Origin: Lineus longissimus
Taxonomy: Eukaryota > Nemertea > Pilidiophora > Heteronemertea > Lineidae
DNA length: 64,000 nucleotides
Assembly (NCBI RefSeq): GCF_910592395.1
Contig: NC_088311.1
Coordinates: 12,092,501-12,156,500 of the forward strand
Direction: 5' to 3'
Below are positions 1 to 64,000 of the stretch, in pieces. Every line of letters starts with the position of its first letter. Positions within the stretch are counted from its first letter, which is position 1. The position numbers and the translations under genes are program-made. Under the pieces are notes generated by a model that saw only the letters and a program-made list of their open reading frames with translations, searched no databases and was not told where the DNA came from.

Positions 1-115
1 TGGCCAACATGTTTGCCAACATGTTGTCCAGGTGCGATGTTATCGAAAATTTGGCCCTGTATACACATGACAACATTCGACAACATGTTGGGCAACTTGT
101 TGTCGAATGTTTCCG
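1..115. repeat. Left inverted-repeat arm of a Harbinger-type element
   Basis: This arm is rich in the self-complementary motif CAACATGTTG. It matches, in reverse complement and with gaps, the stretch at about 2015-2140; the shared core includes GTCCAGGTGCGATGTTATCG. The two arms bracket remnants of the two genes normally carried by animal PIF/Harbinger elements, so I read them as terminal or subterminal arms of one deletion derivative. The left edge is cut by the window boundary. Confidence 0.6.
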
Positions 116-163
116 AGAAATGAGGATTTTGGAGGGAATATTTTGGAGGGAAATTCATAAACA

Positions 164-325
164 ATGGAAGATTCCAGGAGAAGAAGATGTATTGTCGGTG
201 GCTCTGCCATAATTTTACGTATCCTGATTGAAAGACGGCGAAGAAGACGTAAAGATGAGAAAAGAGTGTGGACAAGACCATGGATTAATATGAGACACCA
301 GCATGGGGCAAATTTTGTAGCTATT
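164..325 (+). pseudogene. PIF/Harbinger transposase, N-terminal fragment
   Basis: The frame encodes an arginine-rich stretch followed by RVWTRPWINMRHQHGANF. This matches the N-terminal signature of animal Harbinger transposases (basic run, R-V-W-x-R-x-W, then R-x-x-x-G-A). The catalytic DDE domain that should follow is absent. Just past residue 50 the sequence turns into the antisense of a MADF gene, so the middle of the element has been deleted. It is non-functional as it stands. Confidence 0.65.
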
Positions 326-437
326 TCTAGAATAGCAGCTTTCTTTTTGTTCTTGTCTTTATATTCCCTGGATGTTACATCCCATAAACAGGCACAACTT
401 TCCCATACTGCAATAAGTTGTTCAACTTCACTCAGTG

Positions 438-877
438 GAGACAAGACCACTAATGAATATTCATAGGTTGGAGGGTCGAGGCCTATCTATTAGACGAGTG
501 CATGTTTTTTACTCTCAAGTACATATTTGGAGAGGTATTGAAAAAATATTTGCTGTGGCAAGTCTACAGATATAAATAAATTGTTTGGTAAAAAAATAAT
601 TTTGAATTTCGACAACCTGGCCATAGGGGGTGGTTCAAATTTGGAGTGAAAATGGCCGATATGGGTAAAAATGTCCACTTGTGTCAAACTTGTCAATTAA
701 AAAAAAAATTTCCGTGGTCAATCACCAATTTAAATCGCACCAGTTACTCGCAAGACTAACCCGTATATCATATCCGAATTTCAGTTTCACTACTTGACGC
801 ATTCTTTGATGCGTCGCGGTCAAACATTGACAATTTAACTGCTAAAAGGCTTAAAAAATCAATTGTGGTCTTGTCTC
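438..877 (+). repeat. Copy 1 of the 440-bp TIR element
   Basis: Both ends carry the 13-bp perfect TIR GAGACAAGACCAC (438-450; reverse complement 865-877). The left flank is AGTG and the right flank is CATT. It aligns end to end with 1418-1858 with only a handful of differences, so the two copies are young relative to each other. Confidence 0.85.
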
Positions 878-1417
878 CATTTACACTACATTTTGGGTCA
901 ATTTAGTGAAAAATTTGAATGTGCTCAAATCACTCTAATTCATTTAGAATATTGTATTGCTGATGATTTAAGGTCAAAACAAGCTAAAATAATGAGAAAA
1001 AAACTTAATTTGACCCAAATATGAGTCAACCTACCCCCGGTCTAAGTTCGGTTTCATTTTTACAAGTCTTGTTGTGTTGCCATTCATTTTGTAATTTCTT
1101 TGAAACTACTTAGGCCTTGATTCTGAAAGTTGTGCCCTAAGCAGCAAAGATATTCCTAAATCACATCCTAAAGTTTCAGCTCCATAGCTTGCTTATTCTG
1201 GCCAGGGCTGGTCTTTGAATTTGGTGCTGTTGGCTGCAAAATAATGACTTTTTTTCCTCTTTCGTCGCTTTTGGCACAGTGTACCACTCTTTGAAATGTC
1301 TCTCATTTCTCCAAAAATGTCCAGATATGACTTTCCTTTGTTGGAGAGTTGTGGGATGTCATGTACATTAGTTTGAAAAAATTCTCAAAATGTTAACCCC
1401 TGAAATGTACCTTCATT
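878..1417. other. Internal segment of the composite, no gene seen
   Basis: This is AT-rich DNA with no open frame or recognised motif. It begins and ends with CATT at the exact junctions with the two element copies. That looks like the target duplication of an earlier insertion of a single copy into this segment. Confidence 0.6.
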
Positions 1418-1858
1418 GAGACAAGACCACTAATGAATATTCATAGGTTGGAGGGTCGAGGCCTATCTATTAGACGAGTGCATGTTTTTTACTCTCAAGT
1501 ACATATTTGGAGAGGTATTGAAAAAATATTTGCTGTGGCAAGTCTACAGATATAAATAAATTGTTTGGTAAAAAAATAATTTTGAATTTCGACAACCTGG
1601 CCATAGGGGGGTGGTTCAAATTTGGAGTGAAAATTGCCGATATGGGTAAAAATGTCCACTTGTGTCAAACTTGTCAATTTTAAAAAAAATTTCCGTGGTC
1701 AATCACCAATTTAAATCGCACCAGTTACTCGCAAGACTAATCCGTATATCATATCCGAATTTCAGTTTCACTACTTGACGCATTCTTTGATGCGTCGCGG
1801 TCAAACATTGACAATTTAACTGCTAAAAGGCTTAAAAAATCAATTGTGGTCTTGTCTC
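1418..1858 (+). repeat. Copy 2 of the 440-bp TIR element
   Basis: Same orientation as copy 1, with the same 13-bp TIRs at 1418-1430 and 1846-1858. The left flank is CATT and the right flank is AGTG, the mirror image of copy 1. Confidence 0.85.
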
Positions 1859-2014
1859 AGTGACCATTCCTTGCTTGAGGCTGCCATTTTGACTACATCA
1901 CATGGCTTAAGGTAGATCATGTGATTTGTGGCCTATTTCTGATTGGATAAAACTCGACAACATCATTAGCATCTCGGCAACAAAATTGATTTTGTATTAT
2001 TTCGACAACATTTG

Positions 2015-2140
2015 AGCAACATTTGGCCAACATGTTACCGAATGTTTCAGAATGTTTCCGAACTGTACACACTGCCAACATTTTCGATAACATCGCACCT
2101 GGACAACATGTTGGCCAACATGTTTCCCAAAATGTTGTCA
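2015..2140. repeat. Right inverted-repeat arm of the Harbinger-type element
   Basis: This is the reverse-complement partner of 1-115 and again contains CAACATGTTGGCCAACATG and related palindromes. Inside it the GTGTACA-type motifs recur (near 2064 and 2140), so the arm itself is made of short repeated palindromic blocks. Confidence 0.6.
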
Positions 2141-2289
2141 GTGTGTACAGAGCTTTAGTCTCCAGTGAAGTCCCCACTCGGCCACGGCTCACCCGGGAAA
2201 TAGTTCTGAATTTCAACTACTTATTTCAACTTTAGTGGTGGTGCAATTATATGGCACATCGCCACAAAATGACGACCATACTTCTTAAT

Positions 2290-2566
2290 TTTCATTAATG
2301 ACCTTCCTACAAACCTGTCTCAAAATATCGATGTTGAGTAACATATTCCTTGTCTAAATGGCCATTTTATCGACCATCTTTTTTATGCAGATGATTAAAT
2401 TGTTCAATGTTAAAGCAACTCAAACTTCTTTGTAATACTTTCTTCTTTGTAGAATTTAGAGATAAATATAAAGAAAACGAAAGTGATGAAATTATGTGGA
2501 AATGGACATGTATGTTAAGATTCTCTCTTTTTCAAGGGTGTCTTGTTTGAGAACTGTAGTTCTTAC
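2290..2566 (+). pseudogene. LINE reverse transcriptase fragment (YADD region)
   Basis: A degenerate frame shows the non-LTR reverse-transcriptase catalytic motif in DHLFYADD near 2378-2401. Downstream come the N-L-E-I-N-I-K-K-T-K motif and the F-E-N-C-S-S-Y stretch typical of the end of the palm. Several stops interrupt it. The domain stops abruptly at the tyrosine of the Y-K-Y-L-G motif, and the continuation appears about 1 kb downstream at 3563. The two pieces look like one LINE copy split by an insertion. Confidence 0.55.
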
Positions 2567-3562
2567 TAGTAAAGTTACCCATGGTATGGCTTAAGCCACA
2601 ACCACATAAACAATTTTTCTTCAGCAAGATATGATAACACCAGATGTCGGGTGGAGCTACTTGGAAAACTAAACTTGCTGTGTCGTCCAGACTAAACATG
2701 AATTCTCCACAACACTTCCTAAAGATTCAGTGGGAAAGAGAGTCCAGATCAAAATTACTCGTTTACTGGCCTCTCTTTAGCAAGGAGGGCGCTAAAGGTT
2801 GGGTTACAGCATATTTCACAATTCGAGTGCCTGTTTTATACACCAAACCTAAAATGCAAACGCCATAAAAATTTCCAACTTGTACAAAAATACGCCCCAA
2901 ATTAATTTACAATATAGACCTAGGTCAAGTTTTTACATTACAACCCACCCAGTATGACACTTGTTTTCCCCCTCAAAATGCTGTTGAAAACACTGGTCAG
3001 AAAGTGGATGGTGCTGCACCTGGAGTGACAACATGTTGCTTGAAAATAGAACAGGCAGCTCAGACAACAACACTGGTGGAAAGTATCAAATTACTTGAAT
3101 AAGAGAAGTTGTTGAGTTGACCAAAAACAGGTGTAAAACTCGCCGGACAACATGGACAACTCGCCATTGACACTTTGCAAATTGACTGTTCTTCACTGGT
3201 CTGTCACTTTGTTCGCTGATGACGTCATCAACAGATTTTGGTTCCCAAAGTCTCCAACAGATGGCAGGGCGAAAGTTTCAAATTGACTGCTCTTCACTGG
3301 TCTGTCACTTTGTTCGCTACTGATGACGTCATCAACACGGAACGGTCAACTTCGGCAATGTCCGGCAATTTCCGTGAGTTTTAGATCAGACAAAATTCCT
3401 GAATAAAATCGCTAAAAAGTCCACATTCCCGGCAAATGTTTAGACTGAGAATCGATCATTTTGTGAACGGAAAGGTAGTGAAAGGTTAGGTGAAGTTTCA
3501 AAGAGACAGTGCGCACGGTTGCCGTGATTTCCTTGGAAGTCTATAGATTTAGTAGTGTAGAT
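2567..3562. other. About 1 kb insert splitting the LINE relic
   Basis: The insert separates the two LINE pieces. I see no coding signal and no clear terminal repeats or target duplication. It contains a 56-59 bp direct duplication (3178-3233 and 3279-3337), each copy ending in TGATGACGTCATCAACA with a palindromic TGACGTCA core, a CRE-like octamer. Confidence 0.4.
3178..3337. repeat. Spaced direct duplication containing TGACGTCA
   Basis: Two copies of an approximately 57-bp sequence (3178-3233 and 3279-3337) are separated by 45 bp. Each carries the CREB/ATF-type palindrome TGACGTCA near its end. The second copy has a 3-bp insertion just before the motif. Whether the sites are bound is unknown. 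Confidence 0.6.
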
Positions 3563-4604
3563 AAATATTTGGTGGTCGTATTGAGCTCTTCAGGGTCTTT
3601 TACAAAATGCTAAAATTAATGCTTCGTGTAAAGCTAAGAAAGCTTTATTCAGTATACGTTCTTGTCTACGTAATACTGGGATCAACCCCAAAAGTAATTT
3701 AAATTTGTTTGACAAACTCATATCTCCCATTTGTACATATGGGGCCGAAATTTGGTCGGTCGAAGATCTTCGGAAAGGCAAATTTCATGGAGTTTGGTCC
3801 ATTAAACAGAAGTGGTATGATTATGTCATTGAACATGTTAATATCAGCTTTTGCAAATTTCTTCTAGGTGTGAATAAAAAGGCTGGTAATATTCCCACTA
3901 TGAGCGAACTTGGGAGATTCCTTATTGCGATTGATATGATATGTAAAACCTATAATTACCACACACACCTGAATAATACTGACAATCCAGTTTTAATAGA
4001 TGCTTTTACTGAATCAAAGTTGTTAGACTCCAAGGGCTTTTACTCCTGGTTATCTTTTTATAAGGAATTGTCGAAGAAAATCAATTTTGATTTATGTAAA
4101 CCCACTAAAACAATCAAGAAACATATGAAGGAGCGTTATAAATCGTTCTGGTTTGAAAAGTTCTATCACCAATACATAGGTTTAAATGAGGAAAAATGTT
4201 GTACATATGTAGCTTTTAAAAATAGATTCTGTCACTAAAATTATTTCGATGATATCCAAAAGAGGGGGCACAGGTCCCATTTTACCAAATTAAGACTGAG
4301 TAATCATTGTCTTTTAATTGCGAAAGGTCGTTACTCTCGTCATTTTATCCCCAGGGATGAGAGATGGTGCCCTCACTGTCTATCATCGGGAATCAAAGTA
4401 ACTGAAGATGAGACTCATTTTTTGTGTTCATGTTCTTTGCTCTTTAACCTTCGTGATAAATATTTGAACAAAAATCGAATTGGGTTAACTAGTGAACTTT
4501 CAAATAGAAGTCTATTATTATATCTTTTAACTGCTGAAGACAATGTAGCTCGCCTCACCGGTAAATTATGTTATCTTTCTTTTCAGTGGAGAAAAGCTCT
4601 ATAA
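3563..4604 (+). pseudogene. LINE reverse transcriptase, C-terminal half (CR1/RTE/Jockey-like)
   Basis: It resumes as K-Y-L-V-V-V-L-S-S-S-G-S-F, then after a one-base shift A-K-K-A-L-F-S-I-R-S and FDKLISPICTYGAEIW, a hallmark of the region after the reverse-transcriptase palm. The long frame ends with a stop at 4238. A shifted frame continues with a late cysteine/histidine cluster (C-P-H-C ... D-E-T-H-F-L-F-S-C), typical of the C-terminus of these proteins, ending at about 4602. An ATTTGTA-type microsatellite tail lies downstream. It is a dead 5'-incomplete copy. Confidence 0.75.
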
Positions 4605-4794
4605 TTATTAAAAATACTTCTGCAATCAATGTTATAATATCCACCAATTCTCTTGCACTCTTAAGTAATTTCTGTATGATTTGATTAGTTTTATGACTTA
4701 TTGCTCTCTTTTCTTCTGACTGTCTATCTACACTGCACTTCCGTTTATTGTATTTTCGTCCCATGTAAAATGTAAATTTTATACGGATTCAATA

Positions 4795-4832
4795 AACTTT
4801 TTATAATTTGTAATTTGTAATTTGTAATTGCA
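4795..4832 (+). repeat. LINE 3' microsatellite tail
   Basis: This is a short tandem tail with TTTGTAA as the repeated unit, located about 190 bp after the end of the LINE frame and just after an AATAAA-like motif (near 4791). Short tandem 3' tails in place of poly(A) are usual for CR1- and RTE-type LINEs. This marks the 3' end of the LINE relic. Confidence 0.6.
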
Positions 4833-5132
4833 TGAAGCACTGCAGAGTACAGCACGAGTAAATGGTAAGCCCGCGAAATGCTATCGCAGGTCTTCATATC
4901 ACGATATTGGCAATCAGTTCTCATTATAAAAGCGGCGACCACCGCTCTCCAGCAAAATCTGTGATAACTGTATTGAAATCTTCCTATGATAATTAGAATC
5001 GTACCATTTTCTTCGTGAATAGATTAACGTGATTTATTTATTGCGGCAGCTTATGTAAACCAAGCCTCATCACCATTTTCTAAGAGAAGTGACAAATATT
5101 TTTGAGCTTCTGGAAGATGACATTGCTAGATA

Positions 5133-5299
5133 CAGTGGAACCTCCCTTAAGGACAACAACCTCTCTATTAAGAACACTAGTTCTGGTCCCAAATTGGCCA
5201 TGTTTTCATTCAATTTGACCTCTCTTATCAGGACACCTCTCTTTTGGACAGCACTTGTCAGTCCCGAGGGTCTCTTAATAGAGAGGTTCTGCTCTGCTG
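5133..5299. mobile_element. pogo/Tigger-like MITE
   Basis: It begins CAGTGGAACCTC and ends in an inverted GAGAGGTTCTGC...CTG, flanked by TA dinucleotides (5131-5132 and 5300-5301). The internal motifs (ATTAAGAACAC, CTTGTCAGTCCCGAGGGT) recur at 41290-41467 and in truncated form at 11560-11766. CAGT-G-A-A-C-C termini with TA duplications fit the pogo branch of the Tc1/mariner superfamily. Non-coding. Confidence 0.65.
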
Positions 5300-5305
5300 T
5301 ATATC

Positions 5306-5665
5306 AAATTTGATGACTGTCACATGTGGTGACTTCAATGCGCGTACTGACAAATACCACAGCAGACTACTGTCAGGACGATGATACGTATGCTGTGAAT
5401 GATTTTATGGACTACTCAACTGATGTCCCAATCAAGAGGAATAACTGCGATAAAGCCATTGTTGATTCTAATTTAGAACAGCTCCTGTCTGTATGCAAAC
5501 CCTCTGGTCTTCGTATCCTAAATGGTAGGTCCCTTGGGGCTATTTCATTCGATACACTTGCCACAGTCACACTGGACAGCCGATTAAAATTGATTACATG
5601 CTGTCTAGCAGTAGTTCAGCTTGAGACCAACCAGTACATTAGATACATGGTCACACCTTAGGACA
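5306..5665 (+). pseudogene. LINE endonuclease fragment
   Basis: Split over three frames the stretch shows G-D-F-N-A-R (catalytic loop of the AP-type endonuclease). Next comes a frame with D-D-D-T-Y-A-V-N-D-F and LEQLLSVCKPSGLRILNGR, and finally a third frame with D-Y-M-L-S-S-S. The order and spacing match the endonuclease domain of a non-LTR retrotransposon. It is a short frameshifted relic directly downstream of the MITE. No reverse transcriptase follows. Confidence 0.6.
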
Positions 5666-6484
5666 ACCAGAAGTATTAAGGTAGCAGGAAGGAGTGTGGG
5701 CGTTTGTGGTGTCTGAGTGTGAGCTGGTATAGTGGTGTCTGTTGACTGTGCTTCATAGGCATGATGACAGTCTCTCTTGAAGCAGAGTCAACAGACATGT
5801 GGTTTCAGTATTAGGTCTTTCATTGTAGCAATGAGAAAATGTAGACAATTTTGGTTAGGTCCGTAATTTGTTATAACCAAGTAGCTTCTAGAGTGACTCA
5901 ACCACTCTCTTGATTTCAGCGGCCGCCTCAGCGCCACCACGCGGGGCTTAATGGTATTAGGCTAAGTAGCTTCGAGCGATATGCACCATTCTGGGAAAAC
6001 TCAATGAGGAAGTATGCTCATTAGCATAATCTTTTCTTAGCTCAAGCTCGAGGTAATCTTGTGCAGTGTTTCTTCTGCCCAGATACATTGTGGTGGAAAA
6101 CGTCTAGTACAAAGAACGCGTGACTTGCGCCAGACTAATAAGTGAAGACGGTCTGGCTGCGCGAGACTACTGTGATAAAAATTACCATTGCAGAGACTCT
6201 GTGACGTAGGCATATACTTCTTACAATTAAAAATGCTCTCGAAAGACGATAAGGAATGATTATTTATCAACATTTCCTGAACTATATGCCTTCTAATCAT
6301 CACTTTACATAAATAGGTTGGCGTTAGGTCGCATGCTTTTCTTTCCTCGTGACAATATACAGCAAAATAGTTACAACCCCATAATCGCGCTATAAGTCCA
6401 TAATGAGACCACGGTGACCTGTTATAAATATTTCGCCAGCTTCGAAATTTTGCCGCTACGCGGCGCGTTGGGTCCTTGCGTCTA
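5666..6484. other. No gene recognised
   Basis: Open frames here are short and have no recognisable domains. I see no convincing repeats or splice-bounded exons. Confidence 0.4.
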
Positions 6485-6790
6485 GTAAATGCAGTCTGGA
6501 CCTTTGTATCAATTCCTTGGAAGTGCAGGTTGTGAAAAACCAGTCCAGTCGATGCCTGGTCACAAACTTAGGGCAAACAGTTAAGGCAGTATTGACCTTA
6601 CATCAAATCCTTTGAAGAACAGTTTGAGACACACCTGCCCAGTATATGCATGGTCACAACAAGAAACAGTCTGTACCTTTACATCGATTCCTTTGAAGTG
6701 TAGGTTGGTTGTGACAAACTAGTCCAGTGAACATGGTCAAGCCTAAGTCAAACAGCCATGCAGTAATTCCTGTCATCTTTACATCTGAAA
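6485..6790. repeat. Degenerate ~90-bp tandem repeat
   Basis: The motif CAGTCTG-ACCTTT--ATC-ATTCCTT recurs at about 6491, 6587 and 6671. Each is followed by a GTTGTGA-CAAAC-AGTCCAGT-type stretch and a CATGGTCA motif, giving three to four diverged units of 84-96 bp. Non-coding. Confidence 0.55.
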
Positions 6791-6944
6791 CAACCAATCA
6801 CTTGCAAAGTGCAAGGCGAGGACCGAGTCTAAGGGGTATGATTTTCTTAGCTCACATTGATTACAGCGAGTAAAAAATTAACACTTACACTGATTCTTTT
6901 GTACACCAACAGCCACATACTGATTATTTCTTTTTTCGGGGTTT

Positions 6945-7056
6945 AAGTATTACACTGAAAAAGAATGAAATACTAGAATCGATTGGTTATTCTTATGACC
7001 GCGCAGGTGAGCGCTGATGTTGGATGGGAGGTGCGAGGTATTTGTTTGGTTCTATG
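6945..7056 (-). repeat. Dispersed repeat, inverted relative to 42432-42555
   Basis: The sequence is the diverged reverse complement of 42432-42555. Both share a GAATGAAATACTAGAAT block, a GCGCAGGTGAGCGCTGA-type block and a CATAGAACCAAAC-type end. It may be one member of a moderately old interspersed family; I see no termini. Confidence 0.55.
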
Positions 7057-7978
7057 AAAGAAGCTCCGCTCGACTCTCTCGGTAATTTTTTATGTGGCAA
7101 CCTAGACGATGAAATGAAGCAGCTGTCGATCATCCCTGTCCTGTAAAACATGATAACATGTGTTTAAAGCGCACATTGTGACATATGACTGATGGTAATC
7201 CGCCATTTTGCCGGACAGTACTAAAGCTGGAGCAAAGCATAGAATTGGATGCAATTAGCCTACTGATTTCTTGGTCAGTTTTCCTATTTCATATCAGGCA
7301 ACCAAAAATTTTGAAAATATTTTTGAGAAGGGGTATTTTGTCATCAGCTGATACTCCGGCTCTGAATAGACCCCTTCACACGGGATGGACACTGTACACT
7401 GATGGCTCCAACAAACCTCAATATAGGCACAATGAACAAAAGAACGTGATGTGCGACTATGCGGCCTTTTCAACTTTTGGCTACTAGTTTGTTCTGGTTA
7501 GTTGTGGCCAGCACAGTGGCTTCCTCAGCCTGTTGTGTAAGGGCATCTATCACTGATCAAGCTGGGCAAAAGAAAGAGTTTTGGTGTGGGGTAGAACCCT
7601 TTTTTCAACACATTGACAATCCTAGGCATGTACATTTGTAAACATCAATGATTCATGACGCTGCAGTGCATGAAGTCTACATTTCAGAAGTACGATGACC
7701 TATTTTCGGACAGAGTCAACATCAAAATTTCGAGTTCTTGCTCCAACCATGACCATTCTCTTGCTTCAGATCAATGAATTAAAACCCCGACAATGATTCT
7801 GAGCTGCCTTTCACTGAATTCATTCAATATTTTCTGAGTACTTGTGCAGAATTTCAGGCCTATACCGTCGAACTAGGAGTGATCAGCTGTCATTTTGACT
7901 TGTCAGATTGCCAGATTTGGAAGACAGAGCAAATTCTGCTCAATCATCAACCCACACATTGAAAAAGCCGATCAGGGT
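7057..7978. other. No gene recognised
   Basis: A short WTLYTDGSN peptide near 7387-7413 resembles the first strand of RNase H, but nothing downstream supports a domain. Otherwise no feature is visible. Confidence 0.3.
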
Positions 7979-9800
7979 CCAGAGAGAGTGATCGCTGCTG
8001 GGGCACTTCTGATCGCTGCTGGGAACCGCTTTGATGATCGCTGCTTAGGCCCTCACGTAACTGGGTCTCCAACAAGCACTTTGCCAGTACGCCTGCGTTG
8101 ATTATGAATGGAGAGTGGCCAGGCGGTGCAGCGAAATCTTACTTGCATATTTCATTAATAGTTGAGTAATTGGTTTTAACCCTGTCATGTTAGTTTTCGC
8201 GCTCGTTCAGATTTTGGCTTCTAATGCGACTGGTGGACTGGATGAGAGTTGATATTATCAGACTCATTATTTTATCAGGATATACTCCGGCTCTCGATAT
8301 ATCTCGACATTGGGCACAGAGTAAAAAGCCTGATCTGAGGATGGCCCCATGTAATTACTGGTACTTTTGATAGGTCGTTAATAAGTCACCTGCTATGCCT
8401 TTTTTATCCATCTTATCCCCATCGAGTCCCATCCCACAGATATACCGGTGTGCTTATGAGGAGGTGGGGAGGGGTAGATGACTGGGGTAGATATCTATTT
8501 TGAGTTCTAAGCTCAGGTTCCTGTATCTACTTCGGCGATACTGGACCGATATGTAAGTTGATCGCTCCTGGGGACCCTCAGAGTGTCTCAACGAAAATGC
8601 GAGTAATAAATGCCGTAAATCAATCAACACTGGTCGGATAAGTAGGTTGATCGCTCCTGGGTACCTTCCGAGTGGGTCCACTAAAATGCGAGTGATTCAT
8701 GCCGTTAATCGATCAATACTGGTCGGATAAGTAGGTTGATCGCACCTGGGGACCCTCAGAGTGTCTCCACTAAAATGCGAGTAATAAATTCCTTAAATCA
8801 ATCAATACTGGTCAAATAACCTTGTTGATCACTGCTGGCATCTTCAGCAAGTCTCGTCGAATAGGTCAGTGATTAATTCCATTAATCAATCAATAATGGT
8901 CCGAAAACAAAGTTGAGCACTGTTGCATGGGGACCTTCAGCGTGTCTCCTCAAAAGTATCACAGATTAATGCCATTATTCAATCAACTCTGGTCAGATAA
9001 CCTTGTTGATCGCAGTTGGGGATTTTCACAATGGCTCCCCTCCTTCCTTGCAGATCAAATTTTGTCTCAGAAGGGGCCAAATCTGTGTTAAAACAGGTTT
9101 TAAATTCTAGGGGCAATGCCCCCCCCCCTTCCCCGGCCGCACCGCGCTTAGTATGGGCCGCAATATTTTTGAGGGGACTGGGCAGTTGATCAAAGCTTTA
9201 TTGTATTGTTTATGCTGTCAAAACTTTTTATTCTATCATTCAGAGACTACTATTACACATACATAGGGAGTTTACTACTCCCTACCAAACATAAACAATG
9301 AAATACAAAGAATATTATAGCTCGACAAACAGAGTAAGACATTATGAGGTTAAAAATTGTGATAGACCTAGCCGTGGCATCGAAATTACTAGTTTGTCAC
9401 TTTATACCAGTAGTTTATAATGATCCTCCCCCGGCCAATCTAAAAGGGTTAATTCCGAGGGAACGGGTTAGTTACACATGTTTCAAGATTCATCAATTCC
9501 TAAATATGTCCGTTTATAATGTAAATATACTCAAATACACAAGCTAAATAAAGCACAGGGACTTGACGCGCTCCACCCCAGTAAAAAAAACTATAATAAG
9601 AACAAAACATCTTAAGTCCCGGTGAAATAAATGCAATCTATCGATAGTTAAGTTATCTTGGTCAATCGCCGCCTGGAACCATGGCTGGAACCTCGTCATC
9701 GCCATCTATTGACGAGAGGGTCACGTGAGGGCCTGAGCGGCGAACATCAAATCGGTTCACTGTAGCGATCAGAAGTGCCCCAGTAGCGATCACTCTCTCC
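7979..9800. mobile_element. Inverted-repeat element carrying an 89-bp minisatellite
   Basis: The arms at about 7979-8060 and 9719-9800 are diverged inverted copies of each other (shared GAGAGAGTGATCGCT, GGGGCACTTCTGATCGCT and GGCCCTCACGT blocks). They bracket 1.7 kb containing a six-unit tandem array. The array units share the GATCGCTSCTGGG core with the arms, so array and ends are related. There is no coding potential and no target duplication resolved. It resembles the minisatellite-bearing non-autonomous elements known from other invertebrates, but I cannot assign a superfamily. Confidence 0.55.
8549..9040. repeat. 89-bp tandem repeat, about 5.5 units
   Basis: The anchor GTTGATCGC or its variants starts at 8557, 8646, 8735, 8824, 8912 and 9005, so the period is 89, 89, 89, 88 and 93 bp. 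Each unit continues with CTGGGGACC-TCAGAGTGTCTCC, then AATGCGAGT and ATCAATC-A-ACTGGTC motifs. The first three units are most alike and the later ones are diverged. Confidence 0.85.
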
Positions 9801-9887
9801 GGATGCGTATGAAAAAACCCGTTCTATTTGTTTATGGGGAGACCTTAGATGAACTATCCAACATCGCCAAGCACTTACCGTGACCTT

Positions 9888-10018
9888 TGTTGAGGATTTA
9901 CGTGGGTCTAAATGTTCATGAACGACGCGTAACGTGTTTATTTAGTCTCTAAATCACAGCACCCTTTGGGCATCACCTAATGAACCAACAACTACAATGT
10001 ATGGTGTCTCCTACTACA
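9888..10018 (-). repeat. Probable 3' LTR of the Ty3/gypsy relic
   Basis: Downstream of the gypsy pol end on the minus strand a purine-rich tract (GAAAGGGGGA, 10019-10028) is followed by TGTAGTAGGAGACACC. A TG...CA-type stretch then runs to ...CCTCAACA at 9888, with an AATAAA inside. This is the expected order pol, polypurine tract, short LTR. No second LTR is visible, so the right boundary is inferred. Confidence 0.5.
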
Positions 10019-10195
10019 TCCCCCTTTCTCAGCCTTTAGAGTATAATAAAAGTCCAATGAACAAACTGAACACTCAACTTAAATTGTAGCTATAGAGATG
10101 ATTTCTCAAATGTCTCTGAACTAGATTATAACTACAATAAACAACAGTAACCGTATATGTACATACAAAATCTGACTTCCTTTCACTTCAACAGT

Positions 10196-10677
10196 CTACA
10201 ATGCAAGTCTGACTACTGGCTTTGAAAATCTGCCAGACCTGGTTGTTACAACGTATGCGCGGGCTCGGAGTAGATTGTCCTGGAGTGTTTCTACTGCAAT
10301 TGTTCCTGATTCACCATTGCTCACAGATGAATGATTTGAAATGTCTGGAGCAACCTGATTGTCCTGATCAGTATCCGAAAACGGTGCCAATTTGCATAAG
10401 CTCCGCCGATTTCTCCTAAATGTCCCTCTCGGTGTCCTCACCACATAAGAACGTGGAGTCCCAGCATGTCCTGAGATTGAACCAGTAACCTCCTTATCAG
10501 GAATCCACACAGTGTCTCCTATGCCTAGCTTTGGCAGTGATCAGGCTGCGTGATGGTTATCAGCATTCATAGTCATTTTTCTCCTATACTCCACCTTTTC
10601 CCTCAAGTCACCATAAGACCACTTAGGTTCTAATTACGAATGATGCTGAGGAAGTGTGTTGCGCAATCTCCTGCCCA
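10196..10677 (-). pseudogene. Ty3/gypsy pol, integrase C-terminal part
   Basis: On the minus strand the frame shows L-R-E-K-V-E-Y-R-R-K, then G-I-G-D-T-V-W-I-P-D-K and GTPRSYVVRTPRGTFRRNRR. This is the C-terminal module of gypsy integrases (the GPF/GPY-like region and the RRNRR motif). Two in-frame stops mark it as dead. Its upstream part is at 13365-15433; a TTAA-target element separates the two and the reading frame resumes in phase once that element is ignored. A probable LTR follows. Confidence 0.8.
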
Positions 10678-10969
10678 TTAAAGGTCATATATCAAGGTTT
10701 TTTGCCATTTTCTGCTGTAAGACGATTTCAAAAGTGTACCTAACACTTTATACAATACAGAAAACCAAATGCAATTAGCTCCATCCATTTTGAAGATATA
10801 GCCAATTATGTGTTTGACAACTTGATTACCTGATCAGGCTAGCAACTGGCTTGTTAGAGCCAGGCGGCGGGTTCAGCAAAAGTTGTGATGTAGATCATGT
10901 CATGCAATCATAAAAGCAGGAGGGCCTTAATTAGTTATGCACACCTGGAAGTAATGTGTTTCATTCACT

Positions 10970-11309
10970 ATGGTGTATTGTGTGGCTCCGAATTGTGTCA
11001 AGGCTAGCACAAAGAACAATCGAATGACGGATGGGACCCATTTTCATGAATTTCCAAAGCCAGTTGAACGAGAGAGGAGGAAGCTGTGGATTCGGAAGTG
11101 CAAACGTTTGGAGTGTTGGAAGCCTGGGCCTTCGGCCAAACTTTGCAGTGATCACTTTATCGATACGGATTATCACATGAAGCCGGATATCTGCATCCAA
11201 CTGAATATTAAATGCCACTTGTTAAAAACAGCTGTTCCATCTGTATTCGATTTGACCAACCCCACTTACATGCGACAGCCTCCAAAGGAACGTTCGTTAG
11301 CCAAAAAAC
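10970..11309 (+). CDS. THAP-domain protein, exon 1
   Basis: The 191-residue protein is encoded by this exon and 11893-12128. Residues 1-90 form a THAP zinc finger, a C2CH DNA-binding module: C-x4-C (MVYCVAPNC), then HEFPKP, W, C and C-S-D-H-F. THAP domains occur in host transcription regulators and in transposases of the P and Kolobok groups. Two donors are possible. GTAAGC at 11310 gives phase 1 and joins exon 2 in frame; GTGAGT at 11324 would read into a stop after six codons. I prefer the first. Start: first ATG, at the start of the domain. It lies 270 bp from the left TIR, so it belongs to the mobile element. Function is likely end binding or regulation, by inference. Confidence 0.8.
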
Positions 11310-11559
11310 GTAAGCATCAAGAAGTGAGTTGAACACTATTTCATGATTTATACACTGCTGATGCACACAACACTCATACTACCCAAATGGCACATGTCAT
11401 CCACTGTACAGTGGCTACACAACCATGTCAATTGCATTTAATGCCCGAGGCTACTGAGGTCGGTTGTTATACATAATGTGTAGGCCCTATTGGGGCCTGT
11501 GATACCGCATAGGCACGGTATATGAAACCAGGGGCGGGACATACCACTGCGGTGGGAGT

Positions 11560-11766
11560 GTACTCTATTAAGGAGAGCACTTGTCAGTCCCATGGGTGTC
11601 CTTAGGGACCATCTCAAAATTTACTGATGCAAAAAAAGAGGAACAGTGTTTGTCTGGGGGGAGTTTTCTAGGTGCTCAGTGTTCACAGAGAGACTAACAC
11701 TGTTCTTCTATTTTGGCATCAGTCAATTTTGAGATGGTCCCTTTAGAGAGGTTCCACTTGACTGTG
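11560..11766. mobile_element. Truncated pogo-like MITE with nested hairpin, in the THAP intron
   Basis: The outer pieces (CTCTATTAAGGAGAGCACTTGTCAGTCC and TTTAGAGAGGTTCC in broken form) match the pogo-like MITE at 5133-5299. A 137-bp hairpin (11605-11741) interrupts them: its ends GGGACCATCTCAAAATT and the reverse complement are near perfect, with GAACAGTGTT/AACACTGTTC inside. Two nested insertions therefore lie within the 583-bp THAP intron. Confidence 0.6.
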
Positions 11767-11892
11767 AACACCATTTCCATTTCCAGAGGTATTTCATGGA
11801 GATGATCTTGTGTCACCAAAAACAAACAGGACATCCTATAAATACTAAATATTAATTGTTAAAAAAAAATCAAAATATTCGTTCCTTTTCAG

Positions 11893-12128
11893 AATACATT
11901 CAACTTCTACTGAATGAGGTATTGAGACTTCGAGAGAAAATGCCCTCGTACAGCACTGCATTGGCCAATAGAGAAGATCGCATCAAGTCTACACCCAAGC
12001 CAGTCTGTACGAAATACACGAAACGTCAAACCAAACTTGAGGTCGTGGATAGCCGGAAGACTCGATTTAATCGGACGCTCAACTCTTTGGATAACGAAAG
12101 CCAGTGTACTCCTCTGAGGGCCAGGTAG
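11893..12128 (+). CDS. THAP-domain protein, exon 2
   Basis: The acceptor is CGTTCCTTTTCAG at 11880-11892. The exon encodes a leucine-rich, probably coiled-coil stretch (YIQLLLNEVLRLREKM), then a basic tail ending L-R-A-R and a stop at 12126-12128. Joined to exon 1 ending at 11309 it makes 192 codons including the stop. Its last 50 bp overlap the terminal exon of the opposite-strand gene. An AATAAA at 12343-12348 could terminate the transcript. Confidence 0.7.
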
Positions 12129-12235
12129 AGCGAATCTTGTCACGAGCACAGACTGGAAGAGGAAGTCTTTGCTTTTTGCCCAAACGTTGCCAGCACCAGC
12201 GCACAAATCTGCGGTATGCAAGGTATCTCCATAAC
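12079..12235 (-). CDS. P2X7-like zinc-domain protein, exon 3
   Basis: The acceptor CTGTCTTTTCAG precedes codons for L-W-R-Y-L-A-Y-R-R-F-V-R-W-C-W, then L-P-V-C-A-R-D-K-I-R and Y-T-G-F. These are the conserved ends of the C-terminal domain first seen in P2X7 receptors. Stop at 12079-12081. It overlaps THAP exon 2 tail to tail by 50 bp. Confidence 0.85.
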
Positions 12236-12398
12236 CTGAAAAGACAGTTTGAGAGAAAATTTGAGTTCAGATGAAACATAATGCATACAATGTAGTATGG
12301 CCATGAATCCTTTGTGCTGAAAGCAGTTGTTTCTGTTTTGTAAATAAATAGGAAGTGTACATGTACAGGTTTCTGTTATTTTACTTATTTCAACTTAC

Positions 12399-12629
12399 TT
12401 GTGCATTGGCTGATCATTTCCTATTGGCCCTTGATCTTGGATAAATTCATACATGGCACTTTCCAGGACATATCGGTCAAGGCAGTTGCTTGCGAATCCG
12501 GGATGCAGAGTTATGCAGGCAACTCCATCTGGCTCATAACTTTCCTTCTTGGCCAGAACTGGGGAATAGTCACTGCAGCACATCGACTCTGTTCCAGTGA
12601 TTTGAGCTGTGCAGTTTCCACAGTCACAC
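12399..12629 (-). CDS. P2X7-like zinc-domain protein, exon 2
   Basis: The exon carries the cysteine core of the domain: the codon split at the intron gives W-C-D-C-G-N-C, followed by C-C-S-D, then CITLHPGFASNCLDRYVLE. The acceptor is TTTATCACTTCAG and the donor GTAAGT at 12398-12393. The junctions keep phase on both sides. Confidence 0.85.
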
Positions 12630-12928
12630 CTGAAGTGATAAACGTTTACATATTTACAAAAAATGATGATTAACACTAGACCAGTTGCCAGTTGCCCTCC
12701 TTGGCTTCCCTCAGTCTCAGTGATGATGAGGCCGAGTCCATGACATGGCAGATGGCAAATGTCCTTCAGAGACTGTTCAAATACATACAACCATTGAACC
12801 AATACAAAGCCATCCAAGAAGTGCCAGAGCATCAGATAAAGTTCAATTGTGTATAGTAGTAGTGGATGCATGTCATGATGTAGTGCTGTGTGCATAGAGA
12901 ACAGAGTGAGAATGTAAACAAAACTTGC

Positions 12929-13125
12929 CATTTTCTGTTGCCTGCACGTTCAGGGCGTTCATCCTCCACTTCCTCATCACTTTCGTCCGAATGATTACTC
13001 TCATTATGATCTAGTGATATCAATGGCTCGAACATGTATGGCTCAACGTTTAAATATCCTTCTGTATCGACCAAAACATCCTCAAATTCACTGCTCTCAC
13101 TCTCTGAACTGTATGCGGAAGCCAT
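12929..13125 (-). CDS. P2X7-like zinc-domain protein, exon 1 (GC donor)
   Basis: This starts a 194-residue protein with exons 12399-12629 and 12079-12235. ATG at 13125 has a strong context (AAGATGG). The N-terminus is acidic and serine-rich (ASAYSSESESSEFEDVLVD), with no transmembrane segments, so it is not an ion channel; only the cytosolic zinc-binding tail domain of P2X7 is present. Such stand-alone proteins are abundant in aquatic invertebrates and of unknown function. The donor is the non-canonical GCAAGT (12928-12923); with it the exon ends in TG and joins to make the conserved W-C-x-C-G-x-C motif, which no nearby GT donor does. Located 235 bp from the right TIR. Confidence 0.85.
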
Positions 13126-13364
13126 CTTGCTTTGTTCTGACTGACACGACCTACGTCATCAAAAAATCCCTAGCGGCCACATGTGGAACTAATCTAAAGT
13201 TGTGTGTGGTGGGAAATTCAAATAGTTTCAAATTGAAAATTGAAATAACTAAATAATGACTTTATTATTAGAATTTTTTTAATGTCTGGGATCTTGTTTT
13301 TTTAACCCTCAACATATTTCATGAGTATCAAGCATGTTTTCAAACCTTGATATATGACCTTTAA

Positions 13365-15433
13365 CATTTCGCTAGGGTTGTAGCCATTTTGCAAAGGGGT
13401 AGAACGGTAAGCTAGCAATGCTAAGGTGAAGTCTTGATCAAGTTTGATCTTGATCAAGTTTTTAACAGTTTGTACCGCTCTTTCTGCTTCTCCATTCCCT
13501 TGCGGATACAACGGACTGCTCGTCACATGTTCAAATACAAACTTATTGGCAAAACTCTTGAACTCCTTGGAGTCATATTGAGGTCCATTATCACTCCTTG
13601 GTCTCTCCGGAATTCCATGCCTGACTATTAGGTACTGCTGCTTCTTATACTCAGCAAGATCTGTCCCTAACACTTGCCAAGGTCGGCGAGGAAATTCACC
13701 TTGAATAGGCTCGTGCCTATAGCTCCTCATTTTCGCTAAGACGGTAGAGTTTTTAACTGAGCACTTAATCCGGGCCACCATACTGAATGTTTAGCTCTTT
13801 CCCTACATTTGGTTGTTCTTTGATGACCCTCGTGTATTTTATCCAGTATCTCCAAGCGCATACTCACTGGAATAACTATACGAGTCCCTCTCATAAGCAA
13901 TCCATCCTGAACAGTAAGCTCGCCTGAAATAGGGTAGTAAGGCTTTACAGCACCTCTAACGAATGGACGGTCAGGCAAACCGTCTTACAGTATTGAATTG
14001 AACCAATTAACGGCAAACCTCGTCCTCCGATTGTCTCTCCTCGATCTGCTGCAGCCGATCTGGCTGGCAGATTTTGTGCAAATACCCGAAACATATGCAG
14101 TAGCATTGAGATCAAATTTAATGTCCGCCTCAGACCTTTCCCTTTGAAGCGGTGCCATTGATAGCGCATCGGCTATATAGAGTTCCTTTCCTGGCACATG
14201 CTTAACTAAATGCTATACGAGTACTTCATGGGCCTCATTTGAATCTCTGAACCCTAGCTGATCACTGGTAGCATTTCAAGGCTTTTGCCTCCTCCTAGCA
14301 GTGGAACTAAAGACTTATGATCTGTCTCCAATAAGAACGTTTTCCCTAGAACACAATCTGAAAATCTCTTGCAAGCCCCTGTGGCTGCCAATGCCTCTTT
14401 CTCTCTTTGTGTGTAACGCTTATCAGTGTCATCTAAGGTCCTTGACGTATATGCTACAGGTCTTGTAACACCTTTCTCGTGCACCTGCAGAATAGCTCCC
14501 CCCCAGTCCTTAAGAAGAAGCATCCGCTGAGACCATTGTTTCCCTCTACGGATCATAAAGTGCAAGCTTTCAAGCGCTCCTTTCTGGGGACCTTCCCTGT
14601 CCCAGCTGTTTTTCTTACTCATATGAGAACGTAAAGGTTCAGTCTTACTAGCTAAGTTCAGTATAAATATCCCTAGATAGGTTATCATGCAAAGCAATCT
14701 CCTGAGTTCTGGCACGTTCTTTGGCTCTGGAAAATCCTGAACTGCCTTGATTTTCCTTGGGTCAGGCCTAATGCCGTCACTATCAAGTATGTATGCTAAA
14801 TACAACAATTTCTCCTCAGAGATCTCACACATTGGTACATTCAAAGTTACTCCTGCTTCCATAAGTCTCTTAAACACTGCGTATAACCGCCGATCGTGCT
14901 CCTGTTTAAATCCATGCCGTACACAAGTATGTCATCAATTTCAACGAGAACGTTGTCCAGTCTTTCTTGATTTTCTTGCGTTCGATTTTGAAAGAGTTTG
15001 AAAGAGTTTGGGCCCCGATAAGATTCCACATGGAAGTCGATTGAAACAATACCTGCCCCATGGCGTCATGAACGTTGTGAGCTTCCGACTCTCAGGATCC
15101 AATGGGATCTGCCAGAAACCGGAATTTGCGTCTAGCTTACTGAATACCTTTGTGCCCTTTAGTTTCGCCAAAGTTTAATCAACATATGGCATTTGATGCC
15201 TTTCACGACAGACACTTTAATTTAGTTTAGTCAAGTCCACACATATTCTTACTGAACCATCCGGCTTTGGTACTACGACCATACCAGCACACCAATATGT
15301 TGGCTCTCGCACCTCCGATACAACTCCTATGTTTGCCATCCTTTCAAGTTCCTCCTTGGTCCACTTTAGAAGTGGAATGGCAATTCGTCTAGCCGCAGAA
15401 ATTGCATAGGGCTTAGCACCATCTTTTAGCTTT
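13365..15433 (-). pseudogene. Ty3/gypsy pol: reverse transcriptase, RNase H and integrase core
   Basis: Reading leftwards from 15433 come the RT start (A-R-R-I-A-I-P-L, VSEVREPTYWCAGMVVVPKP), the palm with K-L-D-A-N-S-G-F-W-Q-I and an I-D-D-I-L-V-Y catalytic segment, and the thumb. RNase H follows (D-W-G-G-A-I-L, T-D-H-K-S-L), then the integrase zinc finger (H...H...), the core (G-T-D-L-A, D-N-G-P-Q-Y-D) and A-Y-R-S-T-P. Many frameshifts and stops break it. The 5' part (gag, protease, 5' LTR) is missing beyond 15433. The 3' part is at 10196-10677, beyond an inserted element. Confidence 0.85.
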
Positions 15434-15730
15434 ATACAGGATGTCCCAGAAAAAAGGTAATCCTGGCAAAAAGGGTTAATGTGATGAGATCATGCATTTT
15501 AACACATTGGCATTGCATCATAGTCAAGTGGAAGCTATGAGCTTTCCGTTGATGCCATTGTGACGCCCATGCTGCTACGCATGAGCACCAAGGCCCTGAA
15601 AAAGACATGCAGATTTAACCTTGTTACAAGTTGGGAACTTCCATAAGTTTGTGTCACACATCATTGACAAGGCAGACGTTACATAGACGTTCACTTTTCA
15701 CTCCTCATGCCTTATTATTCACGGGTCATT

Positions 15731-16086
15731 GGTTCACTACGGTGGCCCATAGAGGACATGCGTTTATTTTCAATATATTAGAATATTTTTCTTTTTACGA
15801 TGTGATTTATTTCTCTCGAATTACAACCGCCGTCGGATTTATTTCCACCGCGGTGGATATTAATTTCCACCGCAGTGGATATTATTTCCACCGCGGTGGA
15901 TATTATTTTCTTTGGCGGTGGTGGGAATTATTATTTTTAACCCGGCGGTGGGAATTATTTTTTCGGCGGTGAGAAATAAATCCGACGGCGGTTGTAATTC
16001 GAGAGAAAAAAATCGCATTGTAAAAAAAAAATATTCTAATATATTGAAAATAAACGCATGTCCTCTATGGGCCACCGTAGTGAACC
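15731..16086. mobile_element. Palindromic MITE with CCACCGCGGTGG units
   Basis: The ends are GGTTCACTACGGTGGCCCAT and its inverse, and the arms stay complementary for more than 110 bp (15731-15845 against 15975-16086). The centre holds three tandem units of about 21 bp built on the palindrome CCACCGCGGTGG followed by ATATTA (15845-15905), then three GGCGGTGGGAATTATT-type units. No target duplication is clear. The whole element would fold into a long hairpin. Non-coding. Confidence 0.75.
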
Positions 16087-16688
16087 CAAGAATTAACAAG
16101 GTATTTTCAATGAGCACTGTTACATAGGCTTTCATTTTGTACTTTGCTTCGCTTCATTTCGTTTCTGGCGTGAGGTCATCATGTTCATGCGTGAATCAAA
16201 GAATGGACATGTTCATTCTTTGTGAAGTAAACCGGGCCACAGGCAGGACGTATTTTGACTGTCAAGGGAAGATTTCCTCCAACAGCTGTGAATATTTTGT
16301 CTTGTGGGATTTTTCTCGAATTACTACAGCACATACAACCATTTGCCGTATTAATCCGATAGTACTTCCATGGAAATGAGGGGATAAACAGGATAAATAC
16401 AAAACACATAGTCTCAAATACATGTAATTTATTTGAATTTTTCAGGGTCAGGATGGACGACTACAAAGCAAGTTTGTGTGCGAGTATGTACTAACACCTT
16501 TCCTGTGGGATCCCACAGAGCCCGACTACAAAAATAGAGACCAGCGTGCACAGGCCTGAGAAGACATTGACAAGAAGTTACCACCCTACAAGAAAGGTAA
16601 GTACATCTTCATCACCACATTTTAGTCATCATCTTCATCAAAACTAACAACCACATTCCCGAAGACGTGTTGATCCTGCCACTCAACT

Positions 16689-17909
16689 ATGGCACGCCAG
16701 AGCGGAATTATTTCAACCCTGTACAAAATATTAGCAACATTTTAAAAACGATCCAACATTTTTAGAAAACAAGCCAACATTAGCGGAATTATTTCAACCC
16801 TGTACAAAATATAAGCATTATTTAAAAAAAAGATCCAACATTTTGAGAAAACAAGCCAACATTTTTTTTTTAAATGTTGACAAAATTTTACAGCAACATT
16901 TATTTTCGTTCAAGATTTTTTTCTTGCAACATTTTGTTTCGTCAACAATTTTTTCGTCCAACAACGAGCGCCACCTGTGAACAACTAATTGAACTATATC
17001 CCCTCGAGACGAGGTTTAGCTACGGGGTACTTCTGGCATGTTTCTTTACACGAATATCTTACGCACGTGGTTGTCACTCGTCATGAATGTGTCAGTGTCA
17101 GATTTTTACCGTCATTAAATTACATAAGTTAAACCCCTACAATCATGACAAACAATTTAAATTTGCTAGCGAATGCTAGCGATTTCGAAGATTTGCTGAG
17201 AGAACTGCGGAGATCTTCCCAGCTTAACCTCGTCCCTGCGCGCGAGTTCTATTAGCAGTTCATAGGTGGCGCTCGATGTTGAACAGAAAAAATGTTGAAC
17301 GAAAAAAATGTTGCCAAGAAAAAATCTTGAACGAAAATAAATGTTGCAGTAAAATTTTGTCAAGATTTTGTTTTAAAAATTGCGGGGAAAATATTTTTAA
17401 GAGAAGTGTGCCGACGCACGTTCCATCATACACTTAATTACTGAGCATATAAGCTCCGCCTCCTGTCAGGCCATATTTGGATTGACTCCTTCCGGTACTT
17501 TCTTAACCAATCGTGTTTACTTCCCCTTTTCGGACTTTTCTACCTGTAAAGCCTGTGATGAATAAAGTTAGTTAGCATAAGTATATCGTCGTTGTAACAT
17601 CTCTCTGCATGTCTTGCATGGACTATACTCTGGACCACGTGGACTATATATGATAAACCCGCAATAGGCCGAACAAGAAGAAAAAAATGTAAAAAAAATT
17701 GTTGGGCTTGTTTTTTCAAAATGTTGACATGAGACTAAAAAAAATTATCTTTTTCAAAATGTTGACATGAGACTAAAAAAAATTATCTTTTTTAAAAGAT
17801 TGTCGGGTATATTTTTGAAAGTTTAAATAGTATTTCTTCTCTGTTGCCAAGAAATTTGTAGTTGCTAATATTTTTTCAGGGTTGAAATAATTCTGCTTTG
17901 GCGTGCCAT
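16689..17909. mobile_element. 1.2 kb foldback element with 8-bp target duplication
   Basis: Ends ATGGCACGCC and GGCGTGCCAT are flanked by perfect 8-bp direct repeats ACTCAACT (16681-16688 and 17910-17917). The terminal arms share a GAATTATTTCAACCCTG block. The left arm is partly duplicated (16722-16760 resembles 16783-16830). A second pair of inverted arms lies inside (about 16873-17030 against 17215-17380), rich in CAACATTT. An 8-bp duplication is typical of hAT and P-type elements; the termini do not identify which. No transposase. Confidence 0.8.
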
Positions 17910-18019
17910 ACTCAACTCATCCATCCGGGTGACTGAAAAAGTCACTGATTGTGTTTTTCGTACGGTTGTTGCATCTTCGGGTGTCCTGCCATCACGTGTT
18001 TCACCTTGGATGTACGATC

Positions 18020-18757
18020 AATCATGACCATCTCTCCTTCTGATGAAGTTGTGGAGGGCAATTGCTGCTTTTGTCACGGTAACAGCTTTGTCAGGCTGTA
18101 GACGTATGGCTCGTTGAAATATTTCAAGCTTCTTGCCCAAAATGCCAAAAGCTCACTCTACTGTGCGACGGGCTCTCGAATGGCTATAGTTGTAAATACG
18201 TCTCTCGCGATCAAGTGTTCTGGCGGCAAAAGGACGCATCAGATACGTCGTTAAAGGGAATGCATCCCCAAGTATCTGATATGGAATTTTCTAGTCAGAA
18301 GATTCTGATCAGAAGATTGTCGTAAGGGATCGAATGTTCAACCGGTTCTCCTCCAAGAGCTTGGACAACTCTGATGCCTGAAAAACACCAGCATCACTGA
18401 CTCGCCCGTATTGGCCGACGTCCACAATCGTAATACAAGAGTCCGCATCACTAACTGCGAGAAGAACAATGCTTGGGAACCCTTTATAATTATAGTACAT
18501 TGAGCCGCTATTGGAGTTGTTCACAAGTGCGATAGGCTTTCCGTCAATTGCACCCACAGCAAAAGGATAATCCCATAGATCTCCAAATCGTTTTGCGAAT
18601 CGTTCCCAGTCTTCTTATTTTGGCTTCGGTAGCTCGATGGGCTGTAGCACTTGCCACAGTACCGCACAGGTTGCAACCACGTGTTCACTGATTGAGGTCC
18701 TCGATGTATGGAACGGGACAGACATGGTAGTAAATGATGATTCAGTGGCTAGATGCC
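18020..18757 (-). pseudogene. PIF/Harbinger transposase, catalytic exon
   Basis: A splice acceptor (TTTTCGTTGCAG) opens a minus-strand frame R-H-L-A-T-E-S-S-F, then P-K ... E-D-W-E-R-F, VGAIDGKPIALVNNSNSG (first catalytic Asp), YNYKGFPSIVLLAVSDAD (second Asp), G-Y/G-R-V-S-D-A-G-V-F. After a shift come I-L-G-D-A-F-P-L, Y-N-Y-S-H-S-R-A-R-R-T-V-E and F-G-I-L, and L-H-N-F-I-R-R. This is the ordered signature of Harbinger DDE transposases. Stops after P-K-P-K and after the catalytic Glu, plus a frameshift, show it is dead. The upstream exon is missing; a MADF/BESS gene begins 66 bp away on the other strand. Confidence 0.88.
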
Positions 18758-18822
18758 TGCAACGAAAAACAAATTGGACTCTGATAATTTGATGAATTAA
18801 TTTGAGAACTCTTTTTTTCAGG

Positions 18823-19390
18823 TGTCACGGCCAAGGAGACATGGAAAAAACTCACCAGGGGGCTCTGCAACGCAATTAACAGAAAGCAAAAAAAGAAATC
18901 TGGCAGCGGTGCTTCCAAAGAAGACAAACCATGGAAGTTTCAAAAGTCGATGAGTTTCTTTGTTTCTGTGAAGAACAAGCGATCTACGGAGAGCAATTTG
19001 GTCAAGAATCGGACAATGGGCCTGAAGCATCCGAGGATGACGAACAAGGCTTATCCCAGGCAGCTAATGAGGCTGGTGTTGACGGCTTTGATGACGGTGA
19101 TTATAACAGTTACCCGCCAACTGAAATACTGCAGGAAACCAAGTCCAGCAGCAAAGAAAGTGGAAATCCCAGGCCAAAGAAGAGGAAGAGTTACTCTGTA
19201 GATGATGATTGTCAAGCTGGACTGATGAGAGCAATGCAACAACGTATGGAAGAAAGTAAAGAATCTCCTAGAATGAAGTTATTTAAGTCGTTATTGCCAA
19301 GAGTATTCCCTTTCTGAAGACCAGTTCCTCGATTTTCAAATCGATGTCCTGGCCGTCTTGAAAAAGCAGTCGCAGAAAAAATGTGCTAGG
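18823..19390 (+). pseudogene. MADF-BESS protein (Harbinger partner), second exon
   Basis: The acceptor CTCTTTTTTTCAG leads into G-V-T-A-K-E-T-W-K-K, S-G-S-G-A-S-K and W-K-F-Q-K-S-M-S-F-F, the second half of a MADF domain. After a one-base shift near 19000 comes an acidic linker (ESDNGPEASEDDEQ), P-K-K-R-K (nuclear localisation-like), then M-K-L-F-K-S-L-L-P. After another shift come F-L-D-F-Q-I-D-V-L and K-K-Q, a BESS motif. MADF-BESS proteins are the DNA-binding partner of animal Harbinger transposases. Two frameshifts and no first exon: a relic. Confidence 0.78.
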
Positions 19391-19807
19391 CGTATTGATT
19401 GTGGTAAATATATAAACATGACTACGCCCACGAGTGTTATCCCTGAAAAATTATTCTAAAAGCCATCTGCTATTCCCACTTTTATGTTTAATGCGCATTC
19501 GTATTTCCCGCGTTATGAGCATTTGTTGACGTCACCATATTATTATCGCTACCTATCGGGCAGGCCACCTCTTCGACATCCCTCGTTCGTCATGTTACAA
19601 ATCGCAAGGGTTAGGATAGCAGACCAGTTTGTCGACTTGTTTCCTTTTCTTTTCATACCCCCTCATTTGCTTATTGATCTTGTACGTGTCGCGCCCGGGT
19701 GTCCATGTACCCGATGTGGTGAATTTTGGGCAAATCGGCACGCATACAGGCACGTGAAAATAAGTGGCGAGGCGAACGTTTGGTGATGTTGGTTTGGACT
19801 TCACCAT

Positions 19808-20770
19808 ATAACAAACTAAGTAGGCCAGCGGTCATCCTAAACAACGTCCACAACCGCCCACCAGCGTCCACCAGGTTTAAAGTCGGGTATAAAGCCATCA
19901 GAATAAAATTTAGTAGCCAGAAACGTAATAAGTACACCATTAAACACATTTCCTGAAAGTTTCTTGGCACTGGCCTGACTGGGGCTGAAGGGGTTATTGT
20001 CGTCCTGGGTGATGCACAATATCACCCAGGCTCTATCTGGCGATGCATAACATCACCCTGGGTGATCTTGTGCATTCGTTTTGCGATTGGTGACGAGGTT
20101 GTCAAATCGTAGCATGGTACTTCTGCTATATAGTACTGTAGACGACCGCGCACGGCGAATAAATCCTCGGCACCTTTCTCATGTTTATTTGTTAAACGCA
20201 CATATTTTTGTTTGATTTCTCGTCCTTTGGCAACTAAAGATGCCCTTTCGACTTCGGGAATAGCTGCCATTGATGTTTCAAGTCGCGCTGGTGAACCAGA
20301 TGAACGGCCGCCATTTTTTTTTTTGGCCGTGAACATTTCCACGTCCGCCGATTCGACAACCCCATCACCAATAGCGAAACGAATGCATAACATCACCCTG
20401 GGTGATGTTGTGCATGCACAATGTCACCCAGGGTGATGTTATGCATCACCCAGATAGAGGCTGGGTGATATTGTGCATCACCCAGGTCGACAATAACCCT
20501 TTTGGCCTGACTGGGGTGTAAGATAAGGGAGATGCTGTCTTAAATCACAGGGCTCCTGTTGTATTTGTATTTTCCTCCAAATCAAATCCAACATGAACAT
20601 GGCCGCTGACTGGGTGGTGGACGCTGGTACATTTTAGACAACAACTCGCTAGTCTTGCACACAAATGTCATGAAACGATGAGGAAATTTGGAAAATGTTC
20701 TGTTTATTTCGTTTATGACCATTAGATTTTATTTTGATGACTTTCTGTCCTGGTGGACGCTGTTCTTCTT
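19808..20770. repeat. Outer inverted arms of a foldback region
   Basis: About 19808-19965 is similar in reverse complement to about 20670-20770 (shared blocks CCTGGTGGACGCTG and ATTTTATT-TGATG-CTTT). A smaller inverted-repeat element (19988-20503) lies between the arms. I read this as an older foldback or TIR structure invaded by a younger one; the outer boundaries are approximate. Confidence 0.45.
19988..20503. mobile_element. Inverted-repeat element made of GGGTGATG palindromes
   Basis: The ends are AAGGGGTTATTGTCG and CGACAATAACCCTTT. The arms (about 115 bp) are built from repeated CACCCAGG/CCTGGGTG and TGCATAACATCACCCTGGGTGA-type palindromes; 20387-20447 alone is a near-perfect 60-bp palindrome. 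It is flanked by 14-bp direct repeats TGGCCTGACTGGGG (19971-19984 and 20503-20516), an unusually long duplication. The interior carries an open minus-strand frame (about 20080-20370) that I do not recognise. Non-autonomous. Confidence 0.7.
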
Positions 20771-20859
20771 CCTCTTCCGTTAAGTTAACTTCCTTCATCA
20801 TATTGAAGATTAATGTAACTGGTAATGTGTGCGCAGCGGGTAAATGGCCCAGATGTTGG

Positions 20860-21190
20860 TGGCCACTTATGAGCCCAGAGCTCAAGATGTTACAGAGCTC
20901 TGGGTCAGTTATTGTTTAATGATGGATTTTCAGTCTTGAATTGCTCAAGACTGGAGCTGGTCACGACCACCTCGGGCAAACTGTTCCACAACCTTATAGA
21001 TGAGGGGAAGAACGAGTTCTTATATATGTCTTTGTTTGCCCTTGGTATATGGTAGCTGCCTGAATTGTTATGCCGCCCTTTTCTTTTGAGTGGTATTGGG
21101 CCGTGGTCTCCTCGTTCATAGCTACAAGACCGTTCCTGATTTTGTAGATCATGTTTAGTGTGACCCATTTGTAGACCTGGATTTTCCCCA
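20860..21190 (-). pseudogene. LINE reverse transcriptase C-terminus
   Basis: On the minus strand a frame with K-W-V-T-L-N-M-I-Y-K-I-R-N-G-L-V-A shifts into YKNSFFPSSIRLWNSLPEVV, the C-terminal signature (N-S-F-F-P-x-x-I-x-x-W-N-x-L-P) of CR1/Jockey-type LINE proteins. It stops at about 20905. The rest of the LINE is absent upstream, where hairpin DNA begins. The exact 3' end is not clear. Confidence 0.72.
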
Positions 21191-21256
21191 GGTATGGCTC
21201 ACTACTAGAAACAAAGTGGCTTATAGAGTTGGCCCAGAAGTTGTGACGGTACGCTT

Positions 21257-21613
21257 AGACAATGGGAGAGTGCTAAAATGTGGAATCTGCCAACTGGCAA
21301 ACATGCTGATCCACCGTAGTTGTGTGCATATCCATTGGATACTTTAGGACTGATATTCACTGCCGATAAGTCGGCATGCTGGCAAAGAGAGGATGCAATC
21401 ATTCCCGATTCCACATTTGAGCACTCTCCCATTGACCAATGCCATAGGGCCTTTTTCAGATACACCGGAACCACACCTAGGGTCGGACCAACGAACCATC
21501 TTTGCAATAGATCTTCACGGTAAATGACGCCAGACAATGCCTCTCGAGCTATTGCCTGTCGTCTTTTACTGTGAAGATCTATTGTGAAGATGGTTTGTTG
21601 GTCTAACCCTAGG
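21257..21613. repeat. Two adjacent hairpins
   Basis: ACAATGGGAGAGTGCT (21259) pairs with its inverse near 21420-21438. CTAGGGT-GGACCAACGAACCATCTT...AGATCTTCAC (21477-21517) pairs with 21568-21613. The two stems stand side by side and look like arms of one or two small foldback elements. No coding signal. Confidence 0.5.
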
Positions 21614-21719
21614 TGGTACGGCGTATCTGGTGATGGGCCTATTGTCAAAAGGTGTACTGCTCAACTTGTAAGTGTCATATTTTTATGGTACCGTAACAAT
21701 AAGAGTTTCAGCCAATTCT

Positions 21720-22430
21720 TTTGGCTCACCGTAGGGGAGTCTATACAACACTGCTGTGTCCGTCGTCCGTTGTCGTCGTCCGTCGTCGTATCCTGTTTCA
21801 AAAACAGTGGCACTTTTCTTAACCGCTGAGGCTATGAACTTGAAACTTTGTACAAAGGACCCCCCAAGGTCAGGTGACCTCTGATAATGAATTTCGGTGT
21901 GATCTGATTCTTGACTTTGCCACCAGTGGGCCAGAAGTGGAAACCTAAAAAGTGTGATATCTCTCTTATGAGTGACTCGTTTTCGATAAAATTTTTATGG
22001 TAGGTTCTCCTAATAAGGATACATCACATATCGTACGGGTTTTTGATTTGACGTAATTTCCAAGGTCACAGAGGTCAAATGGCGTAAATTGTCTGTTTCA
22101 GTGGAACTATGGCACGTTTCCTAACCGATAAAGCTATGAACTTGAAATTTGGTTCACATGACTCCCTACATTATATAATCTCCGACAACGAAATTCTGTC
22201 TGATCTGATTCTTCACTTGGCCACCAGGAGGCCCAAACTAAAAAAGGTAAAAAGTGCAATATCTCGCTTACCGGTAATAGTGACTTGTTTGCAAGTTTAT
22301 TTGTATGGAAGGTACTCAACATCACATATCCTACGGCTTTTTGATTTGACCTAATTTTCAAGGACACAGAGGTCAAATGGTATGAATTGACCGTTTGTGT
22401 GTAAATGGCACGTTTCTTAAAGGCCAGTGG
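21720..22430 (+). repeat. Copy of the ~300-bp-unit dispersed repeat (family R300)
   Basis: It starts GGCTCACCGTAGGGGAGTC, followed by GTCCGTCGTC-type simple repeats. Two tandem units of about 300 bp follow, each running ATGGCACGTTTCTTAACC ... ATGAACTTGAAA ... TTGGCCACCAGG-GGCC ... ATCTCGCTTA ... TTTTTGATTTGACC ... AAGGTCACAGAGGTCAAATGGC. Many further copies lie between 30228 and 49247. Peptides such as MARFLTDKAMN are translation artefacts of this repeat. Confidence 0.8.
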
Positions 22431-22970
22431 CTGCCTATAAATAGCCAATTAAAACCCAACATGGCAGAATACCCTAATTACTAATTCATTTCAGAGCTCT
22501 GACACTTTTTTTCAATTTTTTCAGGATTTCTAAGCTCAAACTAATTTTTCTGACTTGAAATTTGTTTGACAAGTCTATGAAATTATAGTTCACTCATCTA
22601 CCAAATATGAGTCCTAAGAAAGCTTGTAATGCTTAGAAATTAAGGAGTAAAAATTATAACCCCCAGAAAAACAGTTGATTTTCGAAAATGACTGACAGCT
22701 AACTCATGAATATCCGAGAACAAAGATGGCGGATAGCTGAATGAGCATGCATGCATCAAGCATTGAAATCAAGTGAAGTAACTTACAAATTCCTACAATT
22801 TATGTATCCCAGACTTATTCCAAAAACTGATAATTTTCCATGTTAATCCATTTAATTCAAAAATCTTGGTTTAGTTCACACATGTTTTAAACGTCATAAC
22901 ACAATCACAGAAATATATGCTCCAAGTCCAAGACCAAGATAAGATACAATCCATCTGGCATCTCGAATAT
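22431..22970. other. No gene recognised
   Basis: AT-rich sequence between the dispersed repeat and the satellite element. No domain, splice-bounded exon or repeat is evident. Confidence 0.4.
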
Positions 22971-23867
22971 TTACGGCAGCAGATCAGTGCCATAAAAAAT
23001 AAAATATTATCTCGTTATTACGAGATCTTTTCTCGTTATTACGCGATGTTATCTCGTTATTACGAGATCTTTTCTCGTTATTACGCGATGTTATCTCGTT
23101 ATTACGAGATCTTTTCTCGTTATTACGCGATCTTTTCTCGTTATTACGAGATGTTATCTCGTTATTACGAGATCTTTTCTCGTTATTACGCGATCTTTTC
23201 TCGTTATTACGAGATGTTATCTCGATATTACGCGATCTTTTCTCGTTATTACGAGATGTTATCTCGTTATTACGAGATCTTTTCTCGTTATTACGAGATG
23301 CGAAAGTGCACGCAACATCGAGGATTAAGGTCTCATTAGGGAGGTTTTTTTTTATCCATGCGCGGCCAAGCCCTACGGCAGCAGATTAGTGCCATAAAAA
23401 ATATAAAAAATAAAATATTATCTCGTTATTACGAGATCTTTTCTCGTTACAACGCGATGTTATCTCGTTATTACGAGATCTTTTCTCGTTATTACGAGAT
23501 CTTTTCTCGTTATTATGAGATCTTTTCTCGTTATTATGAAATCTTTTCTCGTTATTACGCGATGTTATCTCGTTATTACGAGATCTTTTCTCGTTATTAC
23601 GCGATCTTTTCTCGTTATTACGAGATGTTATCTCGTTATTACGAGATCTTTTCTCGTTATTATGAGATCTTTTCTCGTTATTACGCGATGTTATCTCGTT
23701 ATTACGAGATCTTTTCTCGTTATTACGCGATCTTTTCTCGTTATTACGAGATGTTATCTCGTTATTACGAGATCTTTTCTCGTTATTACGAGATGCGAAA
23801 GTGCACGCAACATCGAGGATTAAGGTCTCATTGGGGAGTTGTTTTTTTTATTCATGCGCGGCCAAGC

Positions 23868-24580
23868 CCTAACCGTAGTTCCTAAAATCATTGATTTCTC
23901 GGTCCTTACAGTATGTCAGCGTTGATTCAGCAGTTGTTTTGGCAAAGACATGTTTTTTTGGGGTTTCTGAAACCTAGAGCGCTACTCAATAGGCGACTAA
24001 CAAGAAACTACGCATTTATACTGTTGTTGCCGACGTATGTGTACACTGAACTTGGGATGTGCGTCGGCCCCGTGTTGAAATGCCGTCCAGTACCAGTTGG
24101 TGCGTTTTTCGCTGATTTGTTCAAAATTCAACATATCTCAAAAGTTCAATGGTTGACCCTCGATTTTTTTTTATTTTTGTGTAGCGTAAGCAACTGTCTT
24201 TCATGGGAGAATGGTCTCTATAAGAATTATTCAGGAAGAAATGTATAATATTTGGGGTTTTTCGTGATTGTCCGGCCCAATTGGCAATATTGCCATTTGG
24301 GATGGTGAACAGAGCTAGGAGCAAATGCGACGCTTATGATTTATTTAAAGAAATAAAATGCCCGATTTAACATCCTGCAGAATCAGGGGAATCGGGCGTT
24401 TCCAGTGATATACGACACAAATGGGTTGTCCTCATGCATTCACTTTGGAAACGCATTTTAAAATAGATGTTACGTCCTGTTAATGGGGCACGTCATCATC
24501 GCGTACATTTGGGAAAAACTCCCTAACGAGACCTAAAGCTCAGGATCAAGCGCGGGAAAGGTCCGTACTTTATAGACCCA
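23868..24580 (+). repeat. Middle segment copy 1 of the satellite element
   Basis: It runs from AGCCCTAACCGTAGTTCC to the start of satellite block 3 and is duplicated at 24890-25612 with only scattered single-base and indel differences. No coding frame is shared by both copies, so it appears to be non-coding. Confidence 0.8.
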
Positions 24581-24889
24581 TCATCGCGTAATAACGAGAT
24601 AACATCTCGTAATAACGAGAAAAGATCGCGTAATAACGAGAAAAGATCGCGTAATAACGAGAAAAGATCGCGTAATAACGAGAAAAGATCGCGTAATAAC
24701 GAGATAACATCGCGTAATAACGAGAAAAGATCTCGTAATAACGAGAAAAGATCTCGTAATAACGAGAAAAGATCGCGTAATAACGAGAAAAGATCTCGTA
24801 ATAACGAGATAACATCTCGTAATAACGAGAAAAGATCTCGTAATAACGAGATAATATTTTATTTTTTATGGCACTAATCTGCTGCCGTA

Positions 24890-25612
24890 AAGCCCTAACC
24901 GTAGTTCCTAAAATCATTGATTTCTCGGTCCTTACAGTATGTCAGCGTTGATTCAGCAGTTGTTTTGGCAAAGACATGTTTTTTTGGAGTTTCTGAAAAC
25001 CTAGAGCGCTACTCAATAGGCGACTAACAAGAAAACTACGCATTTATACTGTTGTTGCCGACGTATGTGTACACTGAACTTGGGATGTGCGTCGGCCCCG
25101 TGTTGAAATGCCGTCCAGTACCAGTTGGTGCGTTTTTCGCTGATTTGTGCAAAATTCAACATATCTCAAAAGTTCAATGGTTGACCCTCGATTTTTTTTT
25201 GATTTTTGTGTAGCGTAAGCAACTGTCTTTCATGGGAGAATGGTCTCTGTAAGAATTATTCAGGAAGAAATGTATAATATTTGGGGTTTTTCGTGATTGT
25301 CCGGCCCAATTGGCAATATTGCCATTTGGGAAGGTGAACAGAGCTAGGAGCAAATGCGACGCTTATGATTTATTTAAAGAAATAAAATGCCCGATTTAAC
25401 ATCCTGCAAAATCAGGGGAATCGGGCGTTTCCAGTGATATACGACACAAATGGGTTGTCCTCATGCATTCACTTTGGAAACGCATTTTAAAATAGATGTT
25501 ACGTCCTGTTAATGGGGCACGTCATCATCGCGTACATTTGGGAAAAACTCCCTAACGAGACCTAAAGCTCCGGATCAAGCGCGGGAAAGGTCCGTACTTT
25601 ATAAACCCATAT
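24890..25612 (+). repeat. Middle segment copy 2 of the satellite element
   Basis: This is a direct near-identical copy of 23868-24580. The high similarity points to a recent tandem duplication or unequal exchange. Confidence 0.8.
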
Positions 25613-25945
25613 ACCATCATCGCGTAATAACGAGATAACATCTCGTAATAACGAGAAAAGATCGCGTAATAACGAGAAAAGATCGTGTAATAACGAGAAA
25701 AGATCTCGTAATAACGAGATAACATCGCGTAATAACGAGAAAATATCTCGTAATAACGAGAAAAGATCGCGTAATAACGAGAAAAGATCTCGTAATAACG
25801 AGATAACATCGCGTAATAACGAGAAAAGATCTCGTAATAACGAGATAATATTTTATTTTTTATATTTTTATGGCACTAATCTGCTGCCGTAAATATTGCA
25901 CACAGGCATTAAATTATTCATTCCCACATAATGTCCCATGTAGGG

Positions 25946-28243
25946 CAAGGAGGATACCGCGGTGACGTCACGGCTTTTCCAAGATGGCGCTACATATTGT
26001 AAACAAACTCGATCCACGGCCAAGGGGAAAATCAAGTCATCAAAAAAGTTAGATTTTTCGCATCAAATCAGAGTTAATATTATCAGTGCAGTGCCCTAGT
26101 AAGCGCGCAGCGCCTTTAGGTTGGGGGGAAACCCCCCAAACCCCCTGGTTGGGACCCTGCTATAGTTCCTTCCGCCAATTTTTTGTTTTGATAGACAGTT
26201 TTCTCCGTGTATCGCATTAGCAGTAACTCAACTCCATCGTCATAATAGCCGGCAAAGAAATGGAAAATGCCCCCCCCCCGAAAGGTGTCCAGACTATCGT
26301 AGTCTGGGACTCGGGCAGATTCTAATGTAAAGTGCAAGCTCTATTGAACTCGCGCAACTGTCGCCATGGAGAGCCCCCCCCCCAACCCCCGTCCTTCTGA
26401 CATGTTTTAGCCAGTGCATTGGGGGGAAGGCCCCTCAAACCCCCTATTGGCCTCTCAATAAGTCCTTCCGAGCTGCTTACCCTGGGGCGCTCGGGTGGAA
26501 CCCCCAAATCTTCATGATGGTGCAGTCCTTTGACACGTTTAACCCAGAGCGAGGAAGAGGTACTCCTTTGATGGTACCCTAACTGCAACCCTCAACCATC
26601 ATTACCCTTCCTTTTCACTGGCATGATATTGGCAAGACTCCCTAGTGGTCGTACTGGTGGCTTCCTTGAGACAATTGCTTGTGGTCGTACCTGGGCAACC
26701 AATTCAAGGGGTCAGGGATCTAGGGATCAGGTTTTTCCCCCACCAACATATTGCCGAATGGTTAATGCATAAAAAATTGGTTGGAAAGGGTTTTTGCTGG
26801 CCAAGAGACTTGAAGACACTTGACTCTTGAGGAACACCAGACTGATGAACAAAGAACCTGAGGAACATAGAACCCTCTTCATACCTGGGAGCATAAAAAG
26901 CCTGCTAGCGAATATTGATTATTCTTTAGAAAAAAACGGAAGATCTGCAAAACCAATGGTACCCCATAAAAACATACATTCCTCCTTGAGGTGTCTTCGG
27001 ATCCCACCACGGCCCGTGTGGAATTCGTTCAAAAGGTTTATTGAAATCTCAAAATAAAATTTTTTTCTCGAAACGCCTGCCCGTCTTTTGCTTCATTATT
27101 TCGGGATTAAATCCATTTTAAGCATCTTTTGGATATTATCGCTAAAGTTTCAAAAATCAAAACACATATGTCAGGGGGTAAACCCCCTGAAATTGAAGTT
27201 TGATTAAAAAACAGTGAGAATAATCGTGTGGTGCTCTCTCGGAGCTCAGAATAGTCGAGTTACTACTTTCGCGCGTTTATCTCTTCTGGCGGCCATTTTA
27301 AGTCAAATTTAAGCCATTTGAAACGAATCCATGGACTTGAGAAACATTGTTTACATTGGATACGTCGTATGCACGTTAACCATAGTAGCGCTTCGCAGAA
27401 AAGCCTTCGGCCTCTCTGCTGCGCGCTTATTAGTACTTTTCTGCTATGAAATAAGTCTTCAGACAATAAGCTATCATTTGAATAATGAAAAGTGCTGTTT
27501 TGATGGGGAAAAATAGGGTTTTTTAAACCAAATAGCCGGGCACCGATCTTCCAAAATTAGCGATGGTTTCAAAACAGTCTCCCAGATATGGGGCAATCTC
27601 TTCATTATCATAATGGGATTTGGAGGCATGTTTACAGATTTTACAAGTTCGAGACCTGTAATACCTAAAACTCGCATAGATCCCCATAGATCCCCTCTAT
27701 TTGTCGAGTTAGCGCCCCTGTAAGATCATGCATTTTCGGACACTAGAACGAAATCTTCCTGCGGATATCGCGGTTTCGGTGATGATTTAAGGAGAAATTG
27801 ACTGTTCTTAGAGTTGTATGGGACAGAAATGAGTTCATACTTCATGAATACATGAATATATTATGATATGGGCGGGCTTCTAAGTCAAAACAATAACAAA
27901 CTCAACTGCATCTCTACTGTATATTGCGTAGTGCATTGCCTAGTGTATTTCGTAGTGTATTTTAGCGGAGACATTATTTCCGCACTTTGGCCACGCCAAA
28001 CGTCTTTTTTATTCGTGGAAGTTAATCTGCTCTGTAAATTTTATTTTACACAGGAAGAATCCATACTAGGTATTGCAATATTTCATGTCTATTGATGTTT
28101 TTGTGTACAGGAGCGCACCAGACAGTGAGACGTGGAGATGTGTTCAGTGCTGGTGCTGTCAGTAGACTGAATCTGATTGGCCATAGCGATCACTAATATG
28201 GGTCGGGATCACGTGATGTGACGTCACCGCGGTATCCTCCTTG
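25946..28243. mobile_element. 2.3 kb TIR element with 9-bp target duplication (MULE-like size)
   Basis: Perfect 26-bp TIRs begin CAAGGAGGATACCGCGGTGA (25946-25971; inverted 28218-28243). They are flanked by CATGTAGGG direct repeats (25937-25945 and 28244-28252). A 9-bp duplication fits Mutator-like or Merlin-like elements. The interior shows GC-rich AACCCCCC tracts and several short frames without recognisable transposase motifs, so it is non-autonomous or badly decayed. The insertion splits the minus-strand gene at 28253-28885 within a tyrosine-methionine codon pair. Confidence 0.88.
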
Positions 28244-28252
28244 CATGTAGGG

Positions 28253-28885
28253 CTGACTTTCCAGATTAGGGAACCACCCTCGAACAAGTTTTATGACACA
28301 ATTTGGCATTATGTCCCTCCTATGGTATATGTGTTTCCTGCGGCCTGGGTCTGCAGCAATTGCTGCTGCTTTCTTCTCAATGTATCTTTGGATTTCCCAT
28401 GCACCAAAGTGCAGCAAGTTCGTCCAAAACCTCTTATAGACAGGTTTTCTAAGAGAGTGGTTATCCTCATCTGGGGCGTGGTTCTCTGTCTCCCACCAAA
28501 GTTCACGATTCCTTTCATCTGTCACACAAGGCCTACAAAAACAGTACTGGCACTCCTCAGCCTCTAGATTCTGCTCCAGCCTGAAGTCATTTACATATGG
28601 CTGACCAGGTTCTTGTACCACTGCACTTTCCTCTTTGTCCTGGTCGATATTTTCGTCACTTCCTTGGCTGTTCACTTCAATCTGTTGGTCACCATTGTTC
28701 ATGAGCTTTTGAGGGTTTACTTCTCCAAGTTCCCAGTCATTAAATGTAATAAAAGCATGGAGTTCTTCTTTCTGCTCGTCTGACAAACCACGAAGGACTA
28801 ACCAATCTTCCATGACTGCATGAAGCAGAGAAAGCGAGGGAAATGAACTAGACCAGTTCTGGTACCCATTGGTGACATGCACCAA
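28253..28885 (-). pseudogene. Conserved cysteine-rich protein of unknown function, 3' end displaced by a transposon
   Basis: The frame shows a cysteine cluster (C-Q-Y-C-F-C-R-P-C-V-T), then WW, N/R-K-x-x-Y-K-R-F-W, and HRRDIMPNCVIKLVRGWFPN ending at Q-P-Y-M. I recognise the layout of a family common in marine invertebrate genomes, usually ending M-P-x-C-V-x-x-x-V-R-x-x-Y-P-N-P...P-Y-M-G-H; it has no established function and is often linked to mobile DNA. The TIR element enters right after Y-M. As it stands, 17 codons of transposon sequence replace the natural end and stop at 28193. The natural continuation, beginning G-H-Y-V, is on the far side at 25936 and below. The 5' end is not defined; an intron upstream is possible. 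Confidence 0.65.
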
Positions 28886-29292
28886 ATAAGGCCAATTGTT
28901 TTGCCACTTTTGTTTCCCTAAACGCTGAAATGACTGAGCTGAGATAAGTCAACTTTGAGTTCACCTGATCAGAGATGGGTGATGTACTTCAGAAACAAAC
29001 AAACAAATTCTCGGTCTAGTTTCTGGGTACTGAGATCTGGTCATTAGGTCAGCATCACTTTGGCGGGAACACATTGGGTGAGTCTATTGGGATTTAGATC
29101 ATGGGTGCAACTTGAACATCATGACAAACACCAAAACAACCTCGACACATATTCATGTGCTAAGATGTGGGATGACTTGCATCTGAATGGGTCTTTACTC
29201 CCTGATCCAAGAATAAGTCAGATCCAAACAAGTTGGTTTTAGAAGAGTGAAATGTACACTGATGATAATCAGCTGTCTCATACATTGTCTCC

Positions 29293-29784
29293 ATGATGGA
29301 AGACATGGAAGAATCTCACGCAAAGCAGTACAATCAACCCCCTAGGTTTAAAATTGATATCCCAGGGGACAATGAATTCAAGGCTACTATACTGTCAAAG
29401 ATTGCAAGAGTTAGGGACTATCTAAAAAGAAAACTTGGTGGTGCCACCAATGCTACTGTCTTGGAAAATTTGTCGGACTTTTGGGAAAAGAAGCACCCTG
29501 TGGATCATACCGATGCGAATTCATCAGATGATCGTACCAGTATGAACATGTATGTGGCCACGCCCAAGGAAAAGACTCTGGGATAACGGGGAGTGATAAT
29601 TACCAAATGCGAGCAAATCTTTGTCTGCCATTGGAACGAGAACTGCAACAGGGAGGTAACCTCTGTTTGGACCAAGGGAGCAGCCGGAAGCTCACAGCGA
29701 AAGAGGACCAAAAACATAACAAAACCATGCTCTTATGGCTATAGGAGGTCCATATGGAAAAGACTCATTGAAAAGTTGTACTAG
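29293..29784 (+). pseudogene. Unrecognised protein, one in-frame stop
   Basis: One continuous frame is broken only by TAA at 29584-29586. The first part has FKIDIPGDNEFKATILSKIA, then R-V-R-D-Y-L-K-R-K-L-G (helical and basic). The second part has C-E-Q-I-F-V-C-H-W-N-E-N-C followed by a basic serine-rich stretch. The three cysteines within 13 residues could bind metal. It points away from the 28253-28885 gene. I do not know the family; both could be parts of one two-gene element. Confidence 0.4.
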
Positions 29785-30227
29785 TCCTGGTACTGTAAAG
29801 CATAACTGATTATTTTGTGTTCAAATCCTTGAAGGATAATTATTCAAACTTTGGATAAAATGATGTTTTTCTTCATAATTGTGTTGTGAATAACTTTGGA
29901 ATAACTTAGAAAGAACTAGGCCTAGGCCTAAGATACATTCAATAAGTATGGATTTATGGGTTTCCTCAATTATTGATGATGAAACAGGATCAAATCTTGC
30001 TTGGGGATAAAAATATTCAGTAAGTTTTAACAGCCTGCATGATCTTTCCAACTCCTTTAGTGAAATCTTCTTCCACGTGCCTCCTGTTATTGTTTGCAAT
30101 CCAAGATGCAGTACTTCCTAGCAACGGCTGATCTCATGCCACTGATATTGATTTCCATATCTCCTCCCAGCCTGGTACTTTGTACTGGTGACCTGAATTC
30201 TCGGCGGGTGTAAATTCCTCAGTTTAG

Positions 30228-31155
30228 ACCATGGCCTTTAACCACTGAATCTTTGAACTTTAAACTTGGTACACATGATCCCTTAGGTCTGATGACCTGT
30301 GACACTGATTTTTGGTCTGGTCTGATTCTTAACTTTGCCACCAGGGGGCCAAAACCAAAAATTTGAATAATGCCATATCTCGCTTATTACTGATTAGTTT
30401 TTGGTAAATATTTTATGATAGGTACTCTAAGCAAGGATACATCACATATGATACAGGTTTTTGATTTGACATACTTGTCAAGGTCACAGAGGTTAAATGG
30501 CGTAAATTGGCCATTTGAGCCTAACTGTGGCACGTTTCTTAACCCCTAAGGCTATGAACTTGAGAGTTTGTACAAATGACCCCCTAGGTCAGGTGACCGC
30601 TGACTTTGAATTTCAGTCCGGTCTGATTTTCGACTTGGCCACCAGGGGGCCAAAAGTGAAAACCTAGAAAGTGTGATATCTCGCTTATTAGTGATTTGTT
30701 TTCAATAACATTTTAAAGGTAGGTTCTCCTAGCAAGGATAATTATATCACGTATGAGTTTTTGATTTGACCTGGTTTTCAAGGTCACAGAGGTCAAATGA
30801 CGTAAATTGGTCGTTTGAGTGAAATTATGGCACGTTTCTTAACCATTAAAGCTATGAACTTGACATTTGGTACATATGACTCCCTACATCAATAACCTTG
30901 GACACCGAATTTTGATATAATCTGGTACTCAACTTGGCAACCAGGAGGCCAAAACTAAAATAGGTAAAAAGTGCAATTTCTCGTTTATTAGTGACTTGTG
31001 ATACTTACTCCAAGGAATGATACATCACATGTCATATCGACTTTGATTGGACCTATATACTATACATGTACAATGTTTCTTAACCAGGATGAATTCCAAA
31101 GCACCAAATATCTATACGGTGAGCACAACTGCCCCTGGCCGTTTCATTTAGGGAT
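30228..31155 (+). repeat. R300 dispersed repeat, three tandem units
   Basis: Units start near 30231, 30529 and 30830 (GGCACGTTTCTTAACC plus the ATGAACTTGA block), a period of about 300 bp. The copy ends with ACGGTGAGCACAACTGCCCC and GGCCGTTTCATTT, the same end as at 33062 and 46997. A start motif is not preserved. Confidence 0.8.
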
Positions 31156-32011
31156 AAAGATAAACTGAGAATTAGTGGAAAAGAATTAGTGTTGTCAGGG
31201 AAGGGTTAGGGTTAGGGACAGTGTTAGGTAGGAGAAAGGGTCAGGGTCAGGGTTATGTTTCGGGTGGGATTAAGGCTCAAAAATGAAAATAACTGCCTTA
31301 AGAAGAGCCAGTGGCTCACATGTAAAATGCATTGGAGACTGCCGTAAAAATAGCCACAGTCTACTGGAAAAAGCATAATCCTATCTAGCATAATCTTATT
31401 TTACATAATCTTCAACCACAGCACCAGAAATGATTCCTAACCCAGTATACACCGTTGCTGCATTATCATTTAAAAGCATGAGAACAAGGTGAAAGGGGAC
31501 CATAAATTATTTCCTATCCTGGAAGACGGGCGATAAACTACGAAGCTGCATTATTCATGTTATCATTTACGTATCAAATCCAGCTCTTTGACAATTTCCT
31601 CTCTGTAGAGAAGAAATTTGCAGATTAGCCTATAGTCAAGCACCACCTAGCAGGAACTTCACAGCATCATTACCCTTTAACAGCAACTTCCAGCTAGAGA
31701 CCCCTTTAAATGAACTGCGCGAGGTCAGCCTAGTCAAGCGCCACCTATAGCAAGATACCCCTTTAAATGATAAACTTTAGTTGGAGGTCACAACAGTCAA
31801 GTGCCACGTTGGTGGTAGTTCCCAGGAACATAAGCACTCACACAGCATACAGTTGGCACACACTTTACCCTTCCTGACTGACTTAACCTTTAAAACAAGA
31901 CTTGTAATGTTCCAAAAAAGCTTGTTTCTCCAATCCAGGTTTTATCCTAACTCATTTCTCGTTTTACAAATCTCATTTCTCATTTTACAAGATTTAACTT
32001 CTTGATTTCTT
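31156..32011. other. Intergenic DNA with short degenerate repeats
   Basis: A degenerate TTAGGG-like tract lies at about 31203-31262 (GGGTTAGGGTTAGGG then diverged units). Around 31640-31810 the motifs TAGTCAAG-(C)GCCACCTA and ACCCCTTTAAATGA are repeated two or three times. No gene recognised. Confidence 0.5.
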
Positions 32012-33108
32012 GTTGGCTCACCGTTAGGGGAGTCTATACAATAGCCCTGTGTCCGTCGTCGTCTGTATCCTGTGGCATGTTTCTTAACCGCTAGTGCTAT
32101 GAACTTGAACTTTGTACACATGACCCCCTAGGTCAGAGGTTCTCTGACACTGAATTTCGGTCCAGTCTGGTTCATGACTTGGCCACCAGGGGGCCAAAAC
32201 TGAAAATATAAAAAGTGTGATATGTCTCTTATCAATGATCCGTTTTCAATAAGAATTTTATGGTAGGTACTCCTAGCAAGGATACATCATATAGCGTACG
32301 GGTTTTTGATTTGACTTACTTTTCAAGGTCACAGAGGTCAAATGGCGTAAATTGGCCTTTAGGATGTAACTATGGCACGTTTCTAATCTGCAATGACTAT
32401 TGATCCCAAATTTGGTACACATGTACCCCTTAGTCAGGTGATCTCAACGACCGAAGTTCGGTCCAATATGATTCACCACTCGACCACAAGGGGGCAAAAT
32501 CCGAAAACCTTAAAAATGTGATTATTCCTTAACTTCTTGCCTGATTTCCACCAATTTGATGTCATGGGTACATCTAACCACCAAACAGTATGTGTAACAC
32601 AGGTTTTTAATTTGACCTACTTTTCAAGGTCACAGAGGTCAAATGGCGTAAATTGGCTGTCAGAACGTAACTATGGCACGTTTCTTTACCGCAATGACTA
32701 TTGATCACAAATTAAGTACGCATGTACCCCTTGGTCAGTTGATCTCAGGTAATGAAGTATGGTTCGATCTGATTTGCTGTTTGGGCTCCAGCGAGGGGGC
32801 CAAATCAAAAATTCTTCAAAATGCTATTATTCCTTAATTACTTGCCCGATGGGCACCAAATTTATATCATAGGTACATCTAATTCTAACAACCATTCAGT
32901 GTGTCACCCAGGTCTTTTTTGATTTGACCTACTTTTCAAGGTCACAGAGGTCAAATGTACTGTAAATTGGCCATTTTGGGGAAATTGTAATTGCTTGGAC
33001 CCACATCAAACCTAACACTACATGACACAATACCATGCTCTTCATTCATCTTTCCTCCACATGCGGTGAGCACAATGGCCCTGGCCATTTCATTTTACAG
33101 ACACCCTA
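32012..33108 (+). repeat. R300 dispersed repeat, near full-length copy
   Basis: It starts TTGGCTCACCGTTAGGGGAG and ends GCGGTGAGCACAATGGCCC...TTTCATTT, with three diverged ~300-bp units between. The GGCTCACCGTA start and the TACGGTGAGC-type end are mutual inverse complements, which suggests short terminal inverted repeats for the family. Confidence 0.8.
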
Positions 33109-33555
33109 TAAATACCAACTTTCAGCAAATTCAGATGTGATAAAGGATGGTACCCCTTTAATCAAACAGAAGTAGATCAAAGTAAAAAGCCGTTCTGTCT
33201 TTGCCATGTTCAACTCCTCAGAATACTGATGAAGCCCCATATCGAAACAAGCATCTTGTTTCTTAAACACTTGCTCCTACGACTCATACATGTCGGCACC
33301 ACCATTTTTGCTTGAACATAAAATCCTGAAGCAATCGGGAACTCTTTCGAAAGGAAGTGAATGCCAATTTCAAGGATGGGAGTCACTTCTTTGCTTCTTT
33401 ATAGTCAAACACCACTAAAAGCCAGATCCAGGTGGGGTCAGCAATTCTGCATGACTACCTGAATAGTAAATCTCCATGCAATGTCTCTTAAAAGATCATA
33501 ACCGGATTTCCAGATTATAGAATGTTCTCTCCTCTCTTTCCAGAAGCTTGAAAAA

Positions 33556-33734
33556 ATGGTGTACTCATTGGTCCTGGTTGTCTTGTTAATGGCTGGAGGG
33601 GTATGCAGTGGAAAAGAGATTATTGATCTACAGGTGAACTTCAATCAAGTGGTCAGAAAAACCAGTGACAAATTCCTGAGTGTTCAGTTTGATGATGGCC
33701 TGATTCAAAGACATTGGCAACAAATAGATTTTGG
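33556..33734 (+). CDS. Heparanase-like protein (GH79), coding exon 1
   Basis: This is the first coding exon of an endo-beta-glucuronidase-like gene that in animals degrades heparan sulfate in lysosomes and the extracellular matrix. ATG at 33556 opens a hydrophobic signal peptide (VYSLVLVVLLMAGGVCSG). The mature start K-E-I-I-D-L and KFLSVQFDDGLI follow, aligning with the short N-terminal strand segment of heparanases. Upstream, TCTCTTTCCAG at 33533-33543 is a likely acceptor, so a 5' non-coding exon probably exists. The donor is GG|GTATGT at 33735; phase 2, joining 36419 to complete a glycine codon. Confidence 0.85.
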
Positions 33735-33869
33735 GTATGTACTGAGAATATGAGATGATGGGCCTTAGTTAAACATACATATAGCTCTTCTGATGCTGAT
33801 AGATACAACACTGCCTCTTGTGAACACATCCATTTCCTGATCACTGAGTTGTCTGCCCCATGATTGGCC

Positions 33870-34690
33870 AGTACAATGAAGTGGCACATTTCTTAACCAC
33901 TTATGCTATGAACTTAGTACACAGGACCCGCCCAGGTCAGGTGACCACTGACACTGATTTTCGGTCGAATCTGACTCTTGACTTGGCCACTAGGGGGCCA
34001 ACAGTGGATACCTAAGAAGTGTGATATCTCTCTTATTAGTGACTCGTTTTCGATAACAAATTTGACCTCATTTTCAAGGTCACATTGGTCAAATGGCATA
34101 AATTTGGTTGTTTGTGTGTAACTATGCCTATGGAAAGATTCTTAACCACTAAAGCTATGAACTGGAAATTTTGTACACATGACTCCCTACGTCATATAAC
34201 ATCTGACAGAGAATTTCGGTCCAATCGGATTCTCGACTTGGCCGCCTGGGATTCAAAACTAAAAAAGGTAGAAAGGGCATTATCTCGCTTATGAGTGACT
34301 TGTTTTCGATGATATTTTGATTATAGGTATTATGAGCAAGGATACATCATAATGTATATCCTAAAGGTTTTTGATTTGACCTAATTTTTAATGTCAAAGA
34401 GTTGCCTAAATTGGCCGTTTGAGTATTACGATGGCACATTTCTTAACCGCTACATCTATGAACTTGAAATTTGGTACGCATGACTCCTTACATCATGTGA
34501 CCCCTGGCATTAAATTTCGGTCCAATCTGATTCTCGACCAGGCCACCAGGAGGCAAAAACTAAAAAAGATAAAAAGTGCAATATCTCGCTTATTAGTGAC
34601 TTGTTTTCGATGATATTTTTATGGTAGATACTCCAAGCAAGGATACATAACATGTCGTATCGACTTTGACCTATATACTATACTTGTAGC
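33870..34690 (+). repeat. R300 dispersed repeat in heparanase intron 1
   Basis: Nearly three diverged units of the ~300-bp repeat (unit anchors near 33886, 34133 and 34431), in the same orientation as the gene. The start motif GGCTCACCGTA is missing. Confidence 0.75.
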
Positions 34691-35423
34691 ATGTTAAATA
34701 AGATGAATTCCTAACCACCAGAAAATCCCTTTCTACATCAAGAAATCGCCTGACCACGAAAATTTAATGCCTCCCTTTGGATCTCCGAACATCAACTTGT
34801 CAAGACATTGACATCTTACACATAACATTTGATTCAGTAATAAGGCAGATTTAGGCAAAAAGCATGCTCCCATTCAAAGATTGATAAGACTGCTTTGTTT
34901 ACCTTGAATAACTCTAACTAAACTATAACTTAAATTTTCTTTGAAAAAAATTCTTCACTCGCGAAAATATTCTGCCGTGAATTTGTCAATCATGAGGCAT
35001 TCGCGAAAATTTTATGCCAAGGATATTTTCCTTTCTACAGTAACAACTGCGCACGGCAACTGAACACGTTTGAGTGATCAGTCTGTGACTTGCGACTTGC
35101 TCGATGCGGGGTACACTAACTGATCGGCAAAGCCACGGCGCTTCATCAAACGATGAGAACCAGGCGAGATCGACAAAAATGCCTTCTTTTTATAGCTCTA
35201 GAATCTTTATTCTTCAGTCAATTTCAAAATTTAAAAGAGCTATATGTGATAGAGATATATTTGCTGGCGAACTTTCTCGTTCCCAAAAGCGACGCTGCAC
35301 AATATTTCATCTTTCATTTCTTGTTCTAGTTGGGCGAAAATATTCCCAAGATACACAAATTGAACGGCTAACCCCTCATCCCTTGGCAATCTTGATATAA
35401 TGGACCCACCAAAAGGGCTAAAC

Positions 35424-35445
35424 GGGGGGGGGGGGGGGGGGGGGG
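35424..35445 (+). repeat. 22-base G homopolymer
   Basis: An uninterrupted run of 22 G inside intron 1. Length is likely variable between individuals and error-prone in sequencing; it could also form a G-quadruplex. Confidence 0.9.
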
Positions 35446-36418
35446 TTCTTACGGAAAAATCATCAAGTGCAGAAAAACGTAATGCAAACTGTGTGGTTCC
35501 CGGCAAACTTCTTGGATTATTATATTCACATTAACAATGAGAAAAAATAAATTAAAGATAACTTAAAAAAAAACTTGTGTTGTTTATTGTTCCAAGTAAA
35601 TGAATGCTGGTTATATCTTATATATCTTTGATATAAGTTAGCAAGCAGCACTCTTTATTTTTTTTCATGTTTCCAAGTATCTCTGCCTCTTTAAAGCGCA
35701 TGTGCTAATATTCGGGAGATAAGTGCACCCTGAATATAAGCAGAGTGTGCCTAAGTACGCATAAAAAATATGAAATAGGTGTTTGTCTTATTAGTTATGA
35801 GCTAGACTGTAAATAACAATGCTGATCAGTTAAAAAACCATGGTATGTGAAAAGGGTGTGGCCATCCAACTTCTGACATGCTTGCAAATATCAGGATCCC
35901 TTTGATTGACTGATAATTGTGACTCTCAAATTCTCTGATTGGGTATTTTTTAGTTACATCTGGACTCTCAGTTCTACATGTAGCCCCAAAAATCATGTGA
36001 CTGCGCTATTTTTATTTTGAGTTTACATTTTTGCCAGGTTGACAGGTATATCAATCATGGCATATTACCACGGTGGGTAAATGTATTGGTTTACCTTTGC
36101 AACACAATAGAAACTCCCATTTAATACAGCGTTGGAGGGGTAAAAATGGATAAAAATTATAAATCTTAACTAATCTTTTGTATGTTTCTTATGTGTGGTA
36201 AGTTCGGCACATATTTTTCTTGGGCAAACAGATACCTTTAGCCACCATGATTACAATGAATGTGCACAGTAGTCTCATGTTGACGCCTGCTGGTTATCTA
36301 CACCCTCGAAAATCATGACATGCATGATGGATGTCATCAAGGTCTAATCTAGTTCTGCACACTGAGACCGTGTCTGATAATTTTAATTTTAATTTTAATG
36401 GCAAATTTCTCTTTCCAG

Positions 36419-36612
36419 TTCACAGCTCTTCAGCACTTTGTGCAAAGGTCTGTATCCAGCTTATGTAAGAATCGGTGGGACTGCTCAAGACATGTTGCAC
36501 TTCCAACCAGATGGACATGTGACCTCGATAAAAGACAATCTGACAGAGAATGCCTATTGGGATTATGTCAACAAAATAGGCAGGCAGCCGTTTGTAAATT
36601 TTAATTTGACTG
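36419..36612 (+). CDS. Heparanase-like protein, coding exon 2
   Basis: It continues exon 1 in phase: S-Q-L-F-S-T-L-C-K-G, then LYPAYVRIGGTAQDMLHF, the most conserved N-terminal block of heparanases (L-S-P-A-Y-x-R-x-G-G-T), and Y-W-D-Y-V-N-K ... V-N-F-N-L-T-G. N-glycosylation sequons (N-L-T) are present. Flanked by CTTTCCAG and G|GTAAGAG. In vertebrate heparanase this region leads into the part removed or cleaved during maturation. The exon ends in phase 1. Confidence 0.88.
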
Positions 36613-36632
36613 GTAAGAGTTTTGTTCTTTTT

Positions 36633-36935
36633 TGGCTCACCGTATGGGAGTCTATACAATACTGCAGTGTCCGTCGTCATTGTCCGTCGTCTGTATCCTG
36701 TTTCAAAAACAATGGCACGTTTCTTAACCGATGGGACTACATTGTATATATGAACTTGAAACTTTGTTTACTTTGTAAATCTTAAAATCCTTGTATATGT
36801 CATGTGTATGTACAGTTTGTATTGAAACAGGTGAACTCTGACACTGAATTTCGGTCCAATTTTTTACTTGGCATCCAGGGTGCCAAAAGCGGAAAGCTAA
36901 AAAGTGTGATAACTCTCTTATTGCAATTATCAACT
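36633..36935 (+). repeat. R300 dispersed repeat, 5' part
   Basis: GGCTCACCGTATGGGAGTC begins only 20 bp after the exon 2 donor; the copy is truncated after one partial unit. The intron grew by insertion immediately downstream of the splice site. Confidence 0.75.
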
Positions 36936-37687
36936 CCTCAAGCCTTCGACACCTTACGACATTTGCCATAAGCATATGTACTGGTCATACGGAAATACTT
37001 TCGACATCTCATCACCTCTGTGCCTGGGCATGTCAAAAGATAAAGACATCTCTTCACCAGTGACGGCCGAAATACCATAAGCACTACGACCACACAGTTT
37101 ATACCCTTACTATGTTACATACAGGCCTGTCCTTTGTGTGTATTTTTCCTTTGGTGGTTATCCATTTTAGTGTAAAATTGGCTCTTCGCCTTCCCAATCC
37201 ATGATCATGTTCGGAAAGTGGAAGGCTTAGTGTCGATTTTATAATTTTACAGCATATACATGTATTGCTTGTAGTAATACTAATCCTGGTGGTGGGGTTT
37301 AATCCTGCCTAGCACTGCATAGCTAGCATTTTTCCTGCATGTCGTATTCATTCTGAAAACATAAAATTACCTGGATAATAAACTGCATAGCAACTCAAGC
37401 ATAAAAATCGAGCAGGAAAATGGAGGCTGCACTGCATCTGCGCATGCGCGCGGGAAAATCGCTACATCACTTTATCGCCGTCAGTAGTTTGACAAGACTT
37501 GATGATCAACGGTCCAGTTAATCGGCAAGATTCAAAACCGGATCACTGTATGCTTACAAATCAATGTCAAAGCTTCGGACGGCAATGCACAGATAATGGA
37601 TAAGATTCGCCAACATTTGACGCCGTATCTTGTCAAAGCTTGAGGAGGGGGGGGGGGGGGCCTAAAAGATTTGAGTTGATAATTGTA
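36936..37687. other. Intron DNA, no feature recognised
   Basis: No repeats or exons are recognised apart from a G/C-rich stretch with a 14-base G run near 37636. Confidence 0.4.
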
Positions 37688-38270
37688 TTTTAGTGAATTG
37701 TTTTCGACAAAATCTTTATGGTAGGTTCTTCTAGCAAGGATGCATCACATATCGTACAGGTTTTTGATTTGACCTACTTTTCAAGGTCACAGGGGTCAAA
37801 TGGCGTAAATTTCCTGTTTGAATGAAACCATGGCACGTTTTTTAAGCGCTAAACTGCTCAAAACCATGTTAGCTGTAACAGAGACGTTAAGTCTTAACGT
37901 GAAAATTTCAAAACGATTAACTGAAAGAGATAACGTCATTAAGGATACGTAACGTAACTGTAAGGGATAACGTGACTTGTTTTTTTTAACAACCGGGCCC
38001 GGGGGCCAAAATTAAGAAAAGGTAAAAAGTGCAATACCTCGCTTATTAGACTAATTTCAGGGTCACATAGGTCAATTGGTGAAATTGGCCGTTTGAGTGT
38101 AACTATGGCATGTTTCTTAACCACTTTAGTTATGAACTTGAAACTTGGTACCCAAAATCCCCAATGTCAGATAACCTTTGACACCGAAATTTAGTTTGAT
38201 CTGATTACTGATTTTGCCACCAGGGGGCCAAAAGTCAAAATGTTAAAAGTACAATTTCTTCAGCGTGTTC
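37688..38270 (+). repeat. R300 dispersed repeat interrupted by a MITE
   Basis: It contains the unit blocks TTTTTGATTTGACC, AAGGTCACAGGGGTCAAATGGC, CACGTTTTTTAAGCGC and GCCACCAGGGGGCC. Continuity breaks at 38270 (ACAATTTCTT) and resumes at 38724 (TTTGCTTATTAG), exactly as in intact units where these join. Confidence 0.7.
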
Positions 38271-38723
38271 GATTTCTAGCGCCGCACTTTGGTAAGCACC
38301 GGATCTTGGGCCTTGAAGCGCATGCCTAGTATGAATCGAGCCCAAATGCTCTAGCGTCAGGCCCGAGTAACTTAGGTAAAGTAGCGAAAAAGAATGACCA
38401 GACACACTACTGGGTGCGCGTTAGCTACAAAAACGACTCACTAACCTTATTGACTGATTTTTTCACATCTGAATATCAATTTCTTCAAACAGTTATTATA
38501 TTTTTGCCAAAAAAGTGCAGTCTGATGCAATAAACAAATTTGGTGTATTTCACAAAGCCGGCATTTACAGGATCGTTTGCCATCTTTTCTTAAAAGTCAC
38601 TTGCGGACGCCATTTTATGTAGAAGTAACTCACTCGCAGGGTCGCTCTTTTTGGCCTGGTGCAAGATGAGGCGCCAGTACCAAAAAGACACCTAAAGCGC
38701 CGCACTAGTAATCGAACACGCTA
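38271..38723. mobile_element. hAT-like MITE
   Basis: The ends are CAGCGTGTTCGATT and its inverse (AATCGAACACGCTA), followed inward by CTAG-GC-GCAC blocks on both sides. Y-A-G-N-G termini fit hAT elements. The flanks TTTCTT and TTTGCTT look like a decayed 8-bp duplication. It sits inside an R300 unit, whose intact paralogues show the empty site. Non-coding. Confidence 0.6.
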
Positions 38724-39250
38724 TTTGCTTATTAGTCTTTGGCTTTGAGCTGGAGACTTTTGTATTAGGGTATTTTTCTCTCAATTGCAGCACACGCTTG
38801 TCAGCAGGTCGATGTCGTGTTTGTACGTGTAGAGAGATTTGCACTGCCGAACTTACCTAGATTAAACCTTGTCCGCAAACCGCATAGGGCAGTCTGGGCT
38901 CCAGGGTGACGTTCTGTATGAAAATACACTGGGCAATGCACGTGAAAACAATCTTTGAGCAGGAACCTGCCGCTTACATCAATACCAATAAGGATCAAGC
39001 GGGATATTGAATAAAGCAATGTTTTGTTATTCGCCTCAGATGGATGATTTTTTCTTAAGAATCAGCTTTTTCGAGCTGTTATTCTCGTCTTGATAAACAA
39101 ATTCCCCAGGCTAATTTTTGGCATTGCATCGGGATACATTGTTGGTCATGGTATTGTACTGTGTTAGTATTTACACTGCATGCAGCATCGTTCGTCATTT
39201 AAACAAACCCAAATTTCATTTGGCCGATCGACCCATGAACAGCTAAAATT

Positions 39251-39490
39251 TGTATTATTAGCTCAGATGACAAAGTCAGCAGAGCTAGTCCAATAGCTTT
39301 TTGAATGGTGTCCATCCATCCCTCCATCCATCCATGGACAAAATCGGGCATTTTGTAACTGTAAGACCTACATGTAGCTACTTGAAATCTGGGATTTGAC
39401 ATGAACAGCCCAGGAAATGCAGCTGACAGAAAAGATTAGCATGGTTCGACTCAAATTCAGCTCACCAGGGGGCAAAAGCGTAAATTACAA
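39251..39490 (+). repeat. Dispersed repeat family AGCTCAG, copy 1
   Basis: It begins with a GCTCAGATGACAAAGTCAGCAGAGCT-type hairpin, then CATCCATCC simple repeats, ACATTTTGTAAC, and further on CACCAGGGGGC. Copies at 44272-44480 and 47270-47485 share the same order. The beginning folds back on itself (AGCTCxGCTGA...TCAGCxGAGCT). Confidence 0.65.
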
Positions 39491-39741
39491 AAAAATTGTC
39501 CCTTTATTCCAGAAGAAAGAAGCTTGAAATAAAGTCGGAAGAGGTCTGCATGATATAGAAGTTTTGTTATAAAGGAGATTAGTTTAGATTTATATCACCA
39601 GTTGGTGGTACTGAGCAAAAATGTCGTTTGACCGTGGTTTGAATGTCCCGCCCCGACCTGACATACATTTGCATCCCTGCTAGAATTAGTATCCATTATT
39701 GCAGAGTGTGCTGGATTCGCTCCAACGTAATGTATAATGTA

Positions 39742-40653
39742 CACTCATGGTCAAAAGTTTATGGACACCAGTTTTTCCACATTTTCTCAAAAACGGCTAA
39801 TCCTATTGAACCCAAATTTGGAGAAATGGTGGAGAATCTTCTTGGCTATCGAATGACGTGATAGTGACGTGATATCAGGACCAATTGCATAACAAAGTTA
39901 TTACATAATTTTGAGAAGCATCTTTTTTTTACTTTTTTGTTAATCAATTTTTCAAAACCAAATTTACCCTACATTATATCTTACACATTGCTTAGACTTT
40001 CTGTGAAAAAAATTTGGAAAAATCTCATTTCAGTTTTGAGATATATCGAAATATCAAAATTTTGATATTTGGATAATTTGATATTTTTGGGGGTTTTGCA
40101 ACTGTATCATTGAGAAGTCATACCCAAATAATGAATGGCACCAATTTAGCACAGCTAGCAACTAATATTGCCGAGAAAAGGAGGATACTTGGAAGTATGA
40201 AAATTTTCATATTATAATTTCAAGATGTTCCTTTAGTTGAAAATCGGAAAAAAATCACCATTCATTCAGGGGACATGGGTACTACTAGGATATATCGAAA
40301 AATCAGAAAAATCTCAAAATTTTCAGAATCTCAAAATTTTGATATTTTGATATATCATGAAAAGTAAATGATATTTTCAAAAACTTTCTTCACAGAAAGT
40401 CTTAGCATTGTAATCTGTATGATGCAAGATTTATACTTCGATTTGAAAATATCCATCAACCAAAAAGTGAAAAATAGATGCCTCTCAAAATTATGTAATA
40501 ACTTTGTTATGCAATTGGTCCTGATATCAACTATGATATCATTCAATAGCCAAGAAGATTCTCCACCATTGGTGAAAATTTGGGTTAAAAAGGATTAGCC
40601 GTTTTTGAGAAAATGTGCAAAATCCGGTGTCCATAAACTTTTGACCATGAGTG
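39742..40653. mobile_element. Tc1/mariner-like MITE with very long inverted arms
   Basis: It starts CACTCATGGTCAAAAGTTTA and ends with the inverse, flanked by TA (39740-39741 and 40654-40655). The arms remain alignable over roughly 170 bp and beyond (shared GGTGGAGAATCTTCTTGGCTA and GGACCAATTGCATAACAAAG-type blocks on both sides); almost the whole 0.9 kb is a palindrome. No transposase frame. Confidence 0.8.
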
Positions 40654-41057
40654 TACAATGACTTTCGAACATGGAAGCTAATAGTGGCAGAGAGGATTAT
40701 GTTGGAGATCTTGCCTTTTGGCACTGTGCGAGTTTGTGTGCCTGCTTCGAAATATTGAAGAGACAATCTCATTATTCAGTGTATCTATAGAAATGTACAG
40801 TAAACCCAACATCACGAAGGAAGTGTAATTGCGCAGATTCAATGACAAATTTTGCCTCTTTTCAAAGCTTGTTTTTGTAGTCCAAACTCTTGCTGTCCAT
40901 CCTTGATGATTCAACAGTCAGTATGTTAATTATTTTACATTTTCACCCACAATTTATTTAGATGTCATGCTTTTTATCGCCCGACAAATTTGGGTTTAAT
41001 TAATGCACAAGCAGAGGGAAACGATCATAATTATGCTAGGTCACTGTCATGTGTCTT

Positions 41058-41932
41058 TGAGGGAAAGAATATATATTTTACGAATTAATCAATGTAGTTC
41101 GATATTTCATCAATCTTTTGTCTTAATTAGCCATCTTAATACAAAAGAGGCCACCACAAAATCCTGTACTAAGTGAGTTGGACCCGAAACCGACCCTGAT
41201 TTGTAAACATGACGTTAGAGCCAAAACTAACAGGTTTAATTCCAAAAAACAGACATCTGGTCATTCACAACCTTTTTCTCTATCAAGTACAGTAGAACCT
41301 CTCTATCAAGGACACCCTCGGGACTGACAAGTGCTGTCCTTAATAGAGAGGTGTCCTGGTTAGAGAGGTCAAATTGAATGGAAACAACCAATTTGGGACC
41401 AAAACTAGTGTCCTTAAGAGAGAGGTTGTCCTTAGTAGAGAGGTGTCCGCTAAGGGAGGTTCTGCTGTACATGTACATGTTCCAATATTCGATCAAACAA
41501 ACTTATATCCAACCTTTTGAACATTTTATTGCACTTAAATTTGAATTGGGACAAATCGCCGCCAACCGGAAAACACTCATTGCGCATGTGCAGTCACGGC
41601 GGGAGAGTTGAATCGATCCAAATTTATGTGCAATAAAATGTTCAAAAAGTCAGATATATGTTCGTTTGATTGAATCAAATATTGGTAAGCTTGATAGAGA
41701 AAAAGTTTGTGAATGACTAGATATCTAGTTTTTGCAATTCGACATGGTAGTTTTGCCTCTGACGACATGTTTACAAGTCGGTGTCCAATTTATTCATAAA
41801 ATAAGGAGTACAAGTCACTTTTAGTACAGGATTGTGGCGGCCTCTTTTGTATCAAGATGGTTAATTAAGACAAAAGATTGATGAAATTTCAAACTTTATC
41901 AATTTATTCGTAAAAAATACCTTCTTTCCTAC
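41058..41932. mobile_element. Palindromic element containing an inserted pogo-like MITE
   Basis: The left arm 41058-41575 and right arm 41576-41932 are inverted copies (AATCTTTTGTCTTAATTA, CAAAAGAGGCC, CATTCACAA-CTTTTTCTCTATCAAG, TTGAACATTTTATTGCAC). The left arm is longer by the 178-bp insertion at 41290-41467; the right arm shows the uninterrupted site. The ends are diverged and no target duplication is clear. Confidence 0.7.
41290..41467. mobile_element. pogo/Tigger-like MITE
   Basis: The ends are CAGTAGAACCTCTCTATCAA and GGGAGGTTCTGCTG, flanked by TA on both sides (41288-41289, 41468-41469). Same family as 5133-5299, in the opposite orientation. The partner arm of the surrounding palindrome lacks it, so this is a clean later insertion. 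Confidence 0.8.
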
Positions 41933-42431
41933 AAAATGGTGTACTGTTAGGGGTCATAAGTTGCAGAACACATAATATTTGAGAAGTCTGGTTGTGGCCT
42001 TGCACTTGGTTGATTCCCTAGGGGGTATACAGGAGATGTGTAATTTTCTTGTAATTAGCACTTCTTGCCTCAAACCCCTGTGCAATTGACGATCTACTCC
42101 GGAGACTTGAAATGTCAACAAACAATGCGATACATACATGCACACTGTACATGGCAAAATGCATCCAACTGGGGCAGATCAACACACTCTTATTATAATC
42201 TCAATCATATTGATGAACTTCCTTGATCTTAAGTACTTCCTTTGTAGTTCCTACCTTTACCTTGATCAATAATCATTAGCGCCTTATCAGTTGTTATTGG
42301 TCTCGTATTATAAAACTTGGCTATCAAAATTAAAATATTTCTCATCATATTTTACAGGAATAATCTACAGCTGCATTTGAACGTTTTTGGTGACCACATC
42401 ACAGATGACCGAGAGATAGGAGCTGAGCTAC

Positions 42432-42555
42432 ACTCATACTCATAGAACCAAACGAACACCTTGCATCTCCCATCCAACTTCAGGGCTCACCCGCGCAGTC
42501 ATCAGAAGAACCAGTCAATTCTAGTATTTCATTCTTTTTCACTGCTATACTTACC
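42432..42555 (+). repeat. Dispersed repeat, inverted relative to 6945-7056
   Basis: Shares CATAGAACCAAAC, CATCCAACTTCAG-GCTCACC and TAGTATTTCATTCTTTTTCA blocks with the reverse complement of 6945-7056. The two are 35 kb apart, so this is an interspersed family. Confidence 0.55.
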
Positions 42556-42634
42556 TCAAAATTGATTAAATAAAGAAAACCGTATGTGGCAGTTGGTTTA
42601 CAAAAAAATCAAGTGTATCTGTTAAGTTTTAACT

Positions 42635-43370
42635 AGCTATCAATGCGTTTTTGATTCGACCTACTTTTCAAGGTCAAAGAGGTCAAATGGCTAAAATTGG
42701 CCATTTGAGTGTAACAATGGCATATTTCTTAACCGCTTAAGCTAAAAACTTGAAACCATGTGGCGAAAACTGAAAAGGTAAAAAGTGCAATATCAACTTG
42801 TTTCCAATCCAATAACATTTTTATGGTAGGAACTCGAAGGAGGATACATCACATGTCATACCAATTTTGATTTGTCCTATATACATACTATACATGTAGC
42901 ATTTTTCTTAAAGCTGAACTGCATAAACAAAAACAGAAGCGTCCATGTTTTTAAAAAAGACCACCGCGCCAAATATGGCCGCCAGGCCGCCATCTTGAAA
43001 ATCCAACGAAGTCCTTTTACTACTAAACAGTTGAACAGATTTCAACCAATTTCCATGTGACATGTACACTCTTCAATAACCCTGAAATTTAGTAAAATTT
43101 ATAACCAAAATGCTATAGTTAGATGGAACTGGTTATTTTCTTTTGTGCTATTGAGCCAAGAAGAATTATATTATTCAATGGAATCAAAACTGATGAAACT
43201 AGCCAGAAACTGTTCTCCCCACATCCACTGCAAATGACATGCATTACATTACCCGAGGTGGGCACATGGTCCCTGGACCATTTCATTTTAAAACATGGAC
43301 GCTTCTGTTTTTGTTCATGCAGTTCAGCTTTAGCCAGCATGAATCAGCACAATGGCCCCTGGCCTTTTCA
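42635..43370 (+). repeat. R300 dispersed repeat interrupted by a MITE
   Basis: The unit blocks TTTTTGATTCGACC, AAGGTCAAAGAGGTCAAATGGC and the 3' end (CACAATGGCCCCTGGCC-TTTTCATTT) are recognisable. The sequence between TAGCATTTTTCTTA and GCCAGCATGAA is displaced by the 42911-43330 element. Confidence 0.7.
42911..43330. mobile_element. TA-target MITE with ~35-bp inverted repeats
   Basis: The ends are AAGCTGAACTGCATAAACAA and the inverse (TTGTTCATGCAGTTCAGCTT), continuing inward as AAACAGAAGCGTCCATGTTTT on both sides. Flanked by TA (42909-42910, 43331-43332). Paralogous R300 copies (for example at 46955 and 31076) show the intact target TTTCTTAACCAGGATGAA. Probably Tc1/mariner class. Non-coding. 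Confidence 0.8.
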
Positions 43371-43554
43371 TTTTCTTTTTGCAAAGGATGGATGCAATGT
43401 TTTTGATCGAACCTTTACCACTTTAGGAGGATTGCAAACCTTTCGATTGGGAGGTCAAATCTAGTTGAAATTTTCATGTTTAGCAAAGACCGAAGAAGAA
43501 GAATCACATTTTTTCCTTGGGGTAACAGTTTATGAAAAAATTGGAACATTTTAA

Positions 43555-43770
43555 CCCTTTCCAGACGCATCCAGTCGTCCATAGGGGATAACACACCCTT
43601 GTATTTGGCGCATCCCGTATGCAGGAGAGGGTGCCTAAAAACCAATCTGAAAATTAGCCTGATCGGTGCTGCCATCTTCACAGATGCTCAAAGCAATCTA
43701 GACCGCTGTTCACAGTGGATGATAGTGTATTTTGCCGTGTATCGTTTGCATCACTTCCAAAATGGCAGTT
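43555..43770 (+). repeat. piggyBac 5' end, solo fragment
   Basis: Starts at TTAA (43551-43554) with CCCTTTCC and matches the 5' end of the piggyBac relic at 59851-60040 (shared GCCTGATCGGTGCTGCCATCTT-type block, CTAGACYGCTGTTCACAGTG and the start ATGGC). It breaks off just past the start codon at about 43770. Confidence 0.65.
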
Positions 43771-43785
43771 TTATTGAAGGCCGCG

Positions 43786-44017
43786 GCTATTCTTACGACA
43801 ATCCCTAATGCATTTTACAAACAAACTACTGGTTATTCTTACGATGATCATTTTCACCTTTTGGGCCTTAATCCCAACCCTAACACTAACCCTGAACCTA
43901 ACTCTTACTCCTAGCACTAACCCTAACCCTTCCCTTACACTAGTCTTATCTCCCTTATCCTCACTTTTATCTCTGAAATCACATAAATCCTAAGTTATGA
44001 CTAGTCGTAAGAATAGC
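43786..44017. mobile_element. Small TIR element with telomere-like core
   Basis: Perfect 14-bp inverted repeats GCTATTCTTACGAC (43786-43799; 44004-44017) enclose an internal copy of TTATTCTTACGATG and a degenerate CCCTAA tract (about 43870-43950). It sits at the point where the piggyBac 5' fragment breaks off. Target duplication not resolved. Confidence 0.5.
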
Positions 44018-44271
44018 AACTTTGTTTATTGAATGCAAAGACAACTGACAGAGATACAGCAATTTTAGAAAAATGTGGGTTCTTGGCCCGGCCAGCGGCC
44101 ATTTTTGATCACAAGACCTAAGTTGGGGTCAGAAATAAAAAACAATTTTTTTGTTAGGAACCCTCATTTGTTGTCTATCATGTCCTTTTGGTTTTATGAA
44201 ATTCTATGGTGTAGAAGTGCTTCAGCGAGAAGCGAGGGTAAGCACCAGTCTGGAAAGCGTTATTGGATGAT

Positions 44272-44343
44272 TTTTAGCTCGGCTGACTAAGTCAGCCGAG
44301 CTTGTCAAATAAGTTGTTCAGTGGCGTCCGTCTGTCCATCCAT

Positions 44344-44377
<34 letters not shown>

Positions 44378-44480
44378 GTTAAACCCATGGTGCACATTTT
44401 GTAACCGTAAGACCTAGAGACTTCAATTTTGCATTTCTGGATACTTCTGGTCAAACTCTACTTTCAAAACAAAATTTGTC
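44272..44480 (+). repeat. Dispersed repeat family AGCTCAG, copy 2
   Basis: The hairpin AGCTCGGCTGACTAAGTCAG leads into a CATC microsatellite (44337-44376), then GGTGCACATTTTGTAACCGT. Same order as the other two copies. Confidence 0.7.
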
Positions 44481-46344
44481 GCCATTCGACCTACTACCTG
44501 CGAGCGAGAGGGCATGAAGGAAACTGGCCTATATCGGCCTAGGAGCAGCAGAATTAGTCGAAATATGCTCTAATATTAAGATAAAATTCTTGAAAATCTA
44601 TTTTATTGAGAAAAAGTTCAAAATGTTAACAGGAGAGGGCGCTACCTGCCTTTTAATTATTTCTGCCGATTCAAATTTCTCCTATTTGCCAGTTCTCAAA
44701 ACATGGCAGCTGCACAACAAAAGCAGTAGCTCCAGGAATAAATCACTGTTCACTTCAGCTTCGTAATCGGTTGTACCCCCACTTTATTGTGTTTTGTGTG
44801 GTGTTCCTATTCAATCAACGATGTAAGGTCTTATTATGTTGGTTTTAATTGAGAAGGTGCATTATAAGCGGCCTACGAAATACCGAAGCGGAGACAAAAT
44901 GGCGGCATGTTGTTTACGCTATGTGCTATAATCTTGGAGCTCAATGACACTCAAGTACCCAATTTTCTGCCTAAAAAGTAGTCTGGTAGGCGATATTATC
45001 ACTAGTTCGTTTCAGTGGTAGTCATAAGGTCTTTAGGGACTACTTTCAGAAATTAGTTCTTGAAAATTTGGCCACATTTCTGTGAAAACGATATCGGAAA
45101 ACTTGTGCATGCTCTGTTCGCGATGACATCGCCGATGTATTTTGAAGTGGAGAATTCCCACAGTATGTGCAGTGAATCGGCATGATTCTGTTCGCCTATT
45201 AAGTTTTAGTTCTACGATTCTTTCATGAGTAAAAAGTAGACATTCTAAGCAATACAATAATGTCACTCCCATAAAAATTGATTGGAAATTGAGGGAGCTA
45301 CGGCATTCTGTTCGGCAACTGGCAGCGCTGAAAAAATACATTGCATACTGTACAATACCAAATGGCACATTTTAAAAAGCGCTCATTGGACAACGTAGGG
45401 AATCACCAGAAATGACGTCATCGCTGGTATAAATAGAAAACTACGGTGGCGCAGTAGAGCACAAGAAAAGGTTTAGCATTAACTTCGTCATGCAAGCTTC
45501 AGCAACAAAACGATTTCTCATGAATGATTTATTTGATCATCATCAGCTTGTTTCCCCTGATAGATAAAAAATGATTTACAATTTCAAAGTTTTCTATTTT
45601 GTGTATAGTCACATGTTATTTAACTGGCAAGGAGCCAAGCAGTTTTGAATATTCGCGGGAAAATACTTCGTACTTGTAAACGAGGCTATGACAATGAGTA
45701 TCCTCATTCATGGCATAAACTTCATGTTTCGGTAAATATTTTCATACGATGATTTCACCCGAATTATGGTCAGGATTGAGGAATGAACAGTGGCATAATT
45801 ATGTCAACCAAAAACATTGGTACCGTAGTGAACGCAGAAGGATATCAAATACCATGGAGCATGCCATTTTCATGCATAATGAACTGAACACCGGGAAGAT
45901 GTTAATGATATTAACTCAGCTGAGCGCCAGGCCCTTGGGCCTCTTGTTGACACATCCCATAGGAAGTGTTCTAAAGCAGGAAGGAATATGATCACGAGAA
46001 TGTTTCTTCTGATATTCTGTGCCAACACTCACTCAGCATGTCCAATACAGCAGTAGGGGTCAAGGTCATAAATATCATTAAAGCGAATCCTATCTCAAAA
46101 ATTCTTTTATTTGCCATATCTTTATCTTACACTTTACATTGCCAGAAACATTCTAATTTGGACATATTTTTCAAGGTCACAGCTTGCTCAGACCTGTAAA
46201 TCTCAAATTCATTAACTCTTGAATGGATCAAATCTCAATGTATGTTCGCTGCCATTCTCTAAACAGATTAAAAGATATGCAGTCATATGGGGTTCCATGT
46301 GAGCACATTGCCATTGCCAGAGTCATTTTCTCGTTTCATTTTTG
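44481..46344. other. Heparanase intron 2, no gene recognised
   Basis: I see no domains or exons. A GAGCGCCAGGCCCTTGGGCC motif at about 45921-45940 recurs at about 48950 and looks like the end of another repeat family. Confidence 0.4.
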
Positions 46345-47030
46345 GCTCACCGTAGGGGAGTCTATACAACACCATAGTGTCCGTAGTCCGTCGTCGTATC
46401 TTAATTTAAAAAATAGTGGCACGTTTTTTAACCGCTAATGCTATAAACTTGTACACAGGATCCCCCAGGTCAGGTGACCTCTGACAATGAATTTCGGTCC
46501 GATCTGATTCTTGACTTGGCCACCAGGGGGCCAGAAGTGGAAACGTAAAAAGTGAGATATCTCTCTTATGAGTGACTTGTTTTTGATAAGAATTTAATGG
46601 GAGGTTCTCCTAGCATCACATATCGTACAAGTTTTTGATTTGACCTAATTTTTAAGGTCACAGAGGTCAAATGGCATAAATTGGTTGTTGAGTGTAACGA
46701 TGGCACGTTTCTTAATCGCTTAAGCTATGAACTTGAAATATAGTACACATGACTCCTTACATCAGGTCACCTCAGACACCCAATTTCGATCCGATCTGAT
46801 TCTCGACTTGGCCACCAGGAGACCAAAACTAAAAAGGTACAAAGTGCGATATCTCGCTTATTTCGATGATATTTTCATGGTAGATACTCCAAGCAACGAT
46901 ACATCACATGTCATACCAACTTTGGTTTGACCTATATACTATACAAGTAGCATGTTTCTTATCCAGGATGAATTCCTAACCATCAAATATCTGTACGGTG
47001 AGCACAATGGCTCTTGGCCGTTTCATTTCA
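46345..47030 (+). repeat. R300 dispersed repeat, near full-length two-unit copy
   Basis: It starts GGCTCACCGTAGGGGAGTC and ends TACGGTGAGCACAATGGC then GGCCGTTTCATTT, only about 45 bp before heparanase exon 3. Two tandem units lie between. Confidence 0.8.
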
Positions 47031-47076
47031 AAGAAGATGCAGTTCACATACTTTGTCATTTCGTTTTCCTTTCCAG

Positions 47077-47250
47077 GTAAACAGCTGGATCAACTGTACC
47101 ACTTCTTTGCATTGTCTGCAAACTTCACTATGGTGTTTGGTCTAAATGCATTGATCAGAATTGGTGACAATTGGGATCCATCTAATGCTGTTAAGTTGTT
47201 AGATTATACAAGCAAGAGAGGTTATCAGATGGATTTTCAGCTGGGAAATG
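47077..47250 (+). CDS. Heparanase-like protein, coding exon 3
   Basis: The acceptor TCGTTTTCCTTTCCAG leads into K-Q-L-D-Q-L-Y-H-F-F-A-L, MVFGLNALIRIGDNWDPSNA, L-L-D-Y-T-S and YQMDFQLGN. In the family this is directly followed by E-P, where E is the acid/base catalytic residue of GH79. The exon ends in phase 1 at G|GTAAGG, right before that glutamate. Phases of all three exons agree (182 codons plus one base). No later exon is recognised within the following 16 kb. Confidence 0.88.
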
Positions 47251-47269
47251 GTAAGGATGATAAAATGCC

Positions 47270-47485
47270 TTTTTAGCTCAGCTGATGAAAGTCAGCAGAA
47301 CCAGAGCTGGTAAAATAACTACTCAGCTCAGAATGACATCTGTCCCTCCATCCATCAACATTGGTGCACATTTTGTAACCGTAATACCTAGGCACATAAT
47401 CTGGCCACCAGAAAGAACAACAAAAGAAATTCCCCTGTCAAAACATTTAGCACGATTCGACTTAAATTCATCTCAACAGGGGCTC
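47270..47485 (+). repeat. Dispersed repeat family AGCTCAG, copy 3
   Basis: Begins TTTTTAGCTCAGCTGATGAAAG-type hairpin 20 bp after the exon 3 donor, then TCCATCC, GGTGCACATTTTGTAACCGT and a CATCTCAACAGGGGC end. Confidence 0.65.
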
Positions 47486-47569
47486 AAGGTGTAAATAAGC
47501 AAAAGAATTGAACTATTTAAAGTAAAATTAATTAAAATAATGATATGTGAAAAAATGAATTGAAAAAGC

Positions 47570-47656
47570 GATTCCAAATGGAGACGAACCCACGATGTAC
47601 TTTGCAAAATAACATGCCATGCCAGCAGTTCTACTGAGTGAGCTAAACTGGACAAT
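47570..47656 (-). repeat. tRNA-derived SINE or tRNA pseudogene
   Basis: On the minus strand TAGCTCACTCAGTAGAAC (A-box-like, TRGYNNANNNG) is followed about 45 bases later by GGGTTCGTCTCC (B-box-like, GGTTCGANTCC). That is the spacing of an internal RNA polymerase III promoter. The ends do not form a clean acceptor stem, so a working tRNA is unlikely. Confidence 0.5.
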
Positions 47657-49093
47657 TCGGAAAGACCGCATCTAAGTAATCATTTTGACCAATAGAAATA
47701 AAATAAGTTTTCTGTTCGTCACACTTGAATACCCTCGATAGAAATCTTTTTTGAGGCCGAAAATACTACTGAAATTCCTGATGAGATGTATATATGCATG
47801 GAGGTATTATTAAGAAGGAGAGAGAACGGCCTAATACCTCAGAATTAATCCCCTACTAATCCCCGGCTTGCATTGTTTTCCCCATTGTTCTCCAATACAC
47901 ATTCCTCGCGGCAGCGCTCTTTGAGTACGATCATCCCTTCCGACAGCGAACCGAACTGCAGCGCCCTCTATAACATTCGACCCCTGGTCGAAAGTTTTAT
48001 TATCGTGTTTCGCGCTTTGTTGTTGTTGATTTAGTAATGGCCGCGAGTTCTTCGAATTCGCGACAGAATTCTCGAAAAAAAGAGACCAATATCGCAAAAA
48101 TCGGTTGATAGATTCCAGACGCACAGTAGATTTAAGGTTTGTACTATACTTACTTTCAAATTAAGAATTTAAGTGTTTCTAAAACTTTCTAGAAAGAACG
48201 ATTTTGACCAATAAATAGATGAAGGTTTGAATGATTGTGTACATATTGTCAAATGCATGCGAACTGATGCGAACATTTAGAATTTTGTTTCTGAAGATCA
48301 CCGTTTTCTGGAAAAGCAGTATGGCCACACCCCTCTCTCTAGCTACTTTCTATGGCCGATTAGTCACGGAAGTTGCCGATCACGACTCGGAAACTAGCTC
48401 GGCAGTTTCCGATACTTTCCGACGTAACGCGCTCGGCCGGCCGGGGTATTGGAAGGCATTAACGCGAGGGGTTTCGAATACACATATCTATTGCTGTCCA
48501 AACATCGGAAGGATGATTGTATCCTTTGAAGCTAGCTCCGTTCTCTCTCCTTCTTGATAATACCTCCATGATATATGTAATATAACTGGCATTATCATAA
48601 AGCAAATGCTTTGGTTGATGGAGCCAGTTTTTTTAATAATGTTCCCTGAGACAAGTATGAAGGACGAATGCAAGCAAAATAACCTTATCAAAATGCTTGG
48701 ATGTCTGGTCCCATTCCGGGATGTGCGGTCCCATTCCTGGAGCTCTCTGCTGTTTGAAGGGGATAAAACTTCACATTTCTTTTGTTTCCGTTAGCAGACG
48801 ACATAAAATGCCTCCCTTTGGTGGGATGTTCAGTCCCATACCTTACAACCCCTGAATATGTAAACAGAATTGAGGTTGAAAGAGACCTACCAGAACCAGG
48901 TACTAGTTTCCATGTTTTGTACATTGTACCAATGTATTTCAGCTGAGTGCCCAGGCCCTTCGGCCTCTTGTTTAGCATAAATTCTACGAAAGAATTTGTC
49001 ATCATTGCTGCTTGAAAAATTTGCCATTATCAAAATGTTCACAAGGATAATTTTTATATACGGGGGAGGGGGTTTATGACTCTATTTATCTCA
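47657..49093. other. No gene recognised
   Basis: A short frame starting at ATGGCCGCGAGTTC (48038) ends after 23 codons and is not convincing. Otherwise only the GTGCCCAGGCCCTTCGGCC repeat end near 48950 stands out. Confidence 0.4.
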
Positions 49094-49247
49094 TTGGCTC
49101 ACCGTAGGGGGGTCTATACAATATGGCAGTGTCCGTTGTTGTTGTCGTCGTCCATCGTCTGTATCCTGTTTCAATAACCATGGCATATTTCTAAGTCAAT
49201 AGAACTATGAACTTGAAACTTTGTACAAAGGACCCCCTAGGTCTCGC
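49094..49247 (+). repeat. R300 dispersed repeat, truncated 5' part
   Basis: Starts GGCTCACCGTAGGGGGGTC with the GTCCGTYGTTGTCG simple stretch and breaks off after GACCCCCTAGGTC. Confidence 0.7.
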
Positions 49248-49369
49248 AATTTAAACATTAAAGGGAGTGTCGCTTGAAAACTCTGATGAAAAAGTGTAGT
49301 TTTTATTGGCCTTGTAAAAACCTGTTACCGCATATACACGTCAATGCCTATACCAGTTTCTAGCTCATC

Positions 49370-51811
49370 ACTTACAATCGCAAATGCGATAGGGGAGCCA
49401 TCTATGATTAGCCAATCCAACCAATTGACTTCTGGGCTTCTAAGAAAAATTCGCAGACATCATTTGGTTCATTTTGAGTCTACTCGGGAGCGTGGGTGTT
49501 CAATCTGACTTGCAGAGATTTCGTAATGGCGACACGTGAAAGGCGTGACCAATTTTTTTCTGCTAACAAAGTGCTAGATTAACTTGACAGAAACTCTGGT
49601 TCAGAATTGGAGGACGATAGTGAGTTGTCAGATTATGAAGACCAGTCTGATGCTGATTTGGAGCCAGAGGGGTTGATTATGACCCTGAATTTGATGATAA
49701 TGACATTCAGAGTGAACATGGCAGCGATTTTGATAGTGATGAAGCTGGGCCAGCTCTGGGGCCTCATCCACCTAAGTGTGCACGCATTGCATTGCTGAAT
49801 GTTCAGCCTGTTGCAAGAGCTAGGAGCCCCTCCCCACCACCTGTAGCTGGGTCTAGGACTCCTTCTCCCCCTAAAACCCCTTCTTCCCCACCTGCTGCAT
49901 GAGGCCGTGGGAGTGTTACAGATCGGTAGTTTGTTTAGTCTTTGCTTGTACATGTACTTAACAGTTAAAATAGGCCTATATTTTGGTGAATCATAACAGG
50001 GTTTATGTCTGTGCCGTGCCCAATCAAGGTCGTCATTTCTTATTTTAGCATGTGATTAGATAATGTTTGATATGTTTTGTAACTCGACATTGACGCTATG
50101 ACAACGAAATATTATTGACATAGGCACGAGTTTCATAACGTTTACTTTGATGTATTATGTCATTTCGCATATATAAGTTATTGACCAGCTGACCTGCTGA
50201 CGTAGACTGTTGCTATGCGATTAGAAATATTTGGGTGTATACGTGGCTTTTGGGGGGGAGTTCTGGAATAGCTGTCCGTATGACAACTCCTGTACAGGAA
50301 ACGCTGCCGTTCTCATCTATCGTCTATCTCGTCTATACAACCCTTATATATTTTGGAAGCCCAAGAATTACGTTTCTAAGTAAAGTGCAAATAGTGATTT
50401 TCTTGTTTTGTCGGATTCACAATCCTAGAGAAACCTGCAGTTCCTTCTACAGACCTGCTCTCCAGTAGCTTTCTATCGACTGCTGGATGGGAGCAAGATC
50501 CCCGGAAAATACGTAGCTAGCAAACTACAACAGGCGTGGCAGGGTTCGGGACAGAGGTCGAGAAAAGGGCAAGCAAGGAGACGTCGCTCCCCTCCTCCTG
50601 TAAGGGCCTGGAATGGATATAAAAACATTGTCCCTCCACTTCCTCCATTTACTGGAGATCCAAAGGTGAATATAGACTTTGGTGACAGGAGTCTTACCCC
50701 CCCTGAGAGTAGTTTCTGAGTTTTTAACTCCCGATTACTTCACCCTCATCAAAGAACAGACTAACCCTTTCTGCACTAAAAAAAACGTAAGGCCAACGCA
50801 AACTATTCACCAAATAGTTATGTTAGGGAGTGGAAAGGTTTTACTATCCCCGAGTTGAAAATATTTCTGGCCATAGTAATCCATATGGGGCTAGTGAAAA
50901 AGTCAGAGCTGAGAGATTACTGTTCTCAAGACTACATTTGCCAAAGCACTCACGTCAAGGGAAAGATGGCTGTCAATATCGTCCATGCTTCATGTTGCTG
51001 ACAATGAGAACTACATACCCAAAGGGCAGGATGGCCACGATCCCATGTATAAGATGCACCCTATAGTGAACATGTTCCAAGAGAAATTCGGAAATGCACT
51101 CCGCCCCAGCCTTGAAATCAGTATAGACGAAGGCACTTGTGGCTTCAAAGGCAGGGTTTCATTCAGAGTGTACAACGTAGACAAACGACAGAAATGGGGT
51201 ATCAAAGTTTATGAGTTGTGTGAGAGTAAGACAGGGTACTGTTTCGAATTTGAAGTCTTTACAGGACAAGAGTGAGCTGTGACTCGGGATAAAACCTATC
51301 ATACCGTGCTTGCAATCATCGATCATTATTTGGACAAGGGCCATATTTATTTATACATGGATAGGCACTATTCAAGTCCCAAGCTTTATAAGGAGCTTCA
51401 TAGGAGAAGTTTTCACTAGGCATAGTACTTGATTGTCAAAAAGACCTTGATGTTGTTTATATTGTTCTGAAACTTGATGGACATTGTCTCTTTGTACTCT
51501 ATATCAGTTCCCTATTAGTTTATAAAAAATAATTCAAGACATTTTCAAGAAAATTATCCTTTATTTGATCAAAGTGCCTCCTTTCAGGAGACAAAAAGTG
51601 GCAAAGTTTCACAGATTCTGAAAAACATACAAATTCATGGATATCTATAATCTACATATCACTGTAATGTGTGATCAAGATCCTTCTAATGGTACCAAGC
51701 AAGTAGTGGTAGGGTGAGTAGTTTATTTTTAAATCCTGAAATCTTGCTTTTTTCTGTAAATTGGCTAGGATCTGGGAGTTGTTGCGTCAAAATCGGCTAG
51801 GGCTGAAAGAG
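49370..51811 (+). pseudogene. piggyBac transposase relic 2
   Basis: The start ATGGCGACACGTG (49527) is followed by an acidic N-terminus (ELEDDSELSDYEDQSDADLE) with a stop and a shift, then a proline-rich stretch. Further down come fragments in several frames: E-W-K-G-F-T-I-P-E-L-K-I-F-L-A-I, G-L-V-K-K-S-E-L-R-D-Y, HDPMYKMHPIVNMFQEKFGN, ISIDEGTCGFKGRVSF (catalytic Asp in I-D-E), K-W-G-I-K-V-Y-E-L-C, and LYMDRHYSSPKL (second Asp). This is the order of a piggyBac DDE transposase. The last third is deleted. The 3' end matches 61676-62048 and would finish at GTTAG (51811), a mutated TTAA. Confidence 0.8.
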
Positions 51812-51886
51812 TTAGGTCACATTAATTTAGGATTATGTAATTAACATTCCTGGAAAAGCCCTAGATTCATCATATGCCTAGCAAAT

Positions 51887-52099
51887 TGTGCGCAGTAGCA
51901 CAAATGAGTTGTAACGTATAGAATGATGCGAACGCTGTGGTTCCATAAAGTTAACTAAAATATTTCTAATTCTTAGAAAACAATCATAAACGTTTACAGG
52001 TTACAAAAGGATAAAGAAGCCTGATTGGTTTAATGGTGATCGTATAGTAAGAAGCTAAGTAGCTGTCAATCATGGGATGTGCGAGTTCCGGTCGCCACA
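51887..52099 (-). repeat. BEL/Pao 3' LTR
   Basis: Begins TGTGGCGACCGGAACTCGCA on the minus strand and ends ACTGCGCACA. Preceded by a purine-rich tract (GGCCCGGAGAAA). Flanked on the far side by CAAAT. Confidence 0.88.
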
Positions 52100-52655
52100 T
52101 TTCTCCGGGCCGCAAGAGTTCAATGTACACAATTAACAGAGTCAGATTGATGCATGCAAAACCCAATCAAAGGATTAATCTTAACGAGTTGTAGACGTGA
52201 CGTCATAACGCAGTCAAAACATCCCACTTAAGTAAATCCTTAATTACCGTAGGCTAGTATGCAGACTTGTTGAAGAGGTACTTATAGTAGATACGATTGC
52301 AGACAGATACTAGCAAGTCTAGTCAAAACATTGAAAATAAACATAAGAATTATTTATATGCAAAAATCAATCAATATGTCAGGAGTCATAGTTGAATGAA
52401 GAAAAGCATACATGTTATTATAACAAAACCGAAATCTGCAGATATATACGAAAAGGCGGAACAATTATACTAAAGTGCCATAGCATTGAAAGAACAGCAT
52501 TTACTTCAAAATTGAGCGAAAGATTATTCCACAATTAATCATGAAAACAAAGAGAAGTCTCTGAATACACCACTAGAATGTCTTACTTTAGTGTACTGTC
52601 TATATTTACACAATGTCATGATACAAATGATCCATTCGAGACAATCTGGCATTGT

Positions 52656-52825
52656 CTAGATATCACTTAGGGGGCCTATCCAGTCCTGGATTTTCTGTCC
52701 GGCCCTTTTAGCGGCTGCCTGTTTTCGAGGACGAGTTTGGGCGGTGTTATTAGTTTCAGTTTTGTTACCGGGAGTTATGGTAACATCATTATCCTTTGTT
52801 TGTTTTACACTGTTAAGACCTTCAT
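52656..52825 (-). pseudogene. BEL/Pao pol, extreme C-terminus
   Basis: The frame resumes after the nested insertion with Y-E-G-L-N-S-V-K-Q-T and ends TRPRKQAAAKRAGQKIQDWI and a stop at 52656. A basic R-P-x-R-x-A-A tail is usual for the end of BEL pol proteins. It directly continues the fragment ending at about 54145. Confidence 0.7.
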
Positions 52826-54144
52826 ACACTACATGACAAAAGTAGAAATCAGCTGCTACAAAAGTCACCATCGACAAAAGACATTCTGGTGACGTTCCAC
52901 AGAAGTCGAAATTTCTCCACACACTGATAGACATGTTGACATGCAAAACGCAACTGCGACATATGTTTCCAGGTGACACTCGACAATAGTCAATAATGTA
53001 GCACACATTTGCTACAAAATGATCCCAACAGGCCACAGAAATCACCATTTGCCACAAATATTTTTGTGACTTTCCACAGTTGTTAACTGGTCACTACACA
53101 TTCATGACATTCCACGTCAACAATGACCAAAACTCTTCTACACCGACGTCACACTTTATAACCATGGCAGACACCGAACTGGTCGCATCGGTATGTCTGT
53201 CTATCATTGTCATCATTCGGCGAAACCGAACCAGACGAATGCGATTTTCTTGATTGCGTCATCTGCTGTTACCATAAACAATGGCGGGTATTAAAACAGT
53301 ACAAGCACTCAAGTATAATCAACATGAATGAGATTTACATTTTGCCTCAGAATCTTTGGACTATAGGACTGTAGCCTGTGTACCACGCAAAGGGAATTGG
53401 CTCCGTGTGCGATTTGCTCTGTACTCATTCTAATTCAAACGACCAACATGGATTCATAAGTAGTGGATGAATTGCAATCCAAATCACAGGGTTTACATCC
53501 AATTGTCTTGTTTTGTCTTCCTAGCAATTAATATTAAACTGGATGTTAATATATTTTGTTCATTTATTTCTTGGGTAAACGTGTATTGAAATTGGTCGGG
53601 GCATATTTACCAATATTACCAATTTGAACCTTACCGGTGACGTCCAATTCAGTAGCGATTTCGGCTAGCTTTTTCCTCTTTTCGTTCCTATCGTGGTACA
53701 GAGGGGACTTGACGTTGAAGACACATTCTTGCACCCCCCCCCCCCCAAAGATCACAAAATCTTGATGTTTTTTTTAAATACCACGTAGCCATCTTCCTGT
53801 CCCATGAGCAACAGGTCTCCAAAAATTGAACACGTTCAATTCAGCTGTCCACAGCTTTCCACAGGCTTTCCACAGGGGTAAACATGCCCACAAAGGTCAC
53901 TGAGTGAATACACACTGAATGACTTTTGTAAAAGATGACTCAAGAGTTTGAAGCTGGAGCCCCCACCTGAAACACGGTCACAATAGTCGCAATCATCTAT
54001 ACACCTATTGACTTTTGTGGTCAACTTTATACAACTTTCAACAAGGCGGGACATATGGATACTTCGTAACAAAAGTTCCAATCGTTTACACATTGCAAAA
54101 TTTTTTTGGAAACAAGCCACAAAATGACTTTTGTCATGCAGTGT
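52826..54144. mobile_element. Inverted-repeat element nested in the BEL pol gene
   Basis: The ends are ACACTACATGACAAAAGT and ACTTTTGTCATGCAGTGT, an 18-bp inverted repeat with one mismatch. The first and last ~280 bp are full of variants of GTGACTTTYCACAG, TTTGTGGCAAAT and ACTTTTGTGG in both orientations, so each end is itself a cluster of inverted motifs. The middle (53130-53800) is unique. No target duplication or transposase found. The BEL frame continues on both sides. Confidence 0.65.
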
Positions 54145-54506
54145 TTGGAGGCCTTTAGTGTTATCATCACTGCAGCAGACTTCCAATGGGTACAATTTTG
54201 TAATCGGGCGAATCGTTCTTATGTTTTTCGTTCGGATATTTGCAGCACAATGCCATCATTGCCAGTTATCAATGATTCCACAACTGCTAAATCCCAGAGA
54301 AGTCCCTTCTTCATGTCCGCATGGACTAGAACGACGTCGCCTGCTTTGATCCTGTTGGTCAGTTGACCCGTTTTCATACGTTCATGTCTCTCCCTGAGAG
54401 CGGTTAGATACTCATGTTCCCATTTGATCCAGAATGTTCGTAGAATTTCACCAAGCATGGTGGAACGTTTAGTAAGAGTGTCTCTGGTTTCATAAGTAGG
54501 ATCCAT
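54145..54506 (-). pseudogene. BEL/Pao pol, DUF5641-like C-terminal module
   Basis: RSTMLGEILRTFWIKWEHEY, Y-L-T-A-L-R-E-R-H, K-A-G-D-V-V-L-V-H and G-N-D-G-I-V then, after a shift, R-P-I-T-K-L-Y-P-L-E-V: the conserved module after the integrase in BEL/Pao elements. The frame is broken once near 54230. Confidence 0.85.
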
Positions 54507-54577
54507 GATTTCAGCAGTATCCAGGATAACATGAGGAAGAGTGTTCAGCAGACGGCCATGCAGTAGATGAGCAGGGG

Positions 54578-55282
54578 TTAAGGCGAGAACGTAATTTTTG
54601 TGAGACCAATTAGTCTCTCATAGAAGCCACCCCACCAGGGGGCACGCTTTGCAATGAAAGCCCAGTCAACATTGTTGTTTGTCATATATGTTTGAACAGT
54701 TGCATTTTGGATTTTCTCCTTCCCCGTCTCAACGCTTGAAATGAAAGTTGTTGCGTTGTCGCTGATCACTGAGCAGGATGTGAGCGTCTCGCGGCAAAAC
54801 GGCGGAAAGCGTGCAGAAATGACTCTGTAGTCAAATCTGTAACCAGCTCTAAGTGAACTGCCCTTGCGTTGACCACTGTCAGTTTTGACTAACATTTCAC
54901 CAGTGAAGTCTACACCGCTAATCTGAAAATGGTGAGTGTTTTGTGAGCGACAAGCAGGTAATGGCGCGCAAATTGGTTGCGCATACGGTAAACCACAAAG
55001 TAGTTTACACACTACACATTTCCAAAGTACTGCCTTGACAGTCACGCGTATCTTTGTTATCCAGTAAGTTTGGCGTAACAGAGTTACTGTCAATTGCAGC
55101 CCTGAATGCAGTGTTTTGCGATGCGCGTCATCAGTGATGAGCTTAGTGAAACCATGTTGAGGGGGAAGCAATATTGGAAATTTTGCGCTTTCGCTGATCG
55201 GAGTGTTATGCAATCTACCCCCACAACGAACAATGCCCTGGTCTAGAATCAACTTGAGTTGGCGGACAAGCGGAGGTGGCAC
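54578..55282 (-). pseudogene. BEL/Pao integrase
   Basis: It contains ILDQGIVRCGGRLHNTPISE and the zinc-binding H-x-L...C-V-V-C-K region. The integrase core follows with V-D-F-T-G (first Asp), S-D-N-A-T-T-F (second Asp) and A-P-W-W-G-G-F-Y-E-R (Glu of the DD35E triad, with the G-G-F-Y-E-R motif typical of BEL/Pao). The surrounding frame shows small deletions. Part of pol, downstream of RNase H. Confidence 0.85.
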
Positions 55283-55699
55283 GTGCCTTGCGTCAGTTTG
55301 GATGCGGTCTATTTTGCGCGGGTAACTGGACGCCTGGACAGATTTAATCCAGGTAGTATTTGCGCTATCAATCTCTTTAGCATTGAGATTAGCATCAATA
55401 TTTCGATGGTTGGCTGATTGCTTCAGATTACTGATGAACCTGAGAACTTGCGCAGCGTACCATACCGTTCCACACTAATAACTTGGCCTATGCAAACTTG
55501 TTGGTTATCAGGTTTTCCGGTTTCCACAAGATTCACTGATTCAGATGGTACGGTTGTGTCTGGCACCAAATCTACAATAGATTCAACGAGTATTGGCGGA
55601 GGAAAGTTTCCCGTGTGTAGCCACTCAGGCCCGTACCACCACAGATCATTGCAGTAGGGCAGTACATGAAGTTATTGACGTTGTAACCTTTGATTTCAT

Positions 55700-57031
55700 T
55701 CACACGATTTTGAACGAAGGTGGAAATGGCTTAGTGCTGTTTAGCCAGTGCAAGACTATTTGGCTATTGGACCAAAGTGTAGTGGATGTCACTGTCTGAC
55801 GTAACTGACTGCGTACGTAATGAAACAAGCGCGCGGCTAACAGGGCGGCCATTAACTCTAAGCGTGGAAGTGTAATTTGCTTCGTTGGGGGCACTCTAGA
55901 CTTGACAATGACTAACGCAATTTGATTTCCACAGCGTAGATGAACACATGCGCCGTAGGCTTTGACGCTACTGTCCCCAAAGGCATGAAGGTGACAAGGC
56001 TCCGTTGAGCTAGCATCCAAGTTTGGAAAGTAATGCCGTTTGATATGGCATTGCGTAGATGCGAATTGTAAGTCATCAGCAATAGTTTGCCATGTGTGAC
56101 ATAGATCTGCTGACAATGGTTCGTCCCATTGTAGACCTTCTTTCCAGAGCGACCGGAGGAAGATGTGAGATCTTATGGTTACAGGACTCAAGTGGCCTAA
56201 CGGATTGTAAATTAGACTAGAGCATTTGAGCACTTCGCGCTTTGTGGGCGCTTGAGAAGACCTGAATTCAGGCGTTTTGAAACCAAGAGTATCAGAGTTT
56301 GTATCCCAAATCAAACCAAAAACAGGTGTGCTGCTGTCCGAATATACGGTACCGGCGTTTGTTGCAGCTTCATTCAGTAGTTTGCTATTGGATGCCCAAG
56401 ATCTGAGGTTTAAACCTTTTGATTCTACTAACGCATTGGCTGACTTGAAGTAATCCAGTGCCTCTTTGTCGGTTGTAACCCCACTGATTACATTATCGAC
56501 ATAGATGTAGTCAGAAATGTCTCTGGCGGTCTCCGAGTCATTTTCCTGTAGATGCGGGCAAATGACGGCGTTGAGAATGGCTGGACTTGCGATGGAACCA
56601 AATAAGACAGACGAAAACCTGTGTACAATGAAATCACTCTCTGGGTCGCTCGGATCGGACAACCAGAAGAATTTTGTGAAATCTCTGCAGTTTTCATGTA
56701 ACCCAACGTGAAGGAAAGCTTTTTCCAGATCACTACTGAGTGCGATGGGATGATCCCTGAAGCGGATGAGGATGCCTGCCAAGTCATTTGGAAGTTGAGG
56801 ACCCTTTCGCAGACAGTCATTGAGACTTGGTGTGGTTGGCGACTTGCAACTACAGTCGTAAACAACGCGGATAGGCATGGTTGCCGAGTCCTTTTTGACG
56901 CAGTGATATGGTAGATAATGTCCCGATCGGGGGTCATCATCCTCCACACGCTCAACAAAACCACATTGGGCTTGTTCCTGTATAATGTGGTCATATACTT
57001 GAATCGTATCAGGCGGAAGGCGTCTCACCAT
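55700..57031 (-). CDS. BEL/Pao reverse transcriptase and RNase H (uninterrupted part)
   Basis: A continuous 443-residue frame. Fingers and palm: Y-L-P-Y-H-C-V-K-K, R-V-V-Y-D-C-S, SSDLEKAFLHVGLHE (first catalytic Asp in D-L-E-K-A-F) and F-G-S-I-A-S-P-A-I-L. The catalytic box reads Y-I-Y-V-D-N where Y-V-D-D is usual, so the second Asp is lost. RNase H follows from H-A-F-G-D-S-S to the L-P-R-L-E-L-M-A-A motif and W-S-N-S, again an Asn where W-T-D-S is expected. Long open frame but likely inactive for these substitutions. Confidence 0.85.
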   Translation of the reverse strand: MVRRLPPDTIQVYDHIIQEQAQCGFVERVEDDDPRSGHYLPYHCVKKDSATMPIRVVYDCSCKSPTTPSLNDCLRKGPQLPNDLAGILIRFRDHPIALSSDLEKAFLHVGLHENCRDFTKFFWLSDPSDPESDFIVHRFSSVLFGSIASPAILNAVICPHLQENDSETARDISDYIYVDNVISGVTTDKEALDYFKSANALVESKGLNLRSWASNSKLLNEAATNAGTVYSDSSTPVFGLIWDTNSDTLGFKTPEFRSSQAPTKREVLKCSSLIYNPLGHLSPVTIRSHIFLRSLWKEGLQWDEPLSADLCHTWQTIADDLQFASTQCHIKRHYFPNLDASSTEPCHLHAFGDSSVKAYGACVHLRCGNQIALVIVKSRVPPTKQITLPRLELMAALLAARLFHYVRSQLRQTVTSTTLWSNSQIVLHWLNSTKPFPPSFKIV

Positions 57032-57127
57032 GTTTCTGGTGCGGGCCTTAGCAACGTTAATGTTGGTTGGTAGATGCGGATGCTGGGGTTTCCACGGCAG
57101 TTTTGAGAAATAATGTTTCTCGCATTT

Positions 57128-57900
57128 TTATATATTGTCAGTGCAGAATATCTCAAGATCATTGGTCGAGTGATCAGTTGTTTGATCGGTGATACCAATG
57201 CTGTCGAGATACCAGAGTTTTGTTAGTAGGTCAGGTTCAGAGATGGGTGGTGACGTCACCATAACCTGAAAACTGCTAACATCAGTCGGAAACTCTGGGT
57301 CACATGATGAGGTAGGCCCAGACAAGAGGTAACCGAGAGCGGATGAAACGGCAGTTGGGCCATCCCCTTTTACCACGATTACCAACAAACTGCCAATAGA
57401 AATCAGCGCCGATCAGAACGGAAATTCCAAGTGAATTCTGACTGGATAGTGGCTGAGCTAATCTCAGGCCGCGGATATGCGATTGTTGAGAGGGACGCAG
57501 ATTGAAGGAACGATTAAAACGCTAAGCCTTATCTGGGAACCTGTTGTAGTTTTAACGCTAACAGAAGTGTAATTAACTTTCTGCCTAACTGGTTCCGAAC
57601 CAAAGGTTGCGATGTTGACAGTTGTTTCACCATCCGGCTTTAGCTGAAGTTTAGCGGCTCACTCTGACGTAATGAAGGATTTGGTCGAACCTTCATCAAA
57701 GAGAATGTTGGCTTGGGTGTGTGATTGATCCCTTTTCACAACAGCGTTTGCGGTTTTCCAAAGAATCAAACTAGTCAGTTGTGCGTCGTCGAGAGTTGCT
57801 ACCGTGATTATACGTTCATCGGCGGCGGCTTAAGCGGTGGGCCTTTCAGAAGGCGCGGAAGCGGATGCTGATGGCGTCGGTGAATTAAATTGGGTAGTAT
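57128..57900 (-). pseudogene. BEL/Pao retropepsin and linker
   Basis: On the minus strand A-N-I-L-F-D-E-G-S-T-K-S-F marks the aspartic protease active site (D-x-G; here D-E-G-S). It is followed by strands with V-N-I-A-T-F-G and L-S-V-L-I-V-P. After stops comes G-D-G-P-T-A-V-S-S-A-L-G-Y-L-L-S-G-P, the conserved link to reverse transcriptase. Several stops are present. Confidence 0.7.
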
Positions 57901-57937
57901 TGTGCAGCGAAGTATGGTGATTGCGATTACATTGTCG

Positions 57938-59216
57938 TCATTTGAAATTCAACTCACAAAAACGTGTTGAATGCTTCTTACTTAAACAATTCCAACAAAC
58001 GCCCGCCCTTTTAACGATATCCAAATGTTTGTTTGGATCCTTAACCCTTTGGCAATCTAGCGCGTGATGCGAATCATTACAATATAAGCAAGACCTACGA
58101 GACTGATGAGACTGAGACTGGGGATGAGATTGAGAATGAGACTTGGAATGAGATTTGGATTGAAGATGAGGCTGATAATGAGACTTGGAATTAGAATTGC
58201 CTATGTTGGTAAATAGTGCTTGGGCGGATGCAGTTGGAACACTGTACTCATGATCATAATCCTGTCTAGAATCACACAGATCCCCATGCTTACCTGCACG
58301 CATGGCCGTTATTTCCTTCCGAATTGCTTCACGTAAATCCTTCAAACTCCCATCGTCATACCCATGATCTCTGGAAATGTTCCTTAGAAAGTTCTCTGGC
58401 AGTTTTTCTGTGATGATCGGAATAAGCAGTTCCCGTATGATGTTTCCTGGCGTCCTATGGCTTGTAGACCCGAACGTATATCTCCACGCTGTCATGGAAT
58501 GACTGTAATGAAGTGATAGTTTCCATTGGTGACGGCAGCGACCACAAAGCTCTCATGTAGGCATATCTTAGTTTGTGTTGCTGTCCGTATCTCTCGGTTA
58601 GGAGATCCATCGTGTTGGTGTAGTTATCGCCGGTGAGCGAAAGGCCTTCAATAACAAGAGTCGCATCTCCCTTCATCTGTGCCCGCAAGTATTGAAACTT
58701 TTGAATACTCTCGAGTGAGATATTTGAGTCTATAGCAGCGTCGAAGGAGTCTTTGAAACTTTGCCATTTTAGAATGTCCCCGGCAAATGTGAGCAATTGC
58801 AACTTAGGTAGATTTACCGTTTTGCCTTACGATTGGTGGTGCCGCTTCCCGACGTGGTGTCAGAATCCTCTGTGCTGACAGAGGTGTCCAAGGCTGGGAC
58901 TGGCGCACGTTTCCTCTCCAGTAATCCCTTGAAACGCTTTACGTCCTCCTTGACTCGTATTACGTAATCATCTGCCTCTTCGTACGTCTCGGCGTAATCC
59001 GTTGTCCCAAGGAGTTTTTCGTTAATTTAATCCTGAGTAACTTCAATGGTTTCCAATTTGGCACAAATGTTTTCAATGGTAGCCTCCAAGAGGTCACCAT
59101 CTGTAATAGAGAGTTCTTCTGCAAGAGCATAAAATTTCTTCCCTTTCTCAACCTGTTTTTCTATCTGAGCGCGTTGACTGTCCAGTTTCTGTTTTAACTT
59201 ATCCTTCCTGGTCTTA
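57938..59216 (-). pseudogene. BEL/Pao gag
   Basis: Three overlapping fragments. The first is a coiled-coil-like N-terminus beginning just after the 5' LTR (K-L-K-Q-K-L-D-S-Q-R-A-Q-I-E-K). The central part has LLTFAGDILKWQSFKDSFDA, a hallmark of Pao gag. The C-terminus has an S-K-S-H-S-Q-S-H repeat (encoded by a degenerate hexanucleotide repeat, 58130-58190) and two zinc knuckles of C-x2-C-x4-H-x4-C form (CLYCNDSHHALDC and CWNCLSKKHSTRFC). Frameshifts near 58490 and 58810. Confidence 0.82.
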
Positions 59217-59224
59217 GGCACCAA

Positions 59225-59436
59225 TGTGCGCAGTGGCACAAATGAGTTGTAACGTATAGAATGATGCGAACGCCGTGGTTCCATAAAGTCAACTAAAATA
59301 TATTTATCACTTAGAAAACAAGCATAAAGGTTTACAGGTTACAAAAGGATAAAGAAGCCTGATTGGCTAATGGTGATCGTATAGTAAGAAGCTAAGTAGC
59401 TGTCAATCATGGGATGTGCGAGTTCCGGTCGCTACA
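59225..59436 (-). repeat. BEL/Pao 5' LTR
   Basis: Begins TGTAGCGACCGGAACTCGCA and ends GCCACTGCGCACA on the minus strand. The following TTGGTGCCTAAGACC is the position expected for the primer-binding site. Flanked by CAAAT. Confidence 0.88.
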
Positions 59437-59850
59437 CAAATAAAGTGAGTGCTCAATTAATCGGTGGTTGACTGGAATTTTACCAAGTCCAATATGGGGC
59501 AATAGTAAGTTCAACCACTGGTCGATTGAACTAACTTCGACAGTTGCAATTGTTGTTTCTGGTCAGGTTGATTTCATATAGGCCAAGAAAAGCGATCAAA
59601 CACAACTAGGGCCTAGATCTCTTGTGTGCGGACAAACCAGGTCCAGGGTCACATGATTTTATGCACTATTAAAGGGCCAGGGTTTATTCACCCCTCAATT
59701 CTAAAAAGTCGTACCATGTTGAGCTATAACCTGATGATTTTGATGGGGTTGGTAGTTTTATTGCCACGTCTTATGTTTTGCCAAGGCAATTTCAAATGGA
59801 GAACGAGAAACTGTTGCAGAAAACCATGTGCAAACCCTCTACAACTTTAA

Positions 59851-62048
59851 CCCTTTCCCGTCGTACATATGGGATAAAACACCGTCGTATTTGGTGCATC
59901 CCGCATGGACGACGGGATGCCTAAAAACCCATCTAAAATTTAGCCTGATCGGTGCTGCCATCTTTACAGTTGCTCAAACTAATCTAGACTGCTGTTCACA
60001 GTGTATTTCCCAACGTATCGTCTGCTACACTTGCAAATGGCGGGCAATAGCCAGAGGCAGCGTTTCGATTTGGGTCAAGTTGTGTCACAAATTCTCAACG
60101 ATGACAGTGATTCTGGTGATGAAGGATTGGATCTCGGTGAATCTTTAGTGCATCAAGATGCAGGATATGATAGTTCTGGCATTGATTATGACTCTGATGA
60201 TAAATATAATCTCGATACTACCAATTCTGAATTGTTTGTTCAGACTGGCACCCAGTCTGATGTAGGCCCACACATAGACATGGATGTGCAAAGTGATCTG
60301 TCAGATTATGACTCTGCTGACAATGATAATGCAATTAGTGCGCCTGTACCTGCTTGTGTGCCACTACCAGCTCCAGTCATCACTGGCCCTGTTCAAGCTA
60401 CTGCCAAACTAAGAGGTCAAGGTTTGGGGTCAAGTTCTATAAACTGTGTACCAATAACGGCATCTTGCTTGACTTTACAATATACTGTGGGGTTAGATTA
60501 CCAGAAACCCAAGGCTTGTCAATTGCAGAAACCATAGTTGCCACTCTAATTGAGCCTCACTTGAATGCCAGGAGGTGTGTGTTTCTTGACAATTACTATA
60601 TATTACCAAACCTTGCAGCTTGGTTAGTATCAAGGGGCACCTACGTTACTGGAACTGTAAAATCAAACAAGAAGAACTTTCCTAAAGAATTTGCTGCTGC
60701 CAGAGTTGAGAAGGGACAGACAATCTTCTATGGTGTGATGATGAACATGTCTTGGCGGTCAAGTTCCGGGCCCTCAAGGACAAGTCCATTGGAAAGCCCA
60801 ATACCATACGTCTGTTGAGCACAGCAACTGGTGCTGACACTGCTCCTACTGGGAAGAAAGATAGACAACAAAATGATATCATAAAACCTACCTGTGTGAT
60901 TGAGTATAACCACCAGATGAGAAGGTTGGATCAGATGGACCAGCAACTCCATGGATTTCACATGTGTGGGAAATTGTACAAATGGTACAAGAAGGTTACC
61001 TTCCACCTGATTATGCAAGGCAGCCTTAGTGCAAGCAAACTGTACAGTGGGCATGAATGGACCGCAGTTCCTTTCCTAAACTTTCTGCATGATTTTATCG
61101 CTATGCTATTGACTTCAAGCCCAAAGCTGAACCGTCTGCTTATCTGTGAGGAGACCCTTCATCGACTCACCGGCCGCCACTTTTCAGTGTCCTGAGGATA
61201 TCAAGAGAGTGGAAGGCATCCATTAGCCGTCTGTAAACTTTTCGTTTCCGCTCATTTTAACGAGAACGCTTTGAGTAATAACCATGTTACTTTTTATGTG
61301 GGTAGAAAAAGATGACGTGTACAGCGGGCATTACAAACCAATGACTCTTTCACGATGTCAACTAAACCCAGTCAGCTATGACACCAGCTGCCCAGGGTTG
61401 TCTGAAAAACACTTCACTTTCCTAATACACCAACTCAATGTGCTCACGGGGGCATATGCCTCGCCTTGCCTTGCTCTTGTTCATCATTGATGATCTCAAA
61501 TGCATTGGGGAGCCATCTACAGTTTGCCAATTGAACTAATAGACTTCTGGGCTTCAAGTAAAAATTCACAGATGATATTTGGTTCGTTTTGAGTCTGCTG
61601 GGGGGGGGGGCGTGGGTATTGAATCTGACTTGCAAAGATTTCGTAATGGTCGTAACCTTTTTTCCTGCAGGTATTATTGTATATATAATTCTGAAACTTT
61701 TTGGACATTGTCTCTTTGTATTATATATCAGTTTATACATGTAAGTTATAATTCAAGCGATTTTCAAGGAAATATTCTGTTATTCGATAAAAATGGTTTC
61801 TGACAATTCTTCGGAAAAAATTCAGGACACAAAAATTGGCAAAATTGAAGAGACTCAGAAAAATATTCAAATTCATGGATATCTATAATCAACATATCAC
61901 TGTAATGTGGGGATCAAGACCTTTCTAATGTAATGGTACCAAGCAAGTAGAGGTAGGGGGAGTATTTTTTTAAAAATCCTGAAATCCTGCTTTTTCCTGA
62001 AAATCAGCTAGGATCTGGGAATCGTCGCGTCAAAATCGGCTGAAAGAG
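59851..62048 (+). mobile_element. piggyBac element 1 (mosaic, TTAA-bounded)
   Basis: Flanked by TTAA at 59847-59850 and 62049-62052. It starts CCCTTTCCCG and ends (inverse) CTCTTTCAGCC, matching over the first bases as piggyBac termini do. It holds a transposase with an internal deletion (60037-61195). From about 61490 to 61650 a stretch resembles the leader of piggyBac relic 2 (49370-49530), followed by a 3' end shared with that relic. The element is therefore a patchwork of two related families or two abutting copies. Confidence 0.8.
60037..61195 (+). pseudogene. piggyBac transposase relic 1 (N-terminus joined to C-terminal half)
   Basis: ATG at 60037 opens an acidic N-terminus (LNDDSDSGDEGLDLGES). 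Near 60410-60425 it joins, in another frame, directly to F-G-V-K-F-Y-K-L-C and CVFLDNYYILPNLAAWLVSR (catalytic Asp of the D-N-F-Y-T-S-P motif). The domain ends with E-Y-N-H-Q-M-R-R-L-D-Q-M-D-Q-Q (last catalytic Asp; usual D-Y-N-x-x-M-G-G-V-D) and F-L-N-F-L-H-D. The segment with the first catalytic Asp is deleted. A possible cysteine-rich tail remnant (S-C-P-G-L-S-E-K-H-F) lies near 61390. Dead. Confidence 0.82.
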
Positions 62049-62188
62049 TTAAAGCCCTTATAAGAAAGTACTGGAAATAATTGAAGATAGAAAATACTGA
62101 CTATGACGGGAACTGTGATAAAATTTCATTACAGTCGGTTGTAACTATTGTTAATAGTCGAGCATGAAATGCAGTGGCCCCTGAATCC

Positions 62189-62335
62189 ATGGCCAAGGTT
62201 TTTCAGGTGGCCGGATTGACACCTGAGGCTGATGGACATTACCGTGATGTAAACGGAGATGACTTACTTTTGGGGTTAGACAAACTGTCCGACGATGAAG
62301 GCGGAATGATTAGGTTAATTTTGAAGAATATTTAG
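62189..62335 (+). CDS. Short SAM-like ORF or terminal exon
   Basis: ATG at 62189 opens a 48-codon frame to TAG at 62335: MAKVFQVAGLTPEADGHYRD, then N-G-D-D-L-L-L-G-L-D-K-L-S-D-D and I-R-L-I-L-K-N-I. The order of hydrophobic residues, the G-x-x-L-L-x-L motif and the closing I-x-x-I-L-K-x-I resemble a SAM domain. A possible acceptor (GAAATGCAG at 62166-62174) just upstream suggests a terminal exon of a larger gene rather than a free ORF. Not recognised with certainty. Confidence 0.4.
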   Translation: MAKVFQVAGLTPEADGHYRDVNGDDLLLGLDKLSDDEGGMIRLILKNI

Positions 62336-62339
62336 AGTA

Positions 62340-64000
62340 GAAACACGTTTTCATTTGCTTGAAACACCACAAAAAGAATCAATCTTGATAATGTTTGTTG
62401 TGTTATTACATTTTATTGGTCTGGTTTGTACGGTGAGATTTTTTTAGGCTCACCCCGTACAAAGAGTGTTTAGCATTCCCACTGCTTTGAAAACTGATAC
62501 AAGTTAGTTGTGCCAATTGTGCACATTCAAAAATAGAGTCAAGAATTTTTAACAAAATGACACCATATTATGAGAAACCAGACTGGTGTCAAATTCCATG
62601 TCTTTTGTGGAAGAATGCAGACCTATACTGGACACCCAAATGGGCCTCAAGTGCATAATATAATAACTTCCCTCAGAACTGGGTCACCACTGATTAATTG
62701 AGTAGTCACTGTATATTTGTAGGCCTCTGCCCATGTCAGTGCTAGGTGGGTTGAAAACTAGTTCCTTTCAAAACCTCATGATTAAGCCCATTGGAAAAGT
62801 TTGAAAAAGCTGCAAATAAAATCACCATGTAATCATAAACAATAGGTGATTTTTTTCTTCAAATGCTAGCTTGCCCTAGCAATAACTCTTATTCATAAGC
62901 AGATTCAATTTTGAAACACTGTGAGTAATTATTGCTAATTTCCACATTACTGCCCACCCACTTGATAATTGGCCTAAGCTCTACCTTGACAACACTCACA
63001 GGGCTGTCAATTGCAGTCTGACCATTACAGCCTCTATATTTTTTCAATTAATTTCGACACACTTACTGAGAACAACCAGAAAGTCCAAAAATGCGAGCAT
63101 AGCTTGGATTACTTTCATGGAAGGCTTGCATGATGTTTGGCAAGCTTGAAAGCCTATTGTGTGTTTTGGCAAATGATCTCGTCACAAGTGAATTTGTTCC
63201 GTAAAGACTAACATAGCGTTCATTCCTGGCGGCCGACGTGGCTCGCCCCGCTCTTCTGCATATGATGTGTACCGCATTTGGTTCGGTTCATAAGATGCTA
63301 TATATCGCCAAAATACAACACAATTTTTTTCCCTCTAATAATACACTTATATTTTTTATCAAGATTTTGGTTTTCACCGCCTGCGTAAATAGGGAAACGG
63401 CGGGAAAATAATTGCCACTGAAAATTGCAAAATGTGATCACGTTTTCGAGATGCGGTCGCACAGTGCACCCTGGTAAAAAAGTGAACTTTGACCCCTGTC
63501 TAGGTAGATGAAATGTTGAAGTCGGGGAAAAAAATCATCTGGCCGCATGCTTTGACAAAGCTCCAGTTCCAGTGATCAGATGGATTTCGAAATAAATGTG
63601 TACCAAATGGGGTTTTCAGTTTGCAATAGATGTTTTTGTTGACAATGACATGGTTCAATTGATTTTCTAGTCAACTTTATATACAACTGTAAGGATAAAT
63701 ATAATAAATAAATCAAAAGCATATAAAACAGGCCTGTAAACATGGTTAATACAATAGACGATAGGAAAGAGAGAAAATGGAGAAATTTGAAAAGTCGTAA
63801 ATGTGAATACCAAATTGGGATATACATACCGAATGTGGAACCTCTAGCACTTTCGCATAGACCGGGAACAGGAGTAAATTCAACCACAGAGAAAATAAAG
63901 TTAAAGTATTGACCGGAAAACGCAAGGCCTGCGAATCCTCGGAAAGAGGAAACGACAAAACCAGGGCCCCCTTGATGAATATCAAATGTTAGGCCTGCGA
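62340..64000. other. No gene recognised
   Basis: AT-rich DNA with no domain, no clear repeat boundaries and no match to the repeat families seen elsewhere in the window. Confidence 0.4.

Follow-up and report, generated by a model that had tools for sequence, protein, structure and literature searches.

Kolobok DNA transposons of the Kol0 lineage encode a DDD/E transposase together with KolX, a protein with the ballast fold of P2X7, according to the passages on KolX in PMC9587614, which also give Kolobok termini as 5'-RR...YY-3', unlike those of piggyBac. KolX is the proposed source of the P2X7 receptor's tail. Internally deleted copies are known from the P superfamily: in P elements of the KP type, the transposase is interrupted but its DNA-binding domain is preserved, and such elements can repress transposition (passages in PMC12393704 and PMC7776569).

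The 2,679-bp element analysed here lies in a 64-kb stretch of Lineus longissimus DNA (the window). Judged from its sequence and that of its relatives, it very probably (roughly 95%) derives by internal deletion from a Kol0-type Kolobok transposon and is non-autonomous. Its features are listed below (coordinates, strand, description, and what the assignment is based on).

10678..10681, no strand: left TTAA target-site duplication (sequence, empty-site join, TTAA-pair scan)
10682..13360, +: whole element, probable non-autonomous internal-deletion derivative of Kol0-type Kolobok (terminal inverted repeats, alignment to longer copies; L009 is a second copy with the same deletion)
10682..10700, +: left 19-bp terminal inverted repeat, starting 5'-AG (RR) (TTAA-pair scan, genome-wide count)
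10970..11323, +: putative transposase exon 1 with THAP domain (C2CH and AVPSVF box), conserved GTGAGT donor at 11324 (Pfam, sister comparison, P0004)
11310..11315, +: alternative, non-conserved GTAAGC donor of the 191-codon model (splice model, sister comparison)
11512..11513, +: deletion junction, element coordinate 831; 1,128 bp of L017 absent (alignment to L017)
11604..11742, no strand: imperfect hairpin in the intron, 52-nt arms, 90% complementary (sequence; copies L013, L017, L028)
11893..12128, +: putative last transposase exon (YIQLLLNEVLRLREKMPSY...), homologous to the sister last exon SEYVKTLLETVLKLRREMPSY (sister comparison)
12079..12235, -: predicted KolX exon 3 with stop (splice model; 50-bp overlap with the last transposase exon)
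12399..12629, -: predicted KolX exon 2, zinc-cysteine core (splice model, genome matches)
12929..13125, -: predicted KolX exon 1, start codon at 13125, GC donor (splice model; donor kept in sister)
13342..13360, -: right 19-bp terminal inverted repeat (TTAA-pair scan)
13361..13364, no strand: right TTAA target-site duplication (sequence, empty-site join)

Termini and insertion site

The 19-bp terminal inverted repeats (TIRs; 10682-10700 versus 13342-13360) are perfect and directly flanked by TTAA (10678-10681 and 13361-13364), as a preliminary description of this DNA had stated. Among the pairs of TTAA sites located 300-8000 bp apart (332 sites in the window), this was the sole one with a perfect inverted repeat of more than 8 bp. 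In the whole genome, TTAA followed by the 16 outermost TIR bases had 112 matches (53 forward, 59 reverse), and the reversed pattern, used as a control, had none. When the element was removed and its flanks (260 bp each) were joined, a Gypsy integrase frame was open across the junction (...NPSEML followed by MGRRLRNTLPQHHS), with only one TTAA remaining; both this empty site and the genome-wide count indicate a TTAA target-site duplication, as in Kolobok. The integrase frame, the Pfam rve match of which is under the gathering score, hits a stop 12 codons past the junction, and the host Gypsy copy is therefore itself broken. The termini of the element, AGGTCA...TGACCT (ends: AGGTCATATATCAAGG), are of the 5'-RR and YY-3' type; starting with 5'-AG, they lack the 5'-YY of a TTAA-inserting piggyBac element. 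Ends of piggyBac are of the CCY form. Subterminal repeats beyond the TIR were not apparent, the best shared words (8 bp inverted, 9 bp direct) being equalled in 134 and 50 of 200 shuffles, respectively.

Transposase remnants and KolX

An intact THAP gene and an intact P2X7-like gene, both spliced and arranged tail to tail, had been taken as the only cargo of the element. The arrangement is confirmed, the two convergent frames overlapping by 50 bp (12079-12128), and the P2X7-like frame is indeed open over 194 codons, but the THAP gene did not hold up as described. The THAP domain itself is clear (Pfam PF05485, E 1.6e-13). The 191-codon product, however, depends on the predicted use of the GTAAGC donor at 11310, which is not conserved. 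The GTGAGT donor at 11324 (phase 0) is common to the sister family introduced below and is also the one implied by a predicted THAP-HP1 protein; joined to the exon at 11893 (phase 1), it is predicted to give a stop after 124 codons. Sequence comparison identifies the "THAP gene" as the first and the last exon of a Kolobok transposase with the middle (DDE) exons deleted. The cargo thus consists of KolX and two pieces left over from a single transposase gene, the THAP part representing the N-terminal end of that transposase rather than a cargo gene in its own right. Exons D, D, zinc, E, and C are absent from the window copy, and because the DDE middle stretch is deleted, this copy can be classed only as a non-autonomous derivative. 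A search for a full-length protein with the same THAP domain gave 11 candidates, none of which reached E 10 (query: the 118-residue exon padded with X to 669 letters).

The THAP-HP1 fusion protein (P0004), predicted to read on from the conserved exon-1 donor at 11324, is the most interesting by-product of the analysis. It would represent a recent instance of fusion between a heterochromatin protein and the DNA-binding domain of a transposase. The THAP copies L034 and L035 on C13 do not have the differences seen in P0004.

The second gene (predicted exons 13125-12929, 12629-12399, and 12235-12082; first intron GC-AG) encodes, according to its sequence, the accessory protein already described for the Kol0 lineage, KolX. 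It matched the P2X7 tail (Pfam PF20478, E 3.3e-11; the query, a provisional splice, had one extra residue), carries the seven-cysteine pattern, and has the same GC donor in its first intron as its sister-family counterpart. PDB sequences matched by P0001, a 99% identical relative, were those of P2X7 (best E 3.2e-5). AlphaFold, applied to three KolX sequences, gave a mean pLDDT of 50.6, and the nine best Foldseek matches of the model were all P2X7, none reaching E 0.001; the P2X7 ballast fold is thus backed mainly by sequence and only weakly by structure. No match to KolX was found in the viral, bacterial, and archaeal contigs scanned, nor one to the TIR in the viral contigs scanned.

Longer copies, related families, and selection

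The preliminary description had raised the question of whether longer copies add a transposase; those analysed add parts of one. Three longer copies from the same genome (extracted spans: L013, 3,933 bp; L017, 3,807 bp; L028, 4,782 bp) match the window copy on either side of a gap containing Kolobok-type transposase exons; in L017, this is a single gap of 1,128 bp inside the "intron". The E exon (SSLESYHNICCHFAPKSLHFGYEGMKAR) is whole in L013 and partial in L028, and the C exon (LAALHFNENSKRAQAANKDG) is present in all three. No window-family copy was found to carry the D, D, and zinc exons, with 16 of the 17 copies containing a full KolX exon 2 tested directly and the window's own locus covered by two genome-wide searches (150 candidates scored in each, out of 246 and 280); two copies with partial exon 2 (C5:16056791 and C6:11525069) lay outside this comparison. 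Two further D2 fragments were matched (C17:4540320 and C10:11511001). Because no copy with these exons was found, we infer the complete form of the family from its relatives together with the E, C, and last exons present in its own copies. One candidate for a complete copy (C11:9,099,xxx) was rejected, as it belongs, in rearranged form, to the C17 sister family (DNA identity 96%).

The sister copy on C17 spans 5.4 kb between TTAA-AGGTCA... ends and contains, convergent with KolX, exons for THAP, LAGDARCCSPGHTAKFGSYSVMD, ITDRHSQIKKYL...FDVWH, SLESYHN, and a homologous last exon. In a more distant family (L042; ends outside the stretch compared), all eight sister exon queries were matched, again with KolX convergent. 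In these families, THAP, D, D, and E are separate open exons. The joined sister exons were similar to the Pfam families MULE, ISL3-DDE, and Mutator (E 1.5e-4 to 2e-4, all under gathering); we take the motifs of the sister and longer-copy transposases to be of the Kolobok type. DDD/E transposase exons are thus encoded both by longer copies (E and C; L013 and L028) and by relatives (D, D, and E; the C17 sister and L042). Outside the window family, at least 23 loci with KolX exon 2 were found among the matches listed (150 of 636 candidates scored), and all 23 have a Kolobok transposase exon convergent on the opposite strand (19 by script with the E exon, four judged by eye). The convergent order recurs in at least three diverged families. 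The proposal of the P2X7-like zinc protein as a component of a TTAA transposition system is borne out.

Individual deletion forms are not confined to single loci: the window copy shares its deletion with L009 (99.5% identical) and L012 shares a different one with L014. Both retain THAP exon 1 and KolX. Common junctions were also observed for L022, L025, and L027, and for L030 and L037. THAP is broken in L011, L029-L032, and L037-L040, and KolX exons 2 and 3 are absent from L015, L016, L018, L019, L021-L023, and L025-L027.

Between families, KolX is constrained as judged from the window copy and its sister (dN 0.21, dS 2.25, dN/dS ∼0.09), but within the family there was no sign of selection: 12 gapless copies of KolX (L037-L041 left out) differed by seven nonsynonymous and three synonymous changes (p 0.43, as expected without selection), and 11 copies of the THAP exon by six and two, against an opportunity of 3.92:1. 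KolX contains a stop in L011 (within the count) and in L040 (outside it). The changes inside the family look neutral, and the open frames of its near-identical copies therefore reflect youth.

Interpretation and comparison with known systems

The best reading is that of a deletion derivative, similar to KP, that is mobilised in trans. Compared with a longer copy of its own family, the window copy lacks the middle stretch holding transposase exons; it retains the THAP exon, the last exon, the entire KolX gene, and the TIRs at both ends. A transposase supplied by a related family or by another copy would bind the TIRs, probably via its THAP domain, cut at TTAA, and paste, and the window copy may so have entered the Gypsy element. 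If transcribed, it could still supply KolX in trans as well as a THAP-only truncated transposase of ∼124 residues (191 with the alternative donor), which might compete for the TIRs by analogy with the KP protein.

That the THAP and P2X7-like proteins form a self-sufficient TTAA system without a DDE transposase might seem suggested by their joint position between TTAA-TIRs and by the identical deletion at a second locus. It is contradicted by longer members of the window family, which carry E and C exons, and by the DDE exons downstream of the THAP exon in related families, and is hardly credible. Equally implausible is the capture of two host genes as passengers. Copies lacking both genes had been named as evidence for it, and such copies exist in part: 32 of 40 scored left-end copies have no listed KolX exon-2 match within 10 kb, and several of those compared also have a broken THAP exon. 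Yet these copies have lost internal sequence, and different families repeatedly carry the genes together, so the absence of the genes from some copies does not make them passengers; the convergent order of KolX and transposase exons in diverged families contradicts the idea, and KolX is a published Kolobok protein (passages in PMC9587614).

It is unlikely, though conceivable by analogy, that forms retaining THAP and KolX are kept because they are useful to element or host, as a KP-like, TIR-occupying repressor plus KolX. Two different deletions keeping both parts are each present at two loci (window/L009 and L012/L014), and KP-type P elements can repress transposition while keeping their DNA-binding domain (passages in PMC12393704 and PMC7776569). 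However, substitutions inside the family have a neutral look, THAP is broken or KolX exons 2 and 3 are missing in many further deletion forms, some of these also recur (L022/L025/L027 and L030/L037), and the product predicted from the conserved donor, 124 codons long, lacks the frame of the last exon. A joint reading is likewise improbable: KolX would be a guanine-nucleotide and zinc subunit that acts in trans in Kol0 transposition, the deletion forms KolX-donating and THAP-competing regulators, and a host THAP-HP1 fusion would counter them by sending heterochromatin protein to Kolobok ends. KolX would then play the role that the GTP-binding insertion domain plays inside the P transposase, and the GTP-binding P2X7 ballast would have arisen by exaptation of a transposition cofactor.

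Taken by itself, the element is a deletion derivative of an ordinary kind, and the pairing of a P2X7-like protein with Kolobok, for which the preliminary description knew no precedent, was already published in the passages of PMC9587614 on Kol0 elements with KolX; Nemertea is not among the phyla listed for Kol0 there. As seen here, stand-alone P2X7-tail proteins of invertebrates can be transposon proteins under long-term constraint. The window family, young, many-copy, and with short defined ends, suits the testing of KolX.

With Kol0 Kolobok (Kolobok-1_XT type, as presented in parts of PMC9587614), the element shares the TTAA duplication, the 5'-RR...YY-3' termini, and a KolX with the P2X7 ballast cysteines, but differs in lacking the D, D, zinc, E, and C exons. 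Its two genes are convergent and overlapping, whereas the Kol0 gene order is not stated in those parts. The transposases of its relatives resemble those of Xenopus Kolobok (passages in PMC6004289) in the THAP C2CH, an AVPTIF-like box, and the DDE core; "P2X" and "accessory" are absent from the main text of that paper. With Drosophila KP (passages in PMC7776569 and PMC12393704), the window copy has in common the internal deletion, the kept THAP end, and the interrupted catalytic part, but KP belongs to another superfamily (P) and lacks KolX, and repression by the window copy could be proposed only by analogy. With the P2X7 tail and nanor (passages in PMC7016195 and PMC9587614), KolX shares the cysteines of the WCxCxxC, CC, CIT, and PxC motifs; the equivalents of P2X7 R546, R574, and R578 are retained, H547 is replaced by Y and K583 by S, and, unlike the receptor tail, KolX stands alone, inside a transposon.

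Insertion site and genomic copies

The element, 2,679 bp at 10682-13360, is bounded by perfect 19-bp terminal inverted repeats (TIRs) with TTAA on both sides, just as the preliminary description had reported; no other TTAA pair 300-8000 bp apart within the window carries a perfect inverted repeat of more than 8 bp. Its termini read 5′-AG...CT-3′. When the flanks are joined without the element, a Gypsy integrase frame is continuous across the junction (NPSEML followed by MGRRLRN) and a single TTAA remains; thus, the element is a precise TTAA insertion in an older retrotransposon. The Gypsy copy hosting it is itself broken, with a stop 12 codons past the junction. The features of the element are as follows.

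10970-11323, plus strand, THAP exon (PF05485, E 1.6e-13)
11893-12128, plus strand, second exon (transposase last exon), homologous to the last exon of a sister-family copy
minus strand, KolX gene, three exons, 194 codons, P2X7 tail domain

Gypsy fragments (integrase and RNase H) flank the copy at 10196-10540 and 13302-14931 (minus strand), the copy lying within the integrase frame. Elsewhere in the window, a piggyBac-type transposase remnant (60710-61192, plus strand; DDE_Tnp_1_7, E 5e-6), a Bel/Pao-type fragment (55700-57127, minus strand; Pao peptidase and RT matches) and a long repetitive stretch (22875-23885; SRYYEIF repeats, several frames open on both strands) were observed.

Passages of Kojima and Bao (PMC9587614) describe Kolobok transposons as generating TTAA duplications and having ends 5′-RR and YY-3′, Kol0 families as encoding a DDD/E transposase together with KolX, and KolX as the cytoplasmic ballast of P2X7, with the receptor tail and nanor derived from KolX. 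Hikosaka and Konishi (PMC6004289) describe Kolobok transposases as usually combining DDE and THAP domains with an H2CH motif. The pairing of THAP and P2X7-like domains, which had been put forward as not seen described, is therefore already in the literature, as Kol0 transposase plus KolX in the former and as THAP within the Kolobok transposase in the latter.

The genome searched for copies comprised 391 Mb in 30 contigs. TTAA followed by 16 TIR bases occurred 112 times, compared with 0 for the control, and among the places listed, 28 convergent TTAA-TIR pairs, read by eye, delimit elements of 1,016-3,933 bp. With the left 519 bp as the query, 40/40 of the best 40 of 566 candidates scored matched at 97-100%; KolX exon 2 gave 20 matches (17 full at 97-100%, two partial and one, at 75%, from a sister family), and such a match lay within 10 kb of 8/40 of the scored left-end copies.

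The transposase core and its deletion

A 5.4-kb copy of the sister family (C17:1639058-1644482; TTAA-AGGTCAGTAGCCCCA ends) carries, on one strand, predicted open exons in the order THAP, LAGDARCCSPGHTAKFGSYSVMD, ITDRHSQIKKYL...FDVWH, zinc region, SLESYHN, C exon and last exon, the last being homologous to window 11893-12128; KolX lies on the opposite strand and runs toward the transposase exons. In L042, a copy of a more distant family, 8/8 sister exon queries matched, and KolX is likewise convergent (predicted open exons). Outside the window family, 23 KolX exon-2 loci were found among the matches listed (best 150 of 636 candidates scored). A transposase E exon lay within 4 kb of 19 of them, convergent in 19/19; the remaining four, read by eye, are convergent with a C exon (C16:9722555, C12:9280791 and C10:10671963) or a D1 piece (C15:325379).

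The window copy is colinear with L017 on either side of one 1,128-bp gap (junction at 11512), which takes out transposase exons. As to whether longer copies add a transposase, L013 retains the E exon (SSLESYHNICCHFAPKSLHFGYEGMKAR) and the C exon (LAALHFNENSKRAQAANKDG...VKVPVTY), L028 a partial E exon and the C exon, and L017 the C exon. Among the 17 full KolX exon-2 copies, the 16 tested directly all lacked the exons D1, D2 (two D) and zinc, and none of these exons appeared at the remaining one, the window locus, among the matches listed in genome-wide searches. The window family's own transposase core was not found in the present assembly, as covered by the 17 full KolX exon-2 copies; it may have been lost, other individuals may carry it, or a related family could mobilize the elements, one candidate being the C17 family, which has AGGTCA ends in common with the window family.

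The window deletion is also present in L009, on another contig (99.5% identity); a different one is common to L012 and L014, and a third to L022, L025 and L027. In alignment with L017, the simple junctions show overlaps of 0-4 bases (window, L011, L012, L014, L016, L018, L021 and L031), and that of L032 contains 15 unmatched bases. Such junctions and repeated deletion forms are the usual behavior of internal-deletion derivatives. The window copy is a TTAA insertion with Kolobok-type ends and lost catalytic exons, and deletion forms occur at more than one place. In L030 and L037, one common deletion sets THAP residues in frame with the transposase C exon (GTHFHEFPKPVER followed by AQAANKDG), a truncated form at two loci.

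Splicing and selection

The end of the THAP exon and its phase 0 GT donor are common to L017 and the sister (GTGAGT and GTAAGT), and L013 reads GTGAGG at this position; the last exon follows the C exon and starts in phase 1. In the window copy, joining the conserved donor to the last exon gives a predicted 124 codons, and a 191-codon product requires a donor at 11310. Of the two open frames originally proposed (191 and 194 codons), the predicted 194-codon KolX gene stands, and the 191-codon THAP frame holds only with the donor at 11310. Intron 1 of KolX has a GC-AG donor in the window family (12928-12929) as well as in the sister family (L033).

When the window copy is compared with the sister, KolX shows dN 0.21 and dS 2.25, the latter near saturation (ratio 0.09); pN and pS are 0.30 and 0.84 for the THAP exon and 0.34 and 0.86 for the last exon. 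Among 12 gapless KolX copies of the window family (one with a stop), 7 changes are nonsynonymous and 3 are synonymous, the expected ratio being 3.99:1 (p 0.43), a count leaving out L037-L041, of which L040 also has a stop; 11 gapless THAP exons, none with a stop, differ by 6 and 2. Thus, KolX has been functional over long periods, and the open frames of the window copy indicate youth only.

P0004, an annotated Lineus chromobox 3-like (CBX3/HP1) predicted isoform, begins with the window family's THAP exon 1 (5/118 residues differ), runs on from the conserved THAP donor and joins this exon in frame to a chromo and chromo-shadow domain protein. It is possibly a young host-transposase fusion; if so, HP1 could be brought to Kolobok ends.

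KolX compared with P2X7 and P transposase

The P2X7 tail domain (PF20478) matches window KolX in its provisional splice at E 3.3e-11 and P0001, its closest protein (Lineus longissimus, 99% identity), at E 4.5e-13; P0001 residue D184 is the product of a single base change in the KolX copy L013 on C15. Among PDB sequences, the best four matches of P0001 are all P2X7 (E 3.2e-5 to 1.2e-4), the fifth being at E 0.24. A 251-aa open frame at 28193-28948 (minus strand), without a Pfam match, has an end (RRDIMPNCVIKLVRGWFPN) faintly like that of KolX (pairwise E 0.002, E 0.11 when the window was searched, and a profile-comparison probability of only 1%); piggyBac proteins with a KolX-like C-terminus are mentioned in a passage of PMC9587614.

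A THAP-DDE transposase from elsewhere would mobilize the window copy in trans; the copy itself might supply KolX in trans, and its THAP-only product might act as a competitor, for which the P-element KP protein, as presented in parts of PMC7776569 and PMC12393704, provides a model.

KolX has all seven ballast-pattern cysteines and one further conserved cysteine, its CC pair being matched by pattern and left unpaired in the phmmer alignment with P2X7. Rat P2X7 has five listed guanine-nucleotide contacts (R546, H547, R574, R578 and K583); KolX keeps R546, R574 and R578 and has Y for H547 and S for K583. The P2X7 ballast is described as having a guanosine-nucleotide site, and passages of the P-element literature place a GTP-binding insertion domain in P transposase; hypothetically, KolX could be linked to that domain via the nucleotide site of the P2X7 ballast.
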